48,332 bases of DNA, from assembly GCA_025359845.1 (NCBI GenBank), contig JANYDT010000110.1, positions 1-48,332 of the forward strand, given 5' to 3'. This DNA comes from Acidimicrobiia bacterium (GTDB taxonomy: Bacteria > Actinomycetota > Acidimicrobiia > Acidimicrobiales > JANYDT01). Each line of letters opens with the position of its first letter. Position 1 is the first letter of the stretch. Below, one piece after another: positions 1-48,332 of this stretch. Below the pieces are notes generated by a model. The model saw nothing but the letters and a program-made list of their open reading frames with translations. It was not told where the DNA came from and ran no database searches. The position numbers were made by a program, and so were the translations under genes.

Positions 1-311
1 GCTTCGACCGCTCCGAGGTAGTCGGGTTCGTACCAATCGTCGGAATCAAGGTGCGCAACGACGTCGACGTCGGCGAGCGCCCGCAAACCGGCCTGCCATC
101 CAGCGAGCTGGCCAACGTTTCGTTGGTCGACCACGCGCAACTCCGGCCACCGCGTTCGTTCTCGTTCGAGCATCGCCAACGAATCGTCGTCCGAACCGTT
201 GTCGACGACAACCACCGCATCCGCAGCCCGGGACTGCGCGTGCAAGGAATTCAGGGCCTCTCGAAGAAACTTCTCGGCGTTGTAATTGAGGACCAGAACG
301 CCGATTCTCAA
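1..311 (-). CDS. Glycosyltransferase family 2, N-terminal part (runs off the window)
   Basis: Reading leftward from a TTG start at 311, the frame is open to the window edge (103 codons). It begins MRIGVLVLNYNAEKFL, the first beta strand and nucleotide-binding segment of a GT-A fold family 2 glycosyltransferase. It then has VVVVDNGSDDDS (the D-N-G-S-D signature) and ends near HLDSDDWYEPDYL, which supplies the DxD-type metal and sugar-nucleotide site. The family transfers a sugar from an NDP-sugar onto a polysaccharide, lipid or protein acceptor; substrate cannot be told from this fragment. The TTG start lies 9 bases after the stop of the XPB helicase gene, so the two are probably co-transcribed. 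An in-frame AAG AAC GCC before the TTG leaves no other start between the genes. Confidence 0.85.
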   Translation of the reverse strand, partial: MRIGVLVLNYNAEKFLREALNSLHAQSRAADAVVVVDNGSDDDSLAMLERERTRWPELRVVDQRNVGQLAGWQAGLRALADVDVVAHLDSDDWYEPDYLGAVE

Positions 312-319
312 GGCGTTCT

Positions 320-1972
320 TCAGCCCAGCACGTCGGAAGCGTCGACGATCGTGTAGCTGTAGCCCTGCTCGGCCAGAAACCGCTGCCGGTTGGCCGCAAA
401 ACTCTGATCGTTGGTGTCGCGACTCACCACCGTATAGAAGTTGGCCTGGCGACCATCGCTCTTGGGCCGCAATATCCGGCCTAGGCGTTGCGCCTCCTCC
501 TGACGGCTGCCGAACGTGCCTGACACTTGGATGGCCACCGAAGCGTCGGGAAGGTCGATCGAGAAGTTGGCCACCTTCGACACGACGAGCATCTTCACTT
601 CGCCCTTTCGGAACGCGTCGTAGAGCTTCTCGCGCTCCTGGTTGGGGGTTGCCCCCGTGATGAGTGGCGCCCCGAGGTGGAAGGCGAGCGAGTCGAGCTG
701 ATCGAGGTACTGACCGATGACCAGAATGAGGTCGTCGGGGTGACGCTTCACGAGGGCCTCGACCACAGCGATCTTCGACACGGCGGTCGACGCCACCCGG
801 TAGCTCACGTCGGGTTCCGACAGCGCATAGGTCATACGTTCGTCGTCGGTGAGCGTCACCCGCACCTCGGTGCATACCGCGGGGGCTATCCACCCTTGAA
901 CTTCGAGGTCGCGCCAGGGCACGTCGTAGCGCTTCGGACCGATGAGGCTGAACACGTCGCGCTCGCGGCCGTCTTCTCGGATGAGGGTGGCGGTGAGCCC
1001 GAGGCGGCGCCGGGACTGGAGATCAGCGGTGGCCCGAAATACCGGAGCGGGCAGGAGGTGGACTTCGTCGTACACGATCAGGCCCCAATCCTGCGTGTCG
1101 AATATCTCCATGTGGCGGTACTCGCCCTTGGTCTTCGAGATCAGCACTTGGTACGTGGCGATGGTGATCGGACGGATCTCTTTGCGGTCGCCCGAGTACT
1201 CACCGATGTCCTCCGGCCGCAGACTGGTCTTGGCCAGCAGCTCGGTGCGCCACTGCCGGGCCGAGACGGTGTTGGTCACGAGGATAAGCGTGGTGGCTTG
1301 GGCCTTGGCAATGGCGGCCATGCCGACGACGGTCTTGCCGGCGCCGCACGGCAGCACGATCACGCCGCTTCCACCGGCCCAGAACGCCTCAGCGGCGTGG
1401 CGTTGGTAAGTTCGGACCTGAAAACCGTCGGGCCCCTCCTCCTCGTTCAGCGACATGGCGAACGCGGTTCCGTCGACGTAACCGGCCCGGTCTTCGGCCG
1501 GCCAGCCCACTTTGATGAGCGCTTGCTTGAGCCGCCCGCGATCGGCCGGCTGTACCAGTACCAGTCCCGGGCCGACTGTCGATCCGAGGAGCGGTGCGAT
1601 GGCCTTGTTGCGCCGTACTTCGGCCAGCACGGCATCGTCGTGACTCTCCAGCACGAGTCCGAAAATCGGGTCCTGGAGAAGCACCAGGCGACCGTAGCGA
1701 CTCATAGTGTCGACGATGTCGATCAGCAGCGCCTGCGGCAGTTCGTAGCGGCTGAAGCTGAGGAGGGCGTCGACGCATTGCTCGGCGTCGTGGCCGGCGG
1801 CGCTGGCGTTCCAGAGGGCCAGCGGCGTGATGCGATAGGTGTGAACGTGCTCGGGAGCCCGTTCCAGCTCGGCGAACGGGGCGATGGCCCCACGGCATTC
1901 ATCGGCGCTCTCGTGGTCTATTTCGAGCAGGAGCGTACGGTCGGACTGAACTATCAGGGGACCACCGGGCAC
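320..1972 (-). CDS. XPB/Rad25-type DNA repair helicase (superfamily 2)
   Basis: This 550-residue protein matches bacterial XPB (ERCC3-like) helicases in length and motif order. The first ~180 residues are the XPB N-terminal domain. Motifs in order are Q-like QVRTYQRHAA near 185, Walker A CGAGKT at 209-214, DEVH (motif II) at 302-305, LTATLIREDGRE (motif III plus the XPB RED motif) near 326-337, and the arginine-finger motif VI QEEAQRLGRILRPK at 491-504. XPB unwinds or remodels DNA 3'-5' with ATP and is linked to nucleotide excision repair in archaea and mycobacteria. Upstream it is divergent from the acyl-CoA ligase, with about 60 bases between starts, so promoters are shared or face-to-face. 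It precedes the glycosyltransferase on the same strand. Confidence 0.95.
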   Translation of the reverse strand: MPGGPLIVQSDRTLLLEIDHESADECRGAIAPFAELERAPEHVHTYRITPLALWNASAAGHDAEQCVDALLSFSRYELPQALLIDIVDTMSRYGRLVLLQDPIFGLVLESHDDAVLAEVRRNKAIAPLLGSTVGPGLVLVQPADRGRLKQALIKVGWPAEDRAGYVDGTAFAMSLNEEEGPDGFQVRTYQRHAAEAFWAGGSGVIVLPCGAGKTVVGMAAIAKAQATTLILVTNTVSARQWRTELLAKTSLRPEDIGEYSGDRKEIRPITIATYQVLISKTKGEYRHMEIFDTQDWGLIVYDEVHLLPAPVFRATADLQSRRRLGLTATLIREDGRERDVFSLIGPKRYDVPWRDLEVQGWIAPAVCTEVRVTLTDDERMTYALSEPDVSYRVASTAVSKIAVVEALVKRHPDDLILVIGQYLDQLDSLAFHLGAPLITGATPNQEREKLYDAFRKGEVKMLVVSKVANFSIDLPDASVAIQVSGTFGSRQEEAQRLGRILRPKSDGRQANFYTVVSRDTNDQSFAANRQRFLAEQGYSYTIVDASDVLG

Positions 1973-2034
1973 GACCCCACGCTAGTGCCTTGCCGGGCCG
2001 GGCCGACGGCGTGTTCCTGCGATACGTTTGGCCG

Positions 2035-3684
2035 ATGGATAGCACCATGCAGGATTTCCCACTCACCATTCCCCATATCCTGCGCCGCGGGGAGTCGGTC
2101 TATGCCGATTCGGTCGTCACCGACGTCGACCATTTCGACCCGGTCACCGGGTCCCTCAGCACGAGCCGCAAGACGTTCGCGGAAATCGGCGCCCGTTCCG
2201 CGCAACTGGCCAACGCGTTGCGGTCATTGGGCATCACCGGCGACGAACGGGTGGGTACCTTTGCGTGGAACCACAGCACCCATATCGAGTGCTATCTGGG
2301 CATCCCGAGCATGGGGGCGGTGCTTCACACACTCAACATCCGGCTGTTTCCCGAACAACTCACGTACGTGGTCAACCATGGCGACGACCGCATAATCATC
2401 ATTGATGGTTCGCTCGTCCCGGTGGCGTGCAAGGTCGGCGGCACGTTTCCGAATGTGCGCCACTTCCTCGTCGTGGGCGACGGCGACCATTCGATGCTCG
2501 GCGAGGCCTTTCCCACCGCGAAGGTGCACGACTACGAGGCGGCCATCGGCGCGGAGCCGTCGATGTTCGCGTGGCGCGACGATCTCGACGAGCGGTCGGC
2601 CGCGGCGATGTGTTACACCAGCGGCACGACCGGCAACCCGAAGGGGGTGGCCTACAGCCATCGCTCGACCTTTCTGCATTCGATGGCGATCACATCGGCA
2701 GGGTCGGTCGGTGTGGCCGAGCGCGACAAAGCCCTCATCATCGTGCCGATGTTCCACGCCAACGCGTGGGGTCTGCCCTACGCCGCGTTCATGGCCGGCT
2801 GTGATCTGATCATGCCCCGCCAGTACCTCCAGGCCGCCCCCCTCGGCGCGCTGATCAAGAGCGAGCGCCCCACGCTGTCGAGCGGCGTGCCCACCATTTG
2901 GAATGATCTCTACAACTTCGGCGAGAAGAACGAACTCGACCTCTCGAGCCTGCGGTTCGTCACCGCCGGCGGTAGCGCCGTGCCCCGCGTCCTCATGCAG
3001 CGTTATCAAGACCGCTACGGCGTGAAGATCTTTCAAGGTTGGGGCATGACCGAGACATCGCCCGTCGCTACGTTGGCGATAGCCCCCAAATCGGCTGCGC
3101 CCGAAGACGACATGAATTGGCGCGACACGGCCGGACGGGTCGTCGCCGGAGTGGAGATCCGCATCGGTTTGGAGGACGAATCGATTGCGCCGGCCGACGG
3201 CGCCACGGTGGGCGAAATCGAGATACGAGGCCCGTGGGTGACGGCCAGCTACTACAAGGATCCATCGGCCGAGAAGTTCCACGATGGATGGCTGCGCACC
3301 GGCGATATGGGCACGATCGACGGTAAGGGCTTCATTCGGATCACCGACCGCACCAAAGACGTGATCAAGTCGGGTGGCGAGTGGGTGTCGTCGCTGGATC
3401 TGGAGAACGCGATCATGGCTCATCCGGCGGTGCTCGAAGCCGCGGTGATCGCGGTGCCCGACCCGAAATGGGACGAGCGGCCGATGGCCTGTGTGGTTCT
3501 CAAGGAAGGGGCGTCAGCAACGGTTGACGAGCTCAAATCGTTCCTCGATGGACGGGTGGCCAAGTGGTGGCTGCCCGAGCGATGGGCGTTCATAGACGCC
3601 GTCCCGAAAACCAGCGTCGGCAAGTTCGACAAAAAGGTGCTCAGGGCCCAGCACGCCGAAGGAACGCTCACCGAGGCGTCGTAG
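2035..3684 (+). CDS. Medium/long-chain fatty acyl-CoA synthetase (AMP-forming)
   Basis: The 549-residue ANL-superfamily enzyme adenylates a carboxylic acid with ATP and transfers it to CoA. Visible motifs are the P-loop [11 protein letters not shown] near residue 194, [10 protein letters not shown] near 335 (A5 region), [11 protein letters not shown] (A7, with the ATP-ribose Asp), [16 protein letters not shown] (A8 hinge) and [14 protein letters not shown] at the C-terminus with the catalytic A10 lysine. GGEWVSS after the hinge is typical of medium/long-chain FadD/AlkK-type ligases rather than acetyl-CoA synthetases. I chose ATG 2035 ([11 protein letters not shown]) because family proteins start close to this sequence; 1990 would add 15 unrelated residues and ATG 2047 is also possible. 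Nearby crotonases suggest use in acyl-CoA catabolism. Confidence 0.93.
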
Positions 3685-3799
3685 GTCGCGCCCTCCGCGA
3701 TGGCGAGGCTGACTGTGTGATGGCGCCGGACACGCGCCGAGCGGTAGGGTGCGGTCGGGCCATCGCGCCCGGACGCATCACAGAGCCAGAAGGGCCGAT

Positions 3800-5503
3800 A
3801 TGAACTACGACTTGGTAATTCGCAATGGCACGATCGTGGATGGGTCGGGGGCTCCGGCCTACCGGGGCGATGTCGGCGTCGTCGGCGACCGTATCGCGGC
3901 GCTCGGCCCGATCACCGATAAGGGCAGCCGAGAGATCGACGCCGAGGGCCACTACGTCACGCCCGGCTTCGTCGACGGGCACACGCACATGGACGCCCAG
4001 GTGTTCTGGGACGAGCTCGGCACCAACTCGTGCTGGCATGGGGTCACCTCCGTCGTCATGGGCAACTGTGGCTTCACGCTCGCGCCCGCGTCCTACGAGG
4101 GGCGCGAGCTCGCGGTCGCCAACCTCGAGCGGGCCGAAGACATCGCCCGGACATCGCTCGAAGCTGGTATCGACTGGAGCTGGACGTCGTTTCCCGAGTA
4201 CCTCGATGCCGTCGATCGGATGCCCAAAGGCCTGAACTACGCCGCCAACATCGGGCACTCACCGCTGCGCACGTGGAATATGGGCGAGGCGGCCTTCGAG
4301 CGCGAGGCCACACCCGATGAGCTCGCCCGAATGGCCGTGCAAGTGCGCGAGGCGATGAGGGCCGGCGCGGTCGGGTTCACGACGTCGCGCAGCATCAACC
4401 ACGAAACGCCTGACGATCTGCCCGTCGCGTCTCGGTTGGCGTCGTGGGACGAGGTGCGGGCCCTCGTGGGTGTCCTGGGCGAAGAGCGCCGAGGCGTGTT
4501 CGAGATCGCCAACGAAGCCGCGGTCGCGTCGCGTGATCCCGACGAACGCCACGAGTACTACGCCAGGTTGCGGGCGCTGGCCCTTGACACCGGCGTGCCC
4601 GTCACCTTTGGTCTCTTCGCGTCGACGATCGGTAACGAGCTCCTCGCGGTGATCGACGACGTCAACGCCAGCGGCGGCACCATGTTCGGTCTCACACATT
4701 GCCGGGGCGTCGGTTCGGTCATGTCGTTCCTCACCCGGATGCCCTTCGACGGGTTCACCGAATGGAAGAAGATCCGCTCCCTGCCCCTTGCCCAGCAGCT
4801 GGCAGCATTGAAGGACCCTGCGGTGCGCGCCCGGCTCGTCGACGATGCGAACAACGCCGAGTTCGGACGGGCCATCGGCGCGGAAGCGCGCCGTCCCAAG
4901 TACGAGCGGATGGAAGTAATGCGCAGCGCCCACTTGCGCAACGCCACCGTTGCGCAAGAGGCCACGGCGCGCGGGACGGGTCCCGTAGAGGCCATCATCG
5001 ACATTGCGATCGAGACCGAGCTGAAGGCGCTCTTCTCGCAAGTGATCGCCCCGCAACCCGAAGAGCTTCTGTTCCCGATGTTGCGTCACCCCGCCACCGC
5101 TATGACGTTCTCTGATTCCGGCGCGCACGTGAGCCAGATCGTCGACAGCTCCATCCAGACATACCTTCTCGCGTCGATGGTGCGCGACCGCGAGATTTTC
5201 ACGTGGGAGGAGGCGGTGCGCATGATCACGCACCGACCGGCCCTGCACTGGCACCTCCAGGATCGCGGTCTGCTGCAAGAGGGAATGATGGCCGATATCA
5301 ACGTCTTCGACCCCGACACCATCGCGCCAGACCTACCGGTCGTGGCCGACGACCTGCCCGGCGGCGGACGGCGTTACCTCCAACGGGCGACCGGCATCGC
5401 CGCCACGGTTGTCAACGGCACCGTCCTGTTCCGCAACGGCAAGGAGACCGGCGAACGGCCCGGCCGCCTGCTTCGGGGCGGAGCGTCCATGGCGAACGGG
5501 TGA
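3800..5503 (+). CDS. N-acyl-D-amino-acid deacylase-like amidohydrolase
   Basis: This 567-residue protein belongs to the D-aminoacylase branch of the amidohydrolase superfamily. It opens with the small beta-sandwich strand (LVIRNGTIVDGSGAPA), followed by the metal motif GFVDGHTHMDAQVFWD near residue 60 and WHGVTSVVMGNCGF, where a Cys typical of D-aminoacylases replaces a bridging carboxylate. SDSGAHVSQI near 440 holds the late metal-site Asp. The family hydrolyses N-acyl-D-amino acids or related cyclic amides with one or two zinc ions; the exact substrate is not deducible. ATG 3800 follows AGAAGG at a suitable distance. A second, clearly paralogous gene lies at 13348-15060. Both have the FWD after HxHxDAQ and the NCGF segment, which suggests one actinobacterial subfamily. 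Confidence 0.9.
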   Translation: MNYDLVIRNGTIVDGSGAPAYRGDVGVVGDRIAALGPITDKGSREIDAEGHYVTPGFVDGHTHMDAQVFWDELGTNSCWHGVTSVVMGNCGFTLAPASYEGRELAVANLERAEDIARTSLEAGIDWSWTSFPEYLDAVDRMPKGLNYAANIGHSPLRTWNMGEAAFEREATPDELARMAVQVREAMRAGAVGFTTSRSINHETPDDLPVASRLASWDEVRALVGVLGEERRGVFEIANEAAVASRDPDERHEYYARLRALALDTGVPVTFGLFASTIGNELLAVIDDVNASGGTMFGLTHCRGVGSVMSFLTRMPFDGFTEWKKIRSLPLAQQLAALKDPAVRARLVDDANNAEFGRAIGAEARRPKYERMEVMRSAHLRNATVAQEATARGTGPVEAIIDIAIETELKALFSQVIAPQPEELLFPMLRHPATAMTFSDSGAHVSQIVDSSIQTYLLASMVRDREIFTWEEAVRMITHRPALHWHLQDRGLLQEGMMADINVFDPDTIAPDLPVVADDLPGGGRRYLQRATGIAATVVNGTVLFRNGKETGERPGRLLRGGASMANG

Positions 5504-5504
5504 G

Positions 5505-5544
5505 GTGCGTCATTGCGACCGCGGATCAAAACCCCCTGACGCAC
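5505..5544. terminator. Hairpin between convergent genes
   Basis: GTGCGTCA at 5505-5512 pairs perfectly with TGACGCAC at 5537-5544 across a 24-base loop. It starts directly after the stop codon of the amidohydrolase and lies before the 3' end of the convergent VOC gene. The position suits a transcription end, but the loop is long and there is no clear U-tract. Confidence 0.35.
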
Positions 5545-5564
5545 TCAACTGCGCCGCACGTAGT

Positions 5565-5934
5565 TTAAGCGTTTGGTGGCGGCGGATCGGCAACGAAATT
5601 GGGGTTCTTCATGAGCCCGACGATCTCGCCGGTCGTGTCCGCACCCTGACCATACGAATCGGCTCGCCGACGTCGTCAATGTCGCCTTGGGGCACGGCGC
5701 CCAAGGAGACGACGTGGCGGAGGGCGGCGTCGATGTCGGTGACGCCCCAAAAGGCGACGGGTCCGACCTTCGGGTCACCGTCTGGCACAGTCCCAACTCG
5801 AAGCCACCGACGTGATAGCCGACATAGAAGGGCTCGTCGAAGTACGGCTCGTGGCCGAGCATGGCCGTGTAGAACGCCTTCGATGTGGGGAGGTCGGGCG
5901 CGGGATGAATGACTGAGCGAAGTCCGAGGAACAT
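5565..5934 (-). pseudogene. VOC (glyoxalase/bleomycin-resistance-like) protein with two -1 frameshifts
   Basis: The start MFLGLRSVIHPAPDLPTSKA and GYHVGGFELGL are a normal VOC first half. After codon ~49 the frame loses homology. Moving by one base at about 5786 gives PDGDPKVGPVAFWGVTDIDA, and moving again near 5640 gives DTTGEIVGLMKNPNF and a natural stop (TAA, 5565-5567). The three pieces together form a normal ~123-residue VOC protein. Both breaks are explained by loss of one G in a G run (GG to G, then GGG to GG on the coding strand). Either the gene is recently inactivated or the assembly carries two indel errors. The start is divergent from the LLM oxidoreductase gene with 59 bases between them. 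Confidence 0.8.
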
Positions 5935-5993
5935 GAGCGGTATCGTAGGAGGCCGATTGACCCGGAGGGTCGACGCTGCGCTACAAACAGGGC

Positions 5994-6908
5994 ATGACGA
6001 CGAACAAGTTGCGCCTCGGGTTGGTGCTCGGCGGCGACCGGCCCGGTTGGGTCGAGCGAGCCCAGCGGGCCGAGGAACTCGGCTTCTCGTACCTCGGTAC
6101 GGGCGAGCACATGATGTTCCACGGGCCGACGGGCAACGCGCTCATCACACTGGCCGCCATGGCCGGCGTGACGACGCGGGTTGAGCTCGTGAGCACCATC
6201 ACGCTCGTGCCGTTGTACCCACCCGTCGTACTGGCCAAGATGGCGGCCAACCTCGACCGCCTATCGAACGGTCGGTTCATTCTCGGTGTCGGCGTGGGCG
6301 GCGAGTTTCCGACCGAGTTCGACGCCTGCGGCGTACCGGTGACGGAGCGCGGCGCCCGTACCAACGAGGCGCTGGATGTGATCACCAAACTGTGGGCGGG
6401 CGAGCGCATGAGCTACGAAGGCCGCTTCACGCGCTTCACCGACGGCCGGCTGCAACCCGTTCCCAACGATCGCCCGGGTCAGGCGCGGCCGCCGATCTGG
6501 GTTTCGGGCCGCAAGGAGGCGGCCATGCGCCGCGCTGCTCGGTTCGGTGACGCGTGGCTGCCGTACATGTACACACCTGAGCAGGTGGCTTCGAGCGCCG
6601 CGACTGTCGCTGCGCTCGCCACGGAATACGGCCGCCCGGCGCCGGGCACCGCAGTGTTTGCGTTCACTACTATGTACGCGGATGGCGAGAAGGCCCGCCG
6701 CATCGCCGCCGAACGGGTGGGCGGCACCTACCAGCAGGACTTCTCGAAACTCGGCCGTTACCTGATCGCGGGGACTCCCGCTGAGTGCCACCGACGGGTT
6801 GAGGAGTACGCCGACGCCGGCGCCGGCCACGTCATCCTCGCCCCCGCCTGCCCGGCCGACGACGTCGGCTCCATGATGGAGGAGTTCGCGGCCGAGCTGC
6901 TCGGGTAA
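5994..6908 (+). CDS. LLM-class (luciferase-like) F420-dependent oxidoreductase
   Basis: The 304-residue protein has the bacterial luciferase-like TIM-barrel pattern: an N-terminal LRLGLVLGG strand, GFSYLGTGEHM (where the family His contacts flavin), RVELVSTITLVPLYPPVVLAK, and NLDRLSNGRFILGVGVGGEFP, the hallmark of F420-dependent oxidoreductases and monooxygenases. Members use reduced F420 or FMNH2 for hydride transfer to varied small molecules. The cofactor is inferred from family bias in actinobacteria, not from a diagnostic residue. It stands alone on the plus strand, divergent from the broken VOC gene; the shared 59-base gap must hold its promoter. Confidence 0.92.
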   Translation: MTTNKLRLGLVLGGDRPGWVERAQRAEELGFSYLGTGEHMMFHGPTGNALITLAAMAGVTTRVELVSTITLVPLYPPVVLAKMAANLDRLSNGRFILGVGVGGEFPTEFDACGVPVTERGARTNEALDVITKLWAGERMSYEGRFTRFTDGRLQPVPNDRPGQARPPIWVSGRKEAAMRRAARFGDAWLPYMYTPEQVASSAATVAALATEYGRPAPGTAVFAFTTMYADGEKARRIAAERVGGTYQQDFSKLGRYLIAGTPAECHRRVEEYADAGAGHVILAPACPADDVGSMMEEFAAELLG

Positions 6909-7252
6909 CGGCTCCTCTCGCGGGCCTGCGGACGGTTGCTTCCCGCCGCTCCCCGCCTCTCCTCCGAACTGGGTCATCCGGACAGGAATGGGGCGGTCAG
7001 ACCGAGCGGCCACCCCGACCCATAGGCGCGGATTCGCCCCAGTTCGTGTCGCGGACGGGCGCAACCGTGCGAGTGGCGCCTCCTGGGGTGGGCCCGGATC
7101 AAGACGAATAGCAACGGTATCCGCGCGACTCTCGCACGCATCAAAGCCGTCGTGGAAGGCTGAGCCGCGGGTCTCTCGGCCCAGATCGGCACGCCGTAAG
7201 CGCTCCTTCGGTGGATTGATGCATCGTTTCGGGGCGCGGCCGATCGGACTGG
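6909..7252. other. Intergenic stretch without a recognisable gene
   Basis: About 340 bases separate the LLM gene from the convergent SnoaL-like gene. I see no open frame with family features, no tRNA-like cloverleaf and no insertion-sequence end. Short G/C-rich inverted segments are present but no convincing terminator with a U-tract. Confidence 0.5.
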
Positions 7253-7795
7253 TTACATGGCGCGCAGGCTCTTCGCGAAAACCGGATCCTGACGGTCGGG
7301 ACGGGGCTGGGGGTAGCTGTCGGGGCGGGTCCATCCTTTGGCCTCGACGGGGTCGGTGCGGGTCCATTCAACGAGACACACGCGTGTAGCGATCCGCCAC
7401 TCGCCGTCGCGTCGTTCGAAGTCGTCGACGTAGCGCACTGCGGCCACGAAATCGCGGGCCGGACGATCGCCGCGAGCGGCGAGGCGATGAGTGGCGACGG
7501 CGTAGCTCTCGACTCGGGCTTGATCGCCGACGGGCTCGATCAGCACGTTGCCGATGAAGTGCGTTGTGGTCTCCCAGATCGCCAGTTCTTTCGTCACGTA
7601 CTCGATGAACCCGTCGACACCACCGCAGTAGTTGCCGTGATCGTCAGTCCCGTCGTCGTGATAGCAGCGGCGCACGATATCGAACTGTCGCCGATCTATC
7701 CCGCGGCAATACTGGTAAATCACCTGCCGGATCTCTTCTTGATCAACGACCCGCGCCAACCGTTGCTCGTTCACGTTGGTTGTAGACGTCAGCAC
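7253..7795 (-). CDS. SnoaL-like / NTF2-fold protein (SnoaL_4 type)
   Basis: The 180-residue protein starts at GTG 7795 and shows the SnoaL_4 pattern: EIRQVIYQYCRGIDRRQFD (helix 1, Tyr and Asp), RCYHDDGTDDHG, a central helix with VTKELAIWETTTHFIGN and a C-terminal strand with RRDGEWRIATRVCLVEW. Such NTF2-fold proteins serve as small lyases, isomerases or dehydratases in polyketide, steroid and aromatic metabolism, or as ligand-binding domains; the catalytic role here is unknown. The His in TTTHFIGN and the Asp/His pair in the N-terminal half are conserved family positions. It is transcribed away from the broken ATPase gene that begins 107 bases further on. Confidence 0.85.
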   Translation of the reverse strand: MLTSTTNVNEQRLARVVDQEEIRQVIYQYCRGIDRRQFDIVRRCYHDDGTDDHGNYCGGVDGFIEYVTKELAIWETTTHFIGNVLIEPVGDQARVESYAVATHRLAARGDRPARDFVAAVRYVDDFERRDGEWRIATRVCLVEWTRTDPVEAKGWTRPDSYPQPRPDRQDPVFAKSLRAM

Positions 7796-7902
7796 ATCCT
7801 CTCGGTGCGGAGCCTACCCAGAACACCAACGCGTCACGCAAGGTCGAGACGAATCACTCGTTGTCTTGGGGTATTCGTGGGGATGTCACCTAATGTGGCC
7901 AG

Positions 7903-8827
7903 ATGCTTTCGCAGGTGCTCACGAGCGTGCGCATCCAAAATTACCGGGTGCTCGCCGATGTGACGATTCCGCTCGAGCCCTTCACCGTGCTCGTGGGACC
8001 GAACGGGTCGGGCAAGACCAGCGTGGTCACCGTGATCGGTGAGGCGATGCAACAGATCCGGGCACAGGTGGCGGGCCGGCGGCGGCCGTCGATCTGGCAC
8101 TCGGGGACTTCCGGGCGACCATACGAAATCAGCGATTGTCCTACAACGTCGGCCTTCAAGAGGCGGGCGAAGCTTTCAGCAAGCTCGCTATCTGCCGCCT
8201 CCTGGCCCTCAACGCCACCGCCATTGGCGCCAGCGCGCAAGTCTTCGCCTCGCCCGAGATGTCGGAGACCGGCGAACAATTCGCCGTCTTCCTCGCCACG
8301 CTGATTCAACGCGACCGTCGCGCCTCGACCGGATCGAAGCCGACCTTCGCCTCGTCGTTTCGAACGTTGAAGAGGTGGCTTCGGAACGTAAAGATCTGAA
8401 CAACGCCTTCACGATCAAGTTCGCCAAGGTGGGGTGGGTCCCCTCCGAGGCGGTGAGCGAGGGGACAGCTATCGCGCTCGCGCTCCTGTCGCTCCTCCAT
8501 GCGCCCGAACCGCCCAACTTGTTGCTGATCGAGGATCTCGACCGCGGCTTGCATCCGAGAGCGCAGCGCGAGGTAATCGGCATTCTGCGCCGGATCGTCG
8601 AGCTTCGTCCCGGTCTCCAGATCATTGCGACAACACATTCACCGTACATCGTCGACGAGTTTCCCCCCGAGGCCGTCGTGGTGCTCACTCTCGACGACGA
8701 GGGCCACACCATGGCCCGCCGGCTCAGTGAACATCCGAAGTTCGACAAATGGAAAGAGGCCATGAACACCGGCGAGCTGTGGGCATGGGTAGGAGAGGAC
8801 TGGATCCGCGAGCAGCATGGCGAGTGA
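7903..8827 (+). pseudogene. RecF/OLD-like AAA ATPase, frameshifted (first gene of an ATPase/Toprim-like pair)
   Basis: The N-terminus QNYRVLADVTIPLEPFTVLV followed by GPNGSGKTS (Walker A) is typical of SMC/RecF/OLD-like ATPases. The second part, GDFRATIRNQRLSYNVGL and SKLAICRLLALNATAI, sits in a different frame (change between about 8045 and 8090). The C-terminal half with LLLIEDLDRGLHPRAQ (Walker B and D-loop) and IIATTHSPYIVDEF (His switch) is in a third frame (change near 8300-8335). Both changes are in the -1 direction. The protein is also shorter than usual between Walker A and the middle segment, so some internal sequence may be missing. Its stop overlaps the next gene's ATG by 11 bases, indicating an operon with the Toprim-like gene. 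As it stands it cannot make a full protein. Confidence 0.8.
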
Positions 8828-9578
8828 CCCGCGCTGGCGGTTCATCGTGATCGCCGAAGACGGAATGGGGGCCGAGAACGCGACTTTGCTGGCCGATCGA
8901 GTGATTAAGTCCATGCCCTCGGACAAGGAAATGAGTACCGAACTCGATCACCTGCGCCACTCGACCGGCGTGGAAGAACACGAATCGTTCACCCACTTTC
9001 GTCGCTCTCGACTAAAAACAAACTTACGCCGGGTGGGTTCAACCAAGGGCTCCACGGTCGTTTCCAAGGCGAATCGACCCTTGCCGACTCTCGGCAGACG
9101 CGATTGGCAATCGGTTGGTTCAAGATGGCGGACCCACCAGCACAACTGCTCGTGATCGCCAGAGACAGAGACGGAGATGGCGAGCGCCGAAGGGGATTTC
9201 GGGAAGCCTGTGAGGTCCGCGGTCGCCGCCCGACGTGGTCCTCGCGCTGATGGAGCCGGCCGCGGAAAGCTGGCGACTCCGGGGATACAAACCGGAGACC
9301 CCGGTGGAATCGGAAAGGATCGAAGCGCACCGAAAATCCCTCGGTTCGATCCGACGACGCGCCCACACGAATTCCCGCACGGCCCCGAGGGCCGCCGGCT
9401 CGCCAAACGAACTCTCGAAGCGCTCACCGAGGCAAACCAAGAGCGATCTCTACGAACGTTGGACATAGATCTCGAGGGCGCCGAGAGGGAAACCGACGAC
9501 CAGACCGGTCGAGCCGAGTATTTGCGCGATGTGCGAACCGGCTTGCGCGCACTGCGCAACGCGTGGCAGCGCCCGTAG
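8817..9578 (+). pseudogene. Toprim-like partner of the OLD-type ATPase, three -1 frameshifts
   Basis: The gene starts at ATG 8817 inside the end of the ATPase gene (RWRFIVIAEDGMGAENATLL, acidic Toprim-like motif 1). Four successive frames are needed. The first runs to about 9018; the second gives KLTPGGFNQGLHGRFQGE and AQLLVIARDRDGDGERRRGF (the D-x-D-G-D acidic motif) to about 9220. The third gives VVLALMEPAAESWRLRG, and the fourth gives FDPTTRPHEFPHGPEG to a natural end at 9578. Each step is explained by loss of one base in a run (A run near 9015-9022, CCCC to CCC near 9227, TTT to TT near 9339). This product family commonly follows an OLD-like ATPase in bacterial genomes. A role in phage defence is inferred only from similarity to OLD/Gabija-type ATPase-Toprim pairs. 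Confidence 0.7.
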
Positions 9579-9634
9579 CCATAGCGCGCAGCTGAAGCCC
9601 CTTGTCCCGTTCTCCGACACGCAGCGCGAGCGCA

Positions 9635-10324
9635 CTAAGCAGGCTTTGGTATCTTCGCTCGCATGGCGGTGGTCGACGCTTGGCCTTCGGGGCTGCGCAG
9701 CCAGGAGATGTAGTCGCCCCGTCCACGCTCACGAAACATCGGACTCGAGAAGATGTCGGCCCAATCGGCCACGGGCATCAGCATGTGAACCCAGTCGGGG
9801 TCGAAGGAGGCCGAGCGGCGTGCGTGCTCTTCCGACCGGAAGAGGTTCATGCCCGCTCAACGAAACGGTCGTGAAGCGGCGTCTCCTCCGACCGCGCTGC
9901 GGCTGTACCCGACCATGGTCGGAGGAGTCACTGAGAGGATCTCGTCGTCGCGCGTCTCGATCGACAACCATTCGCCGCAGTCGAGGCACGGCGCGTCGAC
10001 TCGGACCGCCTGGCCCGGAAACAGCCATCGCACGGCCAGCGCTTCGAAGCCGCACTGCGCGAACCAGCGCTGGCGCCCGTCGACGGTGATCCGGTATTGC
10101 GTCGGCTGATTGTTGAACGGCGGGAACGACGCGATGTAGTCGGTACCGGGATGCGTCCAGGCCGGGATGCCCGAAGCCATGAGGTCGTTGACGATCCTGC
10201 GCCCGGTTTCGGGATCGACGCCGAGTTCGGCGGCCAGCTCCACGTAGTGAGGAGCCTGCCCCGTGCGAACCATGCGCGCAAGCACCGCGGAGAAGGCCCG
10301 GTCAAGGATCGCAACGTCGGTCAT
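9635..10324 (-). pseudogene. MerB-like alkylmercury (organomercurial) lyase, frameshifted
   Basis: From ATG 10324 the product begins MTDVAILDRAFSAVLARMV, has a winged-helix-like segment (LAAELGVDPETGRRIVND) and the MerB core APCLDCGEWLSIETRD, which contains cysteines in the region of the lyase active site. After GYSRSA the frame is lost. SEETPLHDRFVER is in a second frame from about 9895 to 9852, and MNLFRSEEHARRSASF to the stop at 9635 is back in the first frame. MerB cleaves carbon-mercury bonds, passing Hg(II) to MerA, but no mer operon partner is present. Alkylmercury-lyase-fold proteins with other roles exist. The two breaks cancel in frame, but the original frame meets a stop (RPFR then TGA) between them, so the gene is interrupted. 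Confidence 0.75.
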
Positions 10325-10387
10325 GGTGCAAGCCTCGCGGGTGATGCGACGTGCGCACAAGCCGACGCCGGGACGCCACCGGATCAA

Positions 10388-11233
10388 TCAGGTTGCGCCG
10401 TTGCCGCCGTTGCTCGTGCGGTAGTCGCCGAAGGGTTGGTCCCTGGCCTGCAGAGCGCTGGTGAGTCCCTTCTCGCGGGTTGCCGCTATGAACTCCTTCA
10501 ACGCCTTGGTGTGCGTGCCGAGCGCACACAGCTCGGTCCCGGCCCGGATGCCGGCCCGCATGCCCATGTGATCCATCTGGCGGTGCACCAGCCGCTTGTT
10601 CATCTGCACGATTTCGGTCGGCAGGGTGGCGATGCGTTCGGCCACCTCGAGCACGGCCGCGTCGAGTTCGTCGGCGGGAAAGGCTCGGTTGGCCCAGCCT
10701 TCGGCGACCGCCTCCACTCCGGTGATCGAATCGCCGGTCACCATCATCTCCATCGCTCGGCGCATGCCGAGAAACCAAGCGTGGAAATGCATATCGGGCA
10801 CACCGAAGCGCACCGCCGGGTACCCCATCTTGGCGTCCTCGGCGATGTAGACGAGGTCGCAACCCGTCGCCAACTCGCTGCCACCGGCGAGGCAATAGCC
10901 GTGCACTTGAGCGATCACCGGCTTGGCGAGATCCCAGATCGACATCCAACCCTCGGTCACATGACGGGGCCATTGCCCGTCGCCGCCGGGCGTGTAGTAC
11001 GGCAGTTCGTGCCCCTCGTTGCCGCCGCCCAGGTCGTAACCGGCCGAGAACGACGGACCGGCGCCGCGGACGATCATCACCTTGACCGATGGGTCTTGAT
11101 CAGCGGCGCGCAGCGCATCGAGGATCGCACCCCGGAGCGGATGGATGAGAGAGTTACGTTTCTCGGGACGATTCATCGTGAGGCGACGCACACCGGGCCT
11201 CGGATCGTCGATCAACAGGATCTGGTCGGACAT
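10388..11233 (-). CDS. Enoyl-CoA hydratase/isomerase (crotonase) family protein
   Basis: From the ATG at 11233 (MSDQILLIDDP) the protein has 281 residues. I prefer it to the adjacent ATG at 11236 because AGGAG then lies 4 bases upstream instead of 1; an upstream extension to 11326 looks non-coding. Crotonase features are RRLTMNRPEKRNSL, the first oxyanion-hole segment GPSFSAGYDLG, and the second GYCLAGGSELATGCDL. At the place where classical enoyl-CoA hydratase has Glu144 this protein reads PAVRFG, so that Glu appears to be absent and simple hydration should not be assumed. Crotonases also catalyse isomerisation, decarboxylation or thioester hydrolysis. A paralogue lies at 42632-43405. The SnoaL-like gene starts divergently at 11344. 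Confidence 0.9.
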   Translation of the reverse strand: MSDQILLIDDPRPGVRRLTMNRPEKRNSLIHPLRGAILDALRAADQDPSVKVMIVRGAGPSFSAGYDLGGGNEGHELPYYTPGGDGQWPRHVTEGWMSIWDLAKPVIAQVHGYCLAGGSELATGCDLVYIAEDAKMGYPAVRFGVPDMHFHAWFLGMRRAMEMMVTGDSITGVEAVAEGWANRAFPADELDAAVLEVAERIATLPTEIVQMNKRLVHRQMDHMGMRAGIRAGTELCALGTHTKALKEFIAATREKGLTSALQARDQPFGDYRTSNGGNGAT

Positions 11234-11343
11234 CATGCTCCTTCGGCAGTCGCGGGTTTTGCGTCGGCCACCGTCGCGTGTTTCGCCCTTGGCAAGCAAA
11301 TGGAGATTGACCGGAGGAGACTGCATCAGTAGGGTCGACCACT

Positions 11344-11784
11344 ATGAGCGAGTCACTCGACGCGAGAATCACGCGCCTCGAAGATCTTATGGCGATACAC
11401 CAATTGTTCGTCGACTACGGCGAGCATCTCGACGCCGGTGACTTCGATGCCTACGCCGAGCTGTTCGCGGAGGACGGTGAGGTGCTACTCGGACCGATGG
11501 GACGGGCCAAAGGCCGCGCCGAGATCAAAGAGTTGATGGTCGCCCAACTGGCGGCCAACGTCGGCTCGACGTTCCACGTCATCAGCAGCCCGCGGGTAAC
11601 TATCGATGGCGACACCGCCAACTCGACAGTGATGTGGTCGGTGGCCGTAGTGGCCGACGACGGGCTGGCTCGCATCTCGATGGTAGGCCATCACCTCGAC
11701 CGCTTGACGCGCACGGCCGACGGCTGGAAGATCCAGCGTCGTAAGGGCATCGTCAACCTTCCATCGACGATGCCGAGTAAGTAG
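11344..11784 (+). CDS. SnoaL-like / NTF2-fold protein
   Basis: This 146-residue protein has the SnoaL_4 layout: LEDLMAIHQLFVDYGEHLDAGDFDAYAELF (quoted in parts: LMAIHQLFVDYGEHLD, then DAYAELFAEDGEV), followed by HVISSPRVTIDGDTA and GHHLDRLTRTADGWKI. The small cone-shaped fold binds hydrophobic small molecules and in some members catalyses isomerisation or dehydration. No known active-site set can be assigned here. It is divergent from the crotonase gene (about 110 bases between starts) and is followed after 27 bases by the amidase, so it likely shares a transcript with the amidase. It is only distantly similar to the protein at 7253-7795. Confidence 0.85.
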   Translation: MSESLDARITRLEDLMAIHQLFVDYGEHLDAGDFDAYAELFAEDGEVLLGPMGRAKGRAEIKELMVAQLAANVGSTFHVISSPRVTIDGDTANSTVMWSVAVVADDGLARISMVGHHLDRLTRTADGWKIQRRKGIVNLPSTMPSK

Positions 11785-11811
11785 AGACGGCCCTCCCACT
11801 ACCGTCGACCC

Positions 11812-13254
11812 ATGGAGCAATTCCTTAAGCCAACGCGCCGTGCCGGAGACGAGTTCGTTGATCTCGACGCCACCGCCCAAGCTGAACTGGTGCGTACGAA
11901 ACAGGTGCCGCCGCTCGAGCTGGTCGACGCCGCCATCGCCCGGATCGAGAGGCACAACCCGGCCATCAACGCCGTCATCTGGGACCGCTTCGACGCCGCC
12001 CGCGTTGAGGCGGGGGGCGAACTGCCGGACGGGCCGTTCCGAGGCGTCCCGTTCCTGCTAAAGGACATCGGAGCCAACCAGGCCGGCCTCCCGTACTACG
12101 CCGGTACCCGCGCGCTCAAGGCAGCAGGCCATGCCTCGCCGGTTGACAGCGTGCTGGGCGCCCGATTCCGGGCCGCCGGTCTGATCACACTCGGCAAGAC
12201 GAACCTGCCCGAGCTGGGCTCGTGCCCCACCACGCAGCCGCTCTCGTACGGCCCCACCAAGAACCCGTGGGACCTTGCCCGCTCCCCGGCCGGCTCTAGC
12301 GGCGGATCGGCGGCCGCCGTCGCGAGTGGCATGGTGGCCATCGCCCACGCCAACGACGGTGGCGGCTCGACGCGGTTGCCGGCGGCTTGGTGCGGCTTGG
12401 TCGGCCTGAAGCCGACCCGCGGCCGCGTTCCCAACCCCACCAACATCAGCCGTCTCACAGCCGAGCTGGTCGTGTCCCGCACGGTCCGCGATACGGCACG
12501 CATGCTCGACGCCGTCCACGGGGCCACCGACGCTGATCTCTACTTCGCACGGCCTACGGCGGGAACGTACGCCGAAGCAGTCCACGCCTCCGTGCCTCGC
12601 CTGCGTGTTGCCGTCTTAACCGACGGCGGTGAGTACCGCGTCGACCCCGCCTGCGTGGAGGGGGCGATGAACACAGCTGCGATTTTCGAAGCGGCGGGCC
12701 ACGATGTCGAAACGGTGACCGGCGACGTGCTGTTCGGCGGCGACGGACGGGTGAATGGCAAGCTCTGGATGGCCGGTCTCAACCAGCGGGTGGCGGAGAT
12801 CGGTGAGATCGTGGGGCGGCCGCTCACCCAGGACGACGTTGAGCCATACAACTGGGCCGCCGCCCAACGGGGCCGATCGATCAGCGCGGCCGAGTGGACG
12901 GCCGCCCAGCACAAGCAGCAGGCGTGGGCACAGGGCGTGTTCGAGTGGATGGCGCCGTTCGATCTGCTCATCACGCCCACCGCCGGCTGCCCGCCACTGC
13001 CCACCGACGAACTATGGCCCGACAACGCTAAGCCATGGACGATCGGGCGCACCTACGGGCTAATCGGCCGCTTCACTCTCCCGTTCAACGCGACAGGCCA
13101 CCCGGCCATCTCGCTACCGCTGCATCAGACCGTCAACGCACTACCCGTCGGCGTGCAACTGGTCGCCAAGATGCACCGCGACGACTTGCTGATCACCGTG
13201 GCCGGCTGGCTCGAAGAGGCCCACCCCTTTGCCGCGCTGCCGCTCGTGCGGTGA
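11812..13254 (+). CDS. Amidase (amidase signature family)
   Basis: The 480-residue protein carries the Ser-cisSer-Lys amidase signature. Lys84 lies in FRGVPFLLKDIGANQ, the cis-Ser region is AGSSGGSAAAVASG around 162, and the nucleophile Ser186 is in DGGGSTRLPAAWCG. Spacing between the three matches the family. Downstream GLKPTRGRVP and the C-terminal ATGHPAISLP segment are also typical. Enzymes of this family hydrolyse amides, nitrile-derived amides, acylated lactams or transfer ammonia (GatA); no GatB/C is nearby, so a stand-alone catabolic amidase is likely. It follows the SnoaL-like gene by 27 bases and precedes the second D-aminoacylase-like gene by 93. The amidase and two deacylases suggest growth on amide-containing compounds. 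Confidence 0.95.
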   Translation: MEQFLKPTRRAGDEFVDLDATAQAELVRTKQVPPLELVDAAIARIERHNPAINAVIWDRFDAARVEAGGELPDGPFRGVPFLLKDIGANQAGLPYYAGTRALKAAGHASPVDSVLGARFRAAGLITLGKTNLPELGSCPTTQPLSYGPTKNPWDLARSPAGSSGGSAAAVASGMVAIAHANDGGGSTRLPAAWCGLVGLKPTRGRVPNPTNISRLTAELVVSRTVRDTARMLDAVHGATDADLYFARPTAGTYAEAVHASVPRLRVAVLTDGGEYRVDPACVEGAMNTAAIFEAAGHDVETVTGDVLFGGDGRVNGKLWMAGLNQRVAEIGEIVGRPLTQDDVEPYNWAAAQRGRSISAAEWTAAQHKQQAWAQGVFEWMAPFDLLITPTAGCPPLPTDELWPDNAKPWTIGRTYGLIGRFTLPFNATGHPAISLPLHQTVNALPVGVQLVAKMHRDDLLITVAGWLEEAHPFAALPLVR

Positions 13255-13347
13255 CCCTTCTGGGGTGACCGAGGGACTGGCAACCGAGATGATTCCAAGA
13301 CGTAGGCGCAGCCGTCTTTTGTTGATGGAATTCAGTACCATGAGGTC

Positions 13348-15060
13348 ATGACGCATTTCGATACGATCATCCGTAACGGGACGGTGGTGGACGGAACGAG
13401 GGCGCCGCGCCGGGTCACCGACATCGGTGTGGCCGACGGGCGTATTGCCGCGGTGGGCGATCTGAGCGAAGACACCGCGACGAAGTCGATTGACGCGACG
13501 GGGCTCATCGTGGCGCCCGGATTTGTCGATCTGCACACGCACTACGACGCGCAGCTGTTCTGGGACCCGTATCTGTCGATGAGTGGATGGCACGGCGTGA
13601 CGAGCGTCGTGATCGGCAATTGCGGGTTCGGGTTCGCGCCCGTCCGCCCCGAAGCGCGTGATCGGGCGATGCTCACGATGGTGCGTACGGAGGCCATTCC
13701 GTATGAGTCGATGAAGGAGGGCATGCCGTGGGACTGGGTGAGTTTTCCCGAGTTTCTCGACTCGGTCGACCGGGCGCCCAAAGCCGTCAACGTGCGGGCG
13801 TTCGTTCCGCTGGCGCCGCTCATGACGTGGGTGATGGGCCTGGAGAGGGCCAAGGCCGGTGAGCTGCCCACCGACGACGAGCATGGCGAGATGGCCCGCC
13901 TGCTCGGCGAGGCGATGGACGCCGGCGCGGGTGGATGGTCGGCGCAACGGCTCAAGCCGTCGTCGGGCGCGAATGTGCAGCGCGACTACGACGGCACGCC
14001 GATGGTGACCGATGTGATGCACGACGAGACATGTCTTGTGCTCGGACGGGTGCTGCGCGACCGCAACGACGGGTTCATTCAACTCACCATGGCCGGTTCG
14101 GCCGGCGACCCCACCGAGTCGAGTCGCCACTATGAGGCCCTCGCAGCCGAGAGCGGCCGTCCGATCCTTTACAACGTGCTCCAGCCCTTCGACTCGATGC
14201 CCGATTTGCACCGCAACCGTATCAAGTGGATCGAGGACTGCCAGGCCCGCGGCCTCAAGATCTACGGCCAGGCCGTGACCACCGACGCCGGCTTCACGTT
14301 CACGTTCGAAGACTGGAACCTGTTCGACGAGAGCGACGCGTGGTGTGAAGCGACCACCGGCACCAACGCGGAACGACTCGCTAAGCTGGCCGATCCGGGC
14401 CGCCGCCAAGCGCTTCGCGATGCACGCGTTTTCGCGGCGGTCAGCGGGATCGCCAATATCGTCGTGCTGTCACCCAAGACTGACGCGACGAAACGCTGGT
14501 CGAACCACACGATCGCCGATGTGGCCAAGGCGACGGGCCAGCACCCCGTCGATGCGCTGCTCGACATCGCCGTGGCCGACGGTCTACGCACCACGTTCTA
14601 CGCCACTCCCAACGGGCTCAGTAACGAGCACCTCCGCGATCTGCTTTCCACTGAATACGCCCTCCCTGGGGTCTCCGACGGTGGCGCCCACACCAAGTTT
14701 CTCACGGCCGGCCGCTTCCCGACCGAGCTCATCGTAAGGGCCGTGCGCACCCACAACATCGTGAGCCTGGAGGAGGCTCATTACCGCCTGGCCGCGCTGC
14801 CGGCCAAGTGCGCCGGTTTCACCGACCGCGGCACCCTCGAAGTGGGTATGGGTGCCGACATCGTGATCTACGACTTCGACACACTCGACTCGGGCCCGCC
14901 CGAGGTGGCCCACGACCTTCCCGGCGGTGAATGGCGCCGCATCCAACGGGCCACGGGGTATCGCCACATCCTCGTCAACGGTGAGGTCACCATCGAGAAC
15001 GACACCGAAACGGGCGTCTACGCAGGACGCCTCCTGCGCAACTCGCCGGCGTTGGTGTGA
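13348..15060 (+). CDS. N-acyl-D-amino-acid deacylase-like amidohydrolase (second copy)
   Basis: This 570-residue paralogue of the 3800-5503 product shares the opening strand (DTIIRNGTVVDGTRAP), the metal motif GFVDLHTHYDAQLFWD near residue 60, WHGVTSVVIGNCGFGF with the D-aminoacylase Cys, and SDGGAHTKFL near 450 with the late metal-binding Asp. The C-terminus returns to the beta-sandwich with LVNGEVTIEN. The substrate range is expected to differ, since the middle regions diverge (a long insertion with EDWNLFDESDAWCE here). A possible start signal precedes ATG 13348 weakly. Neighbours upstream are the amidase and a SnoaL-like gene on the same strand; a VOC gene follows. Confidence 0.9.
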   Translation: MTHFDTIIRNGTVVDGTRAPRRVTDIGVADGRIAAVGDLSEDTATKSIDATGLIVAPGFVDLHTHYDAQLFWDPYLSMSGWHGVTSVVIGNCGFGFAPVRPEARDRAMLTMVRTEAIPYESMKEGMPWDWVSFPEFLDSVDRAPKAVNVRAFVPLAPLMTWVMGLERAKAGELPTDDEHGEMARLLGEAMDAGAGGWSAQRLKPSSGANVQRDYDGTPMVTDVMHDETCLVLGRVLRDRNDGFIQLTMAGSAGDPTESSRHYEALAAESGRPILYNVLQPFDSMPDLHRNRIKWIEDCQARGLKIYGQAVTTDAGFTFTFEDWNLFDESDAWCEATTGTNAERLAKLADPGRRQALRDARVFAAVSGIANIVVLSPKTDATKRWSNHTIADVAKATGQHPVDALLDIAVADGLRTTFYATPNGLSNEHLRDLLSTEYALPGVSDGGAHTKFLTAGRFPTELIVRAVRTHNIVSLEEAHYRLAALPAKCAGFTDRGTLEVGMGADIVIYDFDTLDSGPPEVAHDLPGGEWRRIQRATGYRHILVNGEVTIENDTETGVYAGRLLRNSPALV

Positions 15061-15159
15061 CAGGGTCGACGAGTCGACAAGGCAGTCGGTGGGGCCCTCG
15101 GCCAGGTATGGGCGAAGGTCCATCCGTGGCCCATCGCCTCGAGCCAGTAGCGTGCGGCC

Positions 15160-15489
15160 ATGGCTGTGAAGCGAGTGAGCGTTGTCGTCGGAGCCGATGC
15201 GTTGGCGGTATCCGTTGAGTTCTGGAAGTCGGTCCTCGGCATCGACCCGACGTTCGTCGACGGTGAGCGTTGGGCGCAGTTCGATGTGGGCGGCGCCCGT
15301 CTCAGCTTGGGCGCAGGAGCAGAGAGGCCGGCGACGACGAGCGTGATGGTCGCGGTCGACGACCTCGACGGGTTTCGCGCCAGTGTGGCCGTCGCTGCCG
15401 CGTCAGCTGTTGTTGACGGCCCGCACGAACGGCGGGTGACGTTCTCCGGACCGGCCGGTGAAACGGTGATCGTGTATCAGGCGAAGTAG
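15160..15489 (+). CDS. VOC-family (glyoxalase/bleomycin resistance-like) protein
   Basis: The 109-residue protein has one pair of beta-alpha-beta-beta-beta units: VSVVVGADALAVSVEFWKSVLGIDP (given in parts: DALAVSVEFWKSVLG), then ERWAQFDVGGARLSLG, SVMVAVDDLDGF and RRVTFSGPAGETVIVYQ. It looks like a minimal VOC domain. The first-strand His of metal-dependent members is replaced, so metal binding is uncertain. It is transcribed toward the ABM protein gene, and a strong two-part hairpin separates the two stops. Confidence 0.8.
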   Translation: MAVKRVSVVVGADALAVSVEFWKSVLGIDPTFVDGERWAQFDVGGARLSLGAGAERPATTSVMVAVDDLDGFRASVAVAAASAVVDGPHERRVTFSGPAGETVIVYQAK

Positions 15490-15491
15490 CG

Positions 15492-15535
15492 GAGCGCTTC
15501 GTAGCGCAATCGCGAACCTTTGCGCTACAGCGCTC
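15492..15535. terminator. Two-part hairpin between convergent genes (likely bidirectional terminator)
   Basis: GTAGCGCAA (15501-15509) pairs perfectly with TTGCGCTAC (15520-15528) around a 10-base loop. An outer stem GAGCGCT (15492-15498) pairs with AGCGCTC (15529-15535), separated on the left by a TC bulge. The structure sits exactly between the convergent VOC and ABM genes and includes the stop codon of the latter. Confidence 0.65.
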
Positions 15536-15818
15536 GCCCGTCGTTGGTGGTCTCGTACATGAACACTTCCCGGCTGATGGGCTGAGGACCAGTGGCCGGC
15601 GGTGCGGTCTTCAGACCCTTTGCGTGAGCGGAGAGTGAGTCGCGGTCGGCCCAGCGCTCGGTCAGGATCACGACATCGTGCTCAATCGGGTCGTTCGTAA
15701 ACGCGTAAGTGACGCATCCCGCTTCGGCCCGCGAGCGGCGCATGGCTTCTCGGCGGGACTCGATGAACGCGTCGCGCTCTTCGGGCTTGACGATGAACGT
15801 TCCGATGACGATCTGCAT
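15525..15818 (-). CDS. Antibiotic biosynthesis monooxygenase (ABM) domain protein
   Basis: The 97-residue protein opens MQIVIGTFIVKPEERDAFIE, then has SRAEAGCVTYAFTNDP and VILTERWADRDSLSAHAKG, the usual dimeric alpha/beta-barrel ABM sequence. Members act on quinone-like or aromatic substrates, or degrade haem, as cofactor-free oxygenases. Many small actinobacterial members have no known function. The histidine in SAHAKG corresponds to a commonly conserved ABM position. It is convergent with the VOC gene and lies 25 bases downstream of the SCO6745-family stop on the same strand direction. Confidence 0.85.
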   Translation of the reverse strand: MQIVIGTFIVKPEERDAFIESRREAMRRSRAEAGCVTYAFTNDPIEHDVVILTERWADRDSLSAHAKGLKTAPPATGPQPISREVFMYETTNDGRAL

Positions 15819-15843
15819 GACCGCACACTAGTAGTCGTCTTAG

Positions 15844-16728
15844 TCAGGGCCGCGTGTACGACGCGGGATCGCTCGGGTAGGCCTTCGCGGCGATGATCTC
15901 GAGCGCCCACGGGCGCAGGAGGTCGAGGAGCTCGTCGGCGTGCCCGCCGATCGCCTCGATGATGGACAGTTCCTGTCGGTCGGTGGCGTCCTCGATAGAC
16001 GCCCGCAATGCTTCGCCTTCGGCGGTGAACGAGCCGTTCTTCGGTTCGCCCGCGACGTAGCCCTTCTCATGGAGGCCGGCCCAGGTGGAGGCGATCTGCT
16101 CATCGGTCCAGCCGCGAGTCCGCGTGTACGGACCGACCGGCCTGCGCCACCACAGCTCCAGAAGGATCTGCGCCTCCACCGGACCGAGGCCGTGGCTGAT
16201 CCACGCCGCGATGTGGCTGTCGCCACGATGCTCGCGCACGAGGTCGGCGGCTCGCCAGAGATCACCGACCGGATCACCCGGCCATCCGAGCGATCGAAGC
16301 CCCGAGAACAGGGCCCGACCCTCTCCGGTCGCGGCGTCGGCTCCCGCCCTCAGCAGCTCGGTGGCCCGAGTCAACCCGTGAGAGTCGGCGCCGAGGATGC
16401 GTGTCAGCCCTTCGACTGTGCCCTGCTCGCGGGCCGTCAGCAGCGTGGCCGCATCGGTGACCGACCAGGCGTGCTCGACGGCAGGAATCACCATGGCGGG
16501 GCGGAACACGCCGAAGGCGGCCACGACCATCTCGCCCGTGACCGGTCCCTTGCCACCGCCGATACAGCCACCGCGGGAGGCAAAGTAAGCCGGGCCGAAG
16601 TCGGCCAGCCCGAGCGCGACGTAGCGCTCACGGCATTCCGGCAAGAAATACACAGCTCCGGCGATGGGCTCGAAGGCGTCGCGCAGACGCCTGGCGCGGA
16701 CGCGGAGTTCGGCTGCGGTGACGGGCAT
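15844..16728 (-). CDS. SCO6745-family protein (conserved actinobacterial, MarR/HTH-like)
   Basis: From ATG 16728 (MPVTAAELRVRARRLRDA) the protein has 294 residues; GTG 16746 and ATG 16740 are alternatives, but family proteins begin at the ELR..RRLRDAFEPI segment. Typical blocks are FEPIAGAVYFLPECRERYVALGL (in parts: AVYFLPECRERYVALG), FASRGGCIGG, GEMVVAAFGVFRP and the C-terminal helical region with WTDEQIASTWAGLHEKG and SFTAEGEALRASIEDATD, which resembles a winged-helix MarR-like end. The biochemical role of the family is unknown. It sits 100 bases downstream of the MarR gene and may be in the same transcription unit. Confidence 0.8.
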   Translation of the reverse strand: MPVTAAELRVRARRLRDAFEPIAGAVYFLPECRERYVALGLADFGPAYFASRGGCIGGGKGPVTGEMVVAAFGVFRPAMVIPAVEHAWSVTDAATLLTAREQGTVEGLTRILGADSHGLTRATELLRAGADAATGEGRALFSGLRSLGWPGDPVGDLWRAADLVREHRGDSHIAAWISHGLGPVEAQILLELWWRRPVGPYTRTRGWTDEQIASTWAGLHEKGYVAGEPKNGSFTAEGEALRASIEDATDRQELSIIEAIGGHADELLDLLRPWALEIIAAKAYPSDPASYTRP

Positions 16729-16828
16729 CGCGGCGAGCATAGGCACGCATCGGTCGGCTCAGATTCGCGTTGAACTCGCAAAGTCCTGGAGCAATGAGTC
16801 GAACAGGGGTGACCGTAGGGTCAAACCG

Positions 16829-17434
16829 CTAACGAAGGCGCTTGGGCCGGTTCCGGCGGCCTTCGAGTGGGATCGGATCGGCCGCGGCGACGGCCGCGGC
16901 CGACCCGAGGACTTTGGCCAGTAGCTTGAGCAGCGTGGCCCGCTCCGTGGCGGTGAGGTCGGCGAGCACTGCCTTTTCGAGCGCTCGGATGCCGGGTAGG
17001 AACCGGTCGGCGACGGCTTTGCCTTCGTCGGTGATCTCGATGAGCACGCTGCGGCGGTCATCGGGGTTCGGAACCCGTCGGACCCAGCCTTCGTACTCAA
17101 GCGCGTCGAGTGTTCCCGTCATGGTCCCTGATGAGGTAAACGTCCGTTCGCCGACCTCGCTGGGCGTGAGGGCCGTCGCCTCGCCGTCGATGACGGCGAG
17201 GCTGTTCAGTACGCTTTGCGCAACCCCGAACGTCGCCAGCATCGCTCGATCGACTTCGGCACTCAACGCCTGTCCGGCGCGGATGAGCGTTGCGAACGGC
17301 TCGGCCGCGGTCGTGTCGCCGTCGGGGTACTCCTTGGTGAAGTCGGCGTCGACCTTCACGACGCCCAGCGCAGCAGCGGAAGGTGGGGTTGCCCCCGCCT
17401 TTCGAACCCTGCGTGGGCGTCGTGCGTCAGGCAC
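16829..17434 (-). CDS. MarR-family transcriptional regulator
   Basis: The 201-residue protein starts at GTG 17434 and has the MarR winged-helix core: FGVAQSVLNSLAVIDGEATA (helices 2-3), LTPSEVGERTFTSSGTMTGT (recognition helix region), LEYEGWVRRVPNPDDRRSVL (the wing with the conserved D-R-R) and ITDEGKAVADRFLPGIRALE. The first ~45 residues are a family-variable tail. MarR dimers usually repress nearby genes and respond to phenolic ligands. Its start overlaps the stop of the ABM-like gene by 8 bases (GTGCCTGA), so they are translationally coupled. The palindromes at 17737-17777 ahead of the pair are its probable operator. Confidence 0.92.
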   Translation of the reverse strand: MPDARRPRRVRKAGATPPSAAALGVVKVDADFTKEYPDGDTTAAEPFATLIRAGQALSAEVDRAMLATFGVAQSVLNSLAVIDGEATALTPSEVGERTFTSSGTMTGTLDALEYEGWVRRVPNPDDRRSVLIEITDEGKAVADRFLPGIRALEKAVLADLTATERATLLKLLAKVLGSAAAVAAADPIPLEGRRNRPKRLR

Positions 17435-17699
17435 GCTCGAAAATCTCGATTCGTGGTGCCGAGGTGACGCCGCCGCGCTGCATCGCCGCGGCGAGTCCGG
17501 GGTCGGCGGCGAACGCCTCGGCCTGCTTGACCGAAGGAAAGTCGTGGGTGGCGATCACGTCGTTGGCGTCGGCCGGCAGCCGAAGCACCTGTTGGCCCGT
17601 GCAGCCGTGTTGGACGCGAAGCGCGTCAACGCTGTCGTAAACGACCCGCCAGGCGGCGTAGTCGGCGACGGTGTGACGGACGAACAACGTTGCGCTCAT
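17427..17699 (-). CDS. Small ABM-like / cyclase-type alpha-beta barrel protein
   Basis: This 90-residue protein begins MSATLFVRHTVADYAAWRVV, followed by SVDALRVQHGCTGQQVLRLP and IATHDFPSVKQAEAFAADPG. This pattern is found in small actinobacterial proteins of the dimeric alpha/beta-barrel group related to ABM enzymes. No catalytic residues can be named. It is the first gene of an operon with MarR, with an 8-base overlap. Co-regulation by MarR suggests a role in handling a phenolic or quinone-like compound, an inference from context. Confidence 0.75.
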   Translation of the reverse strand: MSATLFVRHTVADYAAWRVVYDSVDALRVQHGCTGQQVLRLPADANDVIATHDFPSVKQAEAFAADPGLAAAMQRGGVTSAPRIEIFERA

Positions 17700-17736
17700 G
17701 GTGTGGGTTCTTTCCGTGAAGAGAAGCTACTTGCTT

Positions 17737-17777
17737 CCATGTGGTCATGGTAACAGTAACTTGCCTCGCTGTCAAGT
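17737..17777. promoter_or_regulatory. Candidate MarR operator: two palindromes
   Basis: CCATG-TGGT-CATGG (17737-17750) is a perfect 5-bp-arm palindrome. ACTTG-N9-CAAGT (17759-17777) is a second perfect palindrome nine bases further on. Both lie just upstream of the ABM-like/MarR operon and in the gap divergent from the GNAT gene, where an autoregulating MarR repressor would bind. The gap is also notably AT-richer than its surroundings. Confidence 0.5.
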
Positions 17778-17959
17778 AATATTGCCTCGAGATATGCTTC
17801 CAATTCTCCTTCGCCGTAAGCGACGTTGTGGGCGCCGAGCGGCGAAAGGCGCAGCACCCAAGCTGAGGCTCGCGCAATGCTGGCGAGTGACACGAACCGG
17901 CGACGCTACCTGCTTTCGCGTAAATCGCGGCGATCCGCTCGATGAGTTGACCACAATGG

Positions 17960-18481
17960 GTGATGGCCTTCACGCTTCGCCTCCGACCGCTGAGGCTCGA
18001 GGATGAGTCAGCGTTTCTTCATGCGCAACGCGTGATGCATGAACATGACGACTATCAGTTCGGGCTGTTCTACGCGGCTGGAATGCCGTTCGCCGAGTAC
18101 CTCACAGAACTCGAAGAACGACGTACCAGGCAAGTCACCAACGAAACGGTGGGTTCAACTTTCCTCGTCGCGGAGGTGGACAACAGGATTGTCGGCCGGG
18201 TATCGATTCGCCACGGACTCAATGACTTCCTTCGACGGTACGGCGGTCACATTGGTTACTGCGTGCTGCCTGACGATCGCCGGTGCGGGTACGCGACGCA
18301 GATCCTGCGCCAAAGTCTCGCAATCACGAGTGCGATGGGACTGGACCGGGTGATGCTCACTTGCGATGACGACAACATCGGATCGATCACAGTCATCGAG
18401 TCGTGCGGTGGTTTGCTCACGGCGACCGTGGCGGCCGACGACCCTCCACGCGCGACCAAGCGCCATTACTGGATCGGCTAG
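17960..18481 (+). CDS. GNAT-family N-acetyltransferase (RimJ/RimL-like)
   Basis: The 173-residue protein has the GNAT fold: TLRLRPLRLEDESAFLHAQR, FLVAEVDNRIVGRVSIRHG (beta 3-4), HIGYCVLPDDRRCGYATQIL with the acetyl-CoA pyrophosphate loop RRCGYA, and DRVMLTCDDDNIGSITVIES with the late N/S helix. It transfers an acetyl group from acetyl-CoA to an amine of a small molecule or protein; the acceptor is unknown. GTG 17960 and ATG 17963 are adjacent possible starts. It is divergent from the ABM/MarR operon and is followed by the broken RelE-like gene, with no obvious antitoxin in the 55 bases between. Confidence 0.88.
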   Translation: MMAFTLRLRPLRLEDESAFLHAQRVMHEHDDYQFGLFYAAGMPFAEYLTELEERRTRQVTNETVGSTFLVAEVDNRIVGRVSIRHGLNDFLRRYGGHIGYCVLPDDRRCGYATQILRQSLAITSAMGLDRVMLTCDDDNIGSITVIESCGGLLTATVAADDPPRATKRHYWIG

Positions 18482-18536
18482 TGCCTTTCTCCGAAAAACC
18501 TTGACCTGGGGCATACCCGGGCCCGCCGCTCACGAA

Positions 18537-18800
18537 ATGTAGCTAGACGCCGTTGAACTCGGGTCGCCGGCCCGGCGGGCCCTTGATCGACTCCCGGCAA
18601 AGGTGTTCGACGCGGTGATTGCCTTCATCTCAGCACCGCTGGCCGAGAACCCTCAGCGAGTTGGCAAACCGCTCCGACACGAGTTCGAAGGCATCTACTC
18701 CGCCCGCGTCGGACCGTTCCGAATCCTCTACGAGATCGACGAAGTCGTCCGGATCGTGGCGGTGATCCGCATCGCGCACCGAGCGGACATCTATCGCTGA
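18537..18800 (+). pseudogene. RelE/ParE-like toxin with a stop codon directly after the start
   Basis: The C-terminal half is a clear RelE/ParE toxin: FDAVIAFISAPLAENPQRVG, YSARVGPFRILYEIDE and VAVIRIAHRADIYR. Upstream in the same frame PARRALDRLPAKV also fits. The whole frame back to ATG 18537 has exactly the normal length (87 codons), but the second codon is TAG (18540-18542). The only usable later start is GTG 18603, which would remove the first helix. RelE toxins cleave mRNA on the ribosome; this one is probably silenced. No antitoxin gene of the RelB/Phd/HTH type is visible on either side. Confidence 0.7.
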
Positions 18801-18822
18801 TCTTCCACACCCTGTGCCACCG

Positions 18823-18839
18823 CCGGCCCGGTCGGCCGG
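18823..18839. terminator. GC-rich hairpin between convergent genes
   Basis: CCGGCC (18823-18828), loop CGGTC, GGCCGG (18834-18839) form a perfect 6-bp stem between the RelE-like gene and the convergent DUF4143 ATPase gene. There is no U-tract, so termination is inferred from stem strength and position. Confidence 0.45.
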
Positions 18840-18842
18840 AAC

Positions 18843-19747
18843 CTAAGCCGACGCCCGGTGACAAGCGAGTCCACTGTCGACCATGATGAGCTTGGGTCGG
18901 CGGACCACCTTTTTCGAAATATTGGTCGACCACGCCGGCAGCAGCTGTATAACGAACACCTTGGCAAGCAGCGCGAGGTAGCCATCGAGTGTCCGCGCCG
19001 GGATGGCGAGTTGGCTCGCGAGTTTGGTCACGTTGAGTTCTTCGCCGCTTCGCGCCGCGCAGAGGGCAATGATGCGGGGCAACTCGGCGGTGCGTGCGAT
19101 TCCCGACACCTGTCGGACGACGCGTTCGGTGAGGGTGGTGGTGTAACTCTGGAACCAGCGAGCTCTGCGGGGCCCGTCGCGCTGAACGGCCTCCGGAAGC
19201 CCGCCGCTCGCGAGCCGATCCAGATAATCGGTCCGACTCAGTTGCCCAGCACTGATCGTTGGCGCCGAGGACGAGAATGCCCAGTCGACAAAGCCATCAT
19301 CGTTGTTGTGCAATTCGCCCCGACTTAGCGGCCAAAGTTCGACGACTTCGATTCGGCCCACGAATGCGTCGGCGAATCCTTCCTCCGAGAGGAGGCGGGT
19401 CGACCCGGTGAGGACGAAACGCCCCGGGCGTCGATCCCGATCCACTGTCGCTTTCAAGGCACGGAACAACTCCGGGACCAACTGCACTTCATCGATCACG
19501 AGCGGGCCGTGGGCCATGTCGCGCTCTACGAAGCCTCGTGGATCGCCAGCCGCGGCCCGGCGCTGCGTATCGTCGTCCAGTGTCACCATGACGCCGCCAC
19601 GCTGGCCCGCGACCTGTCGTGCCAATGTACTTTGCCCACCTGCCGAGGACCGTTGATGGCGACGATGGGTGTGTCGGCCAACGCTTCGTCAACCAGACGA
19701 ATCGCTCGCCGCGGGAAGGTCAAAGGACTCACCAGCAGGTACACCAT
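18843..19747 (-). pseudogene. AAA+ ATPase with C-terminal DUF4143, frameshift inside Walker A
   Basis: From ATG 19747 the protein begins MVYLLVSPLTFPRRAIRLVD and reaches ALADTPIVAINGPRQVGK in one frame. At that point, inside the P-loop, the frame is lost. One base further on it resumes with TLARQVAGQRGGVMVTLDDD, HGPLVIDEVQLVPELFRALK (Walker B) and GRFVLTGSTRLLSE. The C-terminal DUF4143 part follows (GGLPEAVQRDGPRRARWFQS; LIMVDSGLACHRAS at the end). Restoring one base to the TTT at 19631-19633 (AAAA in the coding strand, giving GKST) rebuilds a complete protein of about 300 residues. These ATPases are common in mobile and accessory DNA and have no settled function. Confidence 0.8.
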
Positions 19748-19778
19748 TCCATTTTTCTACGATTCGTCATGCCAATTC

Positions 19779-19806
19779 GTCGACAGATCGTTGCGGATCT
19801 GTCGAC
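19779..19806. repeat. Perfect 11-bp inverted repeat with 6-base loop
   Basis: GTCGACAGATC (19779-19789), spacer GTTGCG, GATCTGTCGAC (19796-19806). It lies 32 bases upstream of the start of the DUF4143 ATPase gene, so it could be an operator for that gene or an RNA hairpin. It is imperfectly echoed just downstream by GCGGATCCGTCGAAG. Confidence 0.6.
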
Positions 19807-19940
19807 ATGCTGGCTGCGGATCCGTCGAAGTTTGGTTACGGACCTACTGGATCGGTCCGGTGAACCGCATCGGCTCCGCGCTGCTACCTGGACCGTGGGT
19901 ATGGCTCATTTTTTGTCTGCCGCGCACAGCTCATTCACAG

Positions 19941-19966
19941 AAAAGCGCTTCAGCTGAAGCGCTTTT
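19941..19966. terminator. Perfect 26-bp palindrome ending in TTTT
   Basis: AAAAGCGCTTCAG is followed directly by its reverse complement CTGAAGCGCTTTT. As RNA it forms a strong hairpin with U-tract on either strand, which suits a bidirectional intrinsic terminator. It may also serve as a protein-binding palindrome. No intact gene ends right at it; a short frame (MAHFLSAAHSSFTEKRFS) stops inside it. The other bases of 19748-20007 hold no recognisable gene. Confidence 0.6.
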
Positions 19967-20007
19967 CCAAGGCCGACGCGACTACGCGTTGCCTTCACGA
20001 GCGAGGG

Positions 20008-20105
20008 CTAGTCGTAGTCCCAAGTGGTCGGAAACGAGTCGATCAACCGTCGGATCGGTTCGGCCGTAGTCGCGCATCGTCGAGTACCGGTGCGGGTTGG
20101 AGGTC
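20008..20105 (-). pseudogene. Fragment duplicated from the 3' end of the gene at 21275-21682
   Basis: The last codons read TAEPIRRLIDSFPTTWDYD before a stop at 20008-20010, matching LTAELIRRVIDSFPTT at the end of the downstream gene. At DNA level 20011-20067 and 21266-21322 match at 48 of 57 positions by eye. Upstream of the match the fragment has no continuing homology, so it is a remnant left by duplication or recombination. Confidence 0.6.
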
Positions 20106-20182
20106 CGGCGGCAACAACCATACTGATCTGGCCCGTCCAGGCCGAATCCCCTGTGGCCGATATCGAGGCGGGCAAAGCACAA

Positions 20183-20188
20183 TATTAT
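20183..20188 (+). promoter_or_regulatory. Possible -10 element (TATTAT) of the mazE-like remnant
   Basis: TATTAT lies in a locally AT-rich patch ten bases before ATG 20198, which would give a leaderless or very short-leader transcript, common in actinobacteria. No clear -35 is seen. Confidence 0.3.
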
Positions 20189-20197
20189 AGTCAAAAT

Positions 20198-20418
20198 ATG
20201 ACCCTTCTGACTACCGTGAAGGTGTCCACCCAGACGGGGACGAGCTGAGAATGGTGGCTGATCGCGAGGGCCTCACGCTCGATGCGGCGCTGCGGATGCT
20301 GCTTCGAGCTGAGCGCCAGCGCCAGATGGGTCGCGATCTTGCCCAGCTCCCGGCCGTCGATCAGGACCAGGAATGGGTCTCGGCGTCAAGCGCGGCGGTT
20401 GCTCGTGCGATCCGGTGA
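20198..20418 (+). pseudogene. MazE-like ribbon-helix-helix antitoxin with -1 frameshift
   Basis: The start MTLLTTVKVSTQT is the beta strand and first turn of a ribbon-helix-helix antitoxin. At 20230-20240 the frame runs into TGA; adding one G to GGGG restores GDELRMVADREGLTLDAALR and MLLRAERQRQMGRDLAQLP to a natural TGA at 20416-20418. The rebuilt protein has about 73 residues, normal for MazE-type antitoxins. It binds its own promoter and neutralises the downstream toxin in working systems. The stop overlaps the start of the toxin remnant by 14 bases. Confidence 0.65.
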
Positions 20419-20625
20419 CGTTATCAGCGTCGACTTCGGCATTCCCGTGGGCAGCACGCCCGCGCCGTGATCGACTCGTCCCAGATCCTTTCGGAGACAG
20501 GACACAATATCGGCGCGGTGTACCTCGCGCAGGTCCGTTCGGTCATCGACGAGCCGGGCAACCAACGAACTCGCGGCGCTCGAGGGAAGATTCGGGTGCG
20601 CCTGATCCGAGCCGTGATTGCCTGA
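20405..20625 (+). pseudogene. MazF-like toxin remnant with internal deletion
   Basis: From GTG 20405 the frame gives RSGDVISVDFGIPVGSTP, the characteristic N-terminus of a MazF/PemK endoribonuclease. Instead of the normal ~50-residue middle, the next recognisable part is RAVIDSSQILSETGHNIGAV then YLAQVRSVIDE, the family's C-terminus, in another frame. The join falls at about 20455-20465. The middle strands with the RPAVV segment are missing, so the toxin cannot be active. It is paired with the frameshifted antitoxin just upstream, making a fully dead mazEF locus. Confidence 0.6.
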
Positions 20626-20667
20626 ATTCGAACACCCGGAAGACCGGCCAGATGCGAGGATCGGGGT

Positions 20668-21213
20668 ATGAGTGACAGAGTCCCGGGCGAGGGCCGGTAT
20701 GCCCGACTCGAACGTGAGCAGCGATGGAGGCTTGGGTCGGTGCCAACTGCAGCCAGACGCGCCGTGTTGATACTCGATCGCTACATCGTCGGTAGTCGGC
20801 TACGGCTGCGGAGAGTGTCGGGGTTCGCCGACGCGACGACGGAGCCGACGTTCAAGCTCGGCCAGAAGGTTCGGGCCCGGCTCGATGATCCCGAGGTCGT
20901 GAAGCTCACCAACATCTATCTCGATCAGAATGAATATGACGTGTTCGCGACCTTGGCTGCGGCCGAGCTGCGCAAGACGAGGTGGAAGGTTGCCTTAGGG
21001 GATCGAATCGTGACGGTCGATCAGTTTCACGGCCGTCACCATGGCCTTGTGCTGGCCGAGATCGAGCTTGCGGCGAACGACATTCAACTGACGACTCTTG
21101 GAATCGCGGCGTTCGACGTAACCCACGACAACCGGTATTCGGGCGGGGCGCTGGCGTTCGCCTCCGACGATGAGGTGACCGGACTGATCGCGTCGGGACG
21201 GGCGGAGAGTTAA
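20668..21213 (+). CDS. CYTH-like domain protein (triphosphate tunnel fold)
   Basis: The 181-residue protein has YARLEREQRWRLGSVP near the N-terminus, a form of the ExExK-type CYTH motif (here LEREQRW). It is followed by DRYIVGSRLRLRRVSGF, FKLGQKVRARLDD, LTNIYLDQNEYDVFATLAAA, RKTRWKVALG, VTVDQFHGRHHGLVLAEIEL. The alternation of charged residues on strands fits a triphosphate tunnel metalloenzyme that binds organic or inorganic polyphosphate. True catalysis needs a lysine after the acidic pair, which is Arg here. It lies between two decayed toxin-antitoxin loci but is itself intact. Confidence 0.75.
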   Translation: MSDRVPGEGRYARLEREQRWRLGSVPTAARRAVLILDRYIVGSRLRLRRVSGFADATTEPTFKLGQKVRARLDDPEVVKLTNIYLDQNEYDVFATLAAAELRKTRWKVALGDRIVTVDQFHGRHHGLVLAEIELAANDIQLTTLGIAAFDVTHDNRYSGGALAFASDDEVTGLIASGRAES

Positions 21214-21274
21214 GCGGGCGCCGAGGGGCCGACGCGAATTCACGACGCGTCCACGAGGAGGGTCCGTCGTAGTC

Positions 21275-21682
21275 TCATGTGGTCGGGAACGAGTCGATTA
21301 CTCGCCGGATCAGTTCGGCGGTGAGCCGCTCGGTGTAGGCGGCGGCGAACGACGAGCGCCATTCGGGGTGTTCGCACGACTGGTACCGGTAACAGCCGAC
21401 CCATTGCAATGCCTGAGCGATCTCGGCCAGGCCGGTGAGCAATACCGGCACGCATCGAAACGTCGGCGGCGCGGAAGCGACGACGGGCGCGGTTCGGTAG
21501 CGATAGGCGACCGAGGCGCGGTTCTCGGCGATGAGGGCGCTAGCCACGAAACCGCGATCCGGGCCTTCGTCGAGCTGGAGACAACGCTTCGAACCGCGGT
21601 GGTGGATCGAACCGACGCCGAGTTCGTGGCCGAGGTTCAAGAGATATCCGACGTGATCGAGACTGACTTCATAGGCCGACAT
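21275..21682 (-). CDS. Conserved actinobacterial hypothetical protein (CEHPEW motif)
   Basis: The 135-residue protein contains LIAENRASVAYRYRTAPVVA, LTGLAEIAQALQWVGCYRYQ and SCEHPEWRSSFAAAY. The YRYQSCEHPEW block is a signature I associate with a small uncharacterised family seen in actinobacteria, with conserved Cys, His and Trp that could bind a metal. No function is known to me. Its 5' end overlaps the disrupted MazF-like gene by 46 bases, and a partial copy of its 3' end lies at 20008-20105. Confidence 0.6.
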   Translation of the reverse strand: MSAYEVSLDHVGYLLNLGHELGVGSIHHRGSKRCLQLDEGPDRGFVASALIAENRASVAYRYRTAPVVASAPPTFRCVPVLLTGLAEIAQALQWVGCYRYQSCEHPEWRSSFAAAYTERLTAELIRRVIDSFPTT

Positions 21683-22005
21683 TTGTGCCTCTTCCCGACG
21701 GCGCAGCGATGGGGCGCGGCGCGGCCAACGACGAAAGCCGGATCGAAGGAGGGCTTGGAACCGGCTGGTGGGAGGGAGGAAGTGCGTAGCGGGGAGGAAG
21801 TGTTGAGAACGGAGTCGACTTGCAAGCCCTCACGGGGCCCGACTCGAACCTCTGATGTGAGCCCTCGAATATTCGTGGTGGCGAGCACTACCAGCACTCG
21901 TTCCAGGCGGTCGACCGCTTTAGGTCTCGTCAACACTAGAGCAGGTCGGCGTGCTCCTCCTCCCTCGACCACCCAGAGCTCGGCCCATCCGGGGTTGGCG
22001 ATCAC
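21637..22005 (-). pseudogene. MazF-like toxin with scrambled C-terminus
   Basis: From GTG 22005 the product reads MIANPGWAELWVVEGGGARR then PALVLTRPKAVDRLERVLVV and GLTSEVRVGPREGLQVDSVL, a normal MazF/PemK-like first two-thirds. After that point the usual hydrophobic ending (strand then helix) is replaced by Ser/Pro/Arg-rich sequence that continues into the start of the neighbouring gene. The region 21774-21802 holds an 11-base direct repeat (GGGAGGAAGTG, 18-base period), a possible rearrangement scar. GTG overlaps the antitoxin stop by 4 bases (GTGA). The toxin is probably inactive, but the missing tail could be tolerated. Confidence 0.6.
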
Positions 22006-22265
22006 CACGAAGTGTCTCCGGCACGACCGGCCACGCGTTCTGACTCGGCGTCCGCACGAAAGGCATCGACATCGCCGTACTCGTCGACATCTCGTTCGCC
22101 CTTCTGACAAGCGGCCGCGTACAAGGCCGCCACGCGGGCTCGCCCGGCGTCATCGACAAGCTTTTGGATGACGGCCGTGCGCGTCGTGTGCAACTCGGAC
22201 GCCAGCCGGTCAAGGGTCTCCAACTGGTGGGCGTTGGACCGGATCGCTAGCTGGGTGACGGTCAC
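22002..22265 (-). CDS. Ribbon-helix-helix antitoxin (MazE-like) of the second MazEF pair
   Basis: The 87-residue protein starts at GTG 22265. MTVTQLAIRSNAHQLETLDR then LASELHTTRTAVIQKLVDD is a ribbon-helix-helix DNA-binding domain; the acidic C-terminus (GERDVDEYGDVDAFRADAES) is the usual toxin-neutralising tail. The stop overlaps the toxin start by 4 bases, typical of translational coupling. It appears intact while its partner's end is disrupted, so it may persist only as a DNA-binding protein. An inverted repeat just upstream is its candidate operator. Confidence 0.8.
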   Translation of the reverse strand: MTVTQLAIRSNAHQLETLDRLASELHTTRTAVIQKLVDDAGRARVAALYAAACQKGERDVDEYGDVDAFRADAESERVAGRAGDTSW

Positions 22266-22272
22266 CTACCGA

Positions 22273-22304
22273 GCATACCGAGGTGAAATGCAGACTTGGT
22301 ATGC
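22273..22304 (-). promoter_or_regulatory. Candidate operator of the RHH antitoxin
   Basis: GCATACC (22273-22279) and GGTATGC (22298-22304) form a 7-bp inverted repeat with 18 bases between, starting 8 bases before the antitoxin start codon, where ribbon-helix-helix antitoxins bind for autorepression. Confidence 0.45.
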
Positions 22305-22320
22305 AAGCTTGGCGCTTGTT

Positions 22321-22743
22321 TCAGGCCATCGGGAGTCGTTGTGTGAGGCGGAAGCTGTTGCCGGACGGGTCGCGGAAGCCGGCGTCGATGCCATGGGGTC
22401 GGCGCTCCGGCATTTCGGTGAACTCGACTCCGCGTGCGCTTAGTTTTTTGTAGGAGGCCTCACAGTTGTCGGTATCCAGGAAGACGGTGCCGGCGGAACC
22501 TTTGCCCATGAGTGAGCTGATTTCCTGTTGTGTTTGGGCGTCGATCATCGGCGGGCCGGGCACGGCCATAAGCACAATCGACATGTCGGATTGCCCTTTT
22601 GGCCCGACTGTCAACCACCGGAAGTTACCCATCTCGGCGAGCGTGACGTCTTCGTGAATCTCCATGCCGAGCTTTTCGGTGTAGAACCGCAGCGCGGCTT
22701 CCTGGTCGTGTACCCACACCTGTGTGGTTGCGATCTTGATCAT
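22321..22743 (-). CDS. VOC-family (glyoxalase-like) protein
   Basis: The 140-residue protein starts at ATG 22743, with GGAGG ten bases upstream; an upstream extension to 22785 is unlikely. It reads MIKIATTQVWVHDQEAALRF, YTEKLGMEIHEDVTLAEMGN, AGTVFLDTDNCEASYKKLSA and GIDAGFRDPSGNSFRLTQR. The second-unit F/DPSGNSF segment is a standard VOC ending. Ligands could be metal or small molecule; the gene is related to the PhnB/YvdE-like group often used in self-resistance or as enzymes. The AraC-like gene lies 46 bases upstream on the same strand, an arrangement that suggests AraC regulation of the VOC protein. Confidence 0.88.
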   Translation of the reverse strand: MIKIATTQVWVHDQEAALRFYTEKLGMEIHEDVTLAEMGNFRWLTVGPKGQSDMSIVLMAVPGPPMIDAQTQQEISSLMGKGSAGTVFLDTDNCEASYKKLSARGVEFTEMPERRPHGIDAGFRDPSGNSFRLTQRLPMA

Positions 22744-22789
22744 TTTCTTTGAGCCTCCAGTCCCGGTCGTCCGTTTTGCGACCACGTGG

Positions 22790-23230
22790 TTAGGGTATGG
22801 GCTGACATGTGCCGTTGTCTTCTCGAAACGTGCGATTCTGCGGGCGGCCGTAGAACCGCACCATGCACGACGGAACCACAGCCCGGCTCGTTGGGGGCGG
22901 CGAAGACCGGCGGTACTGGGTAGGCGTCATAGCGAACATGCGGTTGAAGCTCGTGGTGAACGACCCGACGCTGCTCAGACCGACCAGGAAACAGACATCG
23001 GCCACACGACGATCGGTCGTCCTCCGTAGCGAGGCGGCCCGCTCGAGTCGCCGTGTCAGCAGATAGCGGTGCGGCGGCACTCCGAACGTCTTCGCAAACT
23101 CGCGGCAGAAGTGACCTGCCGAAAGCCCAGCAACGCAGGCCATGTTGGCGACCGTGATCGGCTCGTCGTAACGGGCGTCGGCGAGGTCGCGAGCCCGCAA
23201 CAGATGGCGCTCTGGTGGTGGGGTGGCCAT
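22790..23230 (-). CDS. AraC-family transcriptional regulator (HTH domain only)
   Basis: From ATG 23230 (MATPPPERHLLRARDLADAR) the protein has 146 residues and contains only the two helix-turn-helix motifs of AraC regulators: ITVANMACVAGLSAGHFCRE then FAKTFGVPPHRYLLTRRLER, and VADVCFLVGLSSVGSFTTSF with the conserved P-x-x-Y-R (TPTQYRR). It lacks a ligand-binding domain, typical for small single-domain activators adjacent to VOC genes. A longer frame to 23338 is possible but looks non-coding. It is divergent from the membrane protein gene at 23351. Confidence 0.88.
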   Translation of the reverse strand: MATPPPERHLLRARDLADARYDEPITVANMACVAGLSAGHFCREFAKTFGVPPHRYLLTRRLERAASLRRTTDRRVADVCFLVGLSSVGSFTTSFNRMFAMTPTQYRRSSPPPTSRAVVPSCMVRFYGRPQNRTFREDNGTCQPIP

Positions 23231-23350
23231 GCCCGCCAGTCTGGTCGGTAGCGCGTCAGCTTCGCGGCATTGACCAACCGCGGCAGTTGGCTCACGGTCT
23301 CGACTTCGCCGCTGGCTCTGTCCCGCTCCGTCGGTCACTACGCTGCGAAC

Positions 23351-24763
23351 ATGACCACGACGTTGGCTTCACCCGCTACCGACAGCGAGGCGCCACCGAG
23401 CGCCGCGCTCGTGGCCGCTGTCGCGCTGCTCGGTTGTGCGGTGATCCACGCGTTTGCGGCGTATGCGCATCGTGACGCGCCGAAGAGCCATGTCGTGTTC
23501 TTCGTGGCAATCGCGGTCGCTCAAGGCGTGCTCGTGCTCCGATGTGCGCGCTCGTGGCGGCGCTCCGATCGACTCGTCGTCGCTGCTCTGAGCCTCGGGG
23601 TGACGGCGGTGTGGTTGGTGAGCCGAACGTGGGGACTGCCGAGTTCGGGCAAGGAAGAAGTAGGTATGGGCGATGCCATCGCGTCGGCGTTGCAGATCGT
23701 GACCGCCACCGTCGCGCTGGTCGGCCTGACGGCGAGAACCCGCAGCGGGGACGCACCCCAAGGTGATCCGGCGACCGTGCGCCCACGATCAACGGCCGGG
23801 GTTGCCCTCGTCGCCGCTCTCGGTGCCGGATTAACTGCGTTTGCCGTACCCGCCGTCGCCGGTCATCAGCACGGCGCCAATCCGCTCGCGGCCACATCGA
23901 TTTCGGCCGTATGGGCCAATGCCGGCCACTCCCACACCGGAACCGACGCGCAGCTGACCGGCAACGGCGTCGTGACGGCGGCGGCGAAGAGCTGCTCGCC
24001 CACCCGGCAACAAGTCGCAGCCGCCGACGCGCTGGTCGCCTCGACCGCGGTCGGGCTCGAGAAGTACCGCAACGTCAACACTGCCCTCGCCGATGGGTTC
24101 AAACCGCTTGGGTTCGAGCCCAACGGGCTGCACCACTACATCAGCAAGGCGTATCGCGACGATCCATCGGTGCTCGACCCGTCGAAGCCGGAGTCGATTG
24201 TCTACGGCACACTGCCCGACGGAAGCATGCGCCCGATAGGCGTCATGTACATGATGCCCAAGCCTGGTCTGGCCGGCCCGCAACCGGGCGGCTGCCTCAT
24301 GACGTGGCACTCGCACGGGTTTCCATTCGCCGCGCTTGGCGAGCAGAGCGCGCAGATGGTGCACGTGTGGACGATCCCGGTGCCGGGTGGACCGTTCGCC
24401 CACGAGTCGGGGCCCGACTACGCCCGCTTATATCTCGGCAAGACGCCGGCCCCGGCGGCCGACGTGAACCGGTTCCTAGACGAGCTGAAGCGCATATTCG
24501 TCGACAAGCAGCTCAAGCCCGAGCAACTGAGCGCCGTGATGTCGTTGCGTTCAGGTACAGCCCAGCAGCGCTGCAGCGCGCAAGGTCGGGCGGCCATGGC
24601 CGCGTTCGCCCTCAGCAAGGTTCTGCAGGACCAAATTTGCGATCCGCTGCTCGGCCAGGCCATCCCAGGGGCCACTGCCAGGTCGTTGTTCGCGAGCTTA
24701 TTCCAGGGCGCCGACGGCGGCCGACCGGGCGGACGGGGTGCGCTGTTGGGCCAAGCTAGCTAG
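23351..24763 (+). CDS. Membrane protein with histidine-rich extracytoplasmic domain (unknown function)
   Basis: From ATG 23351 the 470-residue protein has five predicted transmembrane segments in its first 170 residues (AALVAAVALLGCAVIHAFAA; VVFFVAIAVAQGVLVLRC; LVVAALSLGVTAVWLVS; ASALQIVTATVALVGLTA; GVALVAALGAGLTAFAVPAV). A ~300-residue domain follows outside the membrane. It has repeated histidine motifs GHQHGANP, AGHSHTG, LHHYISKAYRDDPS, TWHSHGFPFA and HVWTIPVPGGPFAHESG, which suggest metal binding (copper, zinc or iron). I do not recognise the family by name. It stands alone, divergent from the AraC gene and convergent with a secreted protein gene. A weak stem (TGGACGG/CCGTCCA, 24767-24801) follows its stop. 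Confidence 0.75.
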   Translation: MTTTLASPATDSEAPPSAALVAAVALLGCAVIHAFAAYAHRDAPKSHVVFFVAIAVAQGVLVLRCARSWRRSDRLVVAALSLGVTAVWLVSRTWGLPSSGKEEVGMGDAIASALQIVTATVALVGLTARTRSGDAPQGDPATVRPRSTAGVALVAALGAGLTAFAVPAVAGHQHGANPLAATSISAVWANAGHSHTGTDAQLTGNGVVTAAAKSCSPTRQQVAAADALVASTAVGLEKYRNVNTALADGFKPLGFEPNGLHHYISKAYRDDPSVLDPSKPESIVYGTLPDGSMRPIGVMYMMPKPGLAGPQPGGCLMTWHSHGFPFAALGEQSAQMVHVWTIPVPGGPFAHESGPDYARLYLGKTPAPAADVNRFLDELKRIFVDKQLKPEQLSAVMSLRSGTAQQRCSAQGRAAMAAFALSKVLQDQICDPLLGQAIPGATARSLFASLFQGADGGRPGGRGALLGQAS

Positions 24764-24815
24764 ATTTGGACGGCAGCATTTGCGCCATCTCGGTCCGTCC
24801 ACCGCTCCACAAGGA

Positions 24816-25343
24816 CTAGTGGTTTCCGCCTGCTTTCTCGGCGAATGCCTTGAATGGGGCGGTGAAGTCAACCTTGCATTTGGCCAACATGTAGGCGGCG
24901 AACTTGTCTCGTTGCTGCACAAAATCGGGGCGGACGACCGAAGTTGAGCCCCCCGACAGTCCCTCCCCGAACTGAATCAGCTCTGCCACTTGCTCCGGTA
25001 TGTCGGCTTGACCAGTGGCGGCAGACACAACCCTCATTCGCGTCTCGATGACTGTCAACCCGGTGACGCGGGCTGCGATCTTGATTTCTTTTGGCGCGGC
25101 AAGGTAGACGCCGTTCGTGAATGTGATGGTGTCGACGACCCATTGCTTGTTGAGGTGACCAGCGGTCGGCAGAGTCACCGTTTCCCAGTCCACCCATGCC
25201 TTTGACGCCTTGCAGAAGCCAGCGATCGAAGGTTTGGCTTTGGGGGGATTCTTCACCGCCGCGGACGAGCCGACCGCTCCGAGCCCGAGCAACAAACCGG
25301 TGAGCGCCGAGCCTAGGAACAACCGAACGGATTTGGTCAACAT
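24816..25343 (-). CDS. Secreted hypothetical protein
   Basis: The 175-residue protein starts with a Sec signal peptide: MLTKSVRLFLGSALTGLLLG then LGAVGSSAA before a likely cleavage site preceding VKNPPKAKP. The mature part has two cysteines (GFCKASKAW near 44 and AKCKVDF near 156) that could pair, and helical segments such as QVAELIQFGEGLSGG and VQQRDKFAAYMLAKCKVDF. I recognise no domain; the design resembles small actinobacterial secreted proteins of unknown role. A strong terminator-like hairpin lies 90 bases upstream of its start and the convergent membrane protein gene ends 52 bases past its stop. Confidence 0.75.
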   Translation of the reverse strand: MLTKSVRLFLGSALTGLLLGLGAVGSSAAVKNPPKAKPSIAGFCKASKAWVDWETVTLPTAGHLNKQWVVDTITFTNGVYLAAPKEIKIAARVTGLTVIETRMRVVSAATGQADIPEQVAELIQFGEGLSGGSTSVVRPDFVQQRDKFAAYMLAKCKVDFTAPFKAFAEKAGGNH

Positions 25344-25422
25344 CGGACACCTTCCTATTGAGGCCTCGTCGGCCTGACTGCGACTCTACACCGCCCGCCG
25401 ACTTGACTCCGTGTGGGAATCG

Positions 25423-25707
25423 CTATGCAAAAAGGCCGGTCCTCTCGGGCCCGGCCTTTTCCCTCAGGGGAGTCCGCTCGATCTTGGCCACACCGTAGTT
25501 GGTGTAGCCCGAATTACCGTAAATGTTCGCCACCGAGGTCTTGTTGATGATGCATCTACTGACGGTTTCGCCTGGCTCGACAAGGTCAAGGTCCAATAGG
25601 CACCTACAAGTGAGGGAGATCTCCGAACACGACGGTCGCGCAGTGGCAAGCGACCGGCACTGGCGCATCGTTTCAACCGTCAGTATCGGCTCGCCAGAAC
25701 TCGACAA
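25423..25707 (-). CDS. Possible small hypothetical protein (doubtful)
   Basis: A 94-codon frame contains EISLTCRCLLDLDLVEPGET and CIINKTSVANIYGNSGYTNY then GVAKIERTPL, which looks like real beta-rich protein sequence with paired cysteines. However, the N-terminal part overlaps the DUF1971 gene by 35 bases, lacks a good ribosome-binding site and the end overlaps a terminator-like hairpin. It may be the 3' remnant of a secreted protein gene. Confidence 0.3.
   Translation of the reverse strand: MSSSGEPILTVETMRQCRSLATARPSCSEISLTCRCLLDLDLVEPGETVSRCIINKTSVANIYGNSGYTNYGVAKIERTPLREKAGPERTGLFA
25430..25460. terminator. Intrinsic terminator hairpin, usable in both directions
   Basis: AAAAGGCCGG (25430-25439), an 11-base loop, CCGGCCTTTT (25451-25460): a perfect 10-bp stem with a U-tract on either strand. 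It would end leftward transcription of the DUF1971/hypothetical genes before the secreted protein gene. Confidence 0.75.
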
Positions 25708-25954
25708 CGAATCGACAGCCTGGTCGGGGCTCGACCCGGTGCGCGATCGTGGGGGCGATGTCGATGTAGCCGCCGGCAGGCACGTTGTGCGTGATCGAGG
25801 GTTCGGTCTCGAACACGAAGCCGACGGTGCCGGCTCGGACTCGGAGCCGGCCCCACACGCCGACCGCGACCCGGTGGGCGGCGAGCAATCCGACGGGGAT
25901 GGTTGCGTCGGTGTACTCGGGGGTCGCTCGCACGAGTCGGAAACCCGGGGGCAT
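25673..25954 (-). CDS. DUF1971 cupin-like protein (TehB-C-like)
   Basis: From ATG 25954 the protein has 93 residues; AGGAG is ten bases upstream, while the GTG at 25966 directly abuts it and is less likely. The sequence FRLVRATPEYTDATIPVGLL then HRVAVGVWGRLRVRAGTVGF, THNVPAGGYIDIAPTIAHRV and EPRPGCRFVVEFWR fits DUF1971, a small cupin-like domain found alone or fused to TehB tellurite-resistance methyltransferases. The His in IAHRVEP is a usual cupin ligand position. It lies 15 bases downstream of the DinB-like gene stop on the same strand, so they probably form an operon. Confidence 0.85.
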   Translation of the reverse strand: MPPGFRLVRATPEYTDATIPVGLLAAHRVAVGVWGRLRVRAGTVGFVFETEPSITHNVPAGGYIDIAPTIAHRVEPRPGCRFVVEFWRADTDG

Positions 25955-25969
25955 CGTCGGGGACACTCC

Positions 25970-26602
25970 TCACCCTGACAGCCGGGTCATCATCTGAGCC
26001 GCCCCGTCTCCGCTCAATTCAGCGAGGGCTGCCGTCCGGCCGCTCAAGGTCAAGATAAGCGCCTCGGCCGTCCCGGACACCGTTGGTCCCGACCCGTCCG
26101 ACCAACCCGAATCGGTACTCTCGAATCGAAGGCCGTCGATCAAACCCTTCTTCACGAACCCCTTGGTCGCTTTCTTTGTCATCAACAGGTCGAGAACAAC
26201 CTTCGCGCTGTCGGGGTTGATGACATGGGCAATCCCCAGCGGGCGCCGGATGTCTTGTCCGTGTACCACGACGTCGGTCAGCGGCGCCTCAGGGCCGAAA
26301 CCCGGCGGTTTGAAACGGTTATCGACGTTGTCGCGAAGGCTCTTCGCCAGCTCGGCGTTCGATCGTTGCTCCGCTTTCGCCCATTTATCGGCGACCTTGT
26401 CGAAGTCGAATCCGTTGGCGACCATCTTGATCAGAAGCTTGGGAACGCTGACGGCGAAGGGCATCACGAGATGAGCGGCCACCTCGCGGACCCGCCAACC
26501 CGAACAGAGTGTGGCGTGGCTCCACTGTTCGTCGCTCAAGCCGGTCAGCACGTCGGCCAGCTCACGTCGCTCGACAGCAATCAGGGCAAACACATCATTC
26601 AT
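25970..26602 (-). CDS. DinB/maleylpyruvate isomerase N-terminal-like protein (TIGR03083 type)
   Basis: The 210-residue protein (ATG 26602, MNDVFALIAVERRELADVL) has the mycothiol-dependent isomerase/DinB four-helix bundle: LTGLSDEQWSHATLCSGWRV, REVAAHLVMPFAVS with the metal-binding His, and PLTDVVVHGQDIRRPLGIAH with the second His/Asp pair. Family enzymes use mycothiol and a divalent metal for isomerisation or S-transfer; many are uncharacterised. Presence supports an actinobacterial host. It is divergent from the MOSC gene (starts 24 bases apart), so the two share a very compact promoter region. Confidence 0.88.
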   Translation of the reverse strand: MNDVFALIAVERRELADVLTGLSDEQWSHATLCSGWRVREVAAHLVMPFAVSVPKLLIKMVANGFDFDKVADKWAKAEQRSNAELAKSLRDNVDNRFKPPGFGPEAPLTDVVVHGQDIRRPLGIAHVINPDSAKVVLDLLMTKKATKGFVKKGLIDGLRFESTDSGWSDGSGPTVSGTAEALILTLSGRTAALAELSGDGAAQMMTRLSG

Positions 26603-26626
26603 TTCGCGAATGATACAGATTCGAGC

Positions 26627-27445
26627 GTGAATAACGCGTTTGTCATCGGTCCCTACCGATTCACCGCAACCGATGCGGCGCGGACTTTCGGGGTGCTCGG
26701 GCCGTGGTGGTTCGAACTGGGCCGTCACCTCGATGCCAAACTGCTGGAGCCGATCGGTGACGCGCTGGCCGGTCACCTGACGGCGGCATTGGGGCGCGAC
26801 CGCGATCGACGTGGCGGACTCGTTGACGAACTCGCACATCTCGGATCGGCCGCCGCGATAGCGGTCACCAACGCCTGGGCCGCCTCAACCACAGAATCAA
26901 GCCTCGCGGCAATGTTGGACGGGTTAAGCGCCGGCGCCGCCGTTTTGCGCAGGGCCGGCGAGTTGGGCCCCTCGGCCAAAGGCGCCGTCGCGCAGCTCAA
27001 CCGGTCCGGTGGCGGCGTCCCGAAAACGGCGGTCCCTAGCGTGGAGGTTGGATACTCAGGCGTCGAGGGCGATCGTCAGAGAGTCCGTTTCCACCACGGT
27101 CGGCCGTGGCAGGGGTTGTGCCTCTGGAGCCAAGCGGTAATCGACGGGTTGACGGCGGAGGGGCATCCGATTGCCGCCGGCACGGCCGGGGAGAATGTGA
27201 CGATGCGCGGGATCCCATGGGACCGCATCCGCCCCGGCGTGCAGCTGCGTATCGGCGAGGTTCTGTGCGAAGCGTCGCTTTATGCGCTTCCTTGTGCCGC
27301 CAACGCGCAATGGTTCAGCGACCGCCAATTCTCTCGTATCCACCACGACCGCGGCCCGGTGAGTCGCATGTACGCCACTGTGCTCGAACCGGGCAGGATC
27401 ACTGTCGGCGACGAGGTTATTCTGGAACCAGATTTCGGAGCGTAG
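26627..27445 (+). CDS. MOSC-domain protein with an extra N-terminal domain
   Basis: Start GTG 26627 gives a 272-residue protein. Residues ~135-272 form a MOSC domain (VEVGYSGVEGDRQRVRFHHG, SQAVIDGLTAEGHPIAAGTA, GENVTMRGIPWDRIRPGVQL, LCEASLYALPCAANAQWFSD). This includes the conserved Cys (in ALPCAAN) thought to bind persulfide or a molybdenum cofactor ligand. The first ~130 residues (FVIGPYRFTATDAARTFGVL, HLGSAAAIAVTNAWAA) are helical and unrelated to the usual MOSC N-terminal barrel; I do not recognise them. The family handles sulfur for Mo cofactors or reduces N-hydroxylated compounds. Divergent from the DinB-like gene. Confidence 0.85.
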   Translation: MNNAFVIGPYRFTATDAARTFGVLGPWWFELGRHLDAKLLEPIGDALAGHLTAALGRDRDRRGGLVDELAHLGSAAAIAVTNAWAASTTESSLAAMLDGLSAGAAVLRRAGELGPSAKGAVAQLNRSGGGVPKTAVPSVEVGYSGVEGDRQRVRFHHGRPWQGLCLWSQAVIDGLTAEGHPIAAGTAGENVTMRGIPWDRIRPGVQLRIGEVLCEASLYALPCAANAQWFSDRQFSRIHHDRGPVSRMYATVLEPGRITVGDEVILEPDFGA

Positions 27446-27511
27446 CCGGCTGGCGACCAGATCGAGGCGGGTCACGTCGGCGCGACCACGGCCAGTTCGG
27501 TGAAAGCGACA

Positions 27512-28045
27512 TCACGCCAGAGCGAGCAGTCGCGGTATTCGTTCATCTTGGGGCCCGAGATAATGAGCGAGGACCCCGACGACTTTTTCGATGTCGAGAG
27601 TCTTCGCCCCGGCCATTTCTTCAAGATCGGCCCAGTCCTTCGTCCGGTTGAAGAAGGCCTTGAAGACCGCTACGTCGTCGCACGAGAGAAACGGGACCGA
27701 TTCGCCGGCGAACTCCTCCCATCGGGCCCGATCGGCGGCCTGTTCGTGGAACTCTGTGGTGTTGAGAAACACGTCGACCGGCGTCGCGTCCCACCACAGG
27801 CGCACCTGCCCGTCTCGCTCCAGCGCCGACCTGTCGCCCTGCTTGGCAGCAATCGAGGGCGAAAGCGCGTGGAGGACGACATCGACATCGGCAACGCCGA
27901 CGAACACGTTGAGATCAATATCGATAGTCCCACGAGCGCGCTCGGTGCACCACGCCAACGCCAGCGCACCGCCGAATGCGTGAGCCAAACCGGCCGCATC
28001 CAACCGCCGGTGAATATCGATGATCCTGCTCGCCAAGCTCGTCAT
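27512..28045 (-). CDS. AbiEii-like nucleotidyltransferase toxin
   Basis: The 177-residue protein starts at ATG 28045 and has the nucleotidyltransferase core LAHAFGGALALAWCTERARG then TIDIDLNVFVGV (the G-G...D-x-D metal motif), WWDATPVDVFLNTTEFHEQA (third acidic position) and LSCDDVAVFKAFFNRTKDWA (the late K...D-D segment). It belongs to the DUF1814/AbiEii type of toxins, which add nucleotides to tRNA or other acceptors. The start overlaps the stop of the upstream HTH gene by four bases (ATGA), the classic antitoxin-first layout. Unlike the loci at 18.5-22.3 kb this pair is intact. Confidence 0.85.
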   Translation of the reverse strand: MTSLASRIIDIHRRLDAAGLAHAFGGALALAWCTERARGTIDIDLNVFVGVADVDVVLHALSPSIAAKQGDRSALERDGQVRLWWDATPVDVFLNTTEFHEQAADRARWEEFAGESVPFLSCDDVAVFKAFFNRTKDWADLEEMAGAKTLDIEKVVGVLAHYLGPQDERIPRLLALA

Positions 28046-28368
28046 AAGCGCCCCTCTTGGCGGCCGAAGATCGGCCACAGCAGCGTCCGGGAATGGCGAG
28101 CGGGAAACTCCCCCGCGAGTTCCAGCACCTGGGCCAGTTCTTCGCCCTTTGTCATGCCCGGGAAGGGGTGGGGGCGAGGGCGGAGTCGTACCTCAAGATC
28201 GAAATTCGCGGCCCGGACGATACGACTAAACGTCGTTACGGAGGGCACCTTCCTACCCGACTCGTACGCGGAAAGCGTCGAATGTGACGTCCCGGCAAGA
28301 GCCGCCGCCTGGCGCAGAGACAGGCCCGAGAGGCGACGAGCAGAACGAAGGATACGGGCAGAATCCAT
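28042..28368 (-). CDS. XRE-family HTH antitoxin of the nucleotidyltransferase pair
   Basis: The 108-residue protein has an Xre/Cro helix-turn-helix in its first 60 residues (ILRSARRLSGLSLRQAAALA, GTSHSTLSAYESGRKVPSVT, TFSRIVRAANFDLEV). A C-terminal tail follows (FPGMTKGEELAQVLELAGEF, PARHSRTLLWPIFGRQEGRL) that likely contacts the toxin. The product should repress its own operon and neutralise the nucleotidyltransferase. The palindrome at 28379-28396 lies between a -10-like element and the start codon, supporting autoregulation. Confidence 0.88.
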   Translation of the reverse strand: MDSARILRSARRLSGLSLRQAAALAGTSHSTLSAYESGRKVPSVTTFSRIVRAANFDLEVRLRPRPHPFPGMTKGEELAQVLELAGEFPARHSRTLLWPIFGRQEGRL

Positions 28369-28378
28369 GTGAGCAGAT

Positions 28379-28404
28379 GGTACTCGATCGGATACCGAAT
28401 ACTA
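28379..28404 (-). promoter_or_regulatory. Promoter/operator of the HTH-nucleotidyltransferase operon
   Basis: On the minus strand TAGTAT (28404-28399) is a -10-like hexamer. It is followed by the imperfect 18-bp palindrome GGTATCCGATCGAGTACC (28396-28379; 7 of 9 positions symmetrical), ten bases before the ATG at 28368. A repressor bound here would block transcription directly. Confidence 0.5.
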
Positions 28405-28598
28405 GCGAGGACCGGCCGCGGCCGGCGATCGGCGTCGCTTTTGGGCGACCGCCGGCCGGGCCGGACGTGGGACGAGCGGATCACCCACGAAGAGCTTTCG
28501 GCCGCCTCCGCTCCACGACCCACCCACATCTGGGGTTGCTGACGTCATATCGAGAGCCGATTGCCTCCCGCAGCCGGCGCTCGGCAAGAGTTCGAGCT

Positions 28599-31241
28599 GT
28601 GAGCTACCTCAACGTGCCCCGGCTGGTGTTCTCGGGCAAGTTCATGACCGACCCTTCGACGGTCAACAACGTGCCTGACCACTTCGACACCGACGCCTTC
28701 ACGCCCAACTACTGGCACACAGGCAACAGCAACGGTTGGTGGAACCCCGGCGGTACCGGGTCATTCCGATTTCCTCATGTCTCCATAACGGCGGCGGTCT
28801 ACGGCGACCAAAGCCTGTGCCGCGACGCTCAGCTTGATCCGGTGGTTGGTATGGCGATCCGCGGGGCCGCCGATCGGGTGGCGGCCAAGCTGGTCGACCT
28901 TGACACGCAGCAGCAAATGATCCCGGCGATCTGGGGTTTCGAAATGCGGGTGGGCGACCAGCGACTTGGGTTTTCCGGCCCGTTCCTGCCCACAGGCATG
29001 GCCGACTTTTGGATGCGCGTCCCGAACGGCCGCGGCGATGCCGAGGCGTGCGCGCTGTACCAAAGCGTGCTCGACCCGGTCGATTGGGGCGACGGGAACG
29101 AGTCGCGTGCCATCAACGAACTACGCGCCGCGTTCACCGCCGCCGGCGACTCGGCCGCGCTGAGCGTGCGCTTGATCGTCGACGGATATGACGACAACGA
29201 CACGAGCGCCGACTTCAAACTCGGCCGCATCAGTGGCTGCATCGCCGTCGCGCCACGGAATGAACCGCGGAGGTTCGTCGCAGGCCGGCGGTTGGAGCCG
29301 GCCCCCGGAGCCACAATCGTGTCCAACAGCGCGTCGGCCATAGTCGATGGCAATTCGCTGGTCGTCGACCTCGGCAACAGCTTCGCCGTCACTGCGCCGG
29401 GCGGCCCGATGAAGGACGTGGGCGATGCGTTCGTGGCGTTGCTGCCCGACGGAGCCCCGCCGGTACTGCTCGCCGCAATCGCCTACCGCGACCCGAGTTG
29501 GTACGAGACCACGAGCGGCGTCGTGACCGTGCCCCTCGAACCGGCCCATGCGATGCAAGCGGCGGCCACTCCCATCGCCCTCGTGGTGGGCGGGTCGGTC
29601 GTGCTCGGCGAGGCGCCCGACGGGGTGTGGTTGCGGGCCGACGAAAACGTGTTCCGGTTCGATCCGGGCGACACGTTGTCGACCACGATCCATGTCACGC
29701 GCTTCGGCGCGCCGTTCGCCCACCAACCGGTGTCACTCGCGCTCGACGCTTCGACGATTGAAGGCGAAGGTCCACCCGTCTCCACCCCGAACGCTCTCGC
29801 CTTTCCGCCCACAGTGACCACCGACGCCAACGGGAAAATCGACGTGAGCCTGACGGCTTCCGACCCGGGCCACCCGCGGGGCTATATCGATGGCCAGGTC
29901 TACTGCGTGACCTACGGCGTGGGAACGCAGCCGCCGCCGCCAGGTTCGGTGCAGAACCCGGCAAACCTCCTCAATGCCGTGGTGCGGTCGGGCCTTGATG
30001 AGCCCGCCGCTCCAACGTGGCTGCGCGACATCGAACCCATCTTTACGCAGTACGCCAACCTCTACCCCGTCATGCGCCCGATCGTCGACATGGCCGACTA
30101 CGCCGATGTCGTGCGGGCCCGGTCTTTGCTGATCGAGGCGTTCGAGCGCCCGATCGAAGACCCCGCTTACATGCCGGTGACCCGCGATCTCTCTCGGGCC
30201 AAGCGCGACATGATCCGACGCTGGTTGCCGACGACGCGCTACATGGCCCTCGACTCGCTCGACGACTTGCAACGGGCCCTGCAGCGCGCCCTCGAACTAG
30301 AGCACGCCACCATCCCGCCGTACCTGTGCGCCCTTTACAGCATCAAGCCCGGCACCAACGTCGAGATCGCCGCCATTCTGCGCAGCGTCGTGATCGAGGA
30401 GATGCTGCACATGACGCTCGTAGCCAACCTGCTCACGAGTCTTGGGCTCTCGGCTGATATCGGGCGGCCCGGCTTCGTGCCGATCTTTCCCGGACCGTTG
30501 CCAGGCGGACTCAACGCCGGGCTGGTCGTCCGTCTGCGGCGCTGCTCGATCGCCCAGATCCGCGACGTGTTCATGGCCATCGAACGGGCCAGGGTGGTGG
30601 CCGAACCTGTTCACCGAGGCGCGCTCGCGGGCGCCCTGCCCGTCGAGAATCGATTCACGATCGGTTGGTTCTACGAACAACTCGATCGCAGCCTGGTCGA
30701 CCTGCACACCGCCGGCAAGATCACGTTCGGTCATGCCGAACGCCAAGTTACCCGCTGGCCGGCGCCGGGAGCGCTTCGACCGATCACCGATCTGGCCGGC
30801 GCCCAGGCCGCGCTGGCCGAGATCCGCCATCAAGGTGAGGGCTCAGGACCGCGCCATCCCGGCGACGGCGCACGCGATGGCGAGTTGGGCCACTATTTCC
30901 GGTTCGCGCAGATCGTGCACGGCCGGCGCCTGGTCGTCAAGGCCCACGGTTTTGACTACAGCGGCGAGGTGATTCCTTTCGACGAGGACGGCGTGTGGCC
31001 CATGATTGATGATCCCGACGCGACGCTGCTCAGCCGAGATACCCAAGCGGGACGCCTTGGCGCCCAGTTCCGCGACGACTATCGGGCGCTGTTGTGGGCG
31101 CTGCATCGGGCCTTCAACGGCGAGCCCGACCATTTGGGCGCGGCGATGGGTCTGATGTACACCCTTGATGTGAGCGGCCGTCAGTTGATGGCGACGCCGA
31201 TAGGCGGTCCGGATTCGCCCACCGCAGGGCCCAGTTTTTGA
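28599..31241 (+). CDS. VioB-like ferritin-domain protein (iminophenyl-pyruvate dimer synthase-like)
   Basis: From GTG 28599 the protein has 880 residues. It begins MSYLNVPRLVFSGKFMTDPS, the opening seen in VioB/RebD/StaD-type proteins. Residues ~550-760 form a ferritin-like bundle: LQRALQRALELEHATIPPYL near 560 (E-H, first carboxylate helix) and AAILRSVVIEEMLHMTLVAN near 595 (E-E-x-x-H, second). A C-terminal helix follows with DYRALLWALHRAFNGEPDHL then GAAMGLMYTLDVSGRQLM. VioB, a ~1000-residue haem protein, couples two indole-3-pyruvate imines in violacein formation. No amino-acid oxidase (VioA) or other partners are near, so the substrate is open. The beta-rich N-terminal half includes an Ig-like stretch near 360-450. 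The gene follows a divergent toxin-antitoxin operon. Confidence 0.8.
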   Translation: MSYLNVPRLVFSGKFMTDPSTVNNVPDHFDTDAFTPNYWHTGNSNGWWNPGGTGSFRFPHVSITAAVYGDQSLCRDAQLDPVVGMAIRGAADRVAAKLVDLDTQQQMIPAIWGFEMRVGDQRLGFSGPFLPTGMADFWMRVPNGRGDAEACALYQSVLDPVDWGDGNESRAINELRAAFTAAGDSAALSVRLIVDGYDDNDTSADFKLGRISGCIAVAPRNEPRRFVAGRRLEPAPGATIVSNSASAIVDGNSLVVDLGNSFAVTAPGGPMKDVGDAFVALLPDGAPPVLLAAIAYRDPSWYETTSGVVTVPLEPAHAMQAAATPIALVVGGSVVLGEAPDGVWLRADENVFRFDPGDTLSTTIHVTRFGAPFAHQPVSLALDASTIEGEGPPVSTPNALAFPPTVTTDANGKIDVSLTASDPGHPRGYIDGQVYCVTYGVGTQPPPPGSVQNPANLLNAVVRSGLDEPAAPTWLRDIEPIFTQYANLYPVMRPIVDMADYADVVRARSLLIEAFERPIEDPAYMPVTRDLSRAKRDMIRRWLPTTRYMALDSLDDLQRALQRALELEHATIPPYLCALYSIKPGTNVEIAAILRSVVIEEMLHMTLVANLLTSLGLSADIGRPGFVPIFPGPLPGGLNAGLVVRLRRCSIAQIRDVFMAIERARVVAEPVHRGALAGALPVENRFTIGWFYEQLDRSLVDLHTAGKITFGHAERQVTRWPAPGALRPITDLAGAQAALAEIRHQGEGSGPRHPGDGARDGELGHYFRFAQIVHGRRLVVKAHGFDYSGEVIPFDEDGVWPMIDDPDATLLSRDTQAGRLGAQFRDDYRALLWALHRAFNGEPDHLGAAMGLMYTLDVSGRQLMATPIGGPDSPTAGPSF

Positions 31242-31277
31242 CCGTCAGTCGAAAACCTAGGACCGGCCCCGGTATAC

Positions 31278-34025
31278 CTACTTGCCTGAGTCCTCGGCCT
31301 CGTCGACGAGGTGCAGCGCCTCGTCGACCGCCGCGTCGAACCAGAGTGACTGCCCGCGGTCCCACGCCTCCTCGAACGCCTGGTCGGTGAGCATGCCCTG
31401 AAGGCGGGCCCGCTGGTGCTTGGCCAACTGTTGCTGCAATTTCGAACCGGCGCTCGACAGCTCGCCGCGTAGCCGAGCCACGGCCCCGCCGAGCACCACT
31501 GCCCCAACCGGAGATGTGGTCACCAACTGGGTCGCGATCGCTTCGATAGTCGTGACGGCGCTGTTGCGCATTCCCGCATCGCGCAACCGCGGCAGGCAGT
31601 CGGCGAAACTCCGTCGACTGGCATCGGCCTGGCCGCAAAACAACTGGGCCAACCCCAGCGAAAAAAGGGCGTTGCCGACCCCGTATCGCGAGCCGATGGA
31701 TTCGGCCGCGGCCAAGGCCCGGGTAGCCAGTTCGACCGCCTTGGGAGCATCGATGAACGCGTATGCGGTCGCCGCATTATGGAGGGCCGACGACAATGCG
31801 CTCGGACCCCGGCGTTGCGCGTTCTCGATGCCCTCGTCACACAACTGGCCGGCCAATGGGCCTTCACCGCAGATCGCCAGCACGGCGCCAAGGGCCGGGA
31901 GGATCTCGACCTTGTCGGTCGGTTCGTAGTCGGCCCGGATGAGCGTCAACGCATGTTGACACATGGCTCGGGCTTCTTCGGGGCGACCCGCCATCGCCCA
32001 AATACTGGCGAGACGTACGAGGACGGTCGGGCGAGGCTCGACGCCGTCGGCTCGCGCTCTCTCGATGGCGTCGAGGCAGGAACGCTCGGCCTGCCGGTTA
32101 TCGCCGCGATTCCATTCCATCGATGCGAGATCGTCGAGCACTTGGGGCAGCAGCGGGTCGTGTGGACCAAGGGCATCACGAGCGTCGGTCAGCCAGCGCA
32201 CGCCTTCGTCGCTCAACAGCTGCGACGTCCAGAACGGCCACAGCGAGAGGGGCATGAGCGCGGCGGTGGGCGGGTCATGTTGCAGCCAGTAGCGAAACGA
32301 CAGTCGCAGATTAGCCAGTTCGAGTCGAAGCCGAAGAAGCCAGGCTCGCTCGTCGTCGCCGTTCAGCCGTGACCGGGCCCGCCGCACGAGATCGGTGAAA
32401 TGCGCAGCGTGGCGACGCTGCACCTCGGCCCGATCATCGCGGACCGCCAAGCGGCCCACCGCGTACTCGCGTACGGTTTCCAACAAGCGATACCGAGTCG
32501 GCCCCTCTCCTTCACCGGCCCCCGCTTCGACCATCGACTTCGCGCCGAGACTGGCGACGAGGTCGAGCACATCGAACTCGTCCATCGCCGCGACCGCTAC
32601 GACGGCCTCGAGATCGAAGCCCCCCTCAAACGCGCCGAGCACCGCGAACAGCTCCTGCTCCTTTGGCCCCAGGAGCCCATGGCTCCAGTCGAGAGTCGCC
32701 TCGAGCGTTCGATGCCGATCATCATCGCGGCCCGCCGAGCGGCGCAACAGCCGCATGCGCTGATCGAGGCGCTCGGCCAGTTCGATGACGCTCAGCACCG
32801 ACGTGCGCGCCGCCGCCAGTTCGATCGCGAGCGGCAGTCCGTCGACCTGCTGGCAGATGCGGGTCACCGCGGCATCGTTGACGACCGAGCGGGCGACCGG
32901 ATTACCGATCGCCTCGGCCCGATCGAGGAAGAGCGTGAAGGCGTCGTCGCCCGAACCCGCGCCGCCTTCGGTGGAAAGGGGCGCAACGCGCAGGCGACGC
33001 TCGCCCGGGACGCCTATGGGCTGGCGACTGGTGGCCAGAAACCGGACCTGTGACGTTCCGGCCATGATGCCATTCACCAAGTCGGCACAGGCCCGAATCA
33101 GATGCTCGCAGTTGTCGAGAATCAAGAGGGTATGGCGCGGGGCGATCGCGTCGCGCAAGGTCTCGACAATCGTCTGGCCGCTTCGCCGATCGATGCCGAG
33201 CACCCGAGCCACCGCCTCCGGCACGGCGGAGTCGTCACGTATGGCGGAAAGGTCGCAGAACCAAGCCCCGTCGGGGAATCGATGGATGGCCGCTCGGGCC
33301 GCCTGTTGCGCCAGCGCCGTCTTACCGACACCGCCCGGTCCGATCAATGTGACGAGCCCCGGTGCCGCGAGGATCCGGTCGAGTTCGGCCAGTTCGTCAA
33401 TGCGGCCGATCAGCGTGCGAGTCGACGCCGGGATGTTGCTGAACGCGGTATTGAGCGAGCGGATCGGTGTGGAAACGTCAGGCATCGAGTCGTGACACAC
33501 CTGGTACACCCGCAGCGGGCGAGAAAGACCTCGCACGCGGTGCAGGCCGAGTTCTCGGAACTGGATGGCGTCAGGGACCGCCGGTAGCTTCGCCGAGGCC
33601 GTCCTGGTTTCGTCACTGACGACGATCTGACCACCGTTTCCCATGTCCATGATGCGCGCCGCTCGATTGAGGGTCGGACCGAAGTAGTCGTCCCCGCGGG
33701 CCTGAGCCGGGCCGCCGTGTACCCCCATCCGGACTCGAAGGCCGTCGACGGCCTCGAAGGGCTCCCGTGTCAGCGCGAGCTGACTGGCCACGGTTGCTGC
33801 GATCGCCGACGACGCGCTTTCGAAGGCGGCCACCATTCCGTCACCGGTGTGCTTGAAAACTCGTCCCTCGTGGCGCTCCATAGTGTCGACCAATATCCGA
33901 TCGTGGGTGGCCAGCGCCCCCCGCATCTCGTCCGGGAACCGCTCCCAGCGCGTCGTCGAACCCTCGATGTCGGTGAACACGAACCAGACAGTGTCTGACT
34001 CGGTTTCGGACAGGACGGTTTCCAT
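31278..34025 (-). CDS. Class III adenylate/guanylate cyclase-domain protein with NTPase (NB-ARC-like) and TPR-like region
   Basis: The 915-residue protein has an N-terminal class III cyclase domain (FVFTDIEGSTTRWE near 17, metal Asp; KHTGDGMVAAF near 58, second Asp; GPTLNRAARI near 116). A signalling NTPase follows with Walker A GPGGVGKT (229-236), LLILDNCEHL (Walker B) and LPLAIELAAARTSVLS. A helical TPR-like C-terminus starts near 520 with paired-helix repeats such as PTVLVRLASIWAMAGRPEEA. This is the actinobacterial cyclase-fused STAND regulator type; cyclase activity is plausible but not proven. It is convergent with the VioB-like gene and divergent from the permuted papain-like gene, 58 bases between starts. 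Confidence 0.92.
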   Translation of the reverse strand: METVLSETESDTVWFVFTDIEGSTTRWERFPDEMRGALATHDRILVDTMERHEGRVFKHTGDGMVAAFESASSAIAATVASQLALTREPFEAVDGLRVRMGVHGGPAQARGDDYFGPTLNRAARIMDMGNGGQIVVSDETRTASAKLPAVPDAIQFRELGLHRVRGLSRPLRVYQVCHDSMPDVSTPIRSLNTAFSNIPASTRTLIGRIDELAELDRILAAPGLVTLIGPGGVGKTALAQQAARAAIHRFPDGAWFCDLSAIRDDSAVPEAVARVLGIDRRSGQTIVETLRDAIAPRHTLLILDNCEHLIRACADLVNGIMAGTSQVRFLATSRQPIGVPGERRLRVAPLSTEGGAGSGDDAFTLFLDRAEAIGNPVARSVVNDAAVTRICQQVDGLPLAIELAAARTSVLSVIELAERLDQRMRLLRRSAGRDDDRHRTLEATLDWSHGLLGPKEQELFAVLGAFEGGFDLEAVVAVAAMDEFDVLDLVASLGAKSMVEAGAGEGEGPTRYRLLETVREYAVGRLAVRDDRAEVQRRHAAHFTDLVRRARSRLNGDDERAWLLRLRLELANLRLSFRYWLQHDPPTAALMPLSLWPFWTSQLLSDEGVRWLTDARDALGPHDPLLPQVLDDLASMEWNRGDNRQAERSCLDAIERARADGVEPRPTVLVRLASIWAMAGRPEEARAMCQHALTLIRADYEPTDKVEILPALGAVLAICGEGPLAGQLCDEGIENAQRRGPSALSSALHNAATAYAFIDAPKAVELATRALAAAESIGSRYGVGNALFSLGLAQLFCGQADASRRSFADCLPRLRDAGMRNSAVTTIEAIATQLVTTSPVGAVVLGGAVARLRGELSSAGSKLQQQLAKHQRARLQGMLTDQAFEEAWDRGQSLWFDAAVDEALHLVDEAEDSGK

Positions 34026-34083
34026 GGGATTTCTGTGGCTACGGTAGTCGCGTCACACCAAATGCCTTCGATCGGAGTCAGCC

Positions 34084-34821
34084 GTGCCTGTCATCCCTCC
34101 CGTCCCGTCCGTCGCCTGGGACGACCTTGCCAAGCAGATCGGTACGGGCGACCTCGTCCTGTTCTCCGACAACGACGGACTGGGTGATCTCATCCAGGCG
34201 GTGACCGGCGGCCCGTACTCGCACACGGCGATGCTGATCAGACCCGACGCTACCCGACCGCCGTTGCTGTGGCAGGAGGCCACGCAATACCCCATCGCCG
34301 ACCCCGAGACCCACGTCACCCCGATCGACCCGATCTCGCACACGGCCCACAGTGGCGCCCAGCTCGGCGATGCCCGGACGGTGCTGCGCAGGATGACCGG
34401 TCTCGGTATGACGGCCTACTACCGGCCGATGATCTGGAAGCGCACGCCGGCCTTCGAACAGTCGGTTACGGACGTGATGAAGAAGCTCGACGGCATCCCG
34501 TTCGGGAGCCACGAGACGATGGTGGTCGACTACCTCCGCGGTCGTCTGCTGGGCCAAGACAGCGGTCAGGCCCGCATGTTCTGCGCGCAGCTCGTGGCCC
34601 AAACATTGAAGATGGCCGGCCTCCTCGACCACGAGCACCCCCCCAATTGGTACTCGCCCGTGAGTTTCAGTAGCGCCAGCACCGATGTGCGACTTCTGCA
34701 AGGGGCGGTGTACGCCTTCGAACGGCCCATCGCGTTGCCCATCTCAAACCAACGCGGCGACCTCGAAGATGGGGACGGGGCGGGTGAGGCCCTTGAACTC
34801 GGTGAGGCCGAGATCGTTTGA
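34084..34821 (+). CDS. Permuted papain-like (YiiX/NlpC-P60-type) amidase-fold protein
   Basis: The 245-residue protein shows GTGDLVLFSDNDGLGDLIQA then GGPYSHTAMLIRPD (active-site His near residue 42) and, in permuted order, the likely nucleophile Cys in ARMFCAQLVAQTLKMAGL near 165. This circularly permuted papain fold is seen in YiiX/YaeF/LRAT-like lipid or peptide hydrolases. The C-terminal ~35 residues after VYAFERPIALPI overlap, on the other strand, coding sequence of the cyclase gene, so the natural end may have been lost and replaced by read-through to TGA at 34821. Divergent from the large cyclase-ATPase gene. Confidence 0.75.
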   Translation: MPVIPPVPSVAWDDLAKQIGTGDLVLFSDNDGLGDLIQAVTGGPYSHTAMLIRPDATRPPLLWQEATQYPIADPETHVTPIDPISHTAHSGAQLGDARTVLRRMTGLGMTAYYRPMIWKRTPAFEQSVTDVMKKLDGIPFGSHETMVVDYLRGRLLGQDSGQARMFCAQLVAQTLKMAGLLDHEHPPNWYSPVSFSSASTDVRLLQGAVYAFERPIALPISNQRGDLEDGDGAGEALELGEAEIV

Positions 34822-35835
34822 CTTCACTCGGTCCTCGACTACCGCGTGCACCCGATGCGTCACCAGGATCTGGCCGCCGGGCGCGATCGCGCAGACTCAG
34901 GCGGCGAGGTTCACCACCGTCCCGATCGCGGTGTACTCGGTACGGCCCTCGAAGCCGATCTCGCCACAGGTGGCGAAACCGACCGCAATGCCGATCCCGA
35001 GCGTGAGCTCGTGGCCGCGACGGCGCCACTGCCGTGACAACTCGGCGGTGCGGTCCCGCATGGCGATGGCCAAGCGAACGGCATGCCAGGCCGGTTCGTC
35101 GAGCGGCACCGGGTCGTTGAAGAACACGAGCATCCCGTCGCCGGTGAACTGGGCGATGGTGCCCTGGTACTCGAAGATCATCGGTCCTACCGCGTGGTGG
35201 AACTCGCGCAGCACATCCATGACCTCCTCGGGCTCGGCCGTCTCGGAAAAGGCGGTGAAACCGCGCAGATCGCAGAACAGCACCGTGATCTCGCGACGAT
35301 GACTGGCCAGGATCGCCTCGCCGCCCGACGCGATCGCCTCGGCGAGCTGCGGGGTGACGAACCGACGCAGCATGTTGAGCCGTTCGACTTCGCGGACCTT
35401 TTCTTCGACGCGCTCAGCGAGGTGTGCGTTCAGTTCGCGCAGCTCATCGGTCATGCGCTTCTTCTCGACGCAGGCGCCGACGCGGGCATGAAGGAGTACG
35501 GGGTCGAACGGCTTGGGCAGGTAGTCCTCGGCGCCGAGTTTGATGCACGCGATGATCGACTCCATCTCGTCGACACCCGAGATCACGATGAACGGGATCG
35601 CCTTCAACCGGTCGTCGCCGGCGCGGTGGTTGAGCAGGCCGTAGCCGTCCATCGCAGGCATCTCGATGTCGGTGAGCACCAAATCGATCGCGTGTTCACT
35701 GAGCGTGGCAATAGCCTCGTGGCCGTTGCCCGCCTCCAGCACGTGATGGCCCTCGTTGCCCAGCGACATCGAGAGCATCGTGCGGTTGAGGGGATCGTCA
35801 TCGACAACCAGAATGACGGCGCTCACCCTGGCCAT
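34744..35835 (-). pseudogene. Response regulator fused to adenylate/guanylate cyclase, interrupted by an in-frame TGA
   Basis: The receiver domain has VILVVDDDPLNRTML (acidic pocket), the phospho-Asp near residue 56 in DLVLTDIEMPAMDG and LPKPFDP (conserved Lys). A coiled coil (LNAHLAERVEEKVREVERLN) leads to a class III cyclase: ITVLFCDLRGFTAFSE, AQFTGDGMLVFFN and EYTAIGTVVNLAA. At 34897-34899 a TGA replaces the Arg codon that normally follows VNLAA (CGA to TGA is one transition). The same frame then continues with APGGQILVTHRVHAVVEDR and DLGLTEFKGLTRPVPIFEV to TGA 34744-34746, the rest of a normal cyclase domain. Without read-through about 50 residues are lost. I used ATG 35835; TTG 35856 is possible and overlaps the preceding Uma2 fragment stop. 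The 3' end overlaps the convergent gene by 78 bases. Confidence 0.75.
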
Positions 35836-35852
35836 CTCACGCGAAGATGTCG

Positions 35853-36026
35853 TCAACGCTGATGGTGGTTGTCGTCGGGCACGTGATGTGCAGCTGCGGT
35901 CCGGGGGTTCCGAGCGCGCGTAATGGCTCGAGTGACTCCGTCGACGAACTCATGCCGTTCTGGACTGGCGAGTTCGTACGCGGTGAATTCGTCTTCGCTC
36001 AAGTAGGAGAGTGAGGCTTCGCTCAT
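35853..36026 (-). pseudogene. Uma2-family endonuclease N-terminal fragment
   Basis: A 57-residue frame from ATG 36026, MSEASLSYLSEDEFTAYELA then SPERHEFVDGVTRA, matches the start of Uma2 (DUF820) PD-(D/E)XK-like proteins, but the remaining ~130 residues with the catalytic P-D and E-x-x motifs are missing. It ends at 35853, touching a possible TTG start of the response-regulator gene. It is likely the remnant of a full gene; a complete member lies at 45370-45909. It follows the hybrid kinase stop by 18 bases... on the leftward strand it is downstream of that gene. Confidence 0.55.
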
Positions 36027-36043
36027 CGGTGGAATCCTACGAT

Positions 36044-39000
36044 CTACCGGGTTGGTCCGTCGGCGGCCGGGCGCAGGGCCTCGCGCGCACGGTCGAAGGC
36101 AGCGGCGATACGGGTCACGAGGTCGAGCGCTCCACTCAGGTCGCCGGCCCTGGTCTGCGTTTCGAGCGCGGCGCAGAGTTCGGACAGATCGGTGGCGCCG
36201 AAGCTGGCCGCGTTCGACTTGAGCGTGTGCGATTGCCGGCGGAGCCCGTCGAGGTCGACGGTCGCCGCCGCGTCGGTGAGCTTGGCCACCAGGGACGCGC
36301 CGTTGTCGAGAAACGCCGCGACCAACCGGGCCATCGCTTCATCGCTGGGGGCGATGCTGCGCAGGCGGAGGAGGGCGGCGGGGTCAAGCACCGTCGCCGT
36401 CACTGGCGCCTCGTCGAGGGCCGGTGCAAGGGCGCCAATCGAGCTGGCGGCACCGAGGCCATCCGAGCCCGCAACGACCGGCGGCGTCGCGGCCAGCGCG
36501 GCGGCCAGCTCGTCGGGACGAATCGGCTTGGCCAGGTAGCCCTCCATCCCGGCGGCCATGCACGCCTCTCGGTCGCCCTGCATGGCATTGGCCGTCATGG
36601 CGACGATGCGCGGCTGCCCGGCCGCAGGCCGTCCCGTGCGGATACGGCGGGTGGCCTCGAGGCCGTCCATCTCGGGCATCTGCACGTCCATCAGCACGAG
36701 GTCGTACGGCAGGTTTGTGACGGCCTCGACGGCTTCGAGGCCGTTGGCGGCCACGTCGGCTCGGTACCCCATCGATTCGAGTACCAGTAGTGCGATCTGC
36801 TGGTTCACCGTGTTGTCCTCGGCCAGCAGGATGCGCAGGGGATGGCGCTCGCCCAGCGCCGCTGTCGGACCGTCGGGCACGGTCGAGCGCCCGCCCCTTC
36901 CGTCCCCGCCGCTCGACAGCAGCGACACCAAGACGTCGAACAGCTGCGACTGTTTCACCGGCTTGGCCAACACCGCCGCGAACACCGGGTTGAGCTCGTC
37001 GGCGGCTCCGAGCGACGTGTAGAGCACGAGCGGCAGTTCGGGGCGCAGCGCCCGCAGACGGTGAGCCAACTCGACGCCGTCCATCGCGGGCATGTGCATG
37101 TCGAGGATGGCAATGTCGAACTGGTCGCCGCGTTCCACGATCGCCAGCGCATCGGTGCCCGTGGCTGTCGATTGGCTGTGCAGCCCCCACGCTTCGGTCT
37201 GCAGGTCGAGTATGCGGCGGTTGATGGTGTTGTCGTCGACTACGAGCACGTGCTTGCCGGTCAGCTCGCTCGGTACGCCCGACGCGGAGGCCCGCGACGG
37301 CACCTCGGCGGCTTCTGCCGTGATCGTGAAGTGGAACGTGGAACCGCGATCGGCGGCGGTTGGATCGGCGTCGCTCTCTACCCACATCGTACCGCCCATC
37401 AACTCGGCGAGGCGCTTACTCACCGCAAGGCCAAGGCCTGTGCCGCCGTACTTGCGGGTGGTGGAGGAGTCGAGCTGGCTGAACTCCTCGAACAGCCGAT
37501 GGGCGCGATCGGCGGGAATGCCGATGCCGGTGTCGCGCACCGCGAAGTGCCAGACCCCGGGGCCGTCGCCGGGCTCCGCGGTGAGCACCACCTCGCCCGT
37601 GTCAGTGAACTTGACCGCGTTGGCGAGCAGGTTCACGAGCACCTGCCGGAAGCGGGTGACGTCACCGTCGAGACCCGCCGGCACCGCAGGGTCGATCAGG
37701 AACGCGAGCTCGAGCCCCTTGCTGGCAGCCGGTTCGGTCACGAGATCGAAGGCCGACTCGATGCAGGCCCGCAGATCGAACGGGTGCTGTTCGAGCTCGA
37801 GGCGGCCGGCATCGATCTTGGAGAAGTCGAGAATGTCGTTGATGATGCCGAGCAGCGACTCGCCACTCGACCGGATGATCTCGGCGAACTCGCGCTGACG
37901 GGGCGCCAGGTCGGTGTCGAGCAGCAGCCCGCTCATGCCGATCACCGCGTTCATCGGCGTGCGGATCTCGTGGCTCATGGTGGCGAGGAACGACCCTTTC
38001 GCGGCGTTCGCCTCATCGGCGATACGCGTCTGCTCCTCCAACTGCGTGAACAGATTGGCGTTGGTGATGGCAATGGCCGCCTGCTCGGCGAAGGCCTGCA
38101 GGATCGTGCCCTGAGCGGCATCGAACGGGCGCACCTCGTGGCGGAAGAGGACGATGTTGCCGATCCACTCCTCGTCCTGGACGAGCGCGATGCTCACCCA
38201 GCTCCGGATGTTGAACTGGCGTCCGATGCGAATACCAAGTGGATCGCGCAGCTGCATGAAGTCATCCAGGAATCGAGGACGCCGGTTGCGAGACGCAGCG
38301 ATCAGCCCCAGGTCACTCACCGGCGCCTCGAAACCGGCCAGACCGGCGGCCCCCTCGCCGAAGGTCGACCGGACTCCCAGCACGTCTTCCCTGCATAACA
38401 GGACCGTGCCTGACTCGGCGTCACAGAGCGAGGCCGCCTTCTCCAAGATGCCCTCCAACACTGTGCGGAGATCGCCAGGGTTGGCGCTGATCAAGCGCAA
38501 CACGTCGCTTGTCGCGGTCTGAAGTTCGAGCGACTCCGACAAGTCGTTGTTGCGCTGCTCGATCTCGCGCAGGAGCCGAGCGTTGTCGACGGCAATCGCA
38601 GCCTGGTTGGCAAACGTCTGGAGGAGCGAAACCTCGGAATCTCCGTAACCACCAACGGCGGCGCGGGTGAAGCCGAGCACGCCCACCACTTCGTTGTTGC
38701 GCAGCAGCGGCAATTGCAAGGTGCTCTTCAGGCCGGATCCACGTAGAACGCTCTTCGGGTACTGATCGTGGGGGAGGTCGTCCCAGTTGCGGATATGGAC
38801 GGGACGGCCGGTAAAGGCAGCCTCACTGGGGGCGAAAGATCTCGGATCGATGGGGAGGGTGCGCCCGATCTGTGGGCCCACGGCCACCCGGGCGAAGGGA
38901 CTCAACTGAGACGCGACCATCTCGAGTCGGTCGCCGTTGCGGGCCATGAGCACGGCGGTATCGCTCTCACACAGTCGAAAGGCGTGATGGGTCACCGCGT

Positions 39001-39661
39001 CGAACACCGGCTGCAAGTCGGTCCGAGCGGTGCTCACCGCGTCGTGCACGTCGGTCATCGCCGTCTGCCGCTCCAGTGCTTGGTCGAGGTTGGTGAACAG
39101 CCTCGTATTCGCCACGGCGAGCGACACTTGGTCGGCGAACGCGAGCAGAATCACGCCGTGGGCCTCGTCGAACGGGCGGACCTCGCGGCGAAGCAGCACG
39201 ACGGTGCCGACCCACTCCCCATCGGTGAGCAACGGCACGTTGAGGCCGCTTCGCGCGCCGGCTCGGATCCCGCGCTCCAGGTGTTCGGGCCGGGGCACTT
39301 CGAACTCCTGCAGGTCGTCATACAAGAGCACCTGGCGTTCCTCGGCGAACGAGCGCCGGAGCAGGACATGTTCGATGGGGACCTCCAAGCCGACGATCTC
39401 GGCGAAGTCGTGCTCGGCACCGACCTTCAGAACATCGCCTTCGCGCAGCAAAACGGTAGCAAGGTCTGCGTCACACAGGGCGACCGCGCGTTCGAGGATG
39501 CCGTTGAGCACGGTGCGCAGATCACCCGGGAAGGTGCAGATGAGGCGCAGCACCTCGCTCGTCGCCGTCTGCAAAGCCAGCGCATCGGCCAGCTGCGCGG
39601 CGAGTTCGGGCGCGTCCGCAGAGCCCCCGACCGCGGCATGTTCGTCGTCGGTTGCGGTCAT
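36044..39661 (-). CDS. Hybrid sensor histidine kinase: three GAF domains, HisKA-HATPase, two receivers, HPt
   Basis: From ATG 39661 (MTATDDEHAAVGGSADAPEL) the protein has 1205 residues. Three GAF-like sensor domains occupy ~25-550 (each with a LRTVLxGILExA lead-in, such as FPGDLRTVLNGILERAVALC). A HisKA box with phospho-His near 563 (SFLATMSHEIRTPMNAVIGM) and an ATP-binding domain (VRDTGIGIPADRAHRLFEEF; YGGTGLGLAVSKRLAELMGG) follow. Receiver 1 near 803 is HVLVVDDNTINRRIL with DMHMPAMDG; receiver 2 near 940 is RILLAEDNTVNQQIALLVLE with DVQMPEMDG. An HPt domain with HTLKSNAASFGATDLSELCA near 1145 ends it. This is a self-contained phosphorelay. No transmembrane segment is seen, so sensing is cytosolic. 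The cyclase-type response regulator downstream is a natural output partner. Confidence 0.95.
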   Translation of the reverse strand: MTATDDEHAAVGGSADAPELAAQLADALALQTATSEVLRLICTFPGDLRTVLNGILERAVALCDADLATVLLREGDVLKVGAEHDFAEIVGLEVPIEHVLLRRSFAEERQVLLYDDLQEFEVPRPEHLERGIRAGARSGLNVPLLTDGEWVGTVVLLRREVRPFDEAHGVILLAFADQVSLAVANTRLFTNLDQALERQTAMTDVHDAVSTARTDLQPVFDAVTHHAFRLCESDTAVLMARNGDRLEMVASQLSPFARVAVGPQIGRTLPIDPRSFAPSEAAFTGRPVHIRNWDDLPHDQYPKSVLRGSGLKSTLQLPLLRNNEVVGVLGFTRAAVGGYGDSEVSLLQTFANQAAIAVDNARLLREIEQRNNDLSESLELQTATSDVLRLISANPGDLRTVLEGILEKAASLCDAESGTVLLCREDVLGVRSTFGEGAAGLAGFEAPVSDLGLIAASRNRRPRFLDDFMQLRDPLGIRIGRQFNIRSWVSIALVQDEEWIGNIVLFRHEVRPFDAAQGTILQAFAEQAAIAITNANLFTQLEEQTRIADEANAAKGSFLATMSHEIRTPMNAVIGMSGLLLDTDLAPRQREFAEIIRSSGESLLGIINDILDFSKIDAGRLELEQHPFDLRACIESAFDLVTEPAASKGLELAFLIDPAVPAGLDGDVTRFRQVLVNLLANAVKFTDTGEVVLTAEPGDGPGVWHFAVRDTGIGIPADRAHRLFEEFSQLDSSTTRKYGGTGLGLAVSKRLAELMGGTMWVESDADPTAADRGSTFHFTITAEAAEVPSRASASGVPSELTGKHVLVVDDNTINRRILDLQTEAWGLHSQSTATGTDALAIVERGDQFDIAILDMHMPAMDGVELAHRLRALRPELPLVLYTSLGAADELNPVFAAVLAKPVKQSQLFDVLVSLLSSGGDGRGGRSTVPDGPTAALGERHPLRILLAEDNTVNQQIALLVLESMGYRADVAANGLEAVEAVTNLPYDLVLMDVQMPEMDGLEATRRIRTGRPAAGQPRIVAMTANAMQGDREACMAAGMEGYLAKPIRPDELAAALAATPPVVAGSDGLGAASSIGALAPALDEAPVTATVLDPAALLRLRSIAPSDEAMARLVAAFLDNGASLVAKLTDAAATVDLDGLRRQSHTLKSNAASFGATDLSELCAALETQTRAGDLSGALDLVTRIAAAFDRAREALRPAADGPTR

Positions 39662-39836
39662 TCGAGTCCTCGTGGTTCGGATCGGTCGGGGACCTTCCCC
39701 AACGCCACACAGCAAACCATGTTCGGATGGTCCTCACCGCGATCCAAGATCACCCCCCTCGAACTTCGCCTGGCCCGCGGTCTTGTTCCAGTCTCGCCAC
39801 ATGGGCTTGCGACCTCCTTCAAATAGATAGAAAATA

Positions 39837-39870
39837 GTTCAATTACACCTTAGACATTTAGGTTCAATTA
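39837..39870 (+). repeat. Direct repeat GTTCAATTA in the AT-rich leader of the HNH gene
   Basis: GTTCAATTA occurs at 39837-39845 and 39862-39870 (25-base period, about two helical turns) just before ATG 39887, in the only AT-rich stretch nearby. Two sites on one face of DNA suggest a regulator-binding region or promoter for the endonuclease gene. Confidence 0.4.
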
Positions 39871-39886
39871 ACGTACTCTTGTTCGT

Positions 39887-41062
39887 ATGACAACTACGAG
39901 TGTTGTCCACCTCAAGAGGGACATTGAAACTCTCGAGCTCGGCCTTGACGGCCCCCAGTTGTGCCAAGCAATCCAATGTCTCGATCGGCTCACGGCCAAG
40001 ATAACCAACGCGGTCGCCGACTTCGACGCCTCCGGTGGCTACGGCATCGATAACGCCCCTAACATGGTGTCATGGCTCAATAGGCACGCGGCTATGGGTC
40101 CAAAAACGGCGCGAGCGATGTGCCGCCAAGGCGTCCTGTTGCGGTACCTGCCCGCCACCTGCCAAGCGTGGCTCACCGGCGGGTTGTCCCACAGCCAGAT
40201 CCAGGCCATCGTGGCCAACCTCACGAACGACACCGTGAAACTCTTCGTCGTCGACGAAGCCGTCGTGGTGCCGCTGCTCGTTGGCGCCACGGTGCGCGAA
40301 ACCGCCCAGTTCATGACCAAATGGGTGGCCACCATCGACGCCGTCACCGACGGACCCGAACCACCTGAGCCGGCCCAGAATGTCTGTGTCAACCAGACGT
40401 TCAACGGCCGCTGGCATATCACCGGCACGCTCAACACCGCAGCTGGTGCCCTCGTCGAAAAAGCGTTGCTGCTGGCCCGGCCCGCCGATCCGACCCTGGC
40501 ACGCGGTGCCGCCAACGCCGCCGCCCTCAACGAGATCCTCAACTTCTACCTCACCCACCAGACCACCGCAGTAGGTGGACGGCACCGACCCCACGTGAAC
40601 GTCACCATCGACCTCGCGCAACTCGAAGGCCGCGGGCAAGGACAGCTGCTCGACTCCACACCCCTCAATCCCCAGACGATGCGGCGCATCCTGTGCGACT
40701 GCAACATCCACCGCGTCATCACCAGAGGCGCCTCCAGCATCGTCGACTTTGGGCGGTCGACCCGCACCATCTCGCCCGCCCTGTTCACGGCCCTCGTCCT
40801 ACGAGACCAACATTGCCGCTTCCCCGGCTGCGAACGAGGACCTGAATACTGTGATGCGCACCATGCCGTGCCCTGGGAAAAGGGCGGACCGACCAACCCC
40901 GCCAACACCATCCTGCTGTGCCACTACGACCATCACCACCACGGTCATGGCACCGGATGGCACATGCGAATGGACCCCGACGGCACCCTCTACATTACCA
41001 ACCCTGACGGACGCCAATTCACCACCTACCCGCCGGATGCAAAGCCCATTCTTCCTGTGTGA
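39887..41062 (+). CDS. DUF222/HNH endonuclease (13E12 repeat-type)
   Basis: The 391-residue protein consists of the helical DUF222 region (VADFDASGGYGIDNAPNMVS; MGPKTARAMCRQGVLLRYLP; LTNDTVKLFVVDEAVVVPLL) followed by an HNH nuclease from about residue 303: LVLRDQHCRFPGCERGPEYC, DAHHAVPWEKGGPTNPANTI and LLCHYDHHHHGHGTGW, with paired Cys for zinc and the H-H...N...H catalytic set. These are abundant, often repeated genes in actinobacteria, related to mycobacterial 13E12 family proteins and thought to be mobile or selfish-like nucleases. Its leader is AT-rich and its codon use looks similar to neighbours. The selenoprotein candidate begins 73 bases after its stop on the same strand. Confidence 0.92.
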   Translation: MTTTSVVHLKRDIETLELGLDGPQLCQAIQCLDRLTAKITNAVADFDASGGYGIDNAPNMVSWLNRHAAMGPKTARAMCRQGVLLRYLPATCQAWLTGGLSHSQIQAIVANLTNDTVKLFVVDEAVVVPLLVGATVRETAQFMTKWVATIDAVTDGPEPPEPAQNVCVNQTFNGRWHITGTLNTAAGALVEKALLLARPADPTLARGAANAAALNEILNFYLTHQTTAVGGRHRPHVNVTIDLAQLEGRGQGQLLDSTPLNPQTMRRILCDCNIHRVITRGASSIVDFGRSTRTISPALFTALVLRDQHCRFPGCERGPEYCDAHHAVPWEKGGPTNPANTILLCHYDHHHHGHGTGWHMRMDPDGTLYITNPDGRQFTTYPPDAKPILPV

Positions 41063-41135
41063 CGCCACCTCGAATATCGCATTTCGGCCAACTCGCAAAG
41101 AACGTGGTCACGGGCTGGGTACAGTTCCGTTCGTG

Positions 41136-42596
41136 ATGCTTTCGCAACGATCGCTCGGGTGGCTGCGCTACCTCGACCGGAAGGTCCGAACGCCCGACAA
41201 CTGGGATCGCGACGGTCGACCGCATCCGCACTGGGATGACCGGTCCGATCCCCCGATGGCGAGCTGGCATCGCTTCGATCTCGTCGACTCGTCCTACGCG
41301 ATGGGCCTCATGGCGCACCGCACGCCGGCCTGGACCGAGCGCTACATCGCAATCCTCGATCAGCTCATCGAGCGCCATACGCGCTGGTGGTCGGCCGCCG
41401 ACTGGTTGACCCAGTTCGGTCACGATCCCGATCAGGCCCGCTACCCCGATGAGTACCGACCCTTCATCCCCCGAGACTTGTGGGGCAGCTATGACGTGCC
41501 GGGCTGGACGGCGAACGGCATCGAGCCGTGGGGTGTGCAGATCGATCCGATCGCCGCCGACGGCATGCTCTTCTACAAGGGGTTCTTCCTCGTCCTGCTC
41601 GGGATCCGGTCGATGATCGACCCTGAAGACCGGTGGAACCGCCAGTTCGAGATGGTCCGTGACGGCGGCCACTCGTTCACCTGGACACATTCGGAGATCG
41701 CCGCGCACCTGTGTCGGCAGTGGAGCGCCGCGCCGATCGGGTGCCATTGCGAGAACACCAAGATCTGGCCGTTCTGAATGGCCGGAGCCGGCCTCGGTCT
41801 GAGGCTGCACGACAACCGGCACGGGAGCGACTTCCACGAGCAGGCGTTCCGGCCGTGGTGGGCGTACGCCAGGGAGCACTATCTCGATCTGGGCGGTAGT
41901 TCCGCGCCGAGCACGACGACCTTCTACTACGACCCGCAAATCGACGTGCACCATCGGCTACCAGTGCGCGCCGCCCTGACGACCGCCTTCTACGCCGCGC
42001 CCCAGGTGCCCGGGGATTCGCGACGCCTGTTCGACGCGGCCTGCGCCTCGGCCGGGCTGGACGCGGCACCCAAGCTGCCGCTTCCCGCGGGCCGTGGCGT
42101 CGCATCGTCACTGGTGCTCGCCCGTGAATGGGGGCTCGCCGAGCTCGAGCAGCGTCTTGTCGCGGCGATCGAGGCCTCCTATGAGCCGAGCTGGGATGCC
42201 GGCCGCGGCGAGTTCACCTGGGGCATGGGCTTGAACGAGGCGCACCCGAGGGGTCAGTTCAACGCGTTCCTCGCGGCCGCTGAGGCCGCCGGCCCGGGAA
42301 TGTGGTCGCGGCTCTCGGCGGAACCGGTCGGAGTCTGCCCCCAGGTTGTGGGCGTCGACTTCCCGACGCTGGCCCTGAGCCGCGCCGAATGGGTGAACGG
42401 CAGCCTCCATCTGCGTCTCGCTCCCCTACGCGAAGACCCGAACACGTTCAGCACCTTTCGCATCGTGGGGGCAGAGCCGCGTCAGTGGGACCTATCCGGT
42501 GTCAACGGGGTGACCATGGACGTCACCGCGCGTGCAGTAATAGTGAGGGTCCCGCTAGTCAGCGGCGACCTCGAGTTCTCGCCCGGGAGCTACTAG
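41136..42596 (+). CDS. Linalool dehydratase/isomerase-like protein with in-frame UGA (candidate selenoprotein)
   Basis: One frame runs from ATG 41136 (GTG 41133 adjacent) to TAG 42594-42596, 486 residues, interrupted only by TGA at 41775-41777 (codon 214). Upstream are SLGWLRYLDRKVRTPDNWDR, DGMLFYKGFFLVLLGIRSMI and GCHCENTKIWPF; downstream, with no loss of frame, AGAGLGLRLHDNRHGSDFHE, AFRPWWAYAREHYLDL and RGVASSLVLAREWGLAELEQ. These match linalool dehydratase/isomerase (LDI), whose active site uses CEPDNYFVQC (Cys171 and Cys180). Here Cys205 is the first cysteine and codon 214 is exactly nine residues later, the second. A SECIS-like hairpin follows. With UGA as Sec the product is a C/U LDI-like (alpha,alpha)6-barrel enzyme, perhaps acting on a terpenoid or other alcohol. 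Where LDI has the YKGHL His (His129) this protein has YKGFF. If UGA is a true stop, the gene is split or re-initiates at the ATG directly after it. Confidence 0.75.
41775..41807 (+). promoter_or_regulatory. UGA codon and SECIS-like hairpin
   Basis: TGA is at 41775-41777. After exactly 18 bases comes the loop GGTCT (41796-41800), closed by GCCTC (41791-41795) and GAGGC (41801-41805); G-T and C-G pairs extend the stem to 41789/41807 (7 bp in all). The E. coli fdhF SECIS, as I recall it, also has 18 bases between UGA and GGUCU in its apical loop. The bulged U of the fdhF stem is not evident here. A second possible fold, GGCCGG-AG-CCGGCC (41780-41793), would compete. Confidence 0.6.
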
Positions 42597-42631
42597 ACCA
42601 CTCCGGATTTTCGATCTAACGTCGTCCGGGG

Positions 42632-43405
42632 TTAACGGCCCTTCCAGTTGGGCTGGCGCTTCTCGGCGAAGGCCTTCGGCCCCTCGATGAAGTCCTCGCT
42701 CTTCACGAGCTGGCGCACCGACTCGTAGTCGGCCTCCATCGATTCGCGCAGCGAAGCAGTGTCGAGGCTGCGGTACACGACGTCCTTGCTGGCGCGTATC
42801 GACAGGGGCGAGCACGCGAGGATCAGCTGTGCCCATTCGAGGGTGCGCGCCATGAGTTCGTCGTGGGGCACGACGGCCGTGACGAAACCGAGTTCATAGC
42901 CTTCCTGGGCCGACACGTGGCGGCCGGTGAGGATCATGCCGAGCGCTCGCTTCGAGCCGATATGGCGCGGCAGCCGGTTGAGTCCGCCAGCCAACGCGGC
43001 CAGGCCCACCTTGGGCTCGGGTAGGGCGAACATCGCCTTGTCAGACGCGATGATCAGATCGCAGGCGAGCGCGATCTCGAATCCTCCGCCCATGGCCACA
43101 CCGTTCACCGCGGCGATGACGGGCTTGGTCATGTCCCAGCGCGATGTGAGCCCGGCAAATCCGCTCGGCGTCGGCACGCGCTGTCCGCCCTCGGCCTGGT
43201 AGCGCAGGTCGTTGCCGGCGCTGAACCCTCGGCCCTCACCGGTGATGATCGCGACCCACAGGTCGTCATCGCCGTTGAACTCGTCGAACACACGACCCAA
43301 TTCGGCGTTGGCCGGAGGGTGGAGCGCGTTCAAGCGGTCAGGGCGATTGACCCTGACCGTCATGATGTGGTTGGCCTTCTCGACGAGACAGAACTCGGTG
43401 CTCAC
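42632..43405 (-). CDS. Enoyl-CoA hydratase/isomerase (crotonase) family protein
   Basis: The 257-residue protein starts at GTG 43405 with AGGAGG five bases upstream. It has VRVNRPDRLNALHPPANAEL, the oxyanion segment EGRGFSAGNDLRYQ, VNGVAMGGGFEIALACDLII and FALPEPKVGLAALAGGLNRL, in which the Glu of LPEPKVG matches the Glu144 position of enoyl-CoA hydratase. The late segment has EDFIEGPKAFAEKRQPNWKG, the usual crotonase ending. It is therefore a better candidate for a true hydratase than the copy at 10388-11233. Convergent with the LDI-like gene; the CMD gene lies upstream on the same strand after a ~195-base gap. Confidence 0.93.
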   Translation of the reverse strand: MSTEFCLVEKANHIMTVRVNRPDRLNALHPPANAELGRVFDEFNGDDDLWVAIITGEGRGFSAGNDLRYQAEGGQRVPTPSGFAGLTSRWDMTKPVIAAVNGVAMGGGFEIALACDLIIASDKAMFALPEPKVGLAALAGGLNRLPRHIGSKRALGMILTGRHVSAQEGYELGFVTAVVPHDELMARTLEWAQLILACSPLSIRASKDVVYRSLDTASLRESMEADYESVRQLVKSEDFIEGPKAFAEKRQPNWKGR

Positions 43406-43599
43406 GCAATCCTCCTATCGGGACGCTCCTTCTCGGGCGTCATGAACTCGGGCCTGACTCTACGCGCAGAGGTGCGGTCGGCCCCAGACGTGGTTGCGGT
43501 GGTGTCAGGAGTAGACGCAGCGACCGCCATCGAGAACGAGGCGGTCTTCACCGGCGAAGGTCTGGAACGACGCCTCAGGGTTTGCCGGTGCGCACATCT

Positions 43600-44241
43600 T
43601 CACAGTGAGCGCATCGAGATCGTTCTCATCACGTCCTGATCGGCACCGGCGGGGGCGGCGATCTCGACGATGCGCTCATCGACGTCGTCGAATTCGAGGC
43701 GCAGGGCCCGACACATCGTGGCGTGCAGCTGGTAGCTGGCCACCGCGTAGGTGAGTTCGATCACTGCGGTCTCGCTGAGTTCCGCGGTCAATGCCGCAAA
43801 CGTGGCGTCTTGCACCCTGCCCTGTCCCAGCACGATCTCGTCGACATAGGCCAGCACCGTTCGTTGCCGAGGCGACCACACGTCGGCCACGGCCCAGGCC
43901 GGGATGGCGTTGACCTGTTCTTCGGTCACTCCGGCCCGCCGAGCGGCCTTGCAGTGTTGGCTGAACACGAACTGGCTCCCAGCCGCAAACCCCGTGCGGG
44001 TGAGGGCCAGCTCCCGCAGGTCGGCCGGGAGCTCTCGAGTCGGGCTGGAGAACAGCGCGAACCCCGCCACCATGTGATCGAGCAATTCGGGAGTTTGGGC
44101 GAAGACCGTCCACCAGTTGCCCGGGGTGCCGGTCGCAGTGCCCGGTTCGGCCACCGGGTCGCGATCGCCGAACAGTCGCTGGTAGATCGGAACCACGCTC
44201 TCGGGGGCATCGCGACGCGGGATCTGCCGGGTACGGGTCAT
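43600..44241 (-). CDS. Carboxymuconolactone decarboxylase (CMD/AhpD-like) family protein
   Basis: From ATG 44241 (MTRTRQIPRRDAPESVVPIY) the 213-residue protein has the CMD helical core: GNWWTVFAQTPELLDHMVAG, LREALTRTGFAAGSQ-like LRELALTRTGFAAGSQFVFS, QHCKAARRAGVTEEQVNAI with a single Cys next to the His, DVWSPRQRTVLAYVDEIVLG and VIELTYAVASYQLHATM. Catalytic AhpD needs a C-x-x-C pair, missing here, so peroxidase activity is doubtful; decarboxylase-like or unknown function is more likely. Divergent from the VOC gene with 48 bases between starts. Downstream on the same strand (43505-43600) a short unassigned frame ends before the crotonase gene. Confidence 0.85.
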   Translation of the reverse strand: MTRTRQIPRRDAPESVVPIYQRLFGDRDPVAEPGTATGTPGNWWTVFAQTPELLDHMVAGFALFSSPTRELPADLRELALTRTGFAAGSQFVFSQHCKAARRAGVTEEQVNAIPAWAVADVWSPRQRTVLAYVDEIVLGQGRVQDATFAALTAELSETAVIELTYAVASYQLHATMCRALRLEFDDVDERIVEIAAPAGADQDVMRTISMRSL

Positions 44242-44289
44242 CCGAGCTATCCTAGATGGATCAGGTTCAACGATTTCGGAGGTCGTCCC

Positions 44290-44850
44290 ATGGGTAGCAA
44301 CACCGCATTCGAACTCAAAGGCATCAACCATCTGGCGCTGGTGTGCAGCGACATGGCCCGAACCGTTGACTTCTACACGAACGTGCTGGGCATGCCGCTC
44401 ATCAAGACTCTGGAGATCCCGGGCGGGGCCCAGCACTTCTTCTTCGACTGCGGCAATGGCGACTCGCTGGCGTTCTTCTGGTTTCCCGATGCGCCGATGG
44501 CCGCGCCCGGCATCGCCTCTGCCCGCGATATGCCTGGCGGTGGGAGCATCGTGTCGGCGCATGGCTCGATGAACCACGTGGCCTTCGATGTGCCGGTCGA
44601 CCGCTTCGACGACTATGTCCAGAAACTCAAGGACAAGGGCGTCAAGGTGAGCGCCGTGTTGAACCACGACGACAGCGTAGGAACGGTGGCCAAAGAGATG
44701 CACGACGGGGTGTTCGTGCGGTCGGTGTATTTCCGCGACCCCGACGGCGTGCTCCTCGAGTTCGCCTGCTGGACCCGCGTTTTCGGACCCGAGGACGTGG
44801 GCCACGCGCCGGCCAACGCAAAGGGCGAACGCCTCCAACTCGTCGGCTGA
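44290..44850 (+). CDS. VOC-family dioxygenase-like protein
   Basis: The 186-residue protein starts at ATG 44290 with GGAGG seven bases before. It has two VOC units and the metal triad expected of extradiol dioxygenase-like members: His in INHLALVCSDMARTVDF, His in GSMNHVAFDVPVDRFDDYVQ and Glu in VLLEFACWTRVF. Between them lie YTNVLGMPLIKTLEIPGG and SVYFRDPDG. Substrate unknown, but this two-unit layout suits small-ring or aromatic cleavage enzymes and lactoylglutathione lyase-like proteins. The cupin gene starts four bases after its stop, so the two form an operon. Confidence 0.9.
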   Translation: MGSNTAFELKGINHLALVCSDMARTVDFYTNVLGMPLIKTLEIPGGAQHFFFDCGNGDSLAFFWFPDAPMAAPGIASARDMPGGGSIVSAHGSMNHVAFDVPVDRFDDYVQKLKDKGVKVSAVLNHDDSVGTVAKEMHDGVFVRSVYFRDPDGVLLEFACWTRVFGPEDVGHAPANAKGERLQLVG

Positions 44851-44854
44851 ACCG

Positions 44855-45235
44855 ATGCTGGTCACCCGCATCTACACCGGTGGCGACGAACGATCCCACT
44901 TCGAAGATCTCGATCTGCCGCTGAACGTCACGGACCTCGGCGCCATGTCCGGGCCGATACTTGTGGAATCCATCTTCGTGCGCGATACCTCCGAGGCCGG
45001 CCCCGACGTGTACGACTTCCACGTCGCGCCACGGCGCCAGCTCGTCATCCATGTGCGGGGCCGAACCGAGATCGAAGTCGGCGTCGGGGAGAAGCGAACC
45101 TTCGGACCGGGCGACCTCCTCCTCGCCGACGACCTCACCGGTCAGGGCCACATCAGCCGCCAAACCGAAGGGCCCCGCCTGCAGGTGTTCGCCGTACTGA
45201 GCGGCGCTGTCGACCTCGAACTCTGGCGAACCTGA
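44855..45235 (+). CDS. Cupin-domain protein
   Basis: The 126-residue protein has TRIYTGGDERSHFEDLDLPL, VYDFHVAPRRQLVIHVRGRT and EIEVGVGEKRTFGPGDLLLA, then DDLTGQGHISRQ. This is a single cupin barrel with the first motif HVAPRRQLVIHVRG and the second GPGDLLLADDLTGQGH. The ligand His in QGH is present, the first motif partly degenerate. It is probably a small-molecule or metal-binding enzyme linked in function to the VOC protein four bases upstream. No substrate can be named. Confidence 0.85.
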   Translation: MLVTRIYTGGDERSHFEDLDLPLNVTDLGAMSGPILVESIFVRDTSEAGPDVYDFHVAPRRQLVIHVRGRTEIEVGVGEKRTFGPGDLLLADDLTGQGHISRQTEGPRLQVFAVLSGAVDLELWRT

Positions 45236-45369
45236 CCGACCGGTCCTGCAACGTCCATGACCGGACCCAGCGGCGGCCAGGACTCAGAGTGTCATCGATG
45301 AGGCGCGTTAGAGCCTCACCGCCGCAACGAGACCGTTATTGCGCGCGAGGGGCGGGTAACCTCGCGGCC

Positions 45370-45909
45370 ATGCGCACCCTCTTAGCGCCCGACGACATGG
45401 TCGACGACATGCTTGCCGAGCGTCGCGCCCGCGGTTGGGATTTGTATGACTACGAGATAGACGGGGTGTACCACATGGCGCCGGCACCGAGCGTCGACCA
45501 TGCCGATATCCAACTGCGAGTCGGCGCCGTGATGCTCGAGCTCGCCCGCGACAAAGGATTGAAGGCGATCGGTCCAGCCAACTTGGGCAAGCTCAAAGGT
45601 GACGTGATTGCATACCTGATTCCCGATGTCACGGTCGTAGAACCGGGCGCCTCGGGCTCGGCTCTGCTCCACGCGTCGGTGGCGGTAGAGATCCTTTCGC
45701 CGAACGAAGACGAAGACGCGAAGGTCGCCGACTACGCCAGGGTCGTCGAACTGACCGGACTGCAACTCGACGAGCTTTGGTACGTCGACGCGACCAACGC
45801 CCAGGTCAGAATCCGTGATGCTCGTCTGCGGCTCGTCGATCACAGCACCGTCTTTGGCCGGGCCGCGGCCGAACTCGCCGAGTTGTTCGGCCTCCGCCCT
45901 TCACTCTGA
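45370..45909 (+). CDS. Uma2-family (DUF820) putative restriction endonuclease-like protein
   Basis: The 179-residue protein starts at ATG 45370 and shows the Uma2 pattern: RRARGWDLYDYEIDGVYHMA, SVDHADIQLRVGAVMLELAR, YLIPDVTVVEPG with the catalytic P-D, and VAVEILSPNEDEDAKVADY, the E-x-x-S-P motif that completes a PD-(D/E)XK site. The last part, LTGLQLDELWYVDATNAQVR, fits. Many bacteria carry several copies, yet function is unknown; nuclease activity is assumed from the fold. An N-terminal fragment of the same family occurs at 35853-36026. It is a single gene between the cupin gene and the alcohol dehydrogenase. Confidence 0.85.
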   Translation: MRTLLAPDDMVDDMLAERRARGWDLYDYEIDGVYHMAPAPSVDHADIQLRVGAVMLELARDKGLKAIGPANLGKLKGDVIAYLIPDVTVVEPGASGSALLHASVAVEILSPNEDEDAKVADYARVVELTGLQLDELWYVDATNAQVRIRDARLRLVDHSTVFGRAAAELAELFGLRPSL

Positions 45910-45978
45910 ACAAAGCCATCCTCTTGCTAACGTCATCGGTACGGACGATCCCGAAACCCTAGAAAAACGAGGTGCGCC

Positions 45979-47025
45979 ATGCGTGCGTTGCGACTGATGA
46001 ACTGGAAGAGCGATCCCGAGCTCGTCGAAGTGCCAAAGCCGACACCCGGCCCCGGCCAGGTGGTCATCAAGGTCGGTGGTGCCGGCGCGTGCCATTCCGA
46101 CCTGCATCTGATGTACGACTTCGACGGCGCGGCCTTGCCGTGGGCGCCGCCGTTCACGCTCGGCCACGAGAACGCCGGATGGGTCGACTCGATCGGCAGC
46201 GGCGTGACGACCGTGAAGGAAGGCGACCCGGTGGCGGTGTACGGAGCATGGGGCTGTGGGACTTGCGGGCGCTGCCGGCTCGGCGTGGAGACCTACTGCG
46301 AGAACCTGGCTGCCGCCCCGGTGCCCGGTGGTGGCGGTGGACTCGGTCTCGATGGCGGCATGGCCGACTATCTCCTGGTGCCGGCCGAGCGCCTGCTCGT
46401 GCCGCTGCCGGGCAATCTTGATGCGGCGACGGCCGCGCCCCTGACCGACGCCGGGCTCACCCCGTACCACGCCGTTGCCCGATCGTGGCCGAAGATGACA
46501 CCGTCGTCAATCGTGATGGTGATCGGCGTCGGGGGCCTCGGCCACTTGGCCGTGCAGATCGTGAAGGCGACCACGGCGGCCACCATCATCGCCATCGACA
46601 TGAAGGCCGACGCGCTCGATCTCGCCAAGCGCTTCGGCGCTGACCATCTGGTGACGTCCGGTGAGGGGGCCGTTGAGGCGATCAAGGATCTCACCGGCGG
46701 CCGCGGTGCCGACGTGGTGCTCGACTTCGTTGGCTCGGAGACGACCATCAACTTGGCCCGCGCCAGCGCGCGACCGCTCGGCGATGTCACGATCGTGGGC
46801 ATCGCCGGTGGCGTCGTGCCGTTCTCGTTCTTTTCCCAGCCGTACGAGGTGAGCCTGCAGACCACCTACTGGGGGTCGCGGCCCGAACTCGTCGAGTTGT
46901 TCAACCTCGCCGCTCGCGGTCTCGTGAAAGCCGAGTACACGACGTACTCCTTGGACGACGCTGTCAAGGCGTATCACGACCTCCACGAAGGCAAGGTGAG
47001 CGGCCGCGCCGTCGTCGTTCCGTAG
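45979..47025 (+). CDS. Zinc-dependent alcohol dehydrogenase (MDR family)
   Basis: The 348-residue medium-chain dehydrogenase has the catalytic zinc site GACHSDLHLMYD near 38-40 and FTLGHENAGWVDSIG (H-E) near 62. The structural zinc loop GCGTCGRCRLGVETYC follows near 93, with four cysteines. The Rossmann motif is VMVIGVGGLGHLAVQIVKA near 180 and IIAIDMKADALDLAKRFGAD contains the cofactor-selecting Asp, pointing to NAD(+). It oxidises alcohols or reduces aldehydes; substrate unknown. AGGTGCGCC before ATG 45979 gives a moderate ribosome-binding site. The nearby LDI-like gene could supply or use an alcohol, which makes a shared pathway possible but unproven. Confidence 0.95.
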   Translation: MRALRLMNWKSDPELVEVPKPTPGPGQVVIKVGGAGACHSDLHLMYDFDGAALPWAPPFTLGHENAGWVDSIGSGVTTVKEGDPVAVYGAWGCGTCGRCRLGVETYCENLAAAPVPGGGGGLGLDGGMADYLLVPAERLLVPLPGNLDAATAAPLTDAGLTPYHAVARSWPKMTPSSIVMVIGVGGLGHLAVQIVKATTAATIIAIDMKADALDLAKRFGADHLVTSGEGAVEAIKDLTGGRGADVVLDFVGSETTINLARASARPLGDVTIVGIAGGVVPFSFFSQPYEVSLQTTYWGSRPELVELFNLAARGLVKAEYTTYSLDDAVKAYHDLHEGKVSGRAVVVP

Positions 47026-47039
47026 TGCCGTGGCGTCAT

Positions 47040-47375
47040 GTCGGCGCCCATGTTGACGCCCTCTGGGTGTGGGTGGTACGGAGGTGTTCGTTGCTGGCGA
47101 ACGGGTCAAGACCCATGTGCGTGTGGAGCGGGGCCGTCAGACCGACTACGGCGATCACCCGCCGGAGAAGGTAGCGTTCTTCATGCGTACCCGGTGCGGT
47201 GTCGGCGCCGCGCGGGTGAGCTCGGTCCGAGACCGACCTACAGGTCTCGGTGTCACCCAAATGATCCCGCGGACCTGGAACCACCCTCAGCCCGCCAAGC
47301 GATCGCTCACCACCACGACTTCGTCGCCGCAGTCAAGTGGCGCACTCGTTACGAAGGGTGCATCAGTCTCTGAAA
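47040..47375 (+). pseudogene. IS21-type (IstA-like) transposase remnant
   Basis: VDALWVW then GGTEVFVAGERVKTHVRVER, HPPEKVAFFMRT resembles the Mu/IstA C-terminal domain of IS21 transposases. The similarity then continues in another frame as CRRRAGELGP, RQAIAHHHDFVAAVKWRTRY EGCISL near 47290-47370. At least one frameshift and loss of all upstream catalytic sequence mark it as dead. Inverted repeat ends or an istB partner were not found. It borders the lower-GC segment that follows. Confidence 0.45.
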
Positions 47376-47787
47376 CGCGACTCGGCGACGCACCGGACTC
47401 GCCGGTCCACGCAGGCGCCCAGATCTGGCGGACACGGCTTCTTCACCCAACTTCATTCGTTGACGAGTCGAGGGTCACAAAGTTCACAACACCGCAGACG
47501 TTGCCGACGACTCCGAAACTAGCGCGCCTCAAGCCAGTCATCGACTGCGAAAGTCGTTTAAATCCGGTGAAATTAGTTAAAATATCCGACTCTGAGGAGT
47601 CCCACACGCAGACTCTGCTCCTCACACCCGTCTAGGGCTCTAGCTCGCTAGACAATCTTCTAGAAATTCGTTGCAATCTCCGCCAGCGAGCAATATGATC
47701 ATGGATCTAGGCAAGCGCACTCGGGGCCCATTCATGTCCCTGGTCCATCATGTCCCGGGGTCCTCTATATTAATTAGAAGGAAACCG
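47376..47787. other. AT-rich intergenic stretch without recognisable gene
   Basis: The composition changes to lower GC. The segment holds several CTAG tetramers (near 47630-47665) and a run TTAGTTAAAATATCC near 47573-47587 that could be a promoter -10 for the secreted gene, but no -35 can be called. No gene is seen here. Confidence 0.4.
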
Positions 47788-48332
47788 ATGAAGAAACGAA
47801 CAGCAATACTGAGCATTGCGGCACTGTTCGGCGCCAACGCCATCCAGAGTCAGGCGCAGAGCGACAATAGAACTACCCCTGGCCCTACGGTGACTGTTCC
47901 GGGGGTTCCCGCGAAAGGTAGCGATGACTCCTCCGCTGCGATCGGCGAGATAGCACGAATGAGAGGAATCTCCGCGGGCGAGGCACGGGCTTTACTAATT
48001 CGGCAGGATCATCTTGTCACGTTCGCGAATGCCTTCCGAACTTCAAACCCCGAGGCATTCGTCGATTTTCAAATAGATCCAGGTCAGGCAACCTCCGGCA
48101 CGCTGATTGTCGAGCCATCGTTCGCAGCCGAAGGACAGCGAGTTTTGCGAGATGGAGCGTCCCTGACAGTACGACGAGCCGCTACGAACAAGGCTTAACG
48201 CGCAAGTGAATTGCGAACAGTCCAAACTGAATTAGGAGTCGCGGAAGCAGATGTAGTTTATGACGCATTTTCAGACACCATATCGGTGACATCGTCTCCA
48301 GGTGTTACGGCTGACTTTCGAGATCGAGCTAA
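47788..48332 (+). pseudogene. Secreted protein resembling the pro-region of an S1-family (trypsin-like) peptidase; frame broken
   Basis: AGAAGG six bases before ATG 47788 marks the start. A signal peptide MKKRTAILSIAALFGANAIQ then SQAQSDN is followed by IGEIARMRGISAGEARALLI, DHLVTFANAFRTSNPEAFVD and SFAAEGQRVLRDG, the pattern of pro-domains ahead of actinobacterial S1 peptidases. The frame ends at TAA 48196-48198. The same frame then continues as ELRTVQTELGVAEADVVYDA to the window end, while SRYEQGLTRK just before it is best read in another frame. Two opposite indels around 48175-48213 would explain this. The gene runs off the window before any catalytic domain. GC is lower than average and no neighbour is related. 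Confidence 0.5.

Follow-up and report, generated by a model that had tools for sequence, protein, structure and literature searches.

The LDI-like gene and its surroundings

The window, a stretch of 48,332 nt from an Acidimicrobiia bacterium, carries on its forward strand a gene at 41136–42596 whose product resembles linalool dehydratase/isomerase (LDI). The frame comprises 486 codons, is taken to start with ATG at 41136 (GTG at 41133 is a possible alternative start) and ends with TAG. The original prediction had described a single frame broken solely by TGA at 41775, and re-reading of the window bore this out. The UGA (41775–41777, forward strand) is codon 214, occupies the position of LDI Cys180 and is predicted to encode selenocysteine (Sec). 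Codon 205 (41748–41750, forward strand), at the position of LDI Cys171, is TGC (Cys) in the window. Two hairpins are located on the same strand: hairpin 1 (41764–41786), 3′ of codon 205, has UGA214 in its loop, and hairpin 2 (41790–41806), the putative SECIS of UGA214, consists of six pairs with the sequence GGCCUC-GGUCU-GAGGCU.

A DUF222/HNH endonuclease gene (39887–41062) lies immediately upstream of the LDI-like gene. Elsewhere in the same genome, contig 56 (6446–6574) has a second match to residues 2–44 of the protein (56% identity), within a 137-codon open frame that is perhaps a paralogue fragment. Gene neighbours were compared across 49 stretches, 48 from the loci and one being part of the window, and no conserved neighbourhood was found. 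Overlapping frames of the LDI-like gene aside, just two frames recurred in at least 5 of the 49: an enoyl-CoA hydratase and a frame of 798 codons, each in 5 loci. On a plasmid of Streptomyces sp. NBC_01136 (L111:7953–9518), an LDI-like gene with Cys at both positions sits in a run of genes; its neighbours there, which include alpha/beta hydrolases, an enoyl-CoA hydratase and a flavin reductase, may hint at the substrate.

The protein has the fold and the two thiol positions of LDI

The joined frame matched the Pfam family Ldi (PF18566) with an E-value of 1.2e-12 and 48.5 bits (cut-off 26.1). The front half alone gave 5.5e-5 and 23.3 bits against the same cut-off, and the rear half alone had no Pfam match at 0.001. 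The proposal that both halves show the same family thus held through relatives spanning codon 214, but not for each half taken singly. The profile of the relatives matched LDI structures in the PDB at 1e-9; phmmer with the protein alone as query yielded no match there. The profile search placed Cys205 and codon 214 on both cysteines of the LDI motif CEPDNYFVQC, as their spacing had led the original prediction to propose, and PDB titles name LDI mutants at C171 and C180. The predicted fold is that of LDI, with one (alpha/alpha)6 domain running across codon 214. Profile match, fold and the two catalytic thiol positions (Cys171 and Cys180) place the protein in PF18566. At these positions the window protein is predicted to bear S (205) and Se (214).

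When compared with the LDI of Castellaniella defragrans (PF18566, PDB 5i3t and 5g1u), the protein is ∼18% identical over the fold, and the new family differs in that one of the cysteine positions, or both, are UGA. The window protein also has an extra beta-rich tail from about residue 400. The His of the LDI motif KGHLNL, which we take to be catalytic, is mostly replaced in the relatives: of 110 rows, 83 have Phe in its column, 16 have Trp, and most of the remainder have Asp, Ser or Asn. Cys exceeds 90% of the 110 rows in columns 205 and 214 only (compare the capping disulphide Cys48–Cys101 of LDI). LDI proper, which interconverts myrcene, linalool and geraniol, is exported to the periplasm, and no signal sequence was seen by eye at the start of the window protein; a cytoplasmic location is therefore proposed. 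The LDI cysteines (170 and 179 in the numbering of that paper) need the reduced state for activity, their Ala or Ser variants are inactive, and their mechanism is debated between acid/base chemistry and a covalent thioether (PMC6600392).

UGA214 is conserved across several phyla

A scan of genome contigs yielded 48 loci; it used six peptide patterns that all leave out codon 214. Together with whole-genome searches of the class and the order, the pattern loci gave 64 distinct loci covering codons 203–225. Codon 214 is TGA in 58 (window included), Cys in four and His in two. With TGA at this codon in 58 of 64 loci, and a pattern search blind to codon 214, chance is excluded as the source of this agreement. 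The 58 UGA genes come from records of Acidimicrobiia, other Actinomycetota, Chloroflexota, Myxococcota, UBP10 and Gammaproteobacteria, and the same TGA as that of the window is present in other assemblies. The UGA relatives are 40 to 83% identical to the window protein in the best segment, and purifying selection acts behind UGA214. Codon 205, for which no irregularity had been proposed at the outset, is TGA in 27 of the 58 genes and Cys in 31.

The expectation that homologues bear a thiol at codon 214 was borne out by the protein alignment, in which 105 of 121 rows (query included, written C for U) have Cys at both 205 and 214. Seven rows are gapped at these positions and nine have other letters, among them Ser/His, Arg/Arg, Gly/Arg and Cys/Gln. 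Relatives thus keep the UGA or replace it by Cys, the pattern expected of a bacterial selenoprotein. Forms without a thiol at 205 or 214 were observed in L072, L089, P0002, P0003, P0005, P0007, P0030, P0088–P0090 and P0098; those placed in the tree fall among the UGA genes, and Arg (CGA) and Gly (GGA) are a single base from UGA. Such forms may represent lineages that lost Sec and in which the activity changed or was lost.

At E 1e-30, 38 of 397 sampled genomes of the window's order had a relative, and in 27 of these the matching stretch contains TGA; in the class, 9 of 395 genomes matched at 1e-10. Among 266 genomes sampled from the class of a gammaproteobacterial relative, 3 matched, that relative included, and it alone has TGA. 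With the Cys form P0008 as query across the phylum, just 2 of 396 genomes matched, the window's own among them.

The UGA214 genes fall into two clades with Cys forms between them, and a single origin was examined. A first AU test, with P0030 counted as an outsider, gave p 0.0016; when P0030 (a Ser/His form inside the clade) was included, p was 0.087, so a single origin of UGA214 stays compatible with the data.

A GGU-loop hairpin follows UGA214

The downstream hairpin that had been proposed as a mark of Sec is present as hairpin 2, whose loop GGUCU (41796–41800) starts 18 nt after UGA214. In the published bSECIS model, a loop of 3–9 nt with a G within its first two positions tops a stem of 4–16 pairs, at −7.5 kcal/mol or lower and with 16–37 nt spacing (PMC13188914). 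Hairpin 2 of the window satisfies this model with a five-nt loop starting GG, six pairs and the spacing of 18 nt; its 22-nt fold has −11.2 kcal/mol. On 22 nt, 46 of the 58 genes reach −7.5 kcal/mol and 12 are weaker; when the 48 nt from the UGA were folded alone, hairpin 2 was the lowest-energy fold in 39 of 58.

All six pairs are kept in all 58 UGA genes (31 with Cys205 and 27 with UGA205). Pair C45–G57 changes to U–A in six rows of the Cys205 genes and in eight rows of the UGA205 genes, and pair C46–G56 changes to U–A in two rows. The covariation score was reached by none of 500 shuffles, and slid structures pair at 17 to 59%. The counts of two-sided pair changes and of further pair types were matched by 57 and 500 of 500 shuffles in one set, and by 498 and 498 of 500 in the other. 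Among 33 conserved Leu/Gly positions, only codons 220, 221 and 222 (CTC, GGT and CTG) lack synonymous variation. At codon 223, 56 of the 58 UGA genes have AGG or AGA and the other two AAG; neither AGG nor AGA occurs there in any of nine non-UGA genes. The loop of one UGA gene (L048) reads GGUAU.

In none of the nine non-UGA homologues compared at the DNA level were the six pairs complete (3, 3, 3, 3, 4, 4, 4, 4 and 5 of six), unlike in the UGA genes. This control includes two His forms and one gene, L114, that is 31% identical and perhaps misaligned, and it is small because the phylum-wide search with P0008 matched so few genomes. At the gathering threshold, Rfam had no match in the window. 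The SECIS pattern matched viral contigs at six places, all of them outside frames related to the query.

Many relatives have a second UGA and a second hairpin

The 27 genes with UGA at both 205 and 214 are predicted, from their sequences, to encode two selenocysteines that would form a selenol–selenol pair nine residues apart. In these double-UGA genes hairpin 1 has seven pairs and a loop of nine starting 20 nt after UGA205. Its pairing holds in 98.9% of cells in the 27 double-UGA genes against 58.5% in the 31 Cys205 genes, and its five inner pairs appear in the lowest-energy fold (59 nt) of 21/27 against 3/31. Codon 215 is CTG in 26/27 double-UGA and 15/31 Cys205 genes, and codon 217 is GGA in 25/27 and 2/31, respectively. 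The changes in hairpin 1 are one-sided only, so covariation provides no proof of it. The loop has a leading G in 19 of the 27 genes and lacks it in eight, and hairpin 1 therefore fits the published bSECIS model partly.

The Cys205 genes that still fold hairpin 1 are those of the window, L004 and L071. Both trees group these three with the double-UGA genes; support is moderate, and the two trees give them different neighbours. Their Cys205 is likely a reversion from Sec205 and, given that codon 205 is Cys in the window, hairpin 1 there is likely a relic.

The genome encodes the Sec machinery

The search for sel genes that the original prediction had proposed recovered the complete set in the window's genome (254 contigs, 93% complete): selA adjoins selB on contig 4, selD is on contig 50, and a tRNA-Sec with anticodon tca (UCA) is on contig 97. 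The selD gene (L068:1531) itself has an in-frame UGA, in the motif GAGUACK, followed by a hairpin with a GGU loop; the genome is thus predicted to encode one or more selenoproteins besides the LDI-like one. The SECIS candidates of selD and of UGA214 both present a GGU apical loop close behind the UGA. That of selD has a three-base loop 15 nt behind the UGA, whereas that of the LDI-like gene has a five-base loop at 18 nt.

Among the relatives with verified UGA214, selA (E 1e-20) was found in 39 of 42 searched genomes, or in 41 of 44 if two genomes with a gene piece short of codon 214 are included (the genome of L033 is left out of the count). Across the class 260 of 395 genomes have selA, as do all three genomes with other or partial forms that were searched. 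A tRNA-Sec of at least 60 bits was present in 47 of 56 UGA-form genomes, one of which (G623) has a TGA whose position is not verified. The missing selA (3/42) and tRNA-Sec (9/56) are perhaps gaps of incomplete genomes. Six non-UGA-form genomes were searched for tRNA-Sec. Two with Ser/His forms and one with a Cys form had it at 63 to 66 bits, and three Cys-form genomes of the window's order, 58 to 89% complete, had best scores of 46.0, 46.0 and 47.5 bits (gathering score 47).

Discussion

UGA214 of the LDI-like gene is very probably read as Sec, at the position of a catalytic cysteine. The proposal of an LDI-like selenoprotein has gained support from (i) the conservation of UGA214, (ii) a covarying GGU-loop hairpin, (iii) the Sec machinery in the genome, and (iv) homologues with Cys in its place. 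SelB with Sec-tRNA(UCA) would bind the hairpin at 41790–41806, and Sec would be inserted.

For any in-frame TGA the default explanation is a nonsense mutation or an assembly error, here in an ordinary LDI-like gene, and the former had been named as the main alternative. The same codon is TGA in 58 loci of several phyla, which in effect refutes it; purifying selection behind the UGA and the conserved hairpin also speak against an error, which is left with virtually no probability. That UGA seems to be read through could as well reflect a selenium-free, genome-wide reassignment to Trp, Gly or Cys. However, TGA serves as the stop of other frames in the window (39887–41062, 44855–45235 and 45289–45909), homologues mostly have Cys at 214 with Trp or Gly in none of the aligned rows, and the genome has tRNA-Sec (tca) with selA, selB and selD. 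A SECIS-like hairpin would also serve no need under reassignment, and we consider it extremely unlikely. The UGA might instead be a true stop between two subunits: the codon after it happens to be ATG in the window, and databases store the halves separately (e.g., P0004 and P0101). Yet the next codon is ATG in only four of the 58 genes (CTG in 41, CTC or CTA in 12 and CAG in one), the database rear halves start at many positions (176 to 277 aa in 119 of the 120 matches listed), and a single predicted domain spans codon 214. The halves thus do not look like two separately conserved proteins, as a split at this point would have implied, and a pair of subunits is hardly credible.

Sec at this site could also perform redox work, on peroxides, disulphides or metals, in place of LDI-like dehydration. 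A review deems most uncharacterised selenoproteins likely to be redox proteins (PMC13188914), a pair nine residues apart could form Se–Se or S–Se, and the LDI His is mostly not retained. Against this, both positions are the catalytic cysteines of LDI, for which the reduced state is required (PMC6600392), the fold is that of LDI, and the Cys forms retain the motif CENTK-WP. A redox role of Sec, or of the Sec pair, appears possible but rather doubtful. We slightly favour an LDI-like reaction: the enzyme may work in the cytoplasm and without a cofactor, as a (de)hydratase/isomerase acting on an isoprenoid-like alcohol or alkene, and the selenolate would act as base or nucleophile.

The double-UGA genes may encode an LDI-fold enzyme whose pair of selenols, U-x8-U, performs carbon chemistry of a non-redox kind, with tandem hairpins decoding the two codons and reversions to Cys205 leaving a relic hairpin; we give this combined reading about an even chance. 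Hairpin 1 could itself be the SECIS of UGA205, or, once folded, it could draw the GGU hairpin near enough to act on UGA205 too. In a single passage of the ribosome, Sec would be inserted, hairpin 1 melted and the second SECIS met at once. In several lineages, that of the window among them, Sec205 would then have changed to Cys, with hairpin 1 staying behind as a relic.

Bacterial selenoproteins with two Sec include the Prx-like (UxxU), FmdB (UxxU) and rhodanese-like TsoB (UxxxxU) proteins (PMC13188914, Table 1). The double-UGA genes likewise predict two close Sec in one bacterial protein. They differ from those three in fold and in their longer spacing (U-x8-U), and in that the second UGA lies inside the loop of the first UGA's hairpin. 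Cys-form LDI-like proteins (e.g., P0006, P0008 to P0029, L073, L090, L091 and L093) are ∼40–60% identical and share CENTK-WP, but have Cys at 205 and 214.

The family likely has no earlier description. In agreement with the original prediction that no LDI selenoprotein had been described, Table 1 of a 2026 inventory, with 119 prokaryotic families or subfamilies, lists neither LDI nor PF18566 (PMC13188914), and NCBIfam 20.0 gave no family match. The open-licence PMC literature held no report on linalool dehydratase with selenocysteine, although one may be in print elsewhere, nor on linalool dehydratase homologues in actinobacteria. Titles and abstract openings in the same literature showed no acidimicrobial LDI-like selenoprotein, and a term search in the deep-Sep paper found no mention. 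The database entries of UGA genes are truncated halves with varying starts (P0004, P0101, P0104, P0105, P0107 and many of P0124–P0238), called 'hypothetical protein' where named at all, so that such genes are stored as broken hypothetical proteins.

Selenocysteine is known mainly from redox enzymes. Here Sec likely takes the place of cysteines that act in acid/base chemistry (or as nucleophiles) in a hydratase-like enzyme, and in many relatives it does so at both positions. The tandem hairpins pose a clean question, namely how SelB copes with a pair of UGA codons spaced by 27 nt, and the natural Se/S variants of one site make the debated mechanism of the LDI cysteines testable.
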